Source of the DNA: Heliocidaris erythrogramma
Lineage: Eukaryota; Echinodermata; Echinoidea; Camarodonta; Echinometridae
Assembly (NCBI GenBank): GCA_025617745.1
Contig: CM046866.1
Span: forward strand, 19,289,725 to 19,353,724
Length of the DNA stretch: 64,000 nucleotides
Reading direction: 5' to 3'
Position 1 is the stretch's first letter. Every line of letters starts with the position of its first letter. The notes beneath the pieces are model-generated. The model was given only the letters and a program-made list of their open reading frames with translations. It searched no databases and had not been told where the DNA came from. Shown here one piece after another: positions 1 to 64,000 of this stretch. The position numbers and the translations under genes were made by a program.

Positions 1-1083
1 TCTCTTTATAACAGTGTTGTTATTGACTGTATGCATAGATAGATATGTTACAATGATATGGGTATACATCATGCACGGGTGACGAGGACAAAATATGAAC
101 CCCCTTTTCACAATTTCCCACTTTCTCTATTTCCTACTGGGTATGTATTTAATTTCCTTCCTTATATTTGTGTTTATTCATCCAAGAACCGTTATCTAAC
201 ATGGAATTGTATCAATTGATCCATGAATGTGTTTGATTACGGTTTGTTTCACAGCTCCAAAAAGTATTGAATAAGCTTCTTGTCCACCATGTACAAAATG
301 TTTAACTCGGTCTGAAGCTTGTACCATATTTTTCATTGTCTTTAAAAGCCCTATATAGCATCTTTTTGCAACTGGGGAAATACAAGATGTACTTTTTGTA
401 CAGAACTATGTTAAACACTTGGCAACTTGGTTTCACATACCAAATTATAAGATATTTATAAATTGCTCAGGGTTCGAATACTTGTGACTAATAATTATCT
501 CCTGAATCAGGGAGAAGTGTTTTTCCAACACGGTTTCAAAACTTGTCATTGCCCCTAAAGAGCGTTAGAACGTAGGAGGTGTACTTTGCCCAATGCATGT
601 TTTGCTATGGTTTGTTCTGTGTATATGTCACCCTGTATTTGATTGTTTTGTCTGTTCTTTTGGAAACTTCACGATTCTCTCACACCATGAAATGTTAACT
701 TTTTATTTTATCACATTTTGACTTCTTTCTGAAACTGAAGTATTCTGATGAAGTATACTTTGCTACACAATAGGTAGATAGCAGTCATTTATTGTCTAAT
801 TCTCAAACAAATATTGCGGTTGTGTTTCCGACGATTTATTTACAAGAGTGCTCTTATGGAAATGCTAAGTAATACCACAAAAATAGTTTGAATTGATTTG
901 CATCGATTTCATTGCATGGGTGAAAATGATTCCATTATGTTTATATGATTATTTGAATTAATTTGGCAATGTTCATGAAGTTTATCTTTAATATAAGATC
1001 AGAGGTTCTATGCAAACAAAGTTCTTTGGAAGTTTATCTAGTTTTGACGACTTTTGCTTGCAGCAAACCTAACGCCATTATCA
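1..1083. other. Unassigned AT-rich sequence
   Basis: No open frame with protein-like composition, no convincing splice-site pair and no recognisable repeat was found in this stretch. It lies downstream of RBM39 and may be intergenic or the 3' flank of an outside gene. Confidence 0.4.
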
Positions 1084-1180
1084 GGTGTTGGTCTAGTGGT
1101 AATGTCTGCAAGTAGCTCTCTGTATTCACCTACAAACTGACTCTGATCGGACCCAGGTTTGAATCTCAGTCACGTCTTTT
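1084..1180 (+). repeat. tRNA-like sequence, possible SINE head
   Basis: The stretch TGGTCTAGTGGTAA near 1088 resembles a tRNA A box, and GGTTTGAATC near 1157 resembles a B box (GGTTCGANNC). The spacing is too long and the arms do not pair into a normal cloverleaf, so this is not a functional tRNA. A tRNA-derived SINE head or tRNA pseudogene is the likeliest reading; chance is possible. Confidence 0.3.
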
Positions 1181-2522
1181 GGATTGTGATGTCAAAGGTC
1201 GGTCCCAGACTTAAAATAATCATATTTGATGGATACCCGTTTGTAAAAACCCAATTACACATACACACTCACAAATCATGGATATTTACTTTGCATGTAT
1301 ATTTACAATATTTTTCATTACAAAATTGTATACAATGCTTATTCAAGATGATTTGTTGAATCTTTAAAAAGTTGAGAGATCATAATATATTTTTTAATTT
1401 GCCCATTAATGATGTGGACAGTTTATAAGAACTACTGAATAAATGAATTACAATAACCTCGTACCACTCATATTTGTAGAAGGCTAAATTTATTGGAAGA
1501 AAAAAAATGAATTGCAGCAAAAACTGTACTTAAAGTGTGTTAAAATGAACAATGTTCTTTTGCAATCAACTTTTCTTCTGTGAAAGTAAAAGTAGTATTT
1601 CTTCAGAAAAAAGAAAAGACTGTTCATTTCGACGAGAATCCATAAGCAATAAGCGAGAAAGATAATGATTCTCTCTCCATTATTGCTGAATGAAGCAAAT
1701 GATTAGTAAATGTGCTGTTCTTTGTCAAGTGAGTTGTGTAACTACTGTTATCCAATCACAGCAACTTTGACTTTCATTTTCAAATAACTAATATACTTTG
1801 CCTTTATAACAGATCTTGTCCGTAGAGAATTTAGCCTTTTACCTTATTCTTAGTCAGCTAGGGTTTCATTCCACACCGTTATCTTTTTCATTTGAAAGAA
1901 TTGTGATGTTGAGAGTATGAATAAATTTTGAAGAGATTTCAATTATATTTTATCTTTATTTATTCTCTATTGCCTTTCAGGTTTGTAATACATGTACATG
2001 TAATCTAATTTTGTATCTGTTTGTTTTTTTTTAGGTAACATAATTATGAACAATTTGTTCCCCCCCCCCCAAGATAATTACTTTGAGCAGGGAATACTAG
2101 TAGGTAAGAATGGAGAATTAAGGGGAAAAGAACCATGTAATGGGGAAATAGGAAGAGGTTGTGAAGATAGAGAAAGAGTGGGTAGGGTGAGAAAGAGAGA
2201 GAGATAACATGTAAGAGAGCTGAAGATAAAAGCAACAGTGCAGGAGTAAAGGTTCAACAAACAACAAAACGTGTAATTGCAGAATAGACTATACATTAGA
2301 TGGAGAGGAGATACAAATGGTAGAAGAGAACGGGGTAGAGAAGGGATGTGTTTTTCTAAAATCTTGTGCTGTACAATATCCTGGAAGTCCCTATTTTGTG
2401 AAGGCAAAGTCCACGTATCAGTGACAAGAACACTGTAAAACCAGCAACTTGTAAAACATGAATCTTATGCAAATTGTTGGTGATTGCTGTTTTTTTCTCG
2501 CAGCATGAAACTTCTGTAAACC
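1181..2522. other. Unassigned sequence with poly-C and GA-rich tracts
   Basis: AT-rich sequence containing a C10 run at 2061-2070, followed by a G/A-rich tract (about 2090-2230) that yields spurious open frames on the minus strand. I see no splice sites or protein-family signature here. Confidence 0.4.
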
Positions 2523-2737
2523 TGGGGCCATATTCTTTTATGTTAGTAAAACTGTTAATTGTCATAACAAATCAAAATCAGGACAAGTCATTGATTGATG
2601 ATTGCGTAAAGATGGCTGTGCTCACGTAAAGTTAACAGAGTCATCTGCGCAAGCACCAATTATTAGTGTTTATTGCCCACAATCTGAGTTTGTTATGAAA
2701 CAATTAACAGTTTACCTAACACAGAATACCGCCCCTG
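2523..2737. mobile_element. MITE, CAGGGGCCGTATTCTG family, copy 1
   Basis: The ends are CTGGGGCCATATTCT and AGAATACCGCCCCTGG, inverted relative to one another. The interior (TGTCATAACAAATCAAAATCA..., GTGTTTATTGCCC) closely matches the copy at 20285-20526 and less closely the copy at 14036-14231. It is short and non-coding, a non-autonomous DNA transposon. The class is not determined because no clear target duplication was found. Confidence 0.75.
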
Positions 2738-4862
2738 GAGGGCTTAGAAATTTGTGAGAGTTTCTTGCATGTGAAAGTTTGCTGGTTATACATGCATATC
2801 ATTTTGCTAAAACATCCATAACAGCAACAGCAAATAAAGGTCTACAAAAAGACAAAAAAACAAAATTATACAATTCTTGATTTTCTATGAAAGTTTAATC
2901 TTTAAAGACAAGTGGTGTGGATCATTGAAAACAAAAATGCATGTAAAAAGGAAAAGAGAAGGAAAAAAGAAAAAAAATATAGATGGACAAATATTGTTCA
3001 AGTGTAGTATCGGGACAATTATACTTTGGCACCTCAATAATCAATAATTCTAAAAAAGTTTCAATGTCAGAAATCAGTTTCCCAGGACTCATCTCATACA
3101 TTGAAGTATTTACCTACATATAAATGAGAATCAAAAAATTCCCAAACCATTCTGTACATTTATCAACTTGCACTATACATGTATAGTAAACCTCACATCA
3201 GTCAAATATATTCATAATACCAACTTTCCTACCAAGTAAACAACCAAAAGTGCTAATACAAAAAGTTAAAGTGACTATAATTTCAGAATACAACATAAAA
3301 GTAATTCAATTCAAACTAAGCTCTTTAATACCAAGCTGTGAAAACATGGTTTTACTTAACAGTAGGAATGTACAGATAAATCATGTACCTGACATCATTT
3401 TTTTTGTTGGCAAGTCTGATATTGTGAGTAAAAGCACAAAAATTAGCTAATAATAAGGATCTATATATGCATGGTTTATGATAATGTAATATGTTTTTGT
3501 TTCTGTAAGACCAAGCAAACATTCTCACCAGTAAACTACATTTTATACTCAGCATAAACAGATCTTAACAACTGGTGTTTGGATGTACGGAATCATTTGA
3601 AGTCTACATATATACATTTACATGTCCAATGAAGTTCTTCCTCTATTTGCTAAAATACAAAGTCTCATGCCTCCAGATAACTGTTACACATATGATGTCA
3701 TAGAAGAAAATTTGGAAATAAAACTTTGAACAATACATTTCACACATATATACCATCCAATAAGAGAAAAAAATAAAGTTTTAAAAATACACTTTTTGCG
3801 AGGGAAAACTGAAAAATTTATAGGTCTGAACATGTTTATAAGATACTCAAATTTGTTGTTTCATTGAATTGCATGAGCTCATACAATTTATTTGTTTGTA
3901 ATCAACATGAAGTAAGACTACTAAATGCTTCAATATAAAATACAATTAAAAGATATAATACTCGTGAACACATCATTTACAGGTACTTACATTTTATTTC
4001 ATATTCTCATTGCGAGTTCCCTGTCTACAATTAGAATTAGGTATTATGATCTTTTGGTGATAAAAGGCTATTAATAATAATAATACATATAATAATAATA
4101 CATTGTGTAGAGACCTGTTACCTAATACATCTGTTTATTTTCACTTTACAGAGTACTTCAAATTCCAGCGTCAAATAGATATCTACTTCCGAATTTGAAA
4201 CCAAGTGTGCTGAGCTAAATGTGTTACACACCAGTCCAACAAGTTAGGGTCAAAAATCATCATCACTCATTATGGGTCAATGAACTTTTTTAAGTGGGAG
4301 AATCAGAATTGTCTAACATTTACTGTCCCATTGTGCCATTTCACACAGACTACACACAAACCCCATTGAGGACTATTCATGTGGCAAACAAAGAGTTAAT
4401 AAAAGAGGATTGATCCACATAGGTAAATAAATGAGTTTACTAAGAAATGAAAATAAAAGACATGTATCAAAATATGGTGAAATGTATTTACAAGTGTCAT
4501 AAGCAATAAACGCTTCTGTTCTTCAATTTACTTGAAGAAAATCTGCACGATAATTTTAGGTGCTTGCTGACGTCAGAAGATCTTTGAATGAAAAAAAAAC
4601 ACCTATTTACAAAATTTATACAAGATTTATAGTCTCAAAACATTTCTCCATGTCTCACTCTTTTCACACAGGAAATTTTGATTCTGCAATTTCATATCTT
4701 ACAAGGAATTTTCAAAGATGAGTTTCCTAAAAGGGATTAAAAGTTCAATACAAATGGTTTATATCATAAAAGTGGTCAATATGTGAACATATACATGTAT
4801 AGGCTAATGCATAGGTAGCATTCAATTAGATCTACACCAACACATATATAAACATGTGGGAT
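2738..4862 (-). other. Probable RBM39 3' UTR / 3' flank
   Basis: AT-rich sequence on the 3' side of the RBM39 stop codon, without protein-like frames. Candidate minus-strand AATAAA signals (TTTATT on the plus strand) lie near 3888, 3993 and 4134; which one is used cannot be told. A short (TAA)n repeat lies at about 4069-4102. Confidence 0.35.
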
Positions 4863-5010
4863 TCCCCATTTCATAAAACTTGTTATCTATAACAAGTTAC
4901 AATTACAGTTATAAGCTACTACTGAAAGACTTGCATCTGATTGGCTGAGAGCAAATTTGTTATAGACTTGTGCTAGTTGTTATTGATAACAAGTTTTATT
5001 AAACAGGGCC
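4863..5010. mobile_element. Foldback MITE, TGATTGGCTGAGAGC family, copy 1
   Basis: The ends TTCATAAAACTTGTTATC and GATAACAAGTTTTATTAAA are inverted copies. The centre contains TTATAAGCTACT and CTGATTGGCTGAGAGCAAAT, shared with the element at 63733-63875. It lies in the probable RBM39 3' UTR, where it would form an RNA hairpin. Confidence 0.75.
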
Positions 5011-5209
5011 CAGATTAGAAGGACAGAAAAAATTGAAATCCTATGAATTTAAAATCATTCCTTCCACTTCTCAGATAAAACAAGAATGCTTCATATCAAA
5101 TGCTATCACCCATTTGCATGAATCATAAATATCAAAATTCCCTTGGTTGAAATAATACCAGTCTGGATATGATGCTGTTGAGACGGAACCCCATGCCTAG
5201 GTCAGAATA

Positions 5210-5319
5210 CTATACTCTTCTTGGTGTACTTGGCTGAAGAAGCATTGTAGCCGATGCTGCCGGAGGAAAGATGGCGTGGTAATTGGCCACAGGCATGTAC
5301 GCTGCAGTGATCATTTTAC
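5210..5319 (-). CDS. RBM39: RBM39 coding exon 13 (last), end of UHM
   Basis: Begins after TTTCAG, completing the Gly codon split with exon 12, and reads GKMITAAYMPVANYHAIF before ending in PRRV and a TAG stop at 5212-5210. Human RBM39 ends comparably (GKMITAAYVPLPTYHNLF...PSRR), which fixes the terminus. The 3' UTR continues toward lower coordinates. Confidence 0.95.
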
Positions 5320-8300
5320 CTGAAACAAGACGGGGCAAACACCAAAGCTTTATTAAATCTCCCATTCGAACATCAATGGATCAAATCTATGTAAAACTGG
5401 TTAAATCGTCCTGGGGGGATGTTTCATAAAGCTGTTTGTAAGTTACGAATGACTTTACGCACGACTGGTGATCAGTTCTTGTGCTAAATGATTGAGAATC
5501 TGATTAGTATAGCACCCAGGACCTATAAATGAAAAAAACAAAAAACCCTTCAGTTGTACTTATGCTGCTGTGAATGGATAGAAAGAGGGTGCAAAGTAAA
5601 ATTCAAAGCCGTCCTGACTATCAGTCTGATGTTAACACTGGAACAACATAGTACCTCATTTTACTCAGAGTAAGTTTGTGTATTAGCATCAAGCACAGTC
5701 AGCAGGAAACATCAAATTATCAATTTATTGTCCAAGCTATACAAAACAATTACAGACCTGCTAACGCTGAAAAGTAAAAAAAAAACTGAGTCATGCGAGC
5801 ATAGAGATCGTGGTGTTCGCAGTGTCCCACAGCTGGGGGTCTAAGGGACAGTGCCCCTGAAGCTCCTGCAGTTTAAGCTCTGAAAAGTGCACTGTTAGGG
5901 CCAATATTGTTACTATTCTAACCAAAAAAAAAAATCCCGGAAGAAAAGGCGGAATTGCCATGGCAATATTCATTTTCATTTTCGCCGCCTTGGAGGCAGT
6001 TTTTGGCCTAGCAGATCAGTTTCGGCGACATGTACAAAGTCAATAATAGGGAGCGCGCATGCACACGGTGCGTTAACCGCTGATCAAAAGTCCCAGCAGC
6101 CCAAGCTGGCGTCCAACGCCGGAGCTCCCCCGCGTAAGACCCAGCCGAAAAATACTCCCACAGTATCAGACACTGAAATCTCAAGAATAACAAGATATCG
6201 CGTGTGCGTCTTACGCGAATGTATGACATTTGTTCTGGTCTGAATTTGCCATGCTAATCCTCAAACTATACCTAACCCTAACCCTAATCTTCACATTGTC
6301 ATGAACAAAAAAACAAAGCATGACCTTGACCTTAACCTTTGACCTTTCGAGATATGGACTGCAGAGCAAATATCGCAGGAGCAAATGTCGGCACCCCTCT
6401 TACGCACCTACTATCTTGACTGCAACGTGCGATTGACATACGAAAAATCCTGATCGAAAACTGAAAATTCTTGAAATACAGCTCAGTTTTTAGAACCCAT
6501 TTTTTTTCATTGCTACTGCGTTCCTGAGACTTTGGTATGTATTGTATGTGATATCCGGCCTATATACTGTGCACACATAAACAGAGGAGTTGGCAGGTCT
6601 GCAATTATCAGATCACTCTAAATACACAATAAAGCATAAATTCAAAATTTACACTTGCCACTTAACCTGTGATACCAAGTGCTTTGGAAGATATATCAAG
6701 TGTTGCAAAAGGGCGAGAACTTACTGCAAAGTGTCTAACGCAGTGGTTCTTTACCTAAAGGGCACCATGACCCATTTTGGCAATACTTGTTGTGGTGGCT
6801 GACACCAAAAAGCAGGGTTTTTTTCAGCACTGATACCCCTTTCATTGTTACTAACTTACTGTGAATAAGTTTCAATGGGATTTTATTTCATGCCTAGTTT
6901 AAATTTGGCCCGCGATTGGTGTACAGAGCCCGTATCCTGCCCGTATCCTCTTTTCTGTCCAGCCTCCACACGAAGGCAGAAGGTGGCCATGGGATTTTCG
7001 TACGTATTAACGGGCTCCGCGGCATCTACGATTTTGTTTCGCGGGAAGTAATACAAATTTGAAAAAATCATAAGCCCATAGCACCGTAGACATGTCGTAG
7101 GTGGCATTGCACAATGCCTGCACGGGCATCGCGCGGAGGCCTCAATTTTTTGTTGAACATGGCTGCAAAAAAAATTGGACAGAGATTGTAGACTAGTTGG
7201 ACATTTTCAAGGCCATAGCACAGTTATCACAAGGTTGCCGCTCGATGCCTGTGCAGTATTCGTGATACTGAGCAGTCATCCCGCTGCAACCCCACAGCTC
7301 CTACACCATGACTGTGCAGCCGCCTTGAGACGGGCCAAAAATTTGTCAGATGGGCTACGTACAATTTCTGTGCGGAGGCTGCAGAGGCTGCACTGGAATT
7401 GCACGATGTCCGTACAATCTCCGAACTGCCTCTGTACGGATTTGTCCTGGCCTGCCCCCAATATAATACACACAAACACCGTAGCCTGTAGCCACCAACG
7501 ATGCCCCAAAAATCGCAAGGAAAATCGTAGACCAATTTATTGTACGGCACCCGGGGCAAATGTAAACTAAGCATCACTGATGACCCATTTACTACTGTAA
7601 AACGAGAAAATCCCAGAAACTCCAAGACATCTGCAAATTTGGTGAGTGGTAGAGATTCAGGAAAGTTCCGAACCACGATAACTCGATCACAACACTGACA
7701 TTTGTGCAAATCATGACAGGGATTGCAGGGATTGTTGTCATCATTAACGATTCTCAAAAGTTTCATGTTGCCATAGGTTCTGGTTTTACCATGTTCCCCT
7801 TTGGCTATAAAAACCATAAATGACCCTAATGGGGTTCACAACCCCAGAATAAGAAAAATTAGTCTAATGTGATTGAAGACGTCTATTTTTGACACATACC
7901 TGCAAACCATCTGTTGTGAAGATTGTTGACTGCAGCCATAGCTATCTGTGCAGTAGGGCACTTCACATAGACATTGCCTTGTGGTGATGCTTTATCTACA
8001 TGTATATGAAGGACTCCTCCGTGCTTGTTACATTCCTCAATCACATCGTCTCTGATATCCGTCTCCCAACCTAGCATCGTTTCTCTGTAAACAAAAGATG
8101 ATTGTCATTAAACATTGAAGTAGAGTTTACTTGCCATTCTTTACTTATGAACAGCTGAATCTGAATGGACAGCATTTCAATTGATTCCATCAAATCAACA
8201 GATATTAAGAATTCAAAGAATTTACTCTAAAATCATTTTTTTTAAATGAAGAATGAATACTTGCAACAAAAAGAAATAACAGAAAACACATATGGCGATA

Positions 8301-11300
8301 TTTAAGCTGTTTTATTACTCCGGCATAACTGCAGAATGTCTTAATATCTTAACGCCGGTTAAGATATTGAAAATGTGTATTCATTCTCTACAACTGGTTG
8401 TATGACAAGTGCTACAGCAAAAATGGCTTCACATTAATTCCATACGCTGGACCAAACACCCTAACCCTAAACCTAAACCTAACCTAAAACCAAATCGCAA
8501 CCCCAACCCTATATCTTTTATGAAATAATGCACAGAGCAATTGTCACCAGAGCGTATGTCAGAGTGCCCCTTCACTACGGCTCTATTAACTTTGAGGATT
8601 GCCTGATGTATCCCCCATTAATCTCTGCAAATCAATCAATGATTGACTTGTGACTGATATAATTGTTAGATGAGCACTGAGCAACCAGGGTAAAGGGAGA
8701 CACAATTTTGACATTGTAAGAACTCTCTAGTCAGCCTTTGGAATGAAGAAAGAGAGCACATGATGCCCATGATGCCCAGGAGCTCAGGGTGTCAAAGGAT
8801 TTCTAAGTCATACACAATATGAGAGCAAATTCCTTACAATACTTACGCTTGAGGATCAAACATGTTTGAGAGCATGAAGCAAGCTGTAGATCCTGCTCCC
8901 GTAGGCCCACCTGGTGCTGCTGCTGGTGCTGGTGGTGCTGGTGCAGGGACCTGGGCTACTGGTGGTGGTGGTGGCTGAGGTACTGGTTCAGGTAATAGAC
9001 CAGGTCCTAGAGGTGGGATCCCTGACAGGACGTCCGGTATGGCTCCCATCCCAAGTGCCAAATTGGTCTGTAGTGTAGACATAAATAGAGTTTGAGTCAT
9101 GAGAAATTAAAGAAAGAGATAGGACATTAAAATGAATTTCATCATTTTGCCAAGTTCTTACCAATATTCAGACTTAATAATTTACTTCGCCTAAATGCAC
9201 ACTGGTGAAAAATTGGAAGGCTCCTGGTTATCCCCCATAGATTCATACATTTTGCGATAACTAGACTAGTACACTGAAATAAGTGATAATTTACTAAATG
9301 TCTATAGACATTAACTAAATTTTTACAAATTTTTAGGCAATGTTTTACTCCTCCATATAATAATTCAAGCAGAAAACAACTAAAACATGCCATGGGCTAA
9401 TCTTCATTCAAATTCTTACTCCACAACCCTAAAGGCTTGTTCACATATGTCGCTGTAAAATTCCAAGGCAAAAATAAAAAAATTTCATTGAGTAAATGAA
9501 TGGCAAAGCGGGGTGAGATAAAGTATCTAACAATAACAAAGACCAGTAAGCATACTGACATATTTGTGTGTTATATGCAGTGTTATAGCTACGGTGGTCG
9601 GCGGTGGACGGGCCCGACCAGCACGGGGGATTTCCGTCCACCACTCCGGGTGAAAAACACTGCTTCCGACCGGCACTAATTTCACATAAGAACTGCATTA
9701 AACGTAACTGTTTGTGAAGAAACGTGGTACTTACATTCATATTTCCATCTTTATTCTTGTTTTATTTGCAATCGTACAAGAATCATGCTTTCTATTTGAC
9801 AATAAATGATTATTTCTTAAAGATTTGCCGAGTTTCGTTGTCTTTTGTTACGCACTATACTGTACTACTGTTCGTAATTTGCACATACAAATAGATATCA
9901 TGTTTTACGTAGCGTATACCGGAAGCTGCTAATTGCGAGGCTCCGTTCGCTAGAATGACTTGTTGCTTGTCAGTCAGTGAAATTTGAACCACCACTAAAA
10001 AGTTCCTAGCTATAACACTGGTTATATGATACAGAAATGTTACACTATGAACACGGTGACAAAGAGAGCGGACAATTTATGCAGCTCCTCATTGTACCCT
10101 CCACAATAGCTCTAGTAAACAAAAGGACATCCCTTCACTGCTATTATGCGACACCTGTTCTACATATTTTAACAGGATAGCAATGAATGGATGTTCTTTT
10201 GTTAACCAGTGCAATTGTGATGGGTACAAGGAGGAGCAGCATAAATTGTCCGCTTCTTTGTTCGTCATGTTCATAGTGTTAGGTGCACTACGATATGTCA
10301 TTTTATTTTGTAACAGCATTTTTTTAGAGGCTATTCACAATATCCTATGGGAATGAGGCCTTAGACTGGAGGATGTTGGCCATTACCTGTTGCGCTGATG
10401 CTGTAGCTGCTGCTAGTGCTTGTGCACTCTGTTGAGCCTGTAACTGAGCAGCTTGTAGTGACTCCTGTAGGTTCATACCAGCCGGTGGTAGTGTGACCTG
10501 GTTAGGGTTGATCTGGATACCTGGCAGACCCAGTCCTGGGACCTGGCTCAACGGATGCAAGGCCTCAGCTGCTGCAGCAGGGATCTGGAAACCTGTACCT
10601 GCAGGTTACAAAGAGAAAGATTTTAGGATAATGCTATACGGTACCTCACAGAAGTGAATACGCTCTTCACAAATTTGCACATAATTCACTGCAACTTTTT
10701 AAGTATTGAAACTAGACACAAAAGCTGAAAAATAAAAGTCATTCTCAGACACAGAGATCCACATATATGGGAAAATCATCTCGAGTTGTAAGAAGCTAGA
10801 AAATGCAAAGTTTAACCAAAGAAAATGCAAAGTTTAACCAAAGTGGTATTTTTGTAGTACCCCTACCAATAGATATCTTTTGTCCAGTGTCAAACATGAC
10901 AACGATCACCGACCATACAGCATTTTGCTTTGATGCCCATCCTACTCAACACAATGCCCCTTTAAAAAAAAAAAACACAAGGCCACTTTTAACTTTAAAT
11001 AACTACTTTGTACCACTTAAGATTGTTTGGTTTCTGTGCCCATTTGAGTTCCCAAAGTGGCCTGCTCCTTAAACAACCCCCTTCTATGCAGTAAGGTATG
11101 TCAACAATTATCATAAATGAAGTTTAAAGAGTCAAATTTTTGCATTCGCTTCAGTTTTTTTTTTATTGTTGGATTGAGTATGAAATGTCTGTAAAAAGAA
11201 CAATCTTTAGAATAAAAGTTTCTGTTTTTGTTTCTGGACAAAAGAACTACCTGTTCCTAGCCCCCAAAACATGGTTCATCAATGCGATTATGGGCTGGGA

Positions 11301-14300
11301 TTTGCCTCCAATGACATGGAATGGTCTGAAATGTAAAGATAATAATGATAATATTCAGTCGTTGTATAGCGTATAATACATATTTATCAATGTTCCTATG
11401 TGCTTCCACAGAGCTTTGGATTTAACCCCGGCTCAGCCTAGCTGCCCTAATGAAGTCGCGGAAGCTTCAAGGAATAAATTCCTACCAGTACCTATTCATT
11501 TCACTTGGGTCAATAGTAGCAAAATATGTAGATTAATGTCTTGCCAAAGGACTTTACCTCTGGGCTGGGATTCTACAGTCCGATTGACTTACCTTCAGCT
11601 AGTTTGGCCATGAGTTGCAGTCTTCCAGTGGTGTTGAGTGTGATACCTCTCTTATCAAGCTCTTCACTGTCCAGGAATGATGGAGCTTGTTGGCCTTGTT
11701 CATTCCTCTCTGTGACATGGTTGACTTTCATGGGTCTACCTGCTAACTCAAACCCATTCAGCTGATCTAAGGCTCTCTTGGCATCTTCGGCATCATGGAA
11801 CTACAAACAAAACAAAAACAGTAAGGCGTAATGACAAGATTACACAATGAAACAACAAATAACAAATTTATGAAAGATAATCTGGAGTTCTGGCAATGGA
11901 ATTCCATTTCAAGACAAAGAAAATGCCCAGGGCAGTCTCGCTGCATCACGCAATTTTCACTTGGTGAAATATATATGAAAGATTTTGGGGCACTTCTAAA
12001 ATCAAAACTTCAAACAACAGTTATTATTTCCAAAGGATAATTATGATCACTTACAATGCCAAATTACTTTGACATTCCTAAGTGATATACAAGACCTGTC
12101 CACACATCTAATCATGTCTGATAAATACTGAAATAAAAATGTCAATGACATCATCAATGACATTATCGATAGCAGAATGTACTAACCGTAATAAAACCAT
12201 ATCCTTTGGATCTGTTGGCATCTGTATCCATCATCAACTGAATATTGTCAATCTGGGCAGGGAAAGGAAAAGAGGTTGAGTGCTATTTATACATGTACCA
12301 ATGGATGACGGTAAATATTACTGCAGAAGATAATCAACTTAAGTGGGAAAAGAAAGTCTATTTAACATCCACTTACAGGCTGTAGTGAACAGAATTATAA
12401 ATATATATATAAAACATACTTAAATTATTCAAAAACACAGAGAAGCAAAATGAAACAAATCCTAAATAAATAGCAACAGATATAGCATTTGGAAAGTCAG
12501 TATCAGCCTAACAGACGTGAGATGTAATATCGGAACATTGGTTTCTGTAAGTTACAGTAAATCTATGCAATAAGATGGGGTTTAAGCCTTGCTTAAAGTT
12601 AGGTAGTACGGGCCTCAGTCTTTAATCAAGGTAGAGACTGTATCAAGCAGTACAAGCAGTACAATTTCTAAATCGGCAACAAAAATGCAAATAATTAGAA
12701 GCCCTTAGCATCTTTACCATGTAAAGACAGAGGTGCAAATTTAATGAGGACAAGCAAATCTATTCAATTATTTGGAATCCCTGTGAGTACTTACTTTACC
12801 AAAGGGCTCAAAGATGCCCCTTAGCATGGCCTCTGTGATGTTATAATGTAAAGATCCTACATAGAGTCTCATAGGACCCGAGTTGACCTTCTGAAGTGTC
12901 ACATTCTGACCAGCAGAACGATTCTTCTCTGCATGGGATGGCTGGACGATGATGGGTACACCTAACAGCTTCTGATTGTTCAGCCCTAGAGCCTGCATAG
13001 TCAAGGGAAGCAACAAACAAGAATATTATTTTTACGATAGCCATTCTAAGAAAATCTATGCACATTGCGTGACATGTACACTGCTCTTGTGTGGGATGGC
13101 TAGAAAAAGATGCTTCCAATTTTTCAGTCCCAGAGCCTGAATACATTAATGATTAATGTATACAATACAAAACAAAACATTCATACCATAGCCAATTCTA
13201 ACATTATTTCAGAAATTCATGGAAAAATATGTTAAAGGCACTATTCAACTTTATAAAACACATGTTGGTCAAATAAGTCCAAAAAGGTGATTGGAAGCAG
13301 GATCACATGGATGACCTAATATTGAACCATACGTGAATTGGCAGCTCAAGAAACGGTTTCATTTGTATTTTTCCGCATAATTTAAGCATAATTTAATGTT
13401 ATTTATTTACAAGGAATACACTATGAAGGTGCTAATTTGTATTATGGTATACAAAAGGATCTCTGTATTTCAATTCTTAATTGTTAAAACTAGATAAGAG
13501 CTACAAACTCTACCGGTGTGAGCTACAAACTCTACCGGTGTGATCTACATGTTATTGGGTGGTTGCAGACTAGTTTCAAATTTTAAAATGAATTAAATTG
13601 GCCACAGTACACTGCATTTCAACTGAACTTACCAGTGGTACGGAATCTGCGGAATCATATTCCACGTAGCCTACTCCTTTTGACCTTCTCGAGTTACGAT
13701 CTGTGATGATTTTGACAGTTCTCACCTTTAAAGAAAGGATAAAGTAAATGAGATTCATGTTCAAGTGATACATATGCTGGTACTTAAATAGACTGTACAC
13801 AATCATCGCCCATATTCATCACCCCAAATATGCATGCATCAAATTTACTGGGTATGGAATAATAATTATGTCAATATTACATTCTGACTACTGCAAGAAG
13901 ATTCAGAGCAAGATATTGCAACTTGTCTGCTGCTAAAGAAGAATGAATGAGCATCATTTCTCCTCTTCTATGTGACATTTGATTCATCAAAAGAACTGTC
14001 CTAACAAAACTGGTGTATTGTACTAGTATCCTGTGGTGGTATTCGGAAATCTGTTAAGTCTTCATAGTAAATTGAAATCAGAGCAAGTCATTGGTTGATG
14101 TCTGGGCGAGGGTGGCTGCATACTCATTTTCCAACAATAAAGTGTTTATTCTGTGCAATCTCACTTTGCTCTGGCAATTAACATCATTTTCTTTAACATA
14201 TATTATAAAAATAACTTTCAGAATACGGTCCATGCTAACAATTTTATGTGACGACTTACAAGAGAGATATTATACCCCGACTCCTGATGAGAAAAATCTT

Positions 14301-17300
14301 TGGAGTTCTCTTTCTCTGGCACTGTGTGAGAGCTGCATCACAAAGACTGTTCTAATATATCTGGTGTATACTATACTGCTAACTATTTTATGTGATGAAT
14401 GAGATATCATACCTTGCCTACTGCTGAGAAGAATTCTTTGAGTTCCCTTTCTCTGGCTCTTTGTGAGAGCTGCATCACAAAGACTGTTCTTGCATCTCGG
14501 GTATCAGCATCTGGATCATCTCGTCTGAAAATAAGAAGGCAGTAAGAAAAACAAAGTTAGCAAGCTGTAATCTGAATAGTTAAATCTGTAGGAACATGGG
14601 ATTTATCTACTTTTTGAAATATCAATTTGCATTGCAGGGAACAAACAAAGTATCGGTACTATTAAAAGCACTACTAGTAATGAAATTTTAATTCACAAAA
14701 GAAGAGATTTCTCATCAATTTCCCTGATTAAATTGTGATATATAGTGGCTAAAGTAGTACTGTAATTAACAAAACAAACCAACTAAATAAAAAATTCCTA
14801 AAAGTATTACTCTGGAAAGTATTTGTGATCATGTTAAACTATCTAAAATTTGTGGATTCTTTTTTTCTTCGTCACTTTAATAAGTTCCTGTCATTCAATG
14901 AGACTTTCCAAATATTGGATGTTAATGACTTACACAGGGCTGACATCCTTGTTGCGTTCTTTGCTGCGTGACCTCCTTGACCTGTAGTTATCCTCTTCCC
15001 TGTCCCGATACCCTCGTCCACCCCTATAACCTCCTCCACCCCATCGGTCTCCTCCTCCCCTGTATCCCCCATAGCGCTCCCTGCTCCGGCTCCTCCTCCT
15101 GACTGGGCTGCGACGTCTCTCCCTGTCCCTGTCCCTGTCCCGATCCTTCCTGTCGGACCTGTCACGGTCTCTGTCCCGCTCTCCTCGATCCCTGTCCCTG
15201 TCCCGGTCTCTGTCCCTCTCACGATCCTTGTCTTTGCCTCTGTCTCTGTCTTTGCGATCTCTGTAAGGTGAAAGTTAGCATTGTATAACTCTGAAAAGTG
15301 ATATTTTTTTTAACACATATTTCCATGGATGCCAGAGACACCAAACTTCTTTGTGAGTTGTTGTTTTCATGATAACACAGGCTACTCTACAATAAATGTC
15401 TGCACCACAATTCGCAAAATTTGCAAAAATAAAATCCTCGTAAAGATATCGGCTTAAAACAGTAACTAATTTAAAACTCTTCCTTATAGTACAAACCTAT
15501 ATGTTACATACATTTGTACAGCTATCAGTGCTACAATCACATGTAGAATTCCTAAAAATCTGACATGAATTCAAAGTCATTCATCAATCTTTAAATGATT
15601 GATCATGGAGGATTTCATTTACAACCAAGATGCAGTGACACAAAGGACACATCCCCCTTCTCTCTGATTGAAAATAAGTTGGGTTTCATGTTGGCTTTAA
15701 TGTTGGCTTTATTGTCATTTCTACCAGATCCTTTCCAAGGTGAATGAAACACCATATGGCAAATCTGCGAAGCACTGGAGTGACACTGAGCATACTTCAA
15801 GTTGGACAAGTACACATGATTGATAGTTCCTACATTTCTAACTACATTTGTCAAAAAAAGCATTCTCCGTAGAACGGCACAAGGACGGGAGAGCAGTCTC
15901 ACCTGTGTCTTTCTCTACTCTTGCTGCGGCTACGCTTCCTTCCTTTGCTCCTGCTGCGACTCCTTCTCCTTTCCTCCCTGCAATAGAGAAAGCCTCAACA
16001 TGTTAATGATGTCACTTTTTTAACATATCTACAAATATTTACTTTTTGGGGGTATTGATTTGATCTAATATTCTGTATATTGATAAAATCTTGATAGGAT
16101 TCCAAGTCCTTGGCAGAAGTTCTTTCTTTTCTTCTTCTTCTTCTAGTTTGTCCTTTGTTTCCTATGTGACAGTAAACTATCAGAGAGCACTCCACATCAT
16201 TTTTAGGAAAACTTGACATTTCTTCCTGCCTTCCTGTAGTACGGCTATTCCCATTAGATTTAAACTTTTCTTTCATCACTTATTCCAAAAGAAAACAAAC
16301 ACTTGGTGATTCAATTTAGATTCATGCATTCGCTGTGACACTGGTGACATTTAATCAGTAAATTATCAGCTGCAAGTACATATTTCAGGTTTGCATCAGC
16401 CATGATGTACATGTACTAGGCCTATTCACAGAACATTTACCAATAGAAACTATGATATCAAAGACTTTTCAGTCCCGTGTGGAAAGAATAGCTCTGATGT
16501 TTCTCACTTCATACTACACCTAGCACTTTCACCATAATATTGATGAGATTCTAACAAAACTAATCCCAGATTCCAGAGTACATAACGGTGAAACCACAGG
16601 AACCCGTGATGGCTTTCTTCATGTACTATCTCTCATCGGCTTTGTCCCCTTTTAGACAAACCATGTATATATCTTGCAGTCTCATCGTCTATAAGACTAC
16701 AACCTTCTCCACTCTTTCTCATATGTATGAGACTACAGTAGACAAGGGGTTTATGAGAGGGAGGGGTCAAATCAAATGAAATGGGATGTTGAGCTTGACA
16801 CCTTGCACCATGACGATCATCTCTGCCCTTCTCCCTCCACCACGGGACGAAAACAACTTTCGATTTCGGTTCTGCAGGCGGAGTTGGCTAGGTTTTTCTC
16901 ACTTTATCCAAACAATCTGCGGCAATAGACATTGACCCAAGTTGTTACTCATTTCTTAGTTTGTAATGTTTTGATTTGGGATGGGGTCGTGAAGGAGGAT
17001 TTACATGAAATTAATGTTGACCTGCTCACATTAAAAGCCAAAGTTTGCACATGTATTCTAAGAGCCAAAATCTTTCAATGCATAAAGTCAGTCTTATTCT
17101 AAATTCATAACATGAACTAAGCAATTACAGTATTTTTTGTCCACTGAGACTCTCCACAAATAGGACATGTGCACCTCTAAATATATTTCTCTTTCAATAG
17201 TCCGCACAAAATGAACAAAATGACAATTTCAGATGTGTCATATTCGTCTGAAAAAAATTCCCTGCAAAATATTTTTGAAGTAATTTCATCTTATCCTTCT

Positions 17301-19980
17301 CAGCTTTCTAACTCTGACGACTCTTGGGCATGCACTTAAATAATAGCAAATTTGACCTCAAGTTAATTTCTAGTCAGGCGTTACAAAAAGCAACCATCTA
17401 TATTCAATCTGTGAGATGGCTAACAATGTCTCTCTGCATCACATTTCCACTAATACCTTACCTTAAGAGGGGGTTTTAAGCAGGGTTGACTTTTCCGGAT
17501 CAAGTTCACCAAACTATCCCTCAAAAACTTGCCACCTATGTGTATGGAGCACATGTGTAAAATTGTTACTGTCTTTTTATGCCTGGAAAGAAATATAGTC
17601 TTCATGATGAGATGTTCATGTGTTCTTATTGGTTCCTCTCTCTCACTCTAAATCCACTCTTGAGGATTTCCACAAACATCATTCAGTCAACATCAAGAAT
17701 GAAATGGAGTTTCATCATAACTTTCCACTCTTGCCTTCATGTACATAACTGATGCATTCACATTGTATATTTCTGTGAGATTACAAGGTTAGTGTCCCCC
17801 TATAAACTAAGGTAGAGTGCAACTCACTTTTTCTTTGCGGCAGGGGGTTCCTCCTCCATCGATGTGTCTTTGGCTTCGGCACCATTCTCTGGGGCAGCTT
17901 CCTGGATTCCAAAGGAGAACATCATCAATGTAACACCACAAGCACGTTGGGGGAAGTATTGGGAGGCAAATGGGGTGGGGCAAAAGGGACAGTGATGGGG
18001 AAAAACGGGGAAAGAAAAGCAGAACAAAGCACAGAATTATGAATTAATGTGTTCACATCTTATTTCACTCTTGATATAGTTAGTAGAAACAACAGTCTCA
18101 ACGATAGTTTGTTTGATACATTTAAACTTCAAAATACCAGGAAGACAAAACATTCTGGCGGATGAAATCCAGCAGTATTGCCCGTTAAGAATTTTCTCTC
18201 ATTATCATTCTTTATTCATTAATGCATTTCAAACAAACTTCAAATGAGACTACTGTTTCTAAGACTCATCCTTTGTGGTTCCCTGCTTTGGAACTTACCT
18301 GATTCGTAACCCACTATACATAACAATGCTTTTAAATTGGCAACAATGAACTCTGGGAATGTTTTGCCTGGGACCTGCAGAGAACAATACTTACACTGAC
18401 CAACAACCATCAGTCATGAAACTTTAAAAAGGACCGATCCAAATAGAAAAGAGTTGGTCCGAATACCAGTAAAAAGGAATCTGTGGCAAATGAAAATGTT
18501 GGGAAAGTGTGAGACACCAAAGTCTTTGAGTGAAAAACCTCACTGAAATGAAAAGAGCCACTATTAGTCTTTTAATTAGGTGCATTGTGACTTTAACAAA
18601 GGGGAAGTGCTGTTTTAACATGCTTCACAATGCATACACATTTGGTAATTTTCTTTTCAGTAGTAACGGACAAAAAAACAAATATTTATACTACCATGTG
18701 GCTAAAGAACGAAAAGAAAGCTAAAATAAAAAATTCTGCTAACAAATTAACCTTTCTATTTCATGAGATTCAGATGTGAGAAGGTAAAGCAGATGATCGT
18801 ACATGTAATTCTTTATTTTAAATGAAAACTTTCACTCTCGATGCATTACTTAAGGCAGCTATTGCATTTAACCCCTCCCCCCTCCAAAGAAAAAAAAAAG
18901 CATGCACAAAAGAGCTGATGCAGGTAAAACAAAGGAGACACAGACATAGAGAGATCGATAAATTTGGGAGACATATTTATCTTATAATTCAAAGGACATC
19001 CTTGGTCATCACTCTGATCATTAATCTTTTAGAATAACAGATTTGACATTAAGACAATTCATTTAGGAAATGGATTTAGATTTAAATATCATGTATGCAT
19101 CAGAGGCATAGGAGCTTTAAAATTTTCTCTCTTATCATTTGTTCAATTGAAACCCAGCTACTATATCATACAGTTATTCAATTGTGACTTTTCTACATTT
19201 TCCACAATGTAAACTATTTGTATTTGTAAAATAATACTCTTAGAGATGATAATATTGCTTTGATGGCCATGACCAGGCTAAGAACATCTGGATACAGGTG
19301 TCGAAGAACATTCTAACCAAACCTAGAAAAGACAGATGGGAAGCGTGTCATTTTCATTCTTCAAGAGCACTTCACATGAATGTAAAAAAAATTCCAACAC
19401 CGATAATTTGAGGAGCTTGTGAAGGTAAGAAAAGAATTCATTACATAGAAACATACATAACACGTGTTCATACAAAATACTCTTGTCTATTGTCTAAAGC
19501 AGTGCTTCTTTTAGTCAGTACGAGTCTTTTTTACTCTGCCAGTTACAATAAATGCTATAGGAAATAATGCACGGTTCTAAGAACAATGCAAATAGAAACA
19601 ATGCTTTACTAAATTCATACAGACACTGTTTGTTACCCAGATAGTAAATGAGTAAAACACAAATCATCTTCTAACCAACAAATCAGTTTGCTAAACTGCT
19701 TAGGATGTCAGTTCCTGGACTTTTTTAATTTCTGATTTTGTTTTTGCTGTAGACATGCATTTAGGAATAAGGTCACATTCATTTCCCTCTATCTTTATTC
19801 TTCATTCTTACTGTATCCTTGAAGAGAGAACCCCCCCCCCCCCTTCAGTTGTGTAATCTCAGATTTGTAAAGATGAACAAAGGAATGTTGATTACAAGAG
19901 GATCAGAGATAGAATCTCACCTCTTTTTTGTACATGTAAGGAGCCTCCAACATGGCCTCCACGTCCAAATCCTCTGCCAT
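5210..19980 (-). CDS. RBM39: RNA-binding protein 39 (RBM39/CAPER-alpha), 13 coding exons
   Basis: Nuclear SR-like splicing factor and transcriptional coactivator. Joining the 13 exons listed separately gives 1941 nt, i.e. 646 residues plus stop; all introns are GT-AG and every junction keeps phase. Domain order: conserved N-terminus MAEDLDVEAMLEAP; RS/RD-rich region (about 50-175) with a Gly/Arg stretch; RRM1 (about 191-266; RNP2 RTVFVMQL, RNP1 SKGVGYVEY); RRM2 (about 289-365; RNP2 RLYVGSLH, RNP1 SKGYGFITF); a Gln/Ala- and Pro/Ala-rich linker; and a UHM domain (about 540-646) with the RWF motif at 607-609 that binds ULM peptides such as those of U2AF65. Human RBM39 is about 530 residues; the excess is mainly the linker. 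The start is the ATG at 19980-19978, matching the vertebrate start. Identification rests on the RRM and UHM sequence and is very secure; use of every exon in one mRNA is inferred. Confidence 0.96.
5409..5520. repeat. Partial MITE-like repeat (GTTTCATAAAGCTG type)
   Basis: Starts CTGGGGGGATGTTTCATAAAG, resembling the GTTTCATGAA ends of the foldback elements at 4863 and 63733. Only one end is recognisable, so this is a degenerate or one-ended copy within RBM39 intron 12. Confidence 0.4.
5521..7899 (-). other. RBM39 intron 12 (most of it)
   Basis: Intronic sequence between exons 12 and 13. A telomere-like CCTAACCCTAACCCTAA stretch near 6270 belongs to a dispersed repeat type also seen near 8460 and 28620. 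The section about 6890-7600 is more GC-rich and has long open frames (for example 7227-7817 minus) without recognisable motifs; it may be a decayed transposon, but I could not find its ends. Confidence 0.5.
7900..8084 (-). CDS. RBM39: RBM39 coding exon 12, UHM domain core
   Basis: Flanked by TTTACAG and GTATGTG. Encodes residues 549-611, including GWETDIRDDVIEECNKHGG and the end NNLHNRWFAG. RWF (607-609) is the RXF motif by which UHM domains grip a tryptophan of partner ULM peptides. The exon opens in phase 2 and closes in phase 1. Confidence 0.96.
8430..8580. repeat. CCCTAA-rich dispersed repeat
   Basis: An interior of degenerate CCCTAA/CCTAAA units (about 8458-8510) is bounded by CCATACGCTGG and CCAGAGCGTATG, an imperfect inverted pair. 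Similar CCCTAA cores near 6270 and 28620 suggest a repeat family, not telomeric DNA. It lies in RBM39 intron 11. Confidence 0.4.
8847..9067 (-). CDS. RBM39: RBM39 coding exon 11, Pro/Ala linker and UHM start
   Basis: Flanked by CACTACAG and GTAAGT. Encodes residues 476-549: a stretch rich in Gly, Leu, Pro and Ala (a run of five Pro, then alternating Pro/Ala), ending with ACFMLSNMFDPQA, equivalent to human QCFQLSNMFNPQT at the start of the UHM. The Pro/Ala block is absent from human RBM39 as I recall it. Confidence 0.94.
9578..10020. mobile_element. hAT-like non-autonomous transposon, 443 bp
   Basis: The ends are CAGTGTTATAGCTACGG and, inverted, CAGTGTTATAGCTAGGAA. An exact 8-bp direct repeat GTTATATG flanks it (9570-9577 and 10021-10028). 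CAG-type ends with an 8-bp duplication fit the hAT superfamily. There is no transposase frame. It sits in the RBM39 intron between exons 10 and 11. Confidence 0.85.
10041..10281. mobile_element. Foldback repeat in RBM39 intron
   Basis: About 120-bp arms are inverted copies: CACTATGAACACGGTGACAA...GCGGACAATTTATGC on the left, and the same reversed ending CATGTTCATAGTG on the right. It is non-coding and can form a long hairpin in the RBM39 pre-mRNA close to exon 10. The class is unknown. Confidence 0.7.
10387..10598 (-). CDS. RBM39: RBM39 coding exon 10, Gln/Ala-rich linker
   Basis: Flanked by ACCTGCAG and GTAATG. Encodes residues 405-475, opening with GTGFQIPAAAEALHP (human GTGLQIPPAAQQALQ) and ending in a Gln/Ala-rich segment. 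If the following intron is retained, the frame runs on for 13 codons (starting VMANILQ) to a stop at 10345, giving a form without the UHM domain. Confidence 0.93.
11593..11800 (-). CDS. RBM39: RBM39 coding exon 9, RRM2 C-terminal part
   Basis: Flanked by TTTGTAG and GTAAGT. Encodes residues 336-405: the final beta strands of RRM2 (LDQLNGFELAGRPMKV) and the conserved segment after it (FLDSEELDKRGI, TTGRLQLMAKLAEG). The exon ends one base into the Gly codon shared with exon 10. Confidence 0.96.
12187..12252 (-). CDS. RBM39: RBM39 coding exon 8, RRM2 RNP1
   Basis: A 66-nt exon flanked by CTGCCCAG and GTTAGT (a less common donor). Encodes residues 314-335, with most of RNP1 of RRM2 (RSKGYGFIT; the final Phe comes from exon 9). 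Confidence 0.95.
12795..12992 (-). CDS. RBM39: RBM39 coding exon 7, inter-RRM linker and RRM2 start
   Basis: Flanked by CTATGCAG and GTAAGT. Encodes residues 248-313: the last RRM1 strand (LLGVPIIVQ), the linker (AEKNRSAGQN) and the RRM2 start (MRLYVGSLHYNITEAMLRGIF). The helix that in human RBM39 is the indisulam/DCAF15 degron keeps the Gly equivalent to human Gly268, but the residue equivalent to human Asp264 is Ala here. Confidence 0.96.
13079..13141 (-). pseudogene. Relic of RBM39 exon 7 acceptor end
   Basis: On the minus strand, TTCAGGCTCTGGGACTGAA resembles the exon 7 acceptor and first codons (TGCAGGCTCTAGGGCTGAA), with weaker matches to about 13079 (GGGATGGCTAG versus GGGATGGCTGG). 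It has no donor, so this is a decayed partial copy in the intron just upstream of exon 7. Confidence 0.55.
13490..13545. repeat. Short tandem duplication, two 23-bp units
   Basis: The phrase AGCTACAAACTCTACCGGTGTG occurs twice in direct succession within the RBM39 intron between exons 6 and 7. Confidence 0.7.
13633..13725 (-). CDS. RBM39: RBM39 coding exon 6, RRM1 RNP1
   Basis: A 93-nt exon, phase 0 at both ends, flanked by TTTAAAG and GTAAGT. Encodes residues 217-247 with RRM1 RNP1 (SKGVGYVEY) preceded by the hallmark ITDRNSRR seen in human RBM39. Confidence 0.96.
13911..14018 (-). pseudogene. Decayed copy of RBM39 exon 5
   Basis: Minus-strand similarity to exon 5 (14413-14524) and its copy at 14276-14360. 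Shared anchors are the CACCAG acceptor, AGGACAGTTCTTTTGATG (exon: AGAACAGTCTTTGTGATG), TTCTTCTTTAGCAGCAG and GCAATATCTTG next to the old donor. The donor GT is lost and most RRM residues are changed, so it is not expected to function. Confidence 0.6.
14036..14231. mobile_element. MITE, CAGGGGCCGTATTCTG family, copy 2 (diverged)
   Basis: Ends GGTATTCGGAAA and TTTCAGAATACGGTCC are inverted, and the interior shares GAGCAAGTCATTGGTTGATG and AGTGTTTATT with the copies at 2523 and 20285. It separates the two exon-5 copies in this RBM39 intron. Confidence 0.65.
14276..14360 (-). CDS. Candidate alternative RBM39 exon (copy of exon 5)
   Basis: An 85-nt minus-strand copy of the 3' part of exon 5, flanked by an AG acceptor (ATACACCAG) and a GT donor (GTATAA). 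It is open throughout and encodes RTVFVMQLSHSARERELQRF, then FSSGVG. Exon 5 encodes RTVFVMQLSQRARERELKEF, then FSAVGK. Since 85 and 112 leave the same remainder, it could replace exon 5 in frame, dropping the 11-residue linker before RRM1. The weak polypyrimidine tract and the GTATAA donor argue against efficient use. It may be a mutually exclusive exon or a young pseudoexon; RNA reads would decide. Confidence 0.45.
14413..14524 (-). CDS. RBM39: RBM39 coding exon 5, RRM1 start
   Basis: Flanked by TATTTTCAG and GTATGA. Encodes residues 179-216: a short acidic linker (RDDPDADTRDA), RNP2 of RRM1 (RTVFVMQL) and helix 1 ending FFSAVGK. It corresponds to human ERDARTVFCMQLAARIRPRD...FFSTVGK. Confidence 0.96.
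14934..15260 (-). CDS. RBM39: RBM39 coding exon 4, Arg/Asp-rich and Gly/Arg region
   Basis: The largest exon (327 nt), flanked by CCTTACAG and GTAAGT. Encodes residues 70-179: first a long run of RD/RDRD repeats with few serines, then RRRSPVRRRSRSRERYGG, a Gly/Arg/Trp-rich part (RGGGDRWGGGGYRGGRGYRD), and RSRRSRSKERNKDVSPV. In vertebrates this region is mainly RS/RK; here RD dipeptides dominate. It is expected to drive nuclear-speckle location and SR-protein contacts. Confidence 0.94.
15903..15977 (-). CDS. RBM39: RBM39 coding exon 3, RS region
   Basis: A 75-nt exon flanked by TATTGCAG and GTGAGA. Encodes residues 45-70, EERRRSRSRSKGRKRSRSKS and RERH: the classical Arg-Ser part of the domain. 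Confidence 0.95.
15978..17827 (-). other. RBM39 intron 2
   Basis: Intronic sequence with no identifiable transposon. Vertebrate RBM39 carries a conserved poison exon early in the gene, but I see no confident equivalent here by eye. Confidence 0.5.
17828..17901 (-). CDS. RBM39: RBM39 coding exon 2, acidic N-terminal segment
   Basis: A 74-nt exon flanked by ATTCCAG and GTGAGTT. Encodes residues 21-45, EAAPENGAEAKDTSMEEEPP then AAKKK, an acidic then basic linker that replaces the human DENKLSSANGHEERSKKRKK segment. The boundaries fit the phases of exons 1 and 3. Confidence 0.9.
17902..19920 (-). other. RBM39 intron 1 of the coding region
   Basis: AT-rich intron with a C12 run near 19831-19842 and no recognised element. 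No coding-like frame with splice sites was found. Confidence 0.5.
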
Positions 19981-20022
19981 TGTGTGTTTATATATCAGCT
20001 CACTAGCACTTCAAGATCTCAC
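19921..20022 (-). CDS. RBM39: RBM39 coding exon 1 with leader bases
   Basis: Begins after TTTTCTACTAG with a 42-nt leader, then the ATG at 19980-19978. Encodes the first 20 residues, MAEDLDVEAMLEAPYMYKKE, matching human MADDIDIEAMLEAPYKKD. The donor is GTGAGA. The AG acceptor in front shows that at least one leader exon lies upstream. Confidence 0.93.
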
Positions 20023-20284
20023 CTAGTAGAAAACAAAACAAACAAAAAAACAGAGAAAGTTACAAATGAGAATAATGAGACCCATTCACTACATTATATG
20101 ATGCACATGTACATGTTGTAGTCGATGGATCTCCAAGATGTAAACTTGGTCTTCATTTTCATTTGTATGGTGTTGTTGCAGATATAGCAGGTCACAAGTT
20201 TACTTTCAGAAAACACATGTATGATGTAACAAAGCATATAGTGTAATCATAACAGTACAAAAATTATCTTCTAATACACAATTT

Positions 20285-20526
20285 CAGGGGCCGTATTCTG
20301 AAAACGGTGTTATCTTTTATGTTAATAAAACGATGTTAATTGTCATAACAAATCAAAATTAGCACAAGTCATTGGTTAATGATTGCACAAAGATGGCTGT
20401 GCCCGCGTTAACAGAGACATCTGCGCAAGCACCAATGATTAGTGTTTATTGCCCGCAATTTCAATTGTTATGACAATTATGAATTAACAGTTTTCCTAGA
20501 TAACAGTTTTCAGAATACCGCCCCTG
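20285..20526. mobile_element. MITE, CAGGGGCCGTATTCTG family, copy 3
   Basis: Clear terminal inverted repeats: CAGGGGCCGTATTCTGAAAA at the left and, inverted, CAGGGGCGGTATTCTGAAAA at the right, with CAAAGATGGCTGTGCCCGCG inside. The best-preserved of the three copies in the window, about 242 bp, non-coding. Confidence 0.85.
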
Positions 20527-21654
20527 AAGTATACAAAATAAAGTGAAGAAAGACGAGGAGACCTTGGTTGAACCTGAAGCACAGCTTGTTGAATTAATCC
20601 TAAGGCATGTAAGGCCCCTCAATTGATATGACAAAGTCAAAGAGGCAACCCCCCATCCCTATCGCCGTATATGATGGGGTGACCATATTTCGCGCACATT
20701 CAAATTTTTATTAGAAATGTGATATTCGATACTTGATTTCTCATATTCTACAATAATTTATTTATAAAGCTTTATACCAAACGGAAAGCAAAATTCTGGA
20801 CTAAAACTTGATTCAACAAGAACATTAATCGACAAAGAATTTCGGAAGTATCGCGATCTCAAAACCCAGTGTCGGATCGCAACACACTGAAAAAAAAAAA
20901 AAGGGCATAACAACCACGAGACCTAAGTTCGCGCACGTAAATTAACATCTAAGTTATCCAACGTAGCGGTCCAGCAAAGGGAAGATAATTGCATCATTTG
21001 TAAGACAAAATATCATACAATCATTTGGTATCACGTTTTACCTACAACTTTGATGACATCTTCTATCATTATCAAAATGAGGATTTTTGCGAATTTTGGA
21101 CCGTTGTCGGTAACTTCATATTTTTCGGAAACTGACGCAAAAAGTAGCAAAATTGCCGATATTTTGTCAATATCTTCATAATTTCTCACCCAACTTAAAG
21201 TAGGTATTCAAAGAAAATCACAAATATGGCAATTAATGTATCACTAGAAACTGGGAAGCTTACAGATGGCAATCGTATAAGTTTTATGTCAACTGCGTAT
21301 CTGATGATTATAAAAACAACACAAATAAAAGCTCTTCTCAGCATCTGGAATATCCGAGGATTCGCCAGAAATATAGCGATGTTTTGATGTCGTCACACTC
21401 GGGATCGATCCTGCTTAAGCAGACGACGTCCTATAATGAATGAACGTAATTGCAATGCAATTATTTATCAAATTATAAAGAGTTTGGTGTATTTAAACAT
21501 GACCTTATTTCACACCATTATAAAGGGAAAGTGAAACTGATTCTGATAGCTAAAACCGTTTGACTGTAAGTACACAGAAGGGTCAATGATCAATGAAACA
21601 AACCCCACTTTCAAATTGAAAAGCCCTCCGAATAATAGGATGGTATTCGTTCCC
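20527..21654 (-). other. RBM39 leader intron, unassigned part
   Basis: AT-rich sequence between the MITE and the inverted-repeat cluster. I found no coding frame, and the few CpG-containing stretches are not organised like a promoter. Confidence 0.4.
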
Positions 21655-21734
21655 TCTCAATATGTTGCGCACTAGTGAGGCCGCTCTACATGGTTACGCA
21701 CCGTAGATACGTACGCAGAATGTTACGCACACAA

Positions 21735-21884
21735 GCTATTCTACGAAGACCTGGAAGGGCCAAACTGACGACGTAAAAAAATAAAAAATATTACGTACGT
21801 ACGTACGTAGTAATTATTACGTACGTACGTAATATTTTTTATTTTTTTACGTCGTCAGTTTGGCCCTTCCAGGTCTTCGTAGGA
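21735..21884. repeat. ACGT-cored perfect hairpin, copy 1
   Basis: CTACGAAGACCTGGAAGGGC opens and its reverse complement GCCCTTCCAGGTCTTCGTAG closes a palindrome centred on repeated TACG/ACGT units near 21810. Equivalent hairpins lie at about 22652-22789 and 24168-24274, always at the same place beside the 179-nt block, so it is part of the ancestral unit or an early insertion into it. Confidence 0.85.
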
Positions 21885-22051
21885 GATCGACGAACCGATC
21901 GCGCCGGTACTACTACGAGCGCTGAGGGCTCCCTTCATCATAATCGTGAAAAATACAAACTGGATGCTGACGGGACAGTCTCGATAGCAGTTATCAACAA
22001 AAAGGACCCAAAATTTCAGGAAACCCTCTTCAAAGGTCACAAAACAACCTG
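21873..22051 (+). CDS. Exon-like open block, copy A (unidentified)
   Basis: A 179-nt block open in one frame, with CCTTCCAG in front and GTAAGT behind, encoding 59 residues plus TG. It contains EKYKLDADGTVSIAVINKKD and ends FQETLFKGHKTT. I do not recognise the family. Copies B (minus, 22483-22661) and C (minus, 23999-24177) have the same length, frame and donor; B and C read VIDKKD where A reads VINKKD. It is either a duplicated exon of an unknown gene or cargo of a mobile unit. No upstream or downstream partner exon was found. Confidence 0.35.
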
Positions 22052-22230
22052 GTAAGTTTTAATCATCTATTATTCAACATAAGTATTTGCATTTAAGTAA
22101 ACTGCAATATATGAGTTTCAATTAAATATACTATATATAGCCAAAAATGCAGTGATGCAGTTTAGGTATGGGATTAGACAGCTGAAAACCGTCTGTTTCG
22201 GAGGAGTCTTTAACATCTTACTTTTACCCA

Positions 22231-22404
22231 CTCATAGGTACACGCCATTGCCGACTGTGTAGTAACGCAGCCAACACACATCCCATACCTAAACTGCATC
22301 ACTGTGCATTTTTGGCACTCATAGGTACACGCCATTGCCGACTGTGTAGTAACGCAGCCAACACACATCCCATACCTAAACTGCATCACTGTGCATTTTT
22401 GGCT
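22231..22404 (+). repeat. 87-bp tandem duplication
   Basis: The segment starting CTCATAGGTACACGCCATTG and ending near TGTGCATTTTTGGCA occurs twice with a period of 87 bp (starts 22231 and 22318). Part of it (GGTACACGCCATTGCCGACT) also matches, in reverse, sequence at about 26205-26248. Confidence 0.8.
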
Positions 22405-22482
22405 ATATTTAATTGAAACTCATATATTGCAGTTTACTTAAATCCAAATACTTATGTTGAATAATAGATGATTAAAACTTAC

Positions 22483-22661
22483 CAGGTTGTTTTGTGACCT
22501 TTGAAGAGGGTTTCCTGAAATTTTGGGTCCTTTTTGTCGATAACTGCTATCGAGACTGTCCCGTCAGCATCCAGTTTGTATTTTTCACGATTATGATGAA
22601 GGGAGCCCTCAGCGCTCGTAGTAGTACCGGCGCGATCGGTTCGTCGATCTCCTACGAAGAC
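22483..22661 (-). CDS. Exon-like open block, copy B (unidentified)
   Basis: Reverse-oriented copy of 21873-22051, with acceptor-like CCTTTCAG and donor GTAAGT, 179 nt, same open frame with VIDKKD in place of VINKKD. Same strand as RBM39 and inside its first intron. Splicing it onto RBM39 exon 1 would give a stop directly after the junction (TGG TGA), so a coding fusion is excluded. Confidence 0.35.
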
Positions 22662-22894
22662 CTGAAAGGGCCAAACTGACGACGTACAAAAACAAAAAAT
22701 ATTACGTACATGTACGTAATAATTACTACGTACGTACGTAATATTTTTTATTTTTTTACGTCGTCAGTTTGGCCCTTCCAGGTCTTCGTAGAATAGCTTG
22801 TGTGCGTATAACATTCTGCGTACGTATCTACGGTGCGTAACCATGTAGAGCGGCCTCACTAGTGCGCAACATATTGAGAGCAGTCGTCATCCGT

Positions 22895-22936
22895 ATGGAG
22901 GTGTGGGTAACAAGTACCAAAAAGAGGGCTGTAAAT
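22895..22936 (+). CDS. Possible start exon MEVWVTS..., copy 1
   Basis: An ATG followed by 14 codons (MEVWVTSTKKRAVN) ends at a consensus GTAAGTTTTT donor. The same arrangement recurs at 24375-24416 with one residue changed (T to I). No downstream exon was identified, so coding status is uncertain. Confidence 0.25.
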
Positions 22937-23009
22937 GTAAGTTTTTATAACTTTCTACATTTTGTATCTTAACGAACTGATAACTTAAAATCTAAAGAAT
23001 GATACTTAA

Positions 23010-23776
23010 AGGGGAATGAAAGGTAACAAACATTAACCTACAATCATGTAGATAATTGTCAGCCTTTTACAAATATCTTGAAATTACTCATGTTTGATTA
23101 TTGAAGAAAGATAACAGTGTCTCAAAAAGTTGCAGTTTCCTTGTTAGACATTATCCCATGGGGGCTGCCATTTTCTTTACAAAGTAATGTCAGAGCAGTT
23201 ATATTTATGAGATACCCACTGACCTATACACTAGCTATAATAACACTCATGATCACCTGTGGAATGCATGACACTGGATTTTCCCATAATACATGTAAAG
23301 CATTTTTGTAGTCATGTACATTCAAATGAAGATACTATTTGTATCAAGATATTTGGTTCAGCTGTTTCTTTTGTTAAGCAGGATTTAACATGCACAAGTT
23401 GTTTGGTCAGACAAAGGTTTGTCAATTCTACAAAAAAGTGACAAAGACCTACAACTGCTCTTAGATATCACCTGTGCGAGACAATGGGGGTACCAAGATG
23501 GCTGCCATTTTGCATTGTGGCTTTAGTTGTACAATAGCTATTCAATATGCAACATCATATCCATTATATACAGGTAAATGGACATGTACTCATATGACAT
23601 CACAGTTTTTCAAAATGGCAGCCCCCATGGGATAATATCTGGCAAGGAATCTGCAAAATTTAGAGAGATTGTTCTCCTTATTAAGTAATCAAATAGGAGT
23701 ATTTTCAAGATATTTCGAATAGGCTACCAATTTTCCACTTGATTATCAGCTAATGTTCGTTGAGTTTCATTCTCCT
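23010..23776. mobile_element. TTAA-flanked foldback element, 767 bp
   Basis: Flanked by TTAA on both sides (23006-23009 and 23777-23780). The equivalent place in the third unit copy reads GATACTTAAGTATCAG at about 24481-24496, an intact empty site. Ends are AGGGGAATGAAAGG and, inverted, AAGGAGAATGAAACTC; imperfect similarity between the halves continues about 180 bp inward (ATTATCCCATGGGGGCTGCC on both). The TTAA duplication fits the piggyBac or Kolobok superfamilies. No transposase frame, so non-autonomous. Confidence 0.9.
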
Positions 23777-23998
23777 TTAAGTATCAGTTTGCCCACAAAA
23801 ACCTCCATTTCAAACAAAATTACATCTGTATCCCCAATACCCAGTATACACACATGTATATGATCCTAATGGTCAATATGACCATTGCTTGCTGATGTGC
23901 ATTTTTGGCTATATTTAATTGAAACTCATATATTGCAGTTTACTTAAATCCAAATACTTATGTTGAATAATAGATGATTAAAACTTACCAGGTTGTTT

Positions 23999-24177
23999 TG
24001 TGACCTTTGAAGAGGGTTTCCTGAAATTTTGGGTCCTTTTTGTCGATAACTGCTATCGAGACTGTCCCGTCAGCATCCAGTTTGTATTTTTCACGATTAT
24101 GATGAAGGGAGCCCTCAGCGCTCGTAGTAGTACCGGCGCGATCGGTTCGTCGATCTCCTACGAAGACCTGGAAGGGC
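23999..24177 (-). CDS. Exon-like open block, copy C (unidentified)
   Basis: Third copy of the 179-nt block (see 21873-22051), minus strand, open, with CTTCCAG acceptor-like and GTAAGT donor sequences intact. Confidence 0.35.
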
Positions 24178-24374
24178 CAAACTGACGACGTAAAAAAATT
24201 AAAAATATTACGTACGTACGTAATATTTTTTATTTTTTTACGTCGTCAGTTTGGCCCTTTCAGGTCTTCGTAGAATAGCTTGTGTGCGTAACATTCTGCG
24301 TACGTATCTACGGTGCGTAACCATGTAGAGCGGCCTCACTAGTGCGCAACATATTGAGAGCAGTCGTGATCCGT

Positions 24375-24416
24375 ATGGAGGTGTGGGTAACAAGTATCAA
24401 AAAGAGGGCTGTAAAT
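24375..24416 (+). CDS. Possible start exon MEVWVTS..., copy 2
   Basis: Copy of 22895-22936 encoding MEVWVTSIKKRAVN and followed by GTAAGTTTTT. Both copies sit at the same place in their units. Confidence 0.25.
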
Positions 24417-24843
24417 GTAAGTTTTTATAACTTTCTACATTTTGTATCTTAACGAACTGATAACTTAAAATCTAAAGAATGATACTTAAGTATCAGTTTG
24501 CCCACAAAATCCTCCATTTCAAACAAAATTACATCTGTATCCCCAATACCCAGTTTACACACATGTATATGATCCTAATGGTCAATATGACCATTGCTTG
24601 CTGATGTGCTTTTACCTTCTCCTCCTACACAGACGGCTACCCAACCTTCGCGGTAGATAAGGGGATCTTACAATACATGGCCTATGAGGAAATCCCCCCA
24701 AAAAGGGGGATCTGATTTTCCATCCCTATAAGCCATCCCCTTTCTCTAAAATTTCACATAGATGGTGCTAGGGTTCTCATATTTCAATACATCATAAAAA
24801 ACCCCTAAAAATATACAGATAATTAACAAAATTTCGGACTTAC

Positions 24844-24930
24844 TCTGGTTTGAACTCCCTTCGCACTGACTGACTGAGTATTCGCTGCGTTTTACTACAC
24901 AATCTCTATACGTACGCTTCCGACTAGGCC
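24844..24930 (-). other. RBM39: Probable RBM39 non-coding leader exon
   Basis: On the minus strand this stretch ends AACCAGA|GTAAGTCC, a consensus donor, about 30-120 bases from an ETS-like CCGGAAGT. It would splice to the orphan acceptor at 20022. The 5' end is a guess; only the donor (24843/24844) is visible. Confidence 0.4.
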
Positions 24931-24960
24931 TACTTCCGGGTCATGTGATTATAACCAAGA
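24915..24960. promoter_or_regulatory. Candidate bidirectional promoter core
   Basis: CTTCCGACTAGGCCTACTTC then CGGGTCATGTGATTAT combines an ETS-like site with an E-box-like TCATGTGA. It lies between the probable RBM39 leader exon (minus) and a coding-like first exon on the plus strand at 24961. TATA-less ETS promoters of this kind are typical of housekeeping head-to-head gene pairs. Confidence 0.4.
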
Positions 24961-25041
24961 ATGGCTGTCAGCGACTCGCTACTGACGTGCAACTTCCATG
25001 CTTCAAATGATCAGATTCGTGTACCAGACGAGGAATTTGGG
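24961..25041 (+). CDS. Candidate first coding exon, unidentified gene
   Basis: An ATG in a good context (AAGAATGG) opens 27 codons, MAVSDSLLTCNFHASNDQIR then VPDEEFG, ending at GTAAGA. I do not recognise the protein and could not find exon 2 in the transposon-rich 25-35 kb region. It might also be the leader exon of a gene further right. Confidence 0.45.
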
Positions 25042-25095
25042 GTAAGAAATTTATTCAAGCATATTATATTACCGTTGTTCTCATTCTGTGTTGTT

Positions 25096-26040
25096 TAGGG
25101 TGCGCGGCCCGGTATTCGGTCATATTCCAGAATTCGGTCACGCAGCTCTTTGAACAGCTGTGAAGAACTCATGAATAATTTTTGAGGCTCGAAACCTATA
25201 CATAACAGACACATGACAAGGTACCTCTAATGTTGAAAGCAATTCAGGTCGGACGCCCTGGAAAAGATCTCCAAATACCCTCGAAACTGGTCAGTGTTAC
25301 CCAAGTTTCCGCACTTCCGGGTTCCGTTAGCGCGTGAGTTAACACGCATAGCCATATGTAGACGCCTATGGTGAAATAACTATGTGTGCAGGTGCAATGA
25401 ATTTAGTATGTGTGTGAAGAGGAGCTTCCGGGTCTTCCATCTATCGCAGCGAATTTGCAAATGGCGATCTCAGCGATGAGCAAGAGAATATATACCTCAC
25501 CCCTGCCAGTGAGATGGCGCTCTTCCAGTATTCGGTCAGGCAACATTGAGTGCCTTGCGCCAACGCGCTTTGTGTGCAACTTGTCGCTTTGCGCTTCGCC
25601 GATGCGCTTTGCGCTTTGCTCACGCACTTTGCTCTTTTTAGAAATACATTTTGTGCATTATTTCTGACCCTAGAGCTTCGATTTGTGGATTTTAATGGAT
25701 AAAAATTCTCATACATTTAAGTATGAATATATAGAAGCCACAGAAAATGCCTAAAAATGCAGAAATGTGACAAAAATGGTTATATAACTCTCCCGAGATG
25801 CAGCGCACTATCGCGTGACCGAATTGTGGACGGCGCCGACCGAATACTGGGCAGAAAACTTCTCCTTCTTCTGTCGGCGATATTTTTTGGGGTAAGTTTC
25901 CATGTTTTAAATTATTTTGATAATTATTTAAAGGACAATTTGGCGGTTCTTTTGATGGTAGATTGTCAATTTAAAGAGATAGGTATTCATATTAGCGGCG
26001 ATTTCTTTTTAAGTGACCGAATACCGGCGCGCGCACCCTA
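25096..26040. mobile_element. DNA transposon, TAGGGTGCGCG ends, 945 bp
   Basis: The ends TAGGGTGCGCGGCCCGGTAT and, inverted, TAGGGTGCGCGCGCCGGTAT are followed inward by TCGGTCA on both sides. GTT precedes and follows, suggesting a 3-bp target duplication. Copies of CCGAATA/TATTCGG recur inside, and a degenerate CGCTTTG repeat lies near 25560-25625. The open frames inside are low-complexity, so it is non-autonomous. Confidence 0.8.
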
Positions 26041-26248
26041 GTTTAATAAAATAATGTATTTATTGGAAAATGAAAATTCGTCCTTAGTCCCTGGTACAGA
26101 GTGAGAGACCGAGTTCAGTCTATGTAAGGAGGTGTAGTGAAGCAAGACGTAGTCCAGTGGAACACCCGACGAACAGAGACTGAAGCTTTCGGTCTAGTAT
26201 GGGATGTGTTTTGGCTGCGTTACTACACAGTCGGCAATGGCGTGTACC

Positions 26249-27020
26249 TAACGTCCATGCGCATTGAGTCGCCACCCGACGGCCTTAAACTTCCTATACT
26301 GCTAAATTAAACTTTATTCTTGATTTAAATCTTGATTTAATATGAAAACATCAATGTATCCCCTAAAATATCTCAAAAGCATGATTCATGAAAATTCTCC
26401 ATTTTAAAGAGAATGACGTCACTATATACGTACTTCCGGGAAGGCGACACAATAGGTGGCTGCTGTTGAGTCGCGCCCATCGATCTCTACCTGTAGTTAC
26501 AAATCCAATACTGCGCGCATGCGCACACCACACAGGCACGTCATACACGTGTGCCAGATCTACGCAGACTCGCCACCTTCTTGTAGAGAGTTCTACGTTA
26601 AAGCGCCACCCCCTTCTATTTTTTTAGATCACACCACCCTCTCTTTTAAAATGGTACCAGCTTGATCAGTATATTTTAATCTTCATCTCGATAGCAAATT
26701 TAGTCAACTTCCGTCATCATATTGGGCTACAACTATTGTTGAGTAGGGAAGTCTCGTCTTTGTCGCCCGAGCTCCATCCACCGGCTATTGCAAGAGTGTG
26801 TGTGCTAGTTAAACTTTGATCGCGCCCAACTCTTATTCATGCGCCGGATCTTACAAGAGACTTCCAACGGCGGAAGAATATATTTTGACCTATTCAATGT
26901 AGCCACAACAAAGTCTGAAGCGATGCAGATAATTTTTAGAGGACGAGTTCGGACCATACATGTAAGTGACAGGTGAGTGGCGAGTTAACAACGGTGGCGA
27001 GTCAATGCGCATGGACGTTA
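26249..27020. mobile_element. Inverted-repeat insertion, TAACGTCCATGCGC ends
   Basis: TAACGTCCATGCGCATTGA at the left matches the reverse of TCAATGCGCATGGACGTTA at the right, continuing into GTCGCCACC. The flanks GTGTACC and TATGAGTG are contiguous in the related copies at 22.2-22.3 kb (GTGTACCTATGAGTG in reverse), which act as an empty site. The interior holds an NRF1-like GCGCATGCGCAC (about 26514) and an ETS-like ACTTCCGGGAAG (about 26431), so it may carry promoter activity. Confidence 0.65.
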
Positions 27021-27894
27021 GTATGAGTGACACCACCATACTACTACTACAATCAATGACAATGTGTTCGCTACTTTGATTTTTTGAAAACGAAAATTGT
27101 GAATATAATTATCGTTTACAGACTCATAGTAGTCATACTTACCTTACTATTATATCAGTGTATATCAATCAATTGACGCAAAACCCTAGGCGCCGATAAA
27201 ACGTTTATCAAACGAAATACACGTTTTGTACTAGGCCTACACTTCCGCCACACAGTTTTCCACAATTTTCCACAGCGCGAATCGGCAACATTATAAAGTA
27301 AAGATAGCGATTTGTAAAGTCACAGAGCTTAATTATCAATATTCACCAGTATATTATAATTTATATTTTTAAAAGAAACTATTAAAAACATAAAAATATA
27401 CAGTAACTTAAAAAATACTTAAAATTTATGCCTATTTTTTCTTTCTTGAAATAAATTTGCCTGTAGTAAAGAAACAGACTGGATCGAGCCAGAAAGTATG
27501 AAGGGCTATAAAAAGGATTGGGCATACGTTATACGCATGCGTAATGTATAATCACGTGAGGTACTTAGGTGGGCACACACCACAGAACCACAGGGGTAGG
27601 GAAAAAAAAAATTCTCGCCAAACTTAAAAAAAACGATCAGTAAAGGGGTTATGGGGTCCAGTTTACCTCCATAGTTCCCTGACAAGCAAAAAAAAAAAAA
27701 CCAAGAAAGATGGCGCCAAATAAAAAAAAAACACACAAAAAACTTTTTTTTTTTCACTCCGAAAATTATTGGGGGGGGGGGGGGGGCAACTGGGGGGCAA
27801 AGCTTCTGACTGGGGGGGGGGGGGGCAATGCCCCCCCCCCCCCTGGTGCCGCCACTGCACGAGAGTAATTCGGGCCCCCATAGAAACACGTGAT
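27021..27894. other. Low-complexity region with a transposon end
   Basis: AT-rich sequence followed by A-, G- and C-homopolymer tracts (about 27608-27845). It ends CCTGGTGCCGCCACTG at about 27857, resembling the CAGTGGCGG ends of the elements at 29925 and 32694 in reverse. The other end was not found, so it is probably truncated. Confidence 0.5.
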
Positions 27895-29252
27895 AAATTG
27901 AATTTGATTTTGATTTGATTTGATTTATTTGTCAAGTTCAAATATACACATACATAAAATAGAAAATTCATGAAAGCTTGACAGGATGACCCATGAAAGC
28001 TCGAGGGCTTATTTACAATGGGTTCCTACTGAACAGAGCATTACAAGACATTATGGAAATGTATACAGATGAAACATATTTACAGAAAAGTATAACAGCA
28101 ACAAAACTGAATGAAGAAGAAAAAAAAATAAACCCAATAAAACAATACATAAAAATAAGAACAAGGTATAGAAAAAAGAAAAAGAATATTGATCTGAAAA
28201 TCTTAGCCATATCACACAAATGTGTAAATCATGTCACTTGTTTCTATTCTCTTAGACTCAAGTGATAGGAAATCTTTTAGAACTCTCTTCAAATGTAAAA
28301 TGTTTCCTATTGCTTTAATGTGATTAGGGAGGGAATTCCAGTGTTTGATTGCATTATAATAGAAGCAGTTGCCAATACTGCCTACTCGTATATTGACTAT
28401 TTCTTGTTTCGTAATTATGTAAATCAATAACAAGATTAAAATTGTGGCCAATATAATGATTCGCCCTCGAGTGATATATTTTGTGCGCGTGATGTAGTAT
28501 GAGCTGTTTTGATCTTTGACTGACATCAAGTAGACCAACAGCAGATAACTCGGCTTAACTATAGAATACCCTACCACATAGACTTATGTGCATAAACGAC
28601 CAACATATAGGGTTAGGGTTAGGGTTGTGGTTAGGGTTATGTTTAAACTTAAAGTTAGGATTATGGTTAGAATTACGATTTACGGTAGCTAAAAACTTAA
28701 GTCTTTGGATTTAGCTTCATTAGAGAAGCGTTGGTCAACTAATGGACATGCATGTGGTCAACTTTTGTGGTGGGGTATTCTATAGTTGCTCCGATAACTC
28801 ATTATAGCCAACGTGCGTTCTTGGGCCTAAACAAAGAATAAATCTAACCATTTTATTTTGAATGATTTTTAATTTCTTTTGTTCCGACTTGCCTAAATTA
28901 GTATACCACGCGGCGTTAGCATAGTCGAATAAGCACTGAATGAGAGCAAAGCATAGTATACGTCTTGCATGCGAATTCATGCAATTTTGGTATCTATACA
29001 AAAATTTCCAACGGGAGTTAGCTTTTTTTACTATAGAATCTACTAAGGATGAAAATGAAACCTGGCTTGTTAAGTGGACGCCTAAATATTTTACAGATTT
29101 TTTACTCTGAATTATTTGATCTTTGTATGCTACTTTGAAACCATCAGATTTGTTAGCATTACCTTTGCTACAAAACAAAATGTTTTCTGTTTTACCCAAG
29201 TGTAAAGAGAGCTTGTTGTCTGTCATCCAATCTACACATATTGACAGCACAT
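27895..29252 (-). mobile_element. LINE 3' fragment (reverse transcriptase C-terminus)
   Basis: The minus strand encodes the C-terminal part of a non-LTR retrotransposon polymerase: DWMTDNKLSLHLGKTE, VKYLGVHLTS and DYANAAWYTNLGKSEQKKLK in 28780-29250, continuing after an insertion in another frame to YNAIKHWNSLPNHIKAI and ending near 28212. The 3' tail has repeated TGATT/AATCA units (27895-27925). Catalytic motifs are absent: it is 5'-truncated at about 29252. Probably of CR1-group type. It is an old, dead copy. Confidence 0.85.
28552..28792. mobile_element. 241-bp DNA element inside the LINE, 8-bp duplication
   Basis: Flanked by exact GATAACTC repeats (28544-28551 and 28793-28800). Ends are GGCTTAACTATAGAATACCC and, inverted, GGAGCAACTATAGAATACCC. 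The LINE sequence on the two sides joins at one copy of the duplicated 8 bp, confirming the boundaries. The interior has GGGTTAGGGTTAGGGTT, a telomere-like core. Confidence 0.88.
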
Positions 29253-29361
29253 AAAAGATTCATATTTAAACAATCTCTCTACAAAAAACATTTTAATTCA
29301 CAGAGTAGCTACAACACTGATGATACTACAAAATTAGGTACTTTATTTGGGCACTTAATAA

Positions 29362-29418
29362 TATTTGCTTACTGGTTTCCAATTGGAACCAGTAGGCAAC
29401 TGGACGTATCTGCTAACT
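29362..29418. repeat. CCAACTGG satellite, left remnant
   Basis: TACTGGTTTCCAATTGGAAC then CAGTAGGCAACTGG is the same degenerate satellite as at 30714-31135, separated from it by the transposon at 29419-30713. Confidence 0.65.
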
Positions 29419-29820
29419 CAGGCCCGTAGCCAGGGTTTCTAAAGGGGGCCGTTTTTTAATTAATCAATACGGACCTGCCGAAGGCAGGTCCTTGCTAGGG
29501 GGATCTGGGTGCATGCTCCCCCGGAAAATTTTAAAATCTATAGATGCTTTCTGCTGCAATTTAAGGACTCCCGAGGGGAAATTTAGGGGTTGTGAATAAT
29601 GATTTTGAACACACATTTTTGAAGTCGCAGAAACAAAATATTTATTAGAGTGTGTGTTACATTCACTTGTAACAGTTAGACTTGGTGTGATGCTCAACTG
29701 CGTTCTGCTTCAGCAGTACGGTAGTCTAGTGCATCGAGCCGTCACCATTAGACCCGGGCATTAGACCAACAGGTTAACGGTGTCAGGAAGCCTGGACTTT
29801 TGGACGGATTAGATACAACT

Positions 29821-30522
29821 CAGTGTTGCCAACTCTACGTATTTATACGTAGAATACGTATTTTGAGGGTCAACTACGTTCTACGTACTCATTAATCAAT
29901 AATGGTTACTTCTACGGCAGGGGCGGATCCAGGATTGAGTAAAAAAGGGGGCACAAAAATTAAAGTTTGTCAAAAGGTAGACCCGTATTTTTTTGGTCTC
30001 GCCACGGCTTCTCGAAAAGAAAGAAAATTTTTTTTTGTAGCCAAGCCTTCAAAATTCGCTTACTAGGGGCTATGGGGGTCCAGTTTCCCTCCGTAATTCC
30101 CTGACAAGCAAAAAAAAAAAGAAAAAAAAAGAGGTCTTCATTCTAAAGGGGGGGGGGGGGGGGCACCGTCGAGAAAATAGCGGATCGTCTATGGTCAAAA
30201 TGCATACTTCTCTTCCAAAAGGGGGGACGGGCCGGAAGTGCCCCCCCCCCCCCGCTCCCTGGATCCGCCAATGCTTCTACGTATTTCCAAGAGGTGTTAT
30301 TGTGTTGGCAATTTTTTCTTCAATAATGGCCCTATTAAAACGCACCAAATAGCATCAAAATTTCAAAATTTTCCTGGGGGAGGACCCCCAGAACCCCGTG
30401 ACGACAGGGGATCCCCCCTCTCGTGCTTTCCCCGCGCTTCAGCTCCGCCGCTCCGGAGCTATGGCCACCTCTTTTTAAAATCTACTTAAAACTGTTTTTT
30501 TTAATGTTGCCATGCAACACTG
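29821..30522. mobile_element. CAGTGTTGCC element, middle shell
   Basis: Ends CAGTGTTGCCAACTC and, inverted, CAGTGTTGCATGGCAAC, with CAACT on both flanks (29816-29820, 30523-30527). It is rich in TACGTA near the left end and is interrupted by the element at 29925-30271. Confidence 0.65.
29925..30271. mobile_element. hAT-like CAGTGGCGGATCC element, inner shell
   Basis: Ends CAGGGGCGGATCCAGG and, inverted, CATTGGCGGATCCAGG, flanked by CTTCTACG on both sides (8-bp duplication, about 29916-29923 and 30272-30279). Long A and G/C homopolymers fill the centre. The same family is seen at 32694-32858, and a fragment near 27857. Confidence 0.8.
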
Positions 30523-30598
30523 CAACTCACTACACCAGCTTTGATGCTGTACAACATTACTGACAGCGTGTGGGTACTTCTGGTAACAAAGATTAAAG

Positions 30599-30621
30599 GT
30601 GTGTGTGTGTGTGTGTGTGTT
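30599..30621. repeat. (GT)n microsatellite
   Basis: About 11 uninterrupted GT units followed by T9, inside the CAGGCCCGTAGCC element. Confidence 0.9.
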
Positions 30622-30713
30622 TTTTTTCATGAAAAAGCGGACCTCAGCCCAAGAAGGGGGTGAGGGGGGGGGGGTCGTCCGACCCCTTTGACCCCCCTCT
30701 GGCTACGGGCCTG

Positions 30714-31135
30714 TAACTGGTTACCAATTGGTTTCCAACTGGAAATATTTAATAGGAAATATTTGCTAACTGGTTTCCAACTGGAACTATGCAGTTGGCA
30801 AATGGAAATATTCAACTGGAAATATTTGTTTACTGCTTTCCAACTGTATTTCCAACTAGAAATATTGAACTGGAAATAATTGCTAACTGGTTTCCAACTG
30901 GAAATATTCAATTGGAAATATTTGCGAAATGGTTTCCAATTGGAACCAGTTGGCAACTGGAAATATTTGCTAAATAGTTTCCAAATGGATTTCTAACTGG
31001 AAAAGTATTCATCTCAACTGGTATTTTTGCGTTCCCAGTTGAATTTAACTGGATCCAGTTGAAACCAATTAAAACCAATTGAAACCAATTGAAACCAGTG
31101 GAAACTCTAGTTGGAAGTTCCAACTGGTTTCAACT
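30714..31135. repeat. Degenerate CCAACTGGAAATATTTGC satellite
   Basis: About 420 bp of irregular repeats of TTTCCAACTGGAAATATTTG and the related palindromes GTTTCCAATTGGAAAC and GAAACCAATTGAAACC. Units vary in length and orientation. Frames on both strands read as repetitive Asn/Trp/Phe-rich peptide, which has no biological weight. Confidence 0.85.
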
Positions 31136-32693
31136 GGATTTTCGTCCTGGGATTGAATGAATGAATTTATTTCATAATACTGCACAAATCTGCAATGAAC
31201 ATTACAAATGAAAGTATACAAAGTTCAAATATCGAATACAAATATCATAATCAATAACAATTTCAATGTAATCAAAAGTGAAAATTTACATTAGTCAATG
31301 ATAGAAAAGGCAGTATCGTGGGAACTTGGATAACTAAGGAAAAGCACATGCAGCTTGTTAAAACTATAGGTTCCCCAATAAAAGAGAATAATTATTATAC
31401 ATATATGTATGTAATTATGTATACATATACAGATATGGCGGTATAAAGTGACGAGACAAGATCCCAGATATGCGTGGAAAAAAAGAAATAAACACGCATA
31501 AACTTCACTAAGAAACATCAACGTAAAATAAGCTTACAATGTATATTAGCAGTTAATGTCAGCCTATACAGTAGAAAATCCAGATACACATCATAATATG
31601 TGTATAAGTATCAAAAAGATGTCTTGAATTAAGGAAGGGTTTTGTTTTTGTTACGTTTAGACACACAATTGTTATGAATTTATACTGTAAGCTAATTTGA
31701 TAGTGGTTAAGATTTCTTCTAAAAGATTTAAGAGAGGGGGCTTAATTTCTTTAGATTTGAATCAAGATGATTCCAATAGAAGGGCACGCCCAATAGGAAA
31801 TATGAATATTGCTGATATAAAGTGCATTATATTATATTTAGCTACAGCTTTGGTAAAAACTCATCATAGAAAATTTACTTGGGCAAAAATGCGAAGTTTG
31901 AAACGAATCAAAGTGCATTCCATGTCTGCAAGTGCTTTGTTAGCTATCAATATTGGTTTTTGATTTGATTTATTAGTTTTATCATCTTTTCGAACATTTT
32001 TCATAAACATCAAGTAGTTAGCCTATTTGATAAATGCATAATTTTCAAACGGATTTAATCTCGTAAGCATCTCGTAAGCAATAACGGATTTAATCTCGTA
32101 AAACATAAACGGAGGGCTGCACAGCGTAAGCATGAAGCTAGATGTGCTTGCACGCAGCCCTCAAAATAAGAAGAAAAGATGCCACCCCCCTGCATCACAA
32201 AGATACCCTCGGGATGTTTCCACTGATTTCTTTCAAATTTTGTGCATTGTATACCGGACGCATGGTGGGAATTTCCGCAAGTTTCTCGAGATGGGAGGGG
32301 GAGCCCTTTCCCACTTATGCAGTGTCGACCTATCCATCAATATTTTCCTTCAAAAGTGAGAACATTAATTTTGAGCATCATTATGTCCGGGGAGGGGGGG
32401 GGGGGGGGGGGATTTCAAGTTTCTTAGCCGCGATGGGATCGGAGGGACCCCCTCACTCCAATCCTTCTATCAATAATTTATGACAAAATGAGAAAATATA
32501 ATATAATATGCGTCTTGATTTGTAGTCGATTTGTAGTCCAAAATTCTCTGACAAGCAAAACAAAACAGTATATTATTTTGTAGGCATACATTTGTTAATG
32601 TGTGCCTAATAGTTTTTATTCCAAACTCCTCTGACCAACATTGTAAAACTTGCTTTTGACAAAGTTTTGGTGCATGGCCTCGATGGCAGTGGC
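31136..32693. other. AT-rich repeat-derived sequence
   Basis: GAATGAATGAATTTATT (about 31154) and TTGATTTGATTTATT (about 31961) look like minus-strand LINE tails, but no polymerase frame follows either. A G20 run lies near 32393-32412. No host-gene signal was seen. Confidence 0.35.
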
Positions 32694-32858
32694 GGATCCA
32701 TGGGGGGGGGGGGGGGGGCACAGGGGGCACGTGCCCCCCCCCCGGCCAAAAAAAAGCCTTTTCTCTTTTCTTTTTTGCCTGTCCGGAGAGACACAAAATA
32801 CTGAGGACCTCTGTGTGCCCCCCCCCCCCCCCGGTTACTCAATGCTGGATCCGCCACT
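32694..32858. mobile_element. Short CAGTGGCGGATCC element
   Basis: CAGTGGCGGATCCATGGGG and, inverted, CAGTGGCGGATCCAGCATT bound about 165 bp rich in G and C homopolymers; GATGG occurs on both flanks. Same family as 29925-30271. Confidence 0.75.
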
Positions 32859-32919
32859 GGATGGGACCCGACTTTGGTGTTCTGCGAGGCTCATAGAAGC
32901 TAAGCTTGACTGCTACGCC

Positions 32920-34990
32920 TACTTAAGAGAATTTGTAATGCGCCAACTCCATGCACATGACTAATGTGCTCAAGGCGCAATGGAGAGGAAAAACTTGCAA
33001 TTACACAAAAATACACGAAAATGGAACAACAACAGTGTGAAAGTAAATCTACCGGTAAGCCTTTTTGAACAAATGAGTTTTTAGGGCATTTTTAAAGCAA
33101 TCTATACCTGACATAATGGATATCCTGTGGCAATTGATTCCACAGGTAAGGTCCAGCATGAGCAAATGACCGATCCCCCCATGATTTCTTAGTTTTCGGG
33201 ACAACAAGCAATTTAGAATCAGATGATCTTAAGCGTCTGGGAGGATTATAATGCATCAACAAATTAATATTGTACTCTGGGGCAGATCCATGTAGGCCTA
33301 TACAGTGAAAAACAAGTAATAATTTAAATACAATTCGGGATTCGACAGGTATAACCAATATAGTGAAAACAAAACAGGAGTAATGTGAGTAGGACGCCTG
33401 GTAAGGGTAACAATACGGGCTGCTGAATTTTGTAATTTTTGTAACTGTGAAAGTTGAGATTGTGGCAGTTGAAACAAAAGTGCATTGCCAAAGTCAAGCC
33501 GGGATGATATGAGGGCATGAACTATTTTTTCGGTGGCCGAGCGGGTTAAATATTTGCGGATGATGCCTAAATTACCTAACTGATACCGGACATATGAATT
33601 TCTCACCCCCTGATTTGTTCACATAATTTGAAGGTTTAATTCTGCTTTAGTCAGCTGTGCGCACATGTATACGCGACTCGAGTACCACGCGCTCGATCAG
33701 CTGGGTGGTCCAGGTCATTGCTCTGTATAAATCGGTGTTTTGTTCGCGGCTGATCTATTATAGCAATGGGGGGCAACGGAGAAGGGAGGGACAGAAGAGC
33801 TGCTATTTACGAATCTCACTCCGAGTACACAACAGTGCGTACGCGGGAAGGAAGAATTTTACACTTTCTCATTCGACATGATTCATCCATTTCATCCACG
33901 GTATGCAACATATCACTCCACAGCTGTAACGACTGCTCAATTCGCATTCACGGTCGTTCAACACACACATTGGATTGATGCACCCCGTTTTAGAATGGCA
34001 CAGTCCAAATCGAGCCTATATACGCAGCATTACATACTGTACGTGTTTTATATACATGACATCTTTTTTGCTATGTTTCTTTTTAATTATGCAAAATAGA
34101 CGGCGGTTTTTTTCGACCAATCAGGACGAACCTGATATCACAAGAAAGAGTAACATCTTGGCTATTTGCTAGTCTTTGCCCCCATACATTTTGACACGTA
34201 AGTCAGAAGCTATAGGAGGAATACGAGAGCAATGATTGCAAAAAAGTGCTTCTCCTCACACAAAAAACATGAAACCATGCATTTTCAGTCGAAAATAGGC
34301 GGCGGTTTTTTTCATTCAATTAAAAAATAACTGATATCATGAGATGTAGAATTAATCAAAGTTTTATTAACCGTTTGCCCCCATGAAAAATCTTGCGCGG
34401 TTCTCGAGATATGATTTAAAATGTGCCGAAAAGGACGTGTTTTCGCCAAATTTCTGTCGAAAGATCGGGGATCACAACCGGTTCGCGTTAAGTGAACATG
34501 ACAAATTCATATGAGATTTACAAACAGCTGGGATCTGAGCGGACATGGACATTGTAGAATCACATAATACTTCAAGATTTCTACGTGATTTAGACGGAGT
34601 AATATATAACAACATCGTCAACCTTAGAGGGACTGAGGCTGACCTTGTCTAATACAGCTTTAGAACCGATAAACAACAGCTCCGATTTAATTTTCTCTTG
34701 ATTTAATTTCAAGGAATTAGAGCTCATTCCTTGATATCGTGAACACAATTAAGCTTCAAGTTTTTGAATGGTATCAATGACATTGGTTTGGTTAGGTAGG
34801 AAAGACGTAGGCTATATACTTGGATATCGTCTGCATAACAATGGTAATTAAAAGAGTGACATTGCAAAATCTGTTTCAGACCACTTAGGTAAATTGAGAA
34901 AAGTGTCGGGCCTCCAACAGATCCTTGCGGAACACCACTAACCAATGCAGCAGGATCAGACTTAGTACTATAGTCAGGTTCTATCTAAGT
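32920..34990 (-). mobile_element. CR1/L2-like LINE remnant, interrupted and frameshifted
   Basis: Minus strand. Polymerase motifs GVPQGSVGGPTLFSIYL and YADDIQVY (catalytic Asp pair present) lie in 34724-34945. After a 910-bp insertion, RKYLTRSATEKIVHALISSR and QLQKLQNSAARIVTLTRR (33298-33606) and, past a frameshift near 33345, YNPPRRLRSSDSKLLVVPKT and AHAGPYLWNQLPQDI (33092-33240) follow. The 3' end carries GCGCCTTGAGCAC. It is truncated upstream of about 34990, without endonuclease or ORF1. Dead copy. Confidence 0.9.
33598..34507. mobile_element. 910-bp insertion in the LINE, CATATGA duplication
   Basis: CATATGA occurs at 33591-33597 and 34508-34514, and the LINE protein resumes across it (VCKS on one side, SYVRYQLGNLG on the other). 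The ends show no clear inverted repeats. Inside are two diverged copies of a segment beginning GGCGGTTTTTTTC (about 34101 and 34304) and ending at TTTGCCCCCAT. Origin unknown. Confidence 0.6.
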
Positions 34991-35378
34991 ATCAATCATG
35001 ATTGGGCTTTACACTTTGGGGATAGCCCGGGTGGGATGGGTGGGACGTGATATATGCGCTCGTTCACTTTCTGCTCAGACAGATCTGGTTCACTGACATC
35101 ATGCATGCGGATCATGACTTTCATGTCTAGCGCCATCTTCACCTAATTTACCGTCTAGCTAGCTTCGAGATACTATGCATGATGCGTATATACGTACGTA
35201 CGTCGACGTCGCGTCGCAAGAATTAACTACCAATACCATGTAGATTTCACAATATCTGGCATCGATATTCTTTCTGAATGACATGGAAGAACCATCTGAA
35301 ATCATGTTTAGATTATGTTTTACCAATTTTGGAGAAGAAATTAGTTATCTATTGATTTGATGGAAACATTTGCGAACC
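34991..35378 (+). promoter_or_regulatory. Upstream region and 5' leader of SOCS6-like gene
   Basis: Between the LINE and the SOCS start codon. It includes palindromic ACGTACGTACGT (about 35192) and GTCGACGTCGCG. The transcription start is not determinable. A 24-codon upstream frame starts at the ATG at 35283 (MEEPSEIMF...) and stops at 35357, 21 bases before the main start. Confidence 0.35.
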
Positions 35379-36998
35379 ATGTCGTCCGTTAAGAAATTGA
35401 GTTTGAGTGGCTTTAAATCCACATTCAAGCGGAAATCAAGCCGAGGAAGTTCGAGGAGCAATGTCGACGCCACCGCACAACATGGACAACAAGGGTATGT
35501 GTGTGATAACGAAAGTAGCAAAACAAGCGACGAGTATCAGAATATTCCGACCAAAAACGGGCCATTAAAAGTTCAAACAAAGGAAAATATCCCCCAAAAT
35601 GATGGTGAAGATGGTCAGAAAACCCATGAAATTAAAACAAGTCGGTGGGGGTTTCGGCAAAAGTCGGCTGGAAAGAGCAAAATCTGTGAAAATGGGAATG
35701 AAAAGATACCAACTATACGCGGTTGTGAACCCGGAAGTGGCGTTCATACAGATGATCGCGATATTGTCACTGAAGAAACTGATGTGCCAGTATGCAACCC
35801 ACCGTCTGCGAATGGACATATTGTCATGAATAATCCAAGTCCATGTCTGAATGACAATGAGATTGGATATATTGGTGCCAGATTGTCCAAGACACGGCAA
35901 TGTCTTTCCAAAAATTCCAGTTGTCATTCTTTTCAAGAAGTAGACAATTTCAATCATCTTTACATCAATGATGGAAAGTAGAAAAATGACAAAATTGAAA
36001 CTGCTCCCTGGACAGATGAATGTGGCACAGAGGATTTAGAAATAGAAAGTGGTAGACATAGACGCTATGATGCTCCATTGCCTGTGCCTAGTGATATTGA
36101 TCATGAAGTTCACAATATAAATATAAAATGTGATGTGAATGATAATGCTGAAATGTTTGAAGAAAGACTTGACGAGTGCCTAGAAAATAATGTTCAATCT
36201 ATGCAGGATGGTGACTGTGTCACATCACAAGAAATCCCACCGGCCATTCCACCCAAACCTGCATCACTCTACAACAATGGTCAGTGGGTTTTGCAGGGGT
36301 CTGACTCTGTTCAAACTAAAAATAAGAAGAATTCAACGATATGCTTTGGTGAAGAAGAAGCACCTCCTAGACCTCCTGCACGTTCAAAAACGAGACATGG
36401 TGTGGACATGAATTTGCCATTTTATAAGCAGTACTTGGAACTGAAAGAGAAATCCAGTCCGGCAGCCCCGATATACGAAGACGTAAGGGTAGAAGTTGGT
36501 TTGGATAGTGGTGGACTTGCTGGAGAGCTGTCCAAACTACCTCGCCAGCCTTGGTACTGGGGTCCAATGAGCCAGGACGAAGCTGAAGAGAAGCTTGCAG
36601 AAGCTGTTGACGGAAGCTTTCTGGTGAGGGATAGTTCCGATGATAGGTATCTCCTAACGCTAAGCTTCAATTCCAATGGTCGTACCCTCCACACCCGGAT
36701 TGAACATCGCAATGGCCTGTTCAGTCTCAATGATTCTGAGGGACATGCCTCTGTCATTGAGCTTATAGAGAATGCAGTGAAGGAGTCTCAGGGTGGAATC
36801 TTCGGTTACATGAACGACTCAACAGGAATCCAGAACTTCCCAGCCAGACTGACGCAGTGGGTTTCCCGATACAGCGAGGTGAAGTCACTCCAGTACCTCT
36901 GTCGCTTTGTGATCAGGGAAACTTACCCCAGACATCACATTCGCCATCTTCCACTTCCAAAGAAGATCAATGAGTATATCCTAGAAAATCAGTACTAA
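35379..36998 (+). CDS. SOCS6: SOCS6-like suppressor of cytokine signalling, in-frame TAG at codon 201
   Basis: Adaptor that binds phosphotyrosine via its SH2 domain and recruits Elongin B/C-Cullin-5 ubiquitin ligase via its SOCS box. The start ATG at 35379 (context ACCATGT) opens MSSVKKLSLSGFKSTFKRKS, like human SOCS6 MKKISLKTLRKSFNLNKS. The frame has 540 codons including the terminal stop; human SOCS6 is 535 residues. A single TAG at 35979-35981 (codon 201) interrupts it. Downstream in the same frame: Pro-rich SH3-type motifs (about 287-294 and 328-334), SH2 domain from WYWGPM (392) to about 497 with phosphate-binding Arg417 in FLVRDSSDDRYLL, and SOCS box (about 501-539) with SLQYLCRFVIR and Cul5-box LPLPKK, ending EYILENQY as in SOCS6 (human EKHY). 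One coding exon, as in vertebrates. The TAG could be a nonsense allele, a sequence error, readthrough or a pseudogene; all else looks intact. Confidence 0.92.
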
Positions 36999-39337
36999 AA
37001 TACGTTTGATAACTAATTAAGTGTTTTGAATCATGAATTGAAATGCAGAATTATTCCTTCCAAAGATGTCTTAAGTGCATTTATCTTTTGTATGCCATTT
37101 TGTATGAACAGCATATTTTAAACTGTGAAATATATGTATATGTAAGGCCTTTCAGTGATGACAATTTCCTGTAAGAGTACAATGTAGATGCATTATCTGG
37201 AAATCCATTGTTGAGAGAAGTGAAGAAATCTTTAGAATGAGTATTAAGCAAAGTGTAACTGACTTACAAGTTAATATTAGCACACATACATGTATGTAAA
37301 GCTTACATGTACATCATGAACATGTGTAAACATAGTCAATTTCATTTTTGCATACTGTATTTTTAGGTGCTTTATTTTTCTTTTTATCATATGGACCTTT
37401 CCATGACTTTGTAGAGGATATAGTTTTTTTTTTCCTTGCTTGGGACTTCAAGCATTAATGGGTAGTGTTGCATCTCTCTCCCCTTTAGTCAATGTGAACC
37501 ATAACATCAATTCTCGCTACCCCAAATACGCAATTTCGCCAACAGATGGTGTTTGTCATGCAAACCACGCATGCGCAGTGCTGACGATATCCCGATTGGG
37601 TCGACAAGTGTTTGTCTTTTTGCATTGAAAATGTACACAGGTATTAAAAAAATCCTCGAGCTTGAATTTAACAGACATGTTTGAAAAGATACCATGATGA
37701 TTTATTGAGACAATTGGTTGCATTTTAACAATTCGAGTGGTTTATGTCATGCGATCCAAAAATTAAGCATTTTAGCACTCATTTTATTCATAAGCCGAAG
37801 TATTTCAATACGGACCGGAAGTGAAGTTAACGAAGATGCGGACCATTTCCATGCATAATATTGCCCTCTACGTCGAAAATTGCATATTTGAGGTAGCGAG
37901 AATTATGTTATACTTGCTGTGCTTCAAGTACTATGTCATAAGGGATGAAAACAAAAGCCTGAGTGAAAAGTGCCTTAATAATCTTTGTAGTTTCCAAGAT
38001 TTAAAGAATGAAACACTTGGAGATATATGGAGATATATATATATAAAAGGACAACCAAAAAAGAAAAGAAACTTATGTTTTGTAAAAAAAAAAAAAAAAT
38101 TGATCAAAAGAAGGAATAAATTACATGTACATGTAGGCCTACAGTTTGTTTCAATCTTTGAAGATTATTATTAAATGGAGTGTACCCTTTCTTGTTTCCA
38201 GTACATATTTTTTAAATCTCTACATCACAGTACTTGATGAAGTTTTTATTTCAGTTAAATATGCCATGCTTTTTTTTAAAGGAAAATGCAAATTTTTTTT
38301 TTGCTTCTAAAGGTTCATATTCATCTTTGTGCTGTAATAAGTTGTCCACCATTTGGATGCAACTTGAAAGTTGTAACAAGTGTACATTATGATGAATGAG
38401 AGTAATGCAGTTTTAGTCATACACTTATGTTTCATATTTAACTTAGAAAAACAATTTGTGCATCCAGCACCCAGCAGTACACATACCATAAATTTTCTAG
38501 TTTTGTACAGAGTTTGTTTTAATGTATCTATGGAGAATACTCTGTACATTGTACATGTAGATCTGACTGTATTTCATTTGTGTATACATTGTAGATACTA
38601 TGTTTTCACGCCCGAGCCTGCTCATTATTATGTAAGTACAATTTAAGCTTAGTGTCAGCTAGCGCAAAGGAAAAGTTTTTCTTTCTTGAATATAACTCAC
38701 AATGTTTCCCTTTCTGTGTCACGTACTTTATGTAAGAAACTTGCATTCCATCTTTTTTTATGGTGTTGAAATATTCAACTGTTGTTTATGCGTACAAATT
38801 CAGTATCTCATGTATAATTGTGCCTTATACATTTGATTTTGATTGAATCACTGATGTTTACTGTGACAGATGACCCCAAGTAGAGATTTGTCTGTTTTAC
38901 CACCATTCCTTCCATGTTTTGTAGTCTTTGCTAATTTGCTGTTTAGTTTGATGTTTGGTTATATCACTTGAAATATGTGAAGAGCCCATTATCATGATCA
39001 CTTAAATGCTTAGGAATGTGATGATTATGTTGTCATTCTGTTTCCTGTAGTTGGTGGTACATGTCGGTACAAGTGCATAACAGACAAATCAACATCCATC
39101 GTGCTCTTATTTCATTTCTCATATTTTGAGATGAAAATATTTTTGAGTGTCAAAATTCAGTGATTATGTGCCATCACTTCCAAGATTCTCCATCTCTCCA
39201 GACTGGTATTAATTTTGAAACCAATCAACGGATAGTTCAAAATGCCTGTACATGTAGTGAAGTGCTTGTGAAGGAAAATTGAAGAAAATATTTATAGCAA
39301 GCAATCGTGTAAGCAATACAATGTATTAAGAGATGAT
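36999..39337 (+). other. SOCS6 3' flank / probable long 3' UTR
   Basis: AT-rich sequence without protein-like frames. The first clear AATAAA signals on the plus strand downstream are near 40091 and 40724, so the 3' UTR may be several kilobases long, as in other SOCS6 genes. Confidence 0.35.
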
Positions 39338-39339
39338 TA

Positions 39340-39547
39340 CTGTCGAACCAGAAACATTCGCGACATGAAACTTGCATGATATCTAAACGATAGCCATTTT
39401 CACCGCTAGAAACATTCGCTAATTGCAAAAATTCACTGTTGAGTCAGTTGTGGTGCAATAATTTTGTGGCATGAAACTTTTGTTAGTCTAAAACCACTCA
39501 TGAAATGTGCAAACATTAAATGCACACGTAAGTTCCTGGTTTGACAG
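39340..39547. mobile_element. Tc1/mariner-type MITE, 208 bp
   Basis: CTGTCGAACCAGAAAC at the left and, inverted, CTGTCAAACCAGGAAC at the right, with TA on each flank (39338-39339 and 39548-39549). Non-coding. TA duplication fits the Tc1/mariner/pogo group. Confidence 0.7.
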
Positions 39548-39549
39548 TA

Positions 39550-42540
39550 ATTTTTTTTTTTTCTGCTGGGCTTCACACTAACTTTTGAAAGGGGGTTATA
39601 AATTGAGTTTTAATCTTTAAGGGCCTTTATGCATGAACTCCTTGTTGAAATTTTGACATTTTTGGGGTCCGGACTTAGATATTGGGTGCCCATTACACAT
39701 GGACGCCTGATTATGTTTGGACGTGAATATCTTGACTAAGTATACGTGTACAGTATAATACTAAAAAAAAAAGGCATGTAACATATTGCAAAAATGTACT
39801 TGTTATGTGAAGGTAGTTTTATGTTTCTAGAGACCTGCCAAGTAAAATATCACAAACTGTATTTAAGAACTCAGCCTAGGTCTGATCAAAGCTCTTGTTT
39901 GACAGTGCATTAACCTTCTTGGAAACATCATTCCAATAGGATGTGGTTGATTTTCTGAGTTCCAAAAAGTACTTCAGGGTCCATGGTCATACTCTGTCAA
40001 AATTACTCATTGATGCCATTGGAACAGTACCATTGCACCATGTGTTTTGAAAGATTGCCCATGTTTTGTTCTGCTCTGTGTTAGTGATTAAATAAAAGCA
40101 TTCGAAGTACATGTAGATGTACATGTAGATAGAATAACAATTGACTACCAGAGTGTAATGGACATAATGTACTAGTACATGTACATGTACATGTATCTAT
40201 AGAAAAAAGTCAAAGAAAATGTGTAGTTTTACCCATGTACAAGGTCCATGAACATGTTCATTTACTTTGAAATTGTGTACACACTGACTACTGGGTAGGC
40301 TAAAAACATGCAAGTCTTGTATTATTTACACTTATGTTCAAATATGTACTGGTACATGCACTGACATGTATCTCAATGTAAATCAGCTGCATGTACAACT
40401 ACATAATACATATATACATGTACACATACATACATACATACATACATACATACATAAATATTTATTCGAAATCATATTTAAAAAAATATATATATATAAT
40501 ACATTCTAAATAATAATAAATAAATCATACATAATTTATCCATCCAGATTAATTTATTGTGTTAGGCTGACTCATGTACATGTATTTCGAAGTTAGAATT
40601 TACAGATAAGATTATGTGTATATTGATAAGATCTCAGTTGGGAATTTCCAAGGGAGGGCAGGGTGTAACAGATTTGTCCATCTGCACAGATAACAGTACC
40701 TATGCTTTCATAGAGAATTGAAAAATAAAAATTATTTATATTTCATTTTCGAAAGGTTGAAAGCTCTTCATATTATGGGAAGATTATATCTTATTGTAAA
40801 AAAAAAAAAGAAGAAAGATATATATATGAAATCTAATTTACAGATCATTAGTACATGTGAATAATTCTTTTTGCAACTACATATCAACACTTGAAGACAT
40901 TCATGATTTGAGGGAGATAATACTCAAATATTTTGGAAGAAGCTCCCATTAGACTAAATTTCTCTCAGAAAAACTTCAATACTGGTATTTGTATTGAGGT
41001 ACATGTATAAAAATGTACTGCGGTTGCATTTCTTTTATATTTAAGAAGAACATTGTGCCCAACTTCCTGTCTGTGCCCTGCGATTTCCTACTTGATTTTT
41101 TTTTTTACGGTAACCCAACCACACCTACTTTAGAATTTCTTCTAAAGCCCTTCCTACATAATGGGCGTACACTGCAATGCAACCCTACAATAATTCATGA
41201 AACGTTGCTATAATGTCATCCATTTGAAAAATAATAGCTTACATAGAGTATTCTTGAATGGAACCCGAAACATACAGATTCAAATACCTAGTATAGATGA
41301 TTAGACCCTTTTATGTAGGCCTTGGACTTCAGACATCACAGTCATTATGTTGTCCTGAAATGGATTCTGTATACTGCAACTACGTGAAAGCACTTTAGAA
41401 TGTAATTTTGCATGTATTTACAAATAGTTATTGGAGGTGATTGTGCAAAGATATATATTTGATATAGTTGGTAATGATAACTATAAGCTTCCTATGCATA
41501 AATCAGTTCACTGCAGATTAAGGTGGAGCTGATTGGTTGTCACACCGATTACTCATAATGGTAGTGAGCCTACACTGTCTTGGAGGTACATATTCAGTAT
41601 ATTGTCATCGTTAGTGTAGATTTATCTGGCAAGATTTTTGTTAGGGATTTATATGGCACAGTTCCCAGCACCTCTTGCTCATACTAGTAAGTAGATTCTC
41701 TAAGCTTCATGAAAAAAGGGGAAACAAAAAATATTAAATTTATAATGAAATGTTATTTGGGTGCATGTAGTCAGTACTAAAACTACATAAAGCATATAAC
41801 ATTTGGGCACATGGATAGTGTTAAAATGGCTTGTTCTGGGTAGACTGGTATAGGGCATATGTACAAGCATGCAGGTAACAATAGTAAGCAGTTGTGTTCA
41901 GTTTTACAGCTAATAGTTTTCTCTATTAACACTAGTGGTTATTTTGTCTCGCCACCGGTTTTATCACAATTCACAACAATGCAAACATGCACATCTAGTC
42001 TTCAACAGACATGATGATAAATTAGTGATATGCTTTATTTGAATCACTAAACTACATGCCTAGGATTAGTACCAGGAACTAAGCAACATTTCTTGTGAAA
42101 AGGGATGTTTACCAGGAATAAAAGCCTTCAGGCAAGGATTCTTTTCCATTCATGTGTATTTGATATCATCATCAAAAAGTGCTGGTTTACATTGCACTGA
42201 TATTCCCTCTGTGTTACTGGTATACTGTCTGTTTTCTGATCATTATTTTGCCAGTTACAAATCAATGTTATGTATGTACGATGGTCTTTAACCACATACT
42301 TTTTTTTTTTGAAGAGGATATTTTGGGTAATCCTGCAGCCTACATGAACATTTTATAATTATTGTATTTAAATAAGGTCCTTACACTTGCACACTGGAGT
42401 CATCAAAGCATGAAGGAAATTAATTATCCAATATCCAAAAATCCAATAGAATATTACTCAATGTGCTGCACAAAAGAAAAATCTAACAATTGAAGAAAAA
42501 TAAAACAGATAACATCCAGTCATTGAAGAGGTATGTCTTA
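39550..42540 (+). other. AT-rich sequence with microsatellites
   Basis: Contains repeated ACATGT units (about 40110-40195), a (CATA)n tract (about 40424-40456), (TA)n (about 40486-40500) and possible polyadenylation signals AATAAA at 40091 and 40724 that could end the SOCS6 transcript. No coding signal. Confidence 0.45.
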
Positions 42541-42547
42541 GGTTTTT

Positions 42548-42650
42548 TTAATATGAGTCAACAGAAGTGGAAGTACGGACATAAGACGGAAGGGAGTTCC
42601 AGGTTTTGGGGACCGCAATAAGATACAAGCAAGTTCTAAAAAAAACCCTG
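42548..42650 (-). mobile_element. LINE C-terminal scrap
   Basis: The minus strand reads FRTCLYLIAVPKTWNSLPSY VR, typical of the last residues of LINE polymerases (W-N-x-LP). Only about 100 bp remain. It abuts the foldback element at 42650. Confidence 0.5.
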
Positions 42651-42990
42651 GTATCAAGTTGATTTGAATAAAAGAAGAAAAATGAGAGAAACATATTAGT
42701 GAAAAGTTTGAGCAAAATCCGATAAGATATAAGAAAGTTATTAATTTTTGAATTTGTAATCAATCTAACACAAATTGGCAACTCCGTGACATATCTGGCG
42801 AGCTCCTCTCCCATTCGCTCCATACAGGAAATTCATAAATTTTCATTTTCTTAGTTTTTGATGATGGAAATTAATGATTTTGGGGGTACAGGCCAATTTG
42901 TGTTTGATTGATTACAACTTCAAAAATTTTCTTATTGTATATTGCTCAAATCTGATCTGTTTCTATAAATTTTCTGCTTCTTTAAAAACT
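42650..42990. mobile_element. TTAA-family foldback repeat, degenerate
   Basis: AAAGTTTGAGCAAAATCCGA and later TTGCTCAAATCTGATCTG are inverted. The left half (TTTTTGAATTTGTAATCAAT, CAACTCCGTGACATAT) matches the element at 52663-53170. The ends are eroded. Confidence 0.55.
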
Positions 42991-43034
42991 TTTAGAACTC
43001 TTTGAACTGTAGACTACATGTAACACATGCACAG

Positions 43035-43352
43035 GCCATAAAGGACAATCCAGCCTTGGTGATAAGATGATTTGTGTGATAGGTAGCACATTGTTATAAG
43101 TCCTCATAAAAGAAGTATTGTTTTCGAAAAAGTGTCATTTTAGTAATTTGTGTGTTGGAGCAAATGGGGAGTTGTCTGCCACTACATCACAGCGACATTA
43201 CAGATGCGGTCAATATGAAATTCCCATATGTATATTGATTACAAACTTTCTTATTGCTTGTCCGAGTTTGTTCAAAGTTTGACCAATCTGCTTCTCTGAT
43301 TTTTCCTCTCTTTCTGAACAACTTTTAATTAAGGTTAGATTTTCCCTTTAGC
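43035..43352. mobile_element. TTAA-family element, short
   Basis: AAAGGACAATCCAGCCTTGG and, inverted, AAAGGGAAAATCTAACCTTA bound about 320 bp. The interior resembles the half-elements at 42650 and 52663 (TGTCTGCCACTACATC..., GATTACAAACTTTCTTATTG). Confidence 0.5.
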
Positions 43353-43359
43353 TTATTTT

Positions 43360-45225
43360 GAGATGTTTGCATGTATATGGTGTTTTCAGAATAATAACTT
43401 CAGTCTGCTTGCAGACTATCCTTCATTATAGAAAGGCATACAGAATCATATGCAGTTTAGATATCGGACAGACCCGGATTTGTAGTACTACTGCACATTG
43501 CGGACATTGTATTGCTCTTTTGTGTTGCAGATTACTATTATGCTGACATTTCTTTTTTAAAGGGATTTTCCCTTTGGAATGTCACCACAACCCAACAAAT
43601 GATTGTCTCTTTGCTATTATAGCTAGTGATAGTTTAGTGATTCCTTATTACGATGATTTGAAACATGATATTTCATTTTGTTTTCTGTAGTCAGAATGTA
43701 TATATTAGAGTACATGTATATGAACATTGCCCAAGCAAGTCTCTAATCTTTTGATTCAAAGTTTATGTATTGTACACAGAATTATACAAAATGCTCAAAG
43801 TACATCTTTTTGTATTTTTGCTTCAAGATGTTTCAAGATGACTGTTGAAACGTTGAAGCAAATGACACAAATGAATATTCATAGGAATGCTAAAGCTGGA
43901 TATAGCACTTTCCCCCAAAGTGCCTTGATCATTTCACAAGCATTGTTGCACATACGTGTGAGGTTGGTTTGCCTTTGACTTTGGTGGTGTCTCTGGTAAT
44001 TGAAAAGTTGTAAATTGTTGAGTATTGTTTATCATACAGTGAATGGGGACATCCATGTAACTTATTGTTGTCTGGAGCAGCAAAATGTAAACAATTTTAT
44101 GACAGGGTTTGGTGATTTTGTTCCTTTACAAAGCAGTATAATTGTACATAAGCTAACAGAATGGGCTGTGGCTTTTGGGAACTGAACCCTTTTGTTTACA
44201 ACTAATTTCAACATTATATCATGAATGATATTTGAACCACGCTGTACATAATATGATGAATTACATTGGGAAAAATGGTAAAGCAATCGTGTTTTCCTTT
44301 ATCACTATACACAGAAATATAATCATACATTTGATGTAGTAGTCATTAAGATTTAATCTGTTAAGCATTTAGCAGAAGGCTGATTTTTCCTGAAGGAAAA
44401 AAGTGATTTTGCAATGTATGCAAATTGTGTATTGTATTTTTTGTTGTTGAATTTATGGCTTTAAGCGTTTATGATTGATAATGCCTTATTTTGATCATGG
44501 ACCAAAGGATATTTAGGATTCCATGTCAGACCAACAAATGCATTTCATTCACATTCATTTCAATAACAAAAAACCCCAAACTGCAAAGTACGAATATGAT
44601 GCCTTGTAGGAAGTGCAGCAGACACTGTGTTATTGAATTGATAAGTACAATAATTGAAAGTGTTTACATGTACATGTGCGTACACTATAATGTGGATCAT
44701 GTAATATGCAGTGTATCGCAAAAGTGTCTATGTTAAGTGTATGTATTGTATATATTGTTTGTACAAAAGAAATTATGCATACATGTAATCAGAAAGAAAA
44801 GTGTTTGAAATGTCTTTTTTATGTCGGTCATTTTGTGGTACTGGATCATTTTATACAGAAAGAAATGTTATGCATCTTGATTGCTTTTGTAACTAATATG
44901 ATTACTATTTTGTACTGATTTTTTTAAAAGATAATGTTCTGCCTTTTCTTACATTTTGTAGTGTACATGTATTTTTATATATTGACAGTGCTAGAATTTG
45001 AAGTTGGTAATTTTAAGCCAGGATTATGAAAGAAATTGGATAAGTGTACATTTGAGATTCCATGCAACGTCGTTTTTTGATGCATTATACCCGTTGCTCC
45101 CTTTTTACCAAAATAAATGCAAAATATCTTCTTTTGTAAGCAAATATTATTTGACTCTTTTACTCTTATTTTGTACCCAGGAATGAGAGAATGGATGACG
45201 AAGTGGGGGATACTTGTTTTCCCAA
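43360..45225. other. AT-rich unassigned sequence
   Basis: No repeat family, coding frame or splice pair recognised. AATAAA occurs at 45112-45117. Confidence 0.4.
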
Positions 45226-45535
45226 AAGTTTGTTTTTACAAAAGTTCATAATTCTGAAAATTTGTAATTTCGAAACACAAATTTCCCATTGCAGAGGGTT
45301 CATGATTCCATAAATGAAAAAAGGTTCATAGTTCCGAACATTTGATTACTCTGAAGGTTCGTAGTTCTAAAAATGCAATAGAGCCATATAATAATTTTTC
45401 GGAATTATGAACCTTCGGATATATGAACCCTTTTTCATTTTTTTCAGAATTATGAACCATCAGAGCAACGAACCTTCGGAAAAACAAACCTGCAGAATTA
45501 TGAACCTTCGGAAAAACGACATGTAACCGATGAAA
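45226..45535. repeat. Foldback array of GGTTCATAATTCCGAA units
   Basis: The left half carries AAAGGTTCATAGTTCCGAA-type units and the right half the reverse, TTCGGAATTATGAACCTT, repeated at least four times (about 45398-45525). The halves can pair into a hairpin of about 140 bp per arm. Non-coding. Confidence 0.75.
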
Positions 45536-45545
45536 ATTTAATGAC

Positions 45546-46160
45546 AATGATAAGGTGAGTTACGTGATCCTTCTAAAAAAGTAGTGAAGTGTGAAATTGC
45601 ACAATTCTTTAACTTAATAATACAACTTAAAGTTAAATTGTGATATACATTGAAAATAGAAAATGAGAAGTTGCTGGTGGGAAGAACAGGAAGATTTATT
45701 ATAATGGTAAAACAGCAATAATGAAGAGGAAATTTGATATGAAACTGAAAAAGTGTAGAAGTGACTGATGTGTGTGAAACCTGGATATTTCCTCTAGTTA
45801 GCGAGAAGGAAGAAAATCACAAATCAAGATAAACTAAAAAAAAAAAATTGTCAGAAACACATGTATGTAGATTCTTAACTGAATATTTGTCGAACCTTTG
45901 GCATTAATTTCCCTAGTAAATGAGAGTGTTGATGATGTATAATCCAGAGAACATTCAGCTGACCGACATTCCAAAACAATATTAGGAAATTATGCATGCA
46001 TCGCTTTGCATAATAATTAATTTCTCTTGTTCTCTTCCTTGACTCTTTAGAAAATTTTTCACTTTCTTGTTTCTTTTATTTCAGATGTATTGTGCATGAA
46101 ACATTTTAGAAACATTTGCAATTGTTTCACATGAAAAGTTGCAGAGATGGTGGAATTTTC
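45546..46160. other. AT-rich unassigned sequence
   Basis: Nothing recognisable seen. Confidence 0.4.
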
Positions 46161-46164
46161 GGGT

Positions 46165-46390
46165 CCGCTCGCTATTCATAAGGACCGCTATACATAGAAA
46201 ACCGCTATTCATTTAACACGCGTTATGATTAGCGGTCCTTATGAATGGAGGTCTTTATGAATAGGGAGGAAATTTGTCTATGGTTTGCTCGCTATTCATA
46301 AGGACCGCTATTCATACAAAACCACTATTCATTTAGTTACGCATTATGGATAGCGGTCCTTATGAATAGCGGTCCTTGATACTAGCGAGG
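46165..46390. repeat. GCTATTCATAAGGACCGC foldback repeat
   Basis: GCTCGCTATTCATAAGGACC occurs at about 46167 and 46288; the inverse GCGGTCCTTATGAATAG occurs near 46231, 46353 and 46365. Two hairpin units in tandem (period about 121 bp), each with an AATGGTTTTC/GAAAACC-like spacer. Bounded by GCTCGCTA and TACTAGCGAG, an inverted pair. Confidence 0.75.
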
Positions 46391-47790
46391 TTACACCAGG
46401 ATTTTAATGCTTCGTCTCTTCAACTGTAAGTTGTCTTAGGTTGGAATGTGATGAAATGGGATTATACCATACAAATATATCTCAGAAAAGTTAATGGTTG
46501 GTCAAAAAATATACACTTGATAATCAGTTACCTCTGAGGAGGTATAGTTGTGCAATTTAATAGTGCAATTTGGATATTATGAAAGTGGCAAGATTCTGAA
46601 ATTGTTTACTAAAAACATGAATTTTCAATCAACAGTGACAGTAAATTGAAGCTCCTAATGGCACCATCTTTCAACAAGATTTGGTAATAGTGTCTGTGCC
46701 TCTAATTTTCCCATCATGCCCCATTCTAGTTTGTAGATGCTTAGAATGTATCTGTAGGCAATTTTCCACAGATGCAACATCAAAAATAATACTTTGAAAT
46801 ATAAAATGTTCCTATTTACCAAACAGCTGTTTGTCGAAATTCAAAATAAAACGCAATTAATTTTCAAATTATAATCTCAATCTAGCAGTTACTGTTAAGT
46901 GGCGCTGTTCAAGTTTTGCCAGTTTAATGCCATTGAAAGGGAAATATCCTTTTTTGTTTTCTCAATAAATACATTTGGTATGAGCACATACTAGGTACAT
47001 GTATACACTAGTCTGCAAGCACAGACCCTAATTTGACACTGTCAGAAAATCATTGTCTTGAGAGAAGCCTAACCCAGATACCTACTGAGCAGCTATGGTA
47101 CATGGCCTATTGTAGTCTTACAGTGCAGACACTCTTTTACAACTGACCAGGGTGTGTGCCTGCAAACTAGGTATACACTGAGAAACAGTCTTCATTATCT
47201 ACAAATTTCAATTTTTTGAGAAATATTGCACTCTGATTTAATTTTCAACGTTAGCCTGTCTTCACTGCAGTTGATTTAGTATCATAACGCCAACGCAAAT
47301 CAAATAACTCGATATTCGTAAAACTTCACTCACATAAACATCATGTGAAGTCAATAACTGACATGTTTTATGGTGTTCATGAGATTTACTTTTGAAAGTC
47401 TTGGGGGGGGGGGAACAAACCCTTCTGAAAGTGAATTCTCTCTCTGTATCTCTTACCATCCCTCCCCTTCTATATTCCCTGCCCTCTTTCTCTCTCATTC
47501 CCTATCACTCTTTTTAGCTATCTCCCATCCACTTCTAATTCCTTATAGCTCTCTCAAACCCACTTTTCTATAACTCTCAAGTCCCTTTCTCCTATTCTCT
47601 CTCTCTCTCCTGTTCTCTCCCTCCCCCTCTTTCTCTCTCTCTCTCAATACATATGGAAACCCAATACCAAGAGTATTATTACTTGACTCTACAATCTATC
47701 ATGTAGATAAGCTGATTGTATACATTGATTGATAAATTACTCGCTGAGGGACACATGAAGACAAAGGCCTACACAGAGAAATGAAGATAG
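46391..47790. other. Unassigned sequence with CT-rich tract
   Basis: AT-rich DNA, with a CT-rich tract (about 47435-47645) including (CT)n runs and a G11 run near 47403. No genes seen. Confidence 0.45.
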
Positions 47791-47794
47791 ATAA

Positions 47795-48360
47795 ACTATG
47801 GATCTGGGGATATTGACAAGGAAACGGTTCAAAAACCTATATTTATATCCATGGAACTTGGCATAAAAGCCCACCCGGTACTTTGTATTTCAGAAAATGC
47901 TTTGAAACTACTTACATGGTTTCATTCTCATAAGAGGGAAAACAACTTCATTGGAGAGTAGGTAAAAGAGATATATGACAGATTTAGGACTTTCATGAGG
48001 TAATGGTTTAAATTTATAACAATAAAACCTAGTCCATTTATATCCATGATAGTCAGCATGCACTTTAAATTTTAGAAAATGGTGTTGCTTTGAAACTACT
48101 TGCATGGTTTCATTCTTTTAAGAAAGTGGGGAAACTTCATAAAACATCTTATTGGAGAGAAGACAGAAGAGATATAGGATGGATTTAGGGCATTGATGAG
48201 GAAATGGTTCAAACTTGATAACAATAAAAGCTACATTTATAGCCATGAGAGTTTAATAGCATGTACTTTAAAATTTAGAATATGGTGTGGCTCTGAAGCT
48301 ACATAGTTTCATTCTTGTACTTAGGAAGGGAAAAACAACTGCATAAAAATCCTTTATGAA
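47795..48360. repeat. Diverged tandem repeat, three units of about 190-200 bp
   Basis: The phrase TTTGAAACTACTTACATGGT (47900) recurs as TTTGAAACTACTTGCATGGT (48090) and CTGAAGCTACATAGTTTCATT (48290). Each unit also repeats GATGAGGAAATGGTTCAAA and TTTATATCCATG-like phrases. The units have diverged substantially. Confidence 0.75.
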
Positions 48361-48364
48361 ACAA

Positions 48365-48960
48365 GTAAGTACCAAGCAAAACAAAACAAGTTAAGCGTGG
48401 GATGAAGTGATCATTATAGATAATAGTCCTTATTACAGCAAATAGATTTGAAACAATGTGTCAAATTCAGCTTAGGACGTTTTACTTAGTAATGCCCGCA
48501 TAAATTCTACTGAATTCTCCCTCCCTTCTATGAAATATGTTTTGAATAGAAATAACCCCGATTTGTTCCCAATGCAATCAGGTGAAACATTAAATATTTC
48601 TATTGTATGTTGGTTACTCTGATTTTAACACTTTGCATAGGTTTTAAGCCTACAAAAAAGCATCGCAAGTTTATGATTATTAACTTAATCAATTGGTTTT
48701 GTTAAGTTAATTTATTACAATAGCATAAGATGCACTGATTATCTAAAACTTGGTCCCAAGTGCACTTTGTCCTATTGTCCAAAAACAATTATTCAGACAT
48801 CCCTGACTGTACATGTATGTGAATAAATGACATACCATTGGAAAGAGGAGATCTGTGGCTTTAGGGTGCTACTTGTCATTTTGGGGTAAACTAACACAAT
48901 CTCCTCATAATTCAAAATATACCATTGTTGCTTTTATTTTTGATATGCTCTGTATATGTC
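48365..48960. other. AT-rich unassigned sequence
   Basis: Nothing recognisable seen. Confidence 0.4.
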
Positions 48961-49345
48961 ACAGCACTGTGGATCGAGTGGTTGGCTGATTAAGTCTCAA
49001 CCACAGCACTGATGTCCTTTGGCAAGACATCATTCTACATTTGCAACTCTCAACCCAGGTGTGGTAATGGGTACCTTGTAGGAAAGTAAATCCTAGAATA
49101 GTAGAAAGTGTTCAGCACCTTAGGGTAGCCAAGTTAATACATGTAGTTAAATATGTAGGCACCTTGAGCATCCCATAGCATGAATATAATGTGCCCTATA
49201 CAGAGGCGGCGGAACAACGGGCTCGGACAATGGAAGTGGGGGGGACCTTTTGTTTGGCGGACAATTCCATTGTCTTAGCCTGACGTTCCGCCGCCTCTGG
49301 CCCTATATAAATGTAGCTGCTATTATTGTCATTTTTTAATACTGG
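48961..49345 (+). mobile_element. SINE-like repeat
   Basis: GATCGAGTGGTTGGCTGATTA resembles a tRNA-type A-box region. It is followed by TGTCCTTTGGCAAGACATC, CCAGGTGTGGTAATGGGTAC and a 3' part GCATGAATATAATGTGCCCT...GTAGCTGCTATTATTGTC, a layout I associate with tRNA-derived SINEs of sea urchins. Interrupted by the element at 49201-49299. Confidence 0.6.
49201..49299. mobile_element. 99-bp hAT-like element inside the SINE
   Basis: Perfect 15-bp ends CAGAGGCGGCGGAAC and GTTCCGCCGCCTCTG, flanked by exact GCCCTATA (49193-49200 and 49300-49307). The 8-bp duplication and CAGNGGCGG ends fit hAT. Nearly the whole length can fold (GACAATGGAA / TTCCATTGTC). Confidence 0.92.
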
Positions 49346-49674
49346 AAAACAAACAGAAAAATTATATCACATAAAATCATGCATAAAAAGTGCAGCAATC
49401 AACGAGTAGAATATATTTTTTTTACCTTGCCCTTCTTCGGTTTAGAAAGTTTCTTAAATGTAAACCAAGCTCAAATAGAGTGGGGCAACTATTTTGTCCC
49501 ATATGTTACTGACCACATTTAAGATTTTATTTAATAACAGTTTATAGTTCTACTAGAGGTTTGATCAGACAAAATACAGAATAAATTTATATATTTCTAT
49601 CAATTTATTTTCACAATTCCATAATACAATTCCATAACACTTGGTAACATATTGGACAAACATTGGACCTGCCT

Positions 49675-50024
49675 TAGTCTAGTTCTGGACTCTCTTTACT
49701 GAATTCTTTTTTTCGACGACTGTATGTATTATGCCGAGTGATTGGCGCGATCCGGAAACCTGATGGCCCGAGCAAAAGAGAGTCCAGTGAAATTGCTCCA
49801 CGCTGACGTCAGGGGTCCAAAGTTCACTAGCGCTTTAGCATGGGGAGGTGCGGCCAATTTTAATTGCTCTCCCTGAAAAATCTCAGGGAAAGTCGTCAGC
49901 GTGGAGCAATTGCACTGGACTCTTTTTTCGGGGCCAACAGGTTCTCGCGATCGTGCCATCACTCGGCTTATCGCGTATAGTCAGCGAATAAAAAAATCAA
50001 TAAAAAGAGTCCAGAACTAGACTA
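49675..50024. mobile_element. 350-bp MULE-like foldback element, 9-bp duplication
   Basis: Ends TAGTCTAGTTCTGGACTC and, inverted, the same; flanked by exact GACCTGCCT (49666-49674 and 50025-50033). A second inverted pair lies inside (AATTGCTCCACGCTGACG / CGTCAGCGTGGAGCAATT). Nine-bp duplications are typical of Mutator-like elements. Non-autonomous. Confidence 0.9.
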
Positions 50025-50039
50025 GACCTGCCTAGGAAT

Positions 50040-50827
50040 GAGTATTCTTTATATGTGTAAATAGAAAATAAAAGTAAATGCATTGTCAATTTGATGCAAA
50101 TGTATCAATATTCATGAAGGGTTGATGATAATCATTTACTGGCGACCCCTCATAAATATCAATACATTTTCACTGAATTGTAATGGGATTCATATTAAAA
50201 ACAAGACTTGCAGCTAAAAAGCTGATATTGTTTGTTTTTACAAAGTTTGTACAAAATAATGAAAACATCAAGAAACAAAAATAACAAAGTAAATAATATT
50301 GTATAGTAAGGAAACACATTTGAAAGATGAAATTTAAATAAGGAAGTTTCTTGTAGCATGAAGATGAGTAAAATCGTAGTAAATTATGGTTTCAGAAACA
50401 ACGAGTTATAAGCGTTTCTTTAACAATATGCAAATTATGTCATTGTACTTAAAGCAAACCAAGGGAATTATCACTGTGAAAATTCACTGTAAAATATCAG
50501 TTGTATAAAGGGATATTTACATATTCCAATCCAAAAAGAATTATAAGTTCTTTCATATAAAATATTAAAATTATGACCTGCACATACTGAATCAAGAGCA
50601 TAATTATATTTATGTTAATAAATCCAAGATCACAGGAACAGGTGGCTTGTGAGAAGCATATAGACAGCAAAGAGAAGAAATGTAAAGAAATGTAGGGAAG
50701 AATGAATCATTGAAATATAGAAAATCGGAATCTGAATTCTGAACACTTAACATCGAAGTGTTCAAATGGTGGAGGTAAACAAAATCGGAACTGAAAAATG
50801 TCTTCATACTTCATACTTCATACTGAC
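50040..50827. other. AT-rich unassigned sequence
   Basis: Nothing recognisable seen beyond a short CTTCATACTTCATACT direct repeat near 50804. Confidence 0.4.
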
Positions 50828-51799
50828 CTTAAAAGTGCCCCCAGAAGACGAGATAAAACAGGACGAGAAGACGAGACAATAAGACACAAATACGAGATCC
50901 TCAATCTTGTCAAGTAGATTTGATTTGGCTGAAAAGATGAGATGACGAGATCTTTTATCCCATCAAGTACACTTCATTTGGAAAAGAAGACGAGATACAG
51001 GATCTCGTCAAGTCGACTTCATTTGGACGAGAAAACAAGAAGACCAGATCCTGGATGTCGTCAATTCGACTTGATGAAGACGAGAAGACAAGAAGACAAG
51101 ATCCAGGATCTCGTCAAGTCGACTTCATCAGGATGAGAAAACAAGAAGACCAGATCCTGGATCAAGTTGACTTGATGCGGATGAGAAGACAAGACGACGA
51201 GATACTGGATCTTGTAAAGTCAACTTGACGAGAATGAAAAGACAAAAAGATATTTAGATCTTGTATCTTGTCAAGTCGACATGGTTAAGACGAGAAGACA
51301 AAAAATGATATAATTTCTTCTAGTCGACTTGATTAGGACATAAAGATGAGAAGACAAGTTACTGGATCTTGTCTTCTTGTCTTCTCGTTCTCATCATGTC
51401 AACTTGACTAGATGCAGGATCTTCTCATTTCCTTGTCCAAATCAAGTCGACTTGACGAGATCTTGTTTTCTTGTCTTCTCGTCCTGATGAAGTCACCTTG
51501 ACAAGATCCAGTATCTTGTCTTCTGGTGTTCTCATCCTCATCAAGTCCACTCGTCAAGATCCGGGATCTTGCCTTCTCATTTTCTCGTCCTCATCAAGAG
51601 GACTTGATGAGCTGGATCTCGTCTTCTTGTCCAAATGAAGTCGACTTCATGAGATACAAGATCTCATCCTCTCATCTTGTCAGCCAAATTAAATCTACTT
51701 GTGTCTTCTCGTTTTGTCTTGTCTTCTTGACTCGTTTCCTTGTCTTCTCATCTCGTCTTCTCGTCCTGATTCATCTCGTCTTCTGGGGGCACTTTTAAG
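50828..51799. mobile_element. 972-bp giant GA/CT foldback element
   Basis: Outer ends CTTAAAAGTGCCCCCAGAAG and its exact reverse complement. The left arm is a purine-rich tandem array (period about 57 bp) of GACGAGAAGACAAGAAGAC, GATCCTGGATC and CAAGTCGACTTGAT; the right arm is the pyrimidine-rich mirror. Each unit contains small palindromes, so the DNA can form nested hairpins. Flanking TTAA at both ends may be the target duplication. Frames are low-complexity and not genes. Confidence 0.85.
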
Positions 51800-52656
51800 C
51801 TTCTGTACAATCATTGCAATATCAAAACCTCTTCATTTTCTATGCAGCAGGCACTTAAAACTTGAGGTTTCACAATAATTGTTTGTTCATAATGTACCAA
51901 ATCGAGAGTTTCACTTCAATTACATGGCCGCTCTGAATAGATTTCCCATCATATAGTTCGTTTGAAGGACATAATTATATCCACCATTTGGGGTAGAAGC
52001 TAACATGGATTGAATTGTGCATAAAGCTAACATTTCACCCAGTTTTTTTCAAATAATTCAACATCTTAATTGATTTTCCAGAAATTTTGAATGAATCTTT
52101 TATCATTGGCCTTATAATATTCAATTCTAGTATCTCTGTTAAAATACATGCACATCACACACAGGCTTTCAAAAAAAAAAAAAATCAATGAACTAGGATG
52201 ATATTCAGATTTGATTATATATTGCTTGAATACAGGTGTAAGTGAAAGCGTAATTGAAATATGTGTTGATTGGTTTACTGTGGAAGGCATTAGTGAAAGT
52301 TTCAGAAAAACTGAGAAAGAATCAGGAAATTATTTCTTTTAAAGTCGAGATCATTAATGATATGGAGAATCTCCTACATGTACTGGCATACAGACATTAT
52401 GCTTGCAGTTATATATATAGTATTCCCACTAAGTGTGCACAAAAAAATGAAACCTTAATTAACCCCCCCCCCCCCCCCCCCCCATTTTCCCCTTTTAATG
52501 CAAACAACTTTTTGGTATCATACTTTTATTTTTATGTCCTGCTACAAAATATAATTATAAAAATCAATTTATAAAGGGATATTTTGAGCAATTTGGGAGT
52601 ATAACAAATGACTGCATCAAGACAGCATGGGATATTTCCAATATCATTACCTATCT
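51800..52656. other. AT-rich sequence with poly-C tract
   Basis: Holds a C22 run at about 52463-52484. No coding or repeat-family signal otherwise. Confidence 0.45.
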
Positions 52657-52662
52657 CAACCT

Positions 52663-53170
52663 TAAAGGGGATGTCCGCCTTGATATCGAGAAGGAGAAAA
52701 ATTAAAGAAACGGATCAATATAGTTTGAGCAAATTCCAATAAAAAATAAGAAAGTTATGAATTTTTGAAGTTGCAAACAATCAAACACAAAGTGGCAACT
52801 CCCCGACATATCTTGCAAGCTCCTCTACTTAAAATGATGATACATTTTCATTTTTCTAAAGAAATCATACATGCAATCTAGATATAATCATTGCAAATAT
52901 ATTTTTACACAAAACCTGTATGAAGCAAATATATTCCTTCATCAACAACTAAGAAAATGAAAATTTATTAAATTTTCTGTACAGACCAAATGGGGGATGA
53001 GCTCGCAAGATACATTACTGAGTTGCCTATTGCTTGTGACCAATTACAAGTTTAAAAATGCATAATTTTCTTATTTCTTGCCGGGCTTTGCTCTAACTTT
53101 TCCTTATCTGTTTCTCTCATTTTCCTGCCAATATTCAAAGAAAAACTATAAGGGTGGACTTCCCCTTTAG
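52663..53170. mobile_element. TTAA-family foldback element, about 508 bp
   Basis: TTAAAGGGGATGTCCGCC opens, and TGGACTTCCCCTTTAG closes as its inverse. The halves are imperfect inverted copies (GGCAACTCCCCGACATAT versus ATACATTACTGAGTTGCC). The TTAAAGGGG start resembles the element at 23010. Related repeats lie at 42650 and 43035. Confidence 0.7.
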
Positions 53171-54677
53171 ATATATTAAAGTTTTTCTTAGTTTCCAACC
53201 CATTGCTTGATTTTTCTGCTTTAACCCAAGCAAACTTTACATGAATGATTTATTCCCCATTAATGTCTTGCTAAAAGGCAAGCAATTGATGACTTGTTTT
53301 TCTCAGCGAAACGGCCTTTGGAATAATTGCACAATGCATGTATTCTACCTTCATATACAATAATATCATTCATTGCATTATACAGTATATGTCTTGTGAT
53401 TATATATGCATGCTCAATGGGCATACTAATATCTGTCTATAATTCATTGAAAAAAAGGAGAATAGATCTAATGGTAAGCAGTCAAATCTCATTTTCACCA
53501 ATGATTTTTTTTTCACCATGTAAAACCAAGTCCCCCCACACACAATGGACAATATTTGCGCAATAATGAGCATGTCCCAGGTATATATCCCACATGTTAC
53601 CAAATATTACAGATTGTGTTATGGAAATATGAACATACAGTGACATAGAGATATCATTTTACTTGATATTTTGTCTGATCCACGCTCCAGCAGAGCTATC
53701 ATCTTGATACAGTCATCAGATATATACCAAAATCTTAGATGTGGTCAGTAACGTATGGGAGAAAACAGTTTGGACTTGCCCTAAATGATTTTACTTTCTT
53801 CATTCAAAAGACTGTAGACTGTAGAGCTTCCTACCAGTGCATCAATTGATCATGCCTGTATGTCTTGATATTGATTCTCATGACCATGAAGTGTCATTCT
53901 ATGGTTTCAATCCACTTCATATTAAATTTATCACACTAAGGTTTTGTCTGTACCAGGCCATGTTCATTGACAATGTCACTAATATTTGAACTGGATTGGA
54001 GCATGCCCAAAGCACCCAATCTTAATAGGAAGATGTTTTTACTAGTCTACATATTTTGCATGTAAATGCAGATCCAATCAAGCATCAGTATTAAAGGATG
54101 CATATCAAATCAATGAATTTGATCACTTTAAATATTAAAACAGTATCGTCACCGACACAATACCTTGCAATTAATATTCGCTGATATTCCAGGTATCCCA
54201 GGTATTTCATCAAATAAAATGATGCATGAGAGGGAGTGCTTTATTGCACTTTCGATCAATAAATCCACCCACGTAAATGCACCCACGCTATTTCACCATT
54301 ATCTCTGATCAATAAATGTTTACATGTCTATGGTCTATATCACATTAATTCATCTCTTTCCGACATACCCCCCTCTCTTGAGATATTTGAGAAAGTAAGT
54401 ACAGAAATATATCTATCTAATCATGAAGCTGGAGAGCTGGGTGGTACATGTATGACAGATGCTCCGGAAAAGCTCCACATTCAATATCCTATTAAAACTA
54501 ACCAAATTTGTAACTTCAACCCCAGACCAAACACATTTCCTAAGTCTTACCCTCTTCCGGACACAAAATCATAACCCTGACCCTATATCTACAACGAAGT
54601 AAAGCCTGTAGCATTTGCTGTAGGAGGGTCATTCCATGAGGTTGGGGCAAAACTTATGATGATGTCCCCCCATGTAA
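53171..54677. other. AT-rich unassigned sequence
   Basis: No gene found. A CCCTAA-like cluster (about 54510-54585) belongs to the dispersed type seen near 8460. Confidence 0.4.
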
Positions 54678-55092
54678 AGCCCGGCGCACACTATACGATC
54701 CAACTGCGACCCGATTTTCGAACAAATTGCAGTTTGCATTAAATGTGAAAGTTAAAAGAGTGAAATTATCTCATTTGAAGTTCGGAATAATGATACAAAT
54801 ACTAATATTGAAATTTTGGTAACTGCAATTCTTCTGGTTAGAGTAAAGGCCAAATCGGCTTCAAATCTTAGTCGATCGCAAGATTGGTATGACGTCACTA
54901 CGATTTGGAACTGGATCCGCTTTTATTCCTACACGGGGGCTCGCAGTAACCCAGAATTTTAATTTTAGTATTCAAACTACTATTCGGAACTTTGATCATG
55001 AAGATTTTACATGTTTGAAGGTTCATATTAAATGTTTTAACAACTTTTCCCAAAATCGCATCGTAGTCAGATCGTGCAGTGTGCGCCGGGCC
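54678..55092. mobile_element. PIF/Harbinger-like MITE, 415 bp
   Basis: AGCCCGGCGCACACTATACG and, inverted, GGCCCGGCGCACACTGCACG; TAA flanks each end (54675-54677 and 55093-55095). A 3-bp TAA duplication is typical of PIF/Harbinger. Non-coding. Confidence 0.82.
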
Positions 55093-55095
55093 TAA

Positions 55096-56205
55096 CGCTG
55101 GTATGAGATCTTCTATTACACATACAAGGTGAAATCATCTGTTGAAGATTTTTATGCAATGAATAATAGAATCATTCCTGTTTCAGTTGGTACTCTTTCA
55201 AAGCTTTGCTTAAAATGTATTTCCTGTTTTACCACGTGACCGTTACATGCACATCACATTTATATAACATTACAATTTTGGTCTGCCATATTGATTCAAC
55301 ATGTAGCTGGGGTACTTCTCAACATAAATGCCTATGCTTTTTATGCTGAACTCAATTGTAGCAAACATTGTTATGGTTAATAGGAGACATAGTTCTTCAT
55401 TTCTGGTATGTCACAAAAATTGCCCCAACCCTGTGGAAGCAAATGTTGAATCAACTGAGAGATGAACATTGTTAAGAAGTATCTTATTGTAACACAGTCA
55501 AATCATATCCAACTCTCACTTGGTTTAAAACAGCCAGTCCATAGGCTTGGTTTCACCGGTAAACATGATGTGCTTGCAAAACAAAGCTTTGTGGGAAACT
55601 TGAAAATAAGCCATATCTCATCATGACAAGTTCTCGTTGAGACAGGTACATAAGTGCTGTCTGTCAGAAAAGTCTACTCCATATATCTTTAAAGGTAAAC
55701 CTGGAACAAGTTTGATAACAAATTGTGTGGAATAAAAGCAAAAATATGCATAAGAGATATCAAAAGGTAAAAAAATAGAACAACTGATAAGGAATCATGC
55801 ATTTTTAGAATTTCAAACTTGCATGATTGCGAATTCATGCAGGAATTAATACTCTTTAATGTTGCAAGGGATATTGAAGGAATCTGGTATGGATTAATTT
55901 AGTAACACATTAACTTGTGATCTGCATGTAATGGGTACTGTTAAGACGAATTTCCTTGAATGCCCCAGCATCCTGTCAGAGCAGCAAGGCTAAAGCCATG
56001 CTATTACAATTCATCAAGCTATAAAGAGGAAACTAGATATATGGCACACCATTAGTGCATCGTATTATCATTATCGATACAGAACATGATCAGATCATCA
56101 TTGCTGCATTTGGCAATGAAACAGGCAACAAGGATTCGAAGAAACAGTCGGTAAGATCTCCTTTAACATCCACAATTCAACTCAATGCGCCTGAATTCCC
56201 TAGGG
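55096..56205. other. Unassigned sequence
   Basis: AT-rich DNA without recognisable content. Confidence 0.4.
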
Positions 56206-56330
56206 CTAGGAGCCTGTGTAATGCCTTGACTCTACAGCTGAGAAGACAGACTTGTGGGTGACTTTATGTTTCATATACCAGTAGCTATTTTGCTTCAGTT
56301 TCTTGAATTTAGTCCCGACATGTTTCTTGC
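56206..56330 (-). CDS. Weak candidate terminal exon, unidentified
   Basis: After CTTCTTTGCAG on the minus strand, one frame stays open for 40 codons (KKHVGTKFKKLKQNSYWYMK...) to a TAG stop at 56208-56206. The strong acceptor and basic composition suggest an exon, but its entry phase (one base carried in) does not match the end of the exon at 60269-60322, so at least one more exon would be needed. No family recognised. Confidence 0.25.
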
Positions 56331-56421
56331 CTGCAAAGAAGAGAAATAAATTACATGACACTTATCTATCAAACTGGGCAAATGAATACATGGATTTTAT
56401 ACGTTCACATATTATGTAATA

Positions 56422-57125
56422 GTCCCGCTATAGTCACCCCATTTTACCCATAAGATTTGACCCCTTAAAGTTACTTAGACCATCTAAGTTATTGACAAAA
56501 AAGTTGTCAGCCTGACGGTAGCCGTCGGGTTACCCCCCAGAGTCCCCAAAAGAGACCCCAAAGTCAGGTCAATTTCAGCCCATCTCTCCCATGCACCAAA
56601 CTTTGTGTGTAGGAAGTAGTATGACTGGACATTATAAAAAAAAAAAAAAAAAAAAAAAACGGACAAAACTTCCTCTCGGGATAGGGGGTCAGACAGCCCT
56701 AAAATTTGGGGTAAATTTTTCCCCTTGAAGTCCAGGGACAAAATTTTGTCAGAAGAAAGAGCTTTGGATGTACATTAAAAAAATATAAAAACTGACAAAA
56801 ATTGTCCATCAGGAGGGGGTGTCAGACCCCCTGAAACAAAAACACCAAAGTGCCCTTTGACAATGCTTTGCCCCCCCCCCAAAAAAAAAATGCACTGTAT
56901 ATAAAGAAAAAACATTTTCTTACCTTCTCACTATGATAACTCAAAAGTTTCTTATTTAATTCAACTCAAATTTACATAACATGATTTTGAGTATAATAAT
57001 TATCTCGAGGTGCAATTTGGTGTCAATAGGTCATTTCATTGTGAAAACTGTATTATGAATTAGATGGTCTAAGTAACTTTAAGGGGTCAAATCTTATGGG
57101 TAAAATGGGGTGACTATTTCGGGAC
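56422..57125. mobile_element. 704-bp element with about 60-bp near-perfect ends
   Basis: GTCCCGCTATAGTCACCCCA through TTACTTAGACCATCTAA at the left is repeated inverted at the right (57060-57125). The centre holds an A21 run and poly-C. The target duplication is not clear, so the class is unassigned. Confidence 0.8.
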
Positions 57126-57255
57126 AGGCACCTGGCCTATAAAGTCATGTATGATTTTACACACTCATGAGTGTCTGAAAACTGTATTATATAAACAAAT
57201 GAAGTATAAATCATACCATTACACAACTAGTTTTTTTAAAATATATATACAGCTA

Positions 57256-59461
57256 CCGGGGAAACTCGACATAACGAGGTCGGCTATAACGAGGTAACGG
57301 CTATAACGAGAACATTGTCACGGTCCCAAATTTACTTGCGTGTAATTCTATGGCGGCACGAACCTTTACAGCGAGGTCGGTTATAACGAGATATCTGCTA
57401 TAACAAGCTAAATCTCGTGCCTCTTAAACAAAGAAAAAGATTGGTAATCATTCCCCCTTTATAACAAGCAAGCAAATTTCACTGTGCCTCAAAGGAACAA
57501 ATTCATTCAGCTGAAGAATCTGCACACACACGAGCATATAGTAGATATCGCAATGCGAAGCGGGGTGTGTATTTTTATTTTGTATCACAGCGCAGGCAGC
57601 ATCTTTTTATCTGTATCACAGCGCAAGGAGTGTCTTTTTATTTATATCACAGTGCAGGGAGACTGGCCCCCGAAGTGTGAATGAGTTGTTTTTCATACCA
57701 TGAGTATGCGCGCTCTATGCATATATCAGGGGCAAAAATGTATTTCTTTTTTTGCGGGAGCCATTTTTCTAATTGGTCACAAAATCACGAGAGCCATGTT
57801 TTTATTTCAAAGAGCCATTTTTATAATTTAAAAAAAGAAAATATCACTTGTTTGTTGTATGTTGACATTTGCATGTTGAATTATTGTTTATTAATTTGTT
57901 TTAGGTTGCTAAACTTCCATCGGTACATGCTAATTAGGCATACAAGTATTTCCTTTTTTTCCCTTTGTCAATAAAAGGATGTACTTAGAAATATATTGCT
58001 TGAAACACACATTTCAAATTGTATAATATGGTTTGTCATTTCTTATCCAAGTAATCCCCTGTTTGTAATAGTTTGCATTCGTTTTCAAGTTTCCAAATAA
58101 AATCATCTAATTCTGTGACCCACGACTGACAAGTTAGCTTTATTGGACTGTTGTTTCGTCATTTGTGTTCATTGTCATGTGAAAGTGTGATCGTGAAGTC
58201 TTTTGATGTGACTATGAGAGTGATCCCGATTAACAGAGATTATGAGAGATATATAACTAGACCCGTTTACACAGACATTTTTTTGGATTTGAGTAACTGA
58301 CTACTCGATATGATGATTTTGCCAATAAAACAGGCCGACACTCCGGCCCCGCAGCCTGCCAACTGTCTATGGTCTAGACCGGATCCGAAATGCCAGCGCA
58401 AAGCCATGAACCAGTCCCAAACAGCCTGTGCAACAACTGTATTTCCATATAAAAATATTAAAATTAAACAAGTTTAAAACGATCAGTGTTAGTTCTAAAA
58501 TTCAGAGCAATGCAAATTATCTCCTCCTACCTAATTTCTCATGAAGACTAAATAAAATTCAAGGTAAAATATAGCGAAATAAGATCGTCATTTTCCTCCC
58601 CTTTTAATCACAGTTGTATAGATATTGCATTTTTTTGCCAGTCACCAAGAGGTGGCACTCGTACCCAGAAGTACAGTTGGCTTCATAGCGTTTTAGTACA
58701 TGAAATCCCATTCAACTTTCTCCGTATTGAAAATGTATACATTTAGAGCGTGCGATCGACATCAAATTTAATTTCCCTCGTGATCAACGACATGCTCGTG
58801 CATGCCCATTTGCCAACGAACAAGCACGTGCTGTTAGTATGAAGTATTTCTTGCTTATTTCACATGTCATTGTCCTTTCGTTTTAATCTATTATCATCTT
58901 TTAAAATAGTCTGCTGATTATTTCGTGTCCTTTCAGTTTTACAAAAACTTTATAGGAGATTGTGTGAGCTTGAACAGTACTTATTGTGGCCGAGAAAATA
59001 TTGAGTCACAGACATTCGTGGCCCTACAGGGATCGGGAGCGATTTTACTTTTTGCGATCGCTCTCTGTATTGATTATGCGAGCGCAAATTCAAAGTTTAC
59101 GGGAGCGAAATGAATATTTTTCGCTAACATGACAGTACAGCCGCAGTCCTGATATTCAATGAAGAAGTGTGATGGACTTGACTCTTGGTCGGTAAGTTAG
59201 CGTCTGAAGATAATGCTTTTAACACATTTTCTGACATGATCCAATACGTTATTAGGTAATTCAATAATTAACATATCATTAATACCTTCATAGCTTTCAA
59301 ATGAGTACATAAGCGGCGGCAGAAGAACTAGGTACATTCATTATTAGTGTACATGTAGAATCTAGTGCATTTTTATGTATGTGCTGATATAAAGAGATAA
59401 TGGCTATATAAACAAGGAAATTCTTTGGTCCCAACGGCCTCGTTATATCAAGTTTCCCTTG
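57256..59461. mobile_element. 2.2-kb pogo/Tigger-like element without transposase
   Basis: CCGGGGAAACTCGACATAAC at the left and, inverted, CAAGGGAAACTTGATATAAC at the right, then GAGG on both; TA flanks each end (57254-57255 and 59462-59463). Several GGCTATAACGAG repeats follow the left end. TA targets and ATAACGAG ends resemble pogo/Tigger elements. No transposase-like frame remains in 2.2 kb. Confidence 0.65.
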
Positions 59462-59463
59462 TA

Positions 59464-60268
59464 TTACTGTATTGAAAGATTTCAATAAATTTGCCTATCA
59501 TGCATAAATATGGTTGTCTTGTTAGGTAGCCCCGCAAAAACCCAGCGAGGGGGGGGGGGATGATTTAGGTTGATTGTTGCTGATTGAAAGGTTTAGTCTG
59601 ACTCGCCTGACTCGCCTGACTGCCTGTTGTGGCATGCATTTCAAAGACTACCGTACCGTAGTCATTATAGTAATAGTGGTTAATATTTCAACGAAAACAA
59701 TATGAAATATATAAATATATCATTTAAGAATGAAATCTCATACTACATTAACAGGTTTTTTTTTGGTGCCACTTGGTTCCGAAAAGCTTTCTTACAGTAC
59801 AGCTCCACACAAATATAGCCACTTGGAAACAAATTTGTGACATAGCAGCTTTAATACTTTTCAAAAGAGACTATTTTTCCAAGACAGTCATAAAGAAAAC
59901 AAATTATGAACACTTGGCTTTTGAGAGCCTCATATCAAAGAAAATCAATAAATTTCTTTAAATGTTTCTATTGTACACTGTATATTTAAAATTTGCTGTA
60001 GATACTTTTCTTGATCTTCTCAAATTCAAGTTCAATAGTCTTGCTTTTTTTTTTAAATCAAGGTGTGTCCATTTTGGGGACACTCTACTAGCAAAGCAGT
60101 TCATATGCTAAGACTAAAAGAATTTTGAACAGGCATTCGGCTATTAACAAGTTTTCCATTGCTTTTTCAACTACAAGTCAAGAAATCAAACATCACTGAA
60201 TAATATATTAAATATCACGGGAGTCATAACTCTTTCTTGTACATGAAATGTTAGGAATGAAAACTCAC
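59464..60268. other. Unassigned sequence left of the 60.3-kb exon
   Basis: AT-rich DNA; would be intron if the exon at 60269-60322 is real. A G10 run lies near 59550. Confidence 0.4.
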
Positions 60269-60322
60269 GGAAGTAAAAGCTGCCGACATGAAGTCATTCA
60301 TTGCACTACTAGCAGTCTCCAT
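60269..60322 (-). CDS. Candidate start exon METASSAMNDFMSAAFTS
   Basis: On the minus strand TTCCTTATGTTCTCTACAG is followed directly by ATG and 18 codons (METASSAMNDFMSAAFTS), then GTGAGTTTTC. A good polypyrimidine tract, a consensus donor and a 54-nt phase-0 length make this the best exon candidate right of SOCS6. The gene is not recognised; the remaining exons were not found. The frame continues upstream of the ATG only into the intron, so the ATG may be the true start. Confidence 0.5.
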
Positions 60323-61572
60323 CTGTAGAGAACATAAGGAAGAAAAGGGTAATTGGAAGTGATCAGATCAGCAAACATGTACATCAATATTTTTGCTTTC
60401 TATTAATTAAGATAATATATATGCTCTTCACTTTGGGCCACAAAAACAAGATGAGCTGTTACATAAACAAGGCTACTTCACACGAATACTTTCATAACTA
60501 AAGATGAAATTTAACCTGGTACTGAAAGCAAAACTCAAGAGAGCTTGGATTAAACCAACTATCAACGGATGTCAAATGATAATTTAATCATTTCCAAAGG
60601 GTGCACAAATACATTAACTAAAACTTTACGTGTCATATTTTGAGAGAAAGATATATCATTTGATTAAAATTAAAGTCAACATTAGGCCTGTTAACTAATG
60701 TATTCATAGCCATGCCCACAAGCTTACTTGGGCAAACTCTGATCCCCAACGTCTGCTCCGCCGGGAGACGGCAAAACAACGTATGTTGAATTTTTATAAA
60801 AATTGACTTTTTGTCGAATTTGGCTTTGTACTAGTACAATTTTGCTGGTAAAACAAGCGATACGCAGGCTCATTCTCAGCACACGCCCGTGGTGTTGTCG
60901 GCAAAACAATGTAACTGGCAATACGTTGTTTTGCCGTGCTCACTTTTCCAATTCACAGTGTAAGTCTTCGTATGAATGTGTGTGTGCGTGCGTGAGTATT
61001 GTGCGTGTATGTGTTTACATGTATACGCATTCAAACCGATGACATTGACCAAAGAGAACAATGGGTCATCGGTAGTAATTCAATAGGTCATCGGTTGTCA
61101 ACAATTGGTGAGGTTTATTCCGTCAATGAATTTTGTGACGCAATTCAATAGTGGAGTCATCGGTTGAAATTCGAACAATAGAAAACATAGATGCGTAATG
61201 TGTGAGTAGTGATTCAAATTATGAAGCAACGGATGATCAGGGAGAACTAGGTCTATTTCCACTTCTCATAACCCAAAATAAAACCCAGAGAACTACAAGA
61301 GAAAGAGTATAGCATGTAAAAGAAGAATGATATTTGGTCTTATATCACAGAAGCATTTTAAGAGGTAAACTTTGTCCGATCAATCAGCAAAACATCTGTC
61401 GTACAGGGTCTGCTGGCGCGAGTGTCTAGTAGCGCCTCTACACCAGAGCCATCCCGGTAGCGAGAGTAAAGGACTGCCTCATTAACAAACACAATCATCA
61501 TAGTCTCTAATTCTGCTCTCTTTATACCATAATTTGGCATTCTAACCCTGAAATTTCACTTTTTACATAAAC
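60323..61572. other. Unassigned sequence; possible leader or promoter of the minus-strand gene
   Basis: Includes a TG-rich tract near 60975-61020 and a GC-richer patch near 61390-61470 (CGCGCCAGCAGACC in reverse) that could belong to a promoter or leader exon of the gene with the exon at 60269. No firm splice sites. Confidence 0.35.
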
Positions 61573-62762
61573 AAGAGCCCCAGGGGGCACGATGCTCACC
61601 TGAGGTGGATCAATTCACATCTGGTGCATGTTCTCTCTAGCACCACCAGGAGATATGTTAGAAATTGAAACAACTAGGAGGATGTAGATGAGATGATGTT
61701 AGAAATTAACATAATTCCCCCCCCCCCCACCCCTCCAGTATGTTACCCCCACAGACCCCCTATAGGGCCACCCAGAAAAAATTCATGAACAACATTCATT
61801 CTTCATCTATAGAGGTATCTCCATACACAATACCAAGTCTGAGCTATGCCTGGTTCTGGAGAAGAAGATGTTTGAAATTTACATAGCTTTTACAATTGGG
61901 GGCCTTCCCCCTGGGCCCCCCTGGGGGCCACATGTACCATTTTAGCAACTTTGGGTCCCCTACCCCTAAGGATGATTCCTACCAAGTTTGGTTGAATTCC
62001 GATCATGTGTTTTGGAGAAGAAGATCAGAATGTACTACCTGGCAGCGCCCCCCCCCCCCCTCCAGTATGTTACCCCCACAGGGCCCCTATAGGGCCACTC
62101 AGAGAAATTTCATGAACAACATTCATTCTTCATCTATAGAGGTATCTCCATACACAATACCAAGTCTGAGCTATGCCTGGTTCTGGAGAAGAAGATGTTT
62201 GAAATTTACATAGCTTTTACAATTGGGGGCCTCCCCCCTGGGCCCCCCTGGGGGCCACATGTACCATTTTAGCAACTTTGGGTCCCCTACCCCTAAGGAT
62301 GATTCCTACCAAGTTTGGTTGAATTCCGATCATGTGTTTTGGAGAAGAAGATCAGAATGTACATTTTGCCTGGCAGCGCCCCCCCCCCCCCCCCTCCAGT
62401 ATGTTACCCCCACAGGGCCCCTATAGGGCCACTCAGAGAAATTTCATGAACAACATTCATTCTTCATCTATAGAGGTATCTCCATACACAATACCAAGTC
62501 TGAGCTATGCCTGGTTCTGGAGAAGAAGATGTTTGAAATTTACATAGCTTTTACAATTGGGGGCCCTCCCCCTGAGCCCCCCTGCTGGCCACATGTACCA
62601 TTTTAGCAACTTTGGGTCCCCTACCCCTAAGGATGATTCCTACCAAGTTTGGTTGAATTCCGATCATGGGTTTTGGAGAAGAAGATGAAAATGTAAAAAG
62701 TTAACGGATGACGGACGACGGACAAATTTCCATCGCAATAGCTCACTCGAGCCTTACATGTA
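61573..62762 (+). repeat. Tandem element, three units of about 330 bp
   Basis: Units start at TCCAGTATGTTACCCCCACA (61734, 62061, 62395; spacings 327 and 334). Each has an internal half-repeat: CCAAGTCTGAGCTATGCCTG GTTCTGGAGAAGAAGATG and CCAAGTTTGGTTGAATTCCG ... GTTTTGGAGAAGAAGATC. The array starts GAGCCCCAGGGGGCACGATG CTCACCTGAG and ends ATCGCAATAGCTCACTCGAG CC, a weak inverted pair. Similar tandem elements occur in many marine invertebrates. The 105-residue frames inside are repeat-derived. Confidence 0.8.
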
Positions 62763-63618
62763 CACACACACACACACAGCGAAGGCCGCAAAGTATGCCC
62801 GAGTCTCGTCGTGCATAGCTCGTGAAGGGGATTTGCATCTGATTAGCATAACATTAGTAAACAGTCCTATTAGGAAAAACTGGAAAACAACACTACTTTA
62901 GAATACAACAAATTGGGAACTGCTTATTTCATATTATACTAATTCTTTTCAAGCCTGATGCTTGGTATAAGCAACGTCTAACAAAGGGGAATCTGCATCT
63001 AGGTTGAACTACCTTTACTTGATTTTAGACTGGATTTAAACCCAGTTTGGGGTTTAAAGTTTATCCAGTTAAAACCTGTATGTATAAAGAATGCTTATGG
63101 GGAACAAGTGGTCTTTATGAGCAGGTGCTCTTTCTGTAATGGTTCCTTTAATACATGTTCCAATGAGAAGCACTTTTCAATGGAAACAAAATTTGTGGTC
63201 TTTATAGACAGGTAGTCGCTAAAGCCGGTTTGACTTTAGTAGAATACGGGCTAATATTTTTTCTTCTTCTTCAAAATTTGGTGTTTCTAATATGCAGCGA
63301 TGGCCACATTACAGGAAAGCTTGAGTTCTGGGAAAGGTATAAAATAATTTGTGAGCTTTCTCATTCTTTTTAGGTTAGTTTGGAAGATTATTATAATAGA
63401 CATGTCTCCTGAAAAGTATTGCTCTTCAAATGCTCTCACATTCAATATATGACAAGCAACGGCTGAAATGTTCTGGGCGAACATTTGTGTGTACTGAGTC
63501 CATATACACATTTCTGTGTGCAGTGCATGTGACTCTCACCACGATTGAGTCAATTTCTTATCATTTTGGTCATTCCAAAACCTTACAGCATACACCAATT
63601 CTTATGTGCTATATAATC
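62763..63618. other. AT-rich unassigned sequence
   Basis: Begins with a short (AC)n tract (62764-62778). The phrases GGTCTTTATGAGCAGG and GGTCTTTATAGACAGG (about 63110 and 63197) are reminiscent of dispersed repeats; otherwise nothing seen. Confidence 0.4.
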
Positions 63619-63931
63619 AACCTTTCCCAATCGCTCTGAGACAGTTTCTTTCACAATTCAATCTCATGACCAGAACTCAACTTTATCTTTAAGCAACCAA
63701 GCAGAAAATGATTTGAAAGATAAAGTAGAGTTCTGGGGAGCGTTTCATGAAAGGAAGTTGTCGGATATTTTATCCGACAACTGTTATAAGCTACTGAAAT
63801 CCTTGCATCTGATTGGCTGAGAGCAAATTTGTCGGATAAAATATCTGACAAGTCCTTTCATGAAACGCCCCCCTGGTCAAGCAATTACATTGTGAAAGCA
63901 ACTGTCTCAAAGGAATTGGGAAAGGTTGACC
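63619..63931. mobile_element. Outer inverted repeat around a second foldback element
   Basis: CAACCTTTCCCAATCGCTCT GAGACAGTT and, inverted, CAACCTTTCCCAATTCCTTT GAGACAGTT bound this stretch; TTTCACAAT follows inward on both. It encloses the element at 63733-63875. Confidence 0.7.
63733..63875. mobile_element. Foldback MITE, TGATTGGCTGAGAGC family, copy 2
   Basis: GCGTTTCATGAAAGGAAGTT and, inverted, GCGTTTCATGAAAGGACTTG; CTGG lies on both flanks. TTATAAGCTACTGAAATCC and CTGATTGGCTGAGAGCAAAT in the centre match the copy at 4863-5010. The GTCGGATATTTTATCCGAC segments make additional short palindromes. Confidence 0.85.
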
Positions 63932-64000
63932 ATGTCTACATCAGAATTGTTGTATACTGTGTTGTTTTGGAATCATTAAAAATTGACCCAATCTCGCTGA

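Follow-up and report, generated by a model that had tools for sequence, protein, structure and literature searches.

The SOCS6 frame and its in-frame TAG

The 64,000-nt window analysed here (positions 19289725 to 19353724 of contig C14 of the animal's own assembly) contains, on the + strand, a SOCS6 frame that starts at an ATG at 35379 and ends in a TAA at 36998. Translation of this frame meets a single internal stop, a TAG at 35979-35981, which corresponds to codon 201. Across the 539 codons that precede the TAA there are no frame breaks, and the TAG is the one disabling change; the length of 540 codons given in a preliminary description of this DNA counts the terminal TAA. Over the interval 35379-36998, the remaining frames contain 27 and 54 stops in the forward direction and 14, 22 and 21 in the reverse direction. 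The observation from which this work started, that a TAG at codon 201 interrupts an otherwise open frame, is therefore correct: the TAG shares the frame of the starting ATG, and no other stop is found before the TAA. The parts of the gene are the following.

35379..35978, + strand: N-terminal part of the SOCS6 frame, 200 codons (open frame, without a Pfam match)
35979..35981, + strand: in-frame TAG, codon 201 (sequence)
35982..36551, + strand: 190 codons from the TAG to the SH2 core, with proline-rich motifs (open frame; periodicity over codons 202-260)
36552..36770, + strand: SH2 domain (Pfam PF00017, residues 191-263 of the C-terminal part; match to PDB 2vif)
36879..36983, + strand: SOCS box (Pfam PF07525, residues 300-334 of the C-terminal part)
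36996..36998, + strand: TAA, end of the frame (sequence)
36153..36998, + strand: putative short form of 281 residues from an in-frame ATG downstream of the TAG (considered unlikely)

Both domains that Pfam recognizes lie after the TAG and score above its cut-off, namely an SH2 domain (E = 3.9e-12) followed by a C-terminal SOCS box (E = 1.1e-9), the order found in SOCS6. The first 200 residues matched no Pfam family at E values up to 1. The best solved-structure match of the 338-residue C-terminal part was human SOCS6 (PDB 2vif, E = 1e-39, aligning only residues 174-302). The motif FLVRDSS places the SH2 arginine at codon 417, so that the Arg417 named in the preliminary description is indeed present. 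In the SOCS box, whose Cul5 box had been described as preserved, LQYLCRFVI starts at codon 504 and LPLP at codon 524, motifs that we take to be the BC box and the Cul5 box, respectively.

To place the gene within its family, it can be set against SOCS6 and its sister family SOCS7. Leaving the TAG aside, the DNA frame 35379-36998 reads as a single coding exon, which is the arrangement described for most vertebrate SOCS6 genes, whereas vertebrate SOCS7 is described as having ten exons (PMC6368001). Proline-rich N-terminal motifs have been described for both families (PMC3976820), and the window gene carries such motifs at codons 288 and 328, that is, between the TAG and the SH2 core, a feature in which it also resembles SOCS7. 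In summary, the likeness to vertebrate and human SOCS6 consists of a terminal SH2 domain and SOCS box behind a long N-terminal part, of coding in one exon and of the closest solved relative, in a comparison that covers the C-terminal part only; the difference is the stop at codon 201. Vertebrate SOCS7 differs from the window gene in its exon number, and in this genome the SOCS7-like gene is a separate, split gene on another contig (C4). When both genes were compared pairwise with 2vif over the same 55 SH2 residues, the window gene reached 85.8 bits and the SOCS7-like gene 77.5 bits, which is compatible with an assignment of the window gene to SOCS6. No SOCS7 chains were present among the best 60 matches listed for either of these two genes in the structure searches. 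A pattern search of viral contigs gave 11 matches and no relatives, and a search of genome contigs gave 127 pattern matches with one relative, a hit in a gut MAG (36% over query residues 27-87). In literature on echinoderm SOCS6 or on SOCS6 premature stop codons, we did not find this stop among the titles and the opening parts of abstracts. Overall, the TAG is real as an observation, it lies in what is apparently the sole SOCS6 gene of the genome, and it is ordinary in kind.

Genomic copies, coding signal and age of any loss

The animal's own assembly has 26 contigs and 1,064,227,859 bases. We searched it at the protein level, using the 306 C-terminal residues as query and scoring only the best candidates. 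Six places matched: the window gene at 100%, two pieces on C4 at 63% and 38%, and one place each on C5 (47%), C3 (30%) and C17 (41%). Among the candidates scored in this protein search there was thus only one SOCS6 place, accompanied by weaker SOCS-like paralogues. The two pieces on C4, about 7.5 kb apart, look like two exons of one SOCS7-like gene, which we presume to be SOCS7 itself. At the C5 and C3 places the alignment spans both the SH2 part and the SOCS box, and at the C17 place the SH2 part only. With an alternative genetic code in mind, we looked past the matches in three SOCS-like paralogues; their next in-frame stops are TGA, TAA and TGA, which is uninformative on the TAG. These results bear on the reading of the window gene as a decaying SOCS6 retrocopy or duplicate whose intact parent lies elsewhere. 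A SOCS6 frame without introns would suit a retrocopy, but in the protein search the sole place at 100% is the window gene and the runner-up is SOCS7-like at 63%, and one coding exon is described as usual in vertebrate SOCS6 (PMC6368001). We consider such an origin highly improbable.

Coding signal on both sides of the TAG was measured with a position-specific base model. Codons 1-180 and 261-539 served for training, and the model then scored codons 181-260 with the TAG omitted. The gene's frame scored +4.2, +3.2, +4.4 and +6.0 in blocks 181-200, 202-221, 222-241 and 242-260, scores that were reached by 0.34%, 0.94%, 0.14% and 0% of 5000 shuffles per block, respectively. The two other forward frames were negative in all four blocks. 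Scores above zero also occurred on the reverse strand, once in each of the first three blocks (2.8, 0.2 and 1.3) and as 2.0 and 0.4 in the last, always below the gene's frame. Three-base periodicity therefore runs across the TAG in the same frame, which indicates that the TAG sits in recently coding sequence, although periodicity would look alike in a functional gene and in one that died only recently. For this reason the proposal that constraint acts past the stop was overstated: periodicity and domains would both persist if the TAG were a new nonsense allele or an error, and together they argue for coding until recently, not for present constraint. The related statement that everything after the stop is conserved was assessed for the part from the SH2 domain to the SOCS box, where both domains are intact.

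The absence of a second disabling change implies that any relaxation of constraint on the SOCS6 frame is young. Of the 4842 single-base changes that the frame can undergo, 215 create a stop. We used a simple neutral model in which indels are one tenth as frequent as substitutions and two thirds of them break the frame. The frame then escapes a second disabling change with probability 0.41, 0.17, 0.03 and 0.0001 at 0.5, 1, 2 and 5% divergence; without indels, the corresponding values are 0.70, 0.49, 0.24 and 0.03. A segregating allele or a sequence error agrees with a single disabling change as well as a young unconstrained gene does. An old pseudogene was rejected, since it would show several disabling changes, whereas the 539 codons hold a single stop in an unbroken frame.

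Interpretation of the TAG

The TAG might lie in an intron and be removed by splicing. We scanned for donors up to 60 bases before the TAG and acceptors up to about 260 bases after it, with introns of at least 40 bases, scoring splice sites with textbook base frequencies. Nineteen GT-AG pairs around the TAG keep the frame open. The best of them, 35978-36091, combines a donor that exceeds 75% of the 3419 + strand GTs in the window with a fair acceptor that exceeds 89% of AGs. However, its donor has a negative log-odds score (-2.17), and codons 202-238, which make up nearly all of this putative intron, are periodic in frame (0.24% of shuffles). Introns inserted into coding exons of fish SOCS genes are known, catfish SOCS6b included, but most vertebrate SOCS6 genes are reported to have one coding exon (PMC6368001). 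A hidden intron is, on balance, very unlikely.

A shorter SOCS6 with both the SH2 domain and the SOCS box could instead be made by re-initiation, leaky scanning or a transcript starting inside the exon. As the preliminary description had pointed out, the in-frame ATG at 36153 yields 281 residues carrying both domains, and it has a purine at -3. The re-initiation that had been suggested at this ATG is nevertheless unlikely, because ten ATGs, all out of frame, intervene between the TAG and 36153, behind a frame of 200 codons. We regard production of the short form, by whichever of the three routes, as improbable.

Another way to obtain SOCS6 from this frame would be to decode the stop, either by programmed readthrough or by A-to-I editing of the UAG to a Trp codon, so that full-length protein is made in some cells. 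The frame is intact beyond the TAG, and Drosophila readthrough genes also have an open frame that continues past the stop (PMC3840789). The stop in the window differs from theirs in its position, within the first half of the gene, and in coming without a known readthrough signal. Readthrough is reported to be favoured by a purine at -1 and, in yeast, by adenines at -1 and -2 (PMC12233894), and the site has an A at -2 and a G at -1. Within the local fold, the UAG is largely base-paired (0.84-0.94). On the other hand, the UAG is followed by AAA, unlike the strong UGA-CUA type of motif, in which CUAG follows UGA, and a TAG version of the MDH1 context gave 0.4% readthrough in a reporter (PMC12233894). 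The local RNA fold is ordinary (z = -1.12, with 11 of 100 shuffles as stable), and with no UGA-CUA at the site we found no known strong readthrough context or structure there. None of the four inverted-repeat pairs in 34900-38200 encloses the TAG, and the best distant duplex (-29.7) was matched by 8 of 10 shuffled queries. Sequence and fold thus contain no positive sign of a decoded stop and nothing decisive against one, and we hold decoding to be very improbable. Slighter still is the chance that the whole species carries the TAG and that some tissues decode it by readthrough or editing, the cell then choosing between a 200-residue N-terminal piece and the full SOCS6 ubiquitin-ligase adaptor; in that event the finding would be of wider significance, since a conserved regulatory gene would be recoded at a stop within its first half. 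We obtained no positive evidence for programmed readthrough or editing, and none for re-initiation or a hidden intron.

We favour the reading that the TAG is probably a single-base nonsense change on the sequenced haplotype, located in the coding exon of the sole detected SOCS6 gene. It would represent either a loss-of-function allele that still segregates or a loss that happened very recently. Like the natural nonsense alleles of other reference or sampled genomes, the TAG at codon 201 is one stop in a gene otherwise intact, and it is a candidate allele of this type. Ribosomes would halt at codon 201 and produce a 200-residue piece without SH2 domain and SOCS box, predicted to be unable to bind phosphotyrosine targets or to recruit the Elongin/Cullin ligase. 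In most vertebrate SOCS6 genes the coding exon comes last; if the same is true here, nonsense-mediated decay may spare the mRNA. The claim that truncation removes every known functional domain applies to the SH2 domain and the SOCS box but has to be corrected for the N-terminal domain, which is described as driving SOCS6 to the nucleus (PMC3976820). Human exomes hold a mean of 115 loss-of-function genotypes (nonsense plus splice) per person, 23 of them homozygous (PMC4950961). If these counts can be transferred to this animal, nonsense alleles are to be expected somewhere in any individual's genome. Similarly, since SOCS6-deficient mice show no obvious effect according to a review (PMC3976820), loss of SOCS6 may be tolerated, provided that the mouse is a guide to this animal. 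As a nonsense allele, the TAG would be one more natural loss of a signalling adaptor and chiefly a caution for annotation.

The main rival of a nonsense allele, less probable but by far the strongest of the alternatives, is a consensus or base-calling error, in which case the individual would carry a sense codon and its SOCS6 would be normal. A single wrong base would be enough, and the assembled consensus alone does not distinguish such an error from a stop that is fixed and decoded. Because the frame is unchanged on both sides of the TAG, the error would have to be a substitution, while long-read sequencing errors are mostly indels. Two small contigs of the same assembly hold bacterial genes, among them PhoR and an IS110 transposase, and the reading frame of each of these two genes is broken into two. 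Errors left uncorrected where the assembly is thin may account for this; the splits may, however, be real, and they say little about the chromosomes. The options listed in the preliminary description (nonsense allele, sequence error, regulated readthrough, re-initiation or very young pseudogene) all stand, as do its SOCS6-like C-terminal half and the stop itself.

Other features of the window and the assembly

About 500 bases past the SOCS6 frame lie two inverted arms, 37509-37536 and 37877-37904, of 28 bases each, 93% complementary and 340 bases apart, which resemble a small inverted-repeat element. On the - strand, 7928-16161 contains fragments of an RBM39-like splicing-factor gene, whose exon at 11576-11794 matches Pfam RBM39linker and solved RBM39; the remaining fragments, two of them without a Pfam match, presumably belong to the same gene. 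Scans of the window with Rfam (gathering thresholds) and for tRNAs gave no matches. A unit of about 500-600 bp is present between 21654 and 24489 in three copies, one of them inverted, that are 94-95% alike. Each copy has an open stretch starting QVFVGDRRTDRAGTTTSAEG, and the one copy that was checked had no Pfam match. At 61717-62695 a 327-bp unit occurs three times in tandem, its copies being about 96% alike. Outside the window, bacterial genes are present on C26 (PhoR and RdgC) and on C25 (the IS110 transposase), both among the smallest contigs of the assembly, with PhoR and the transposase each in two pieces; C25 and C26 are probably bacterial contigs remaining in the animal assembly.
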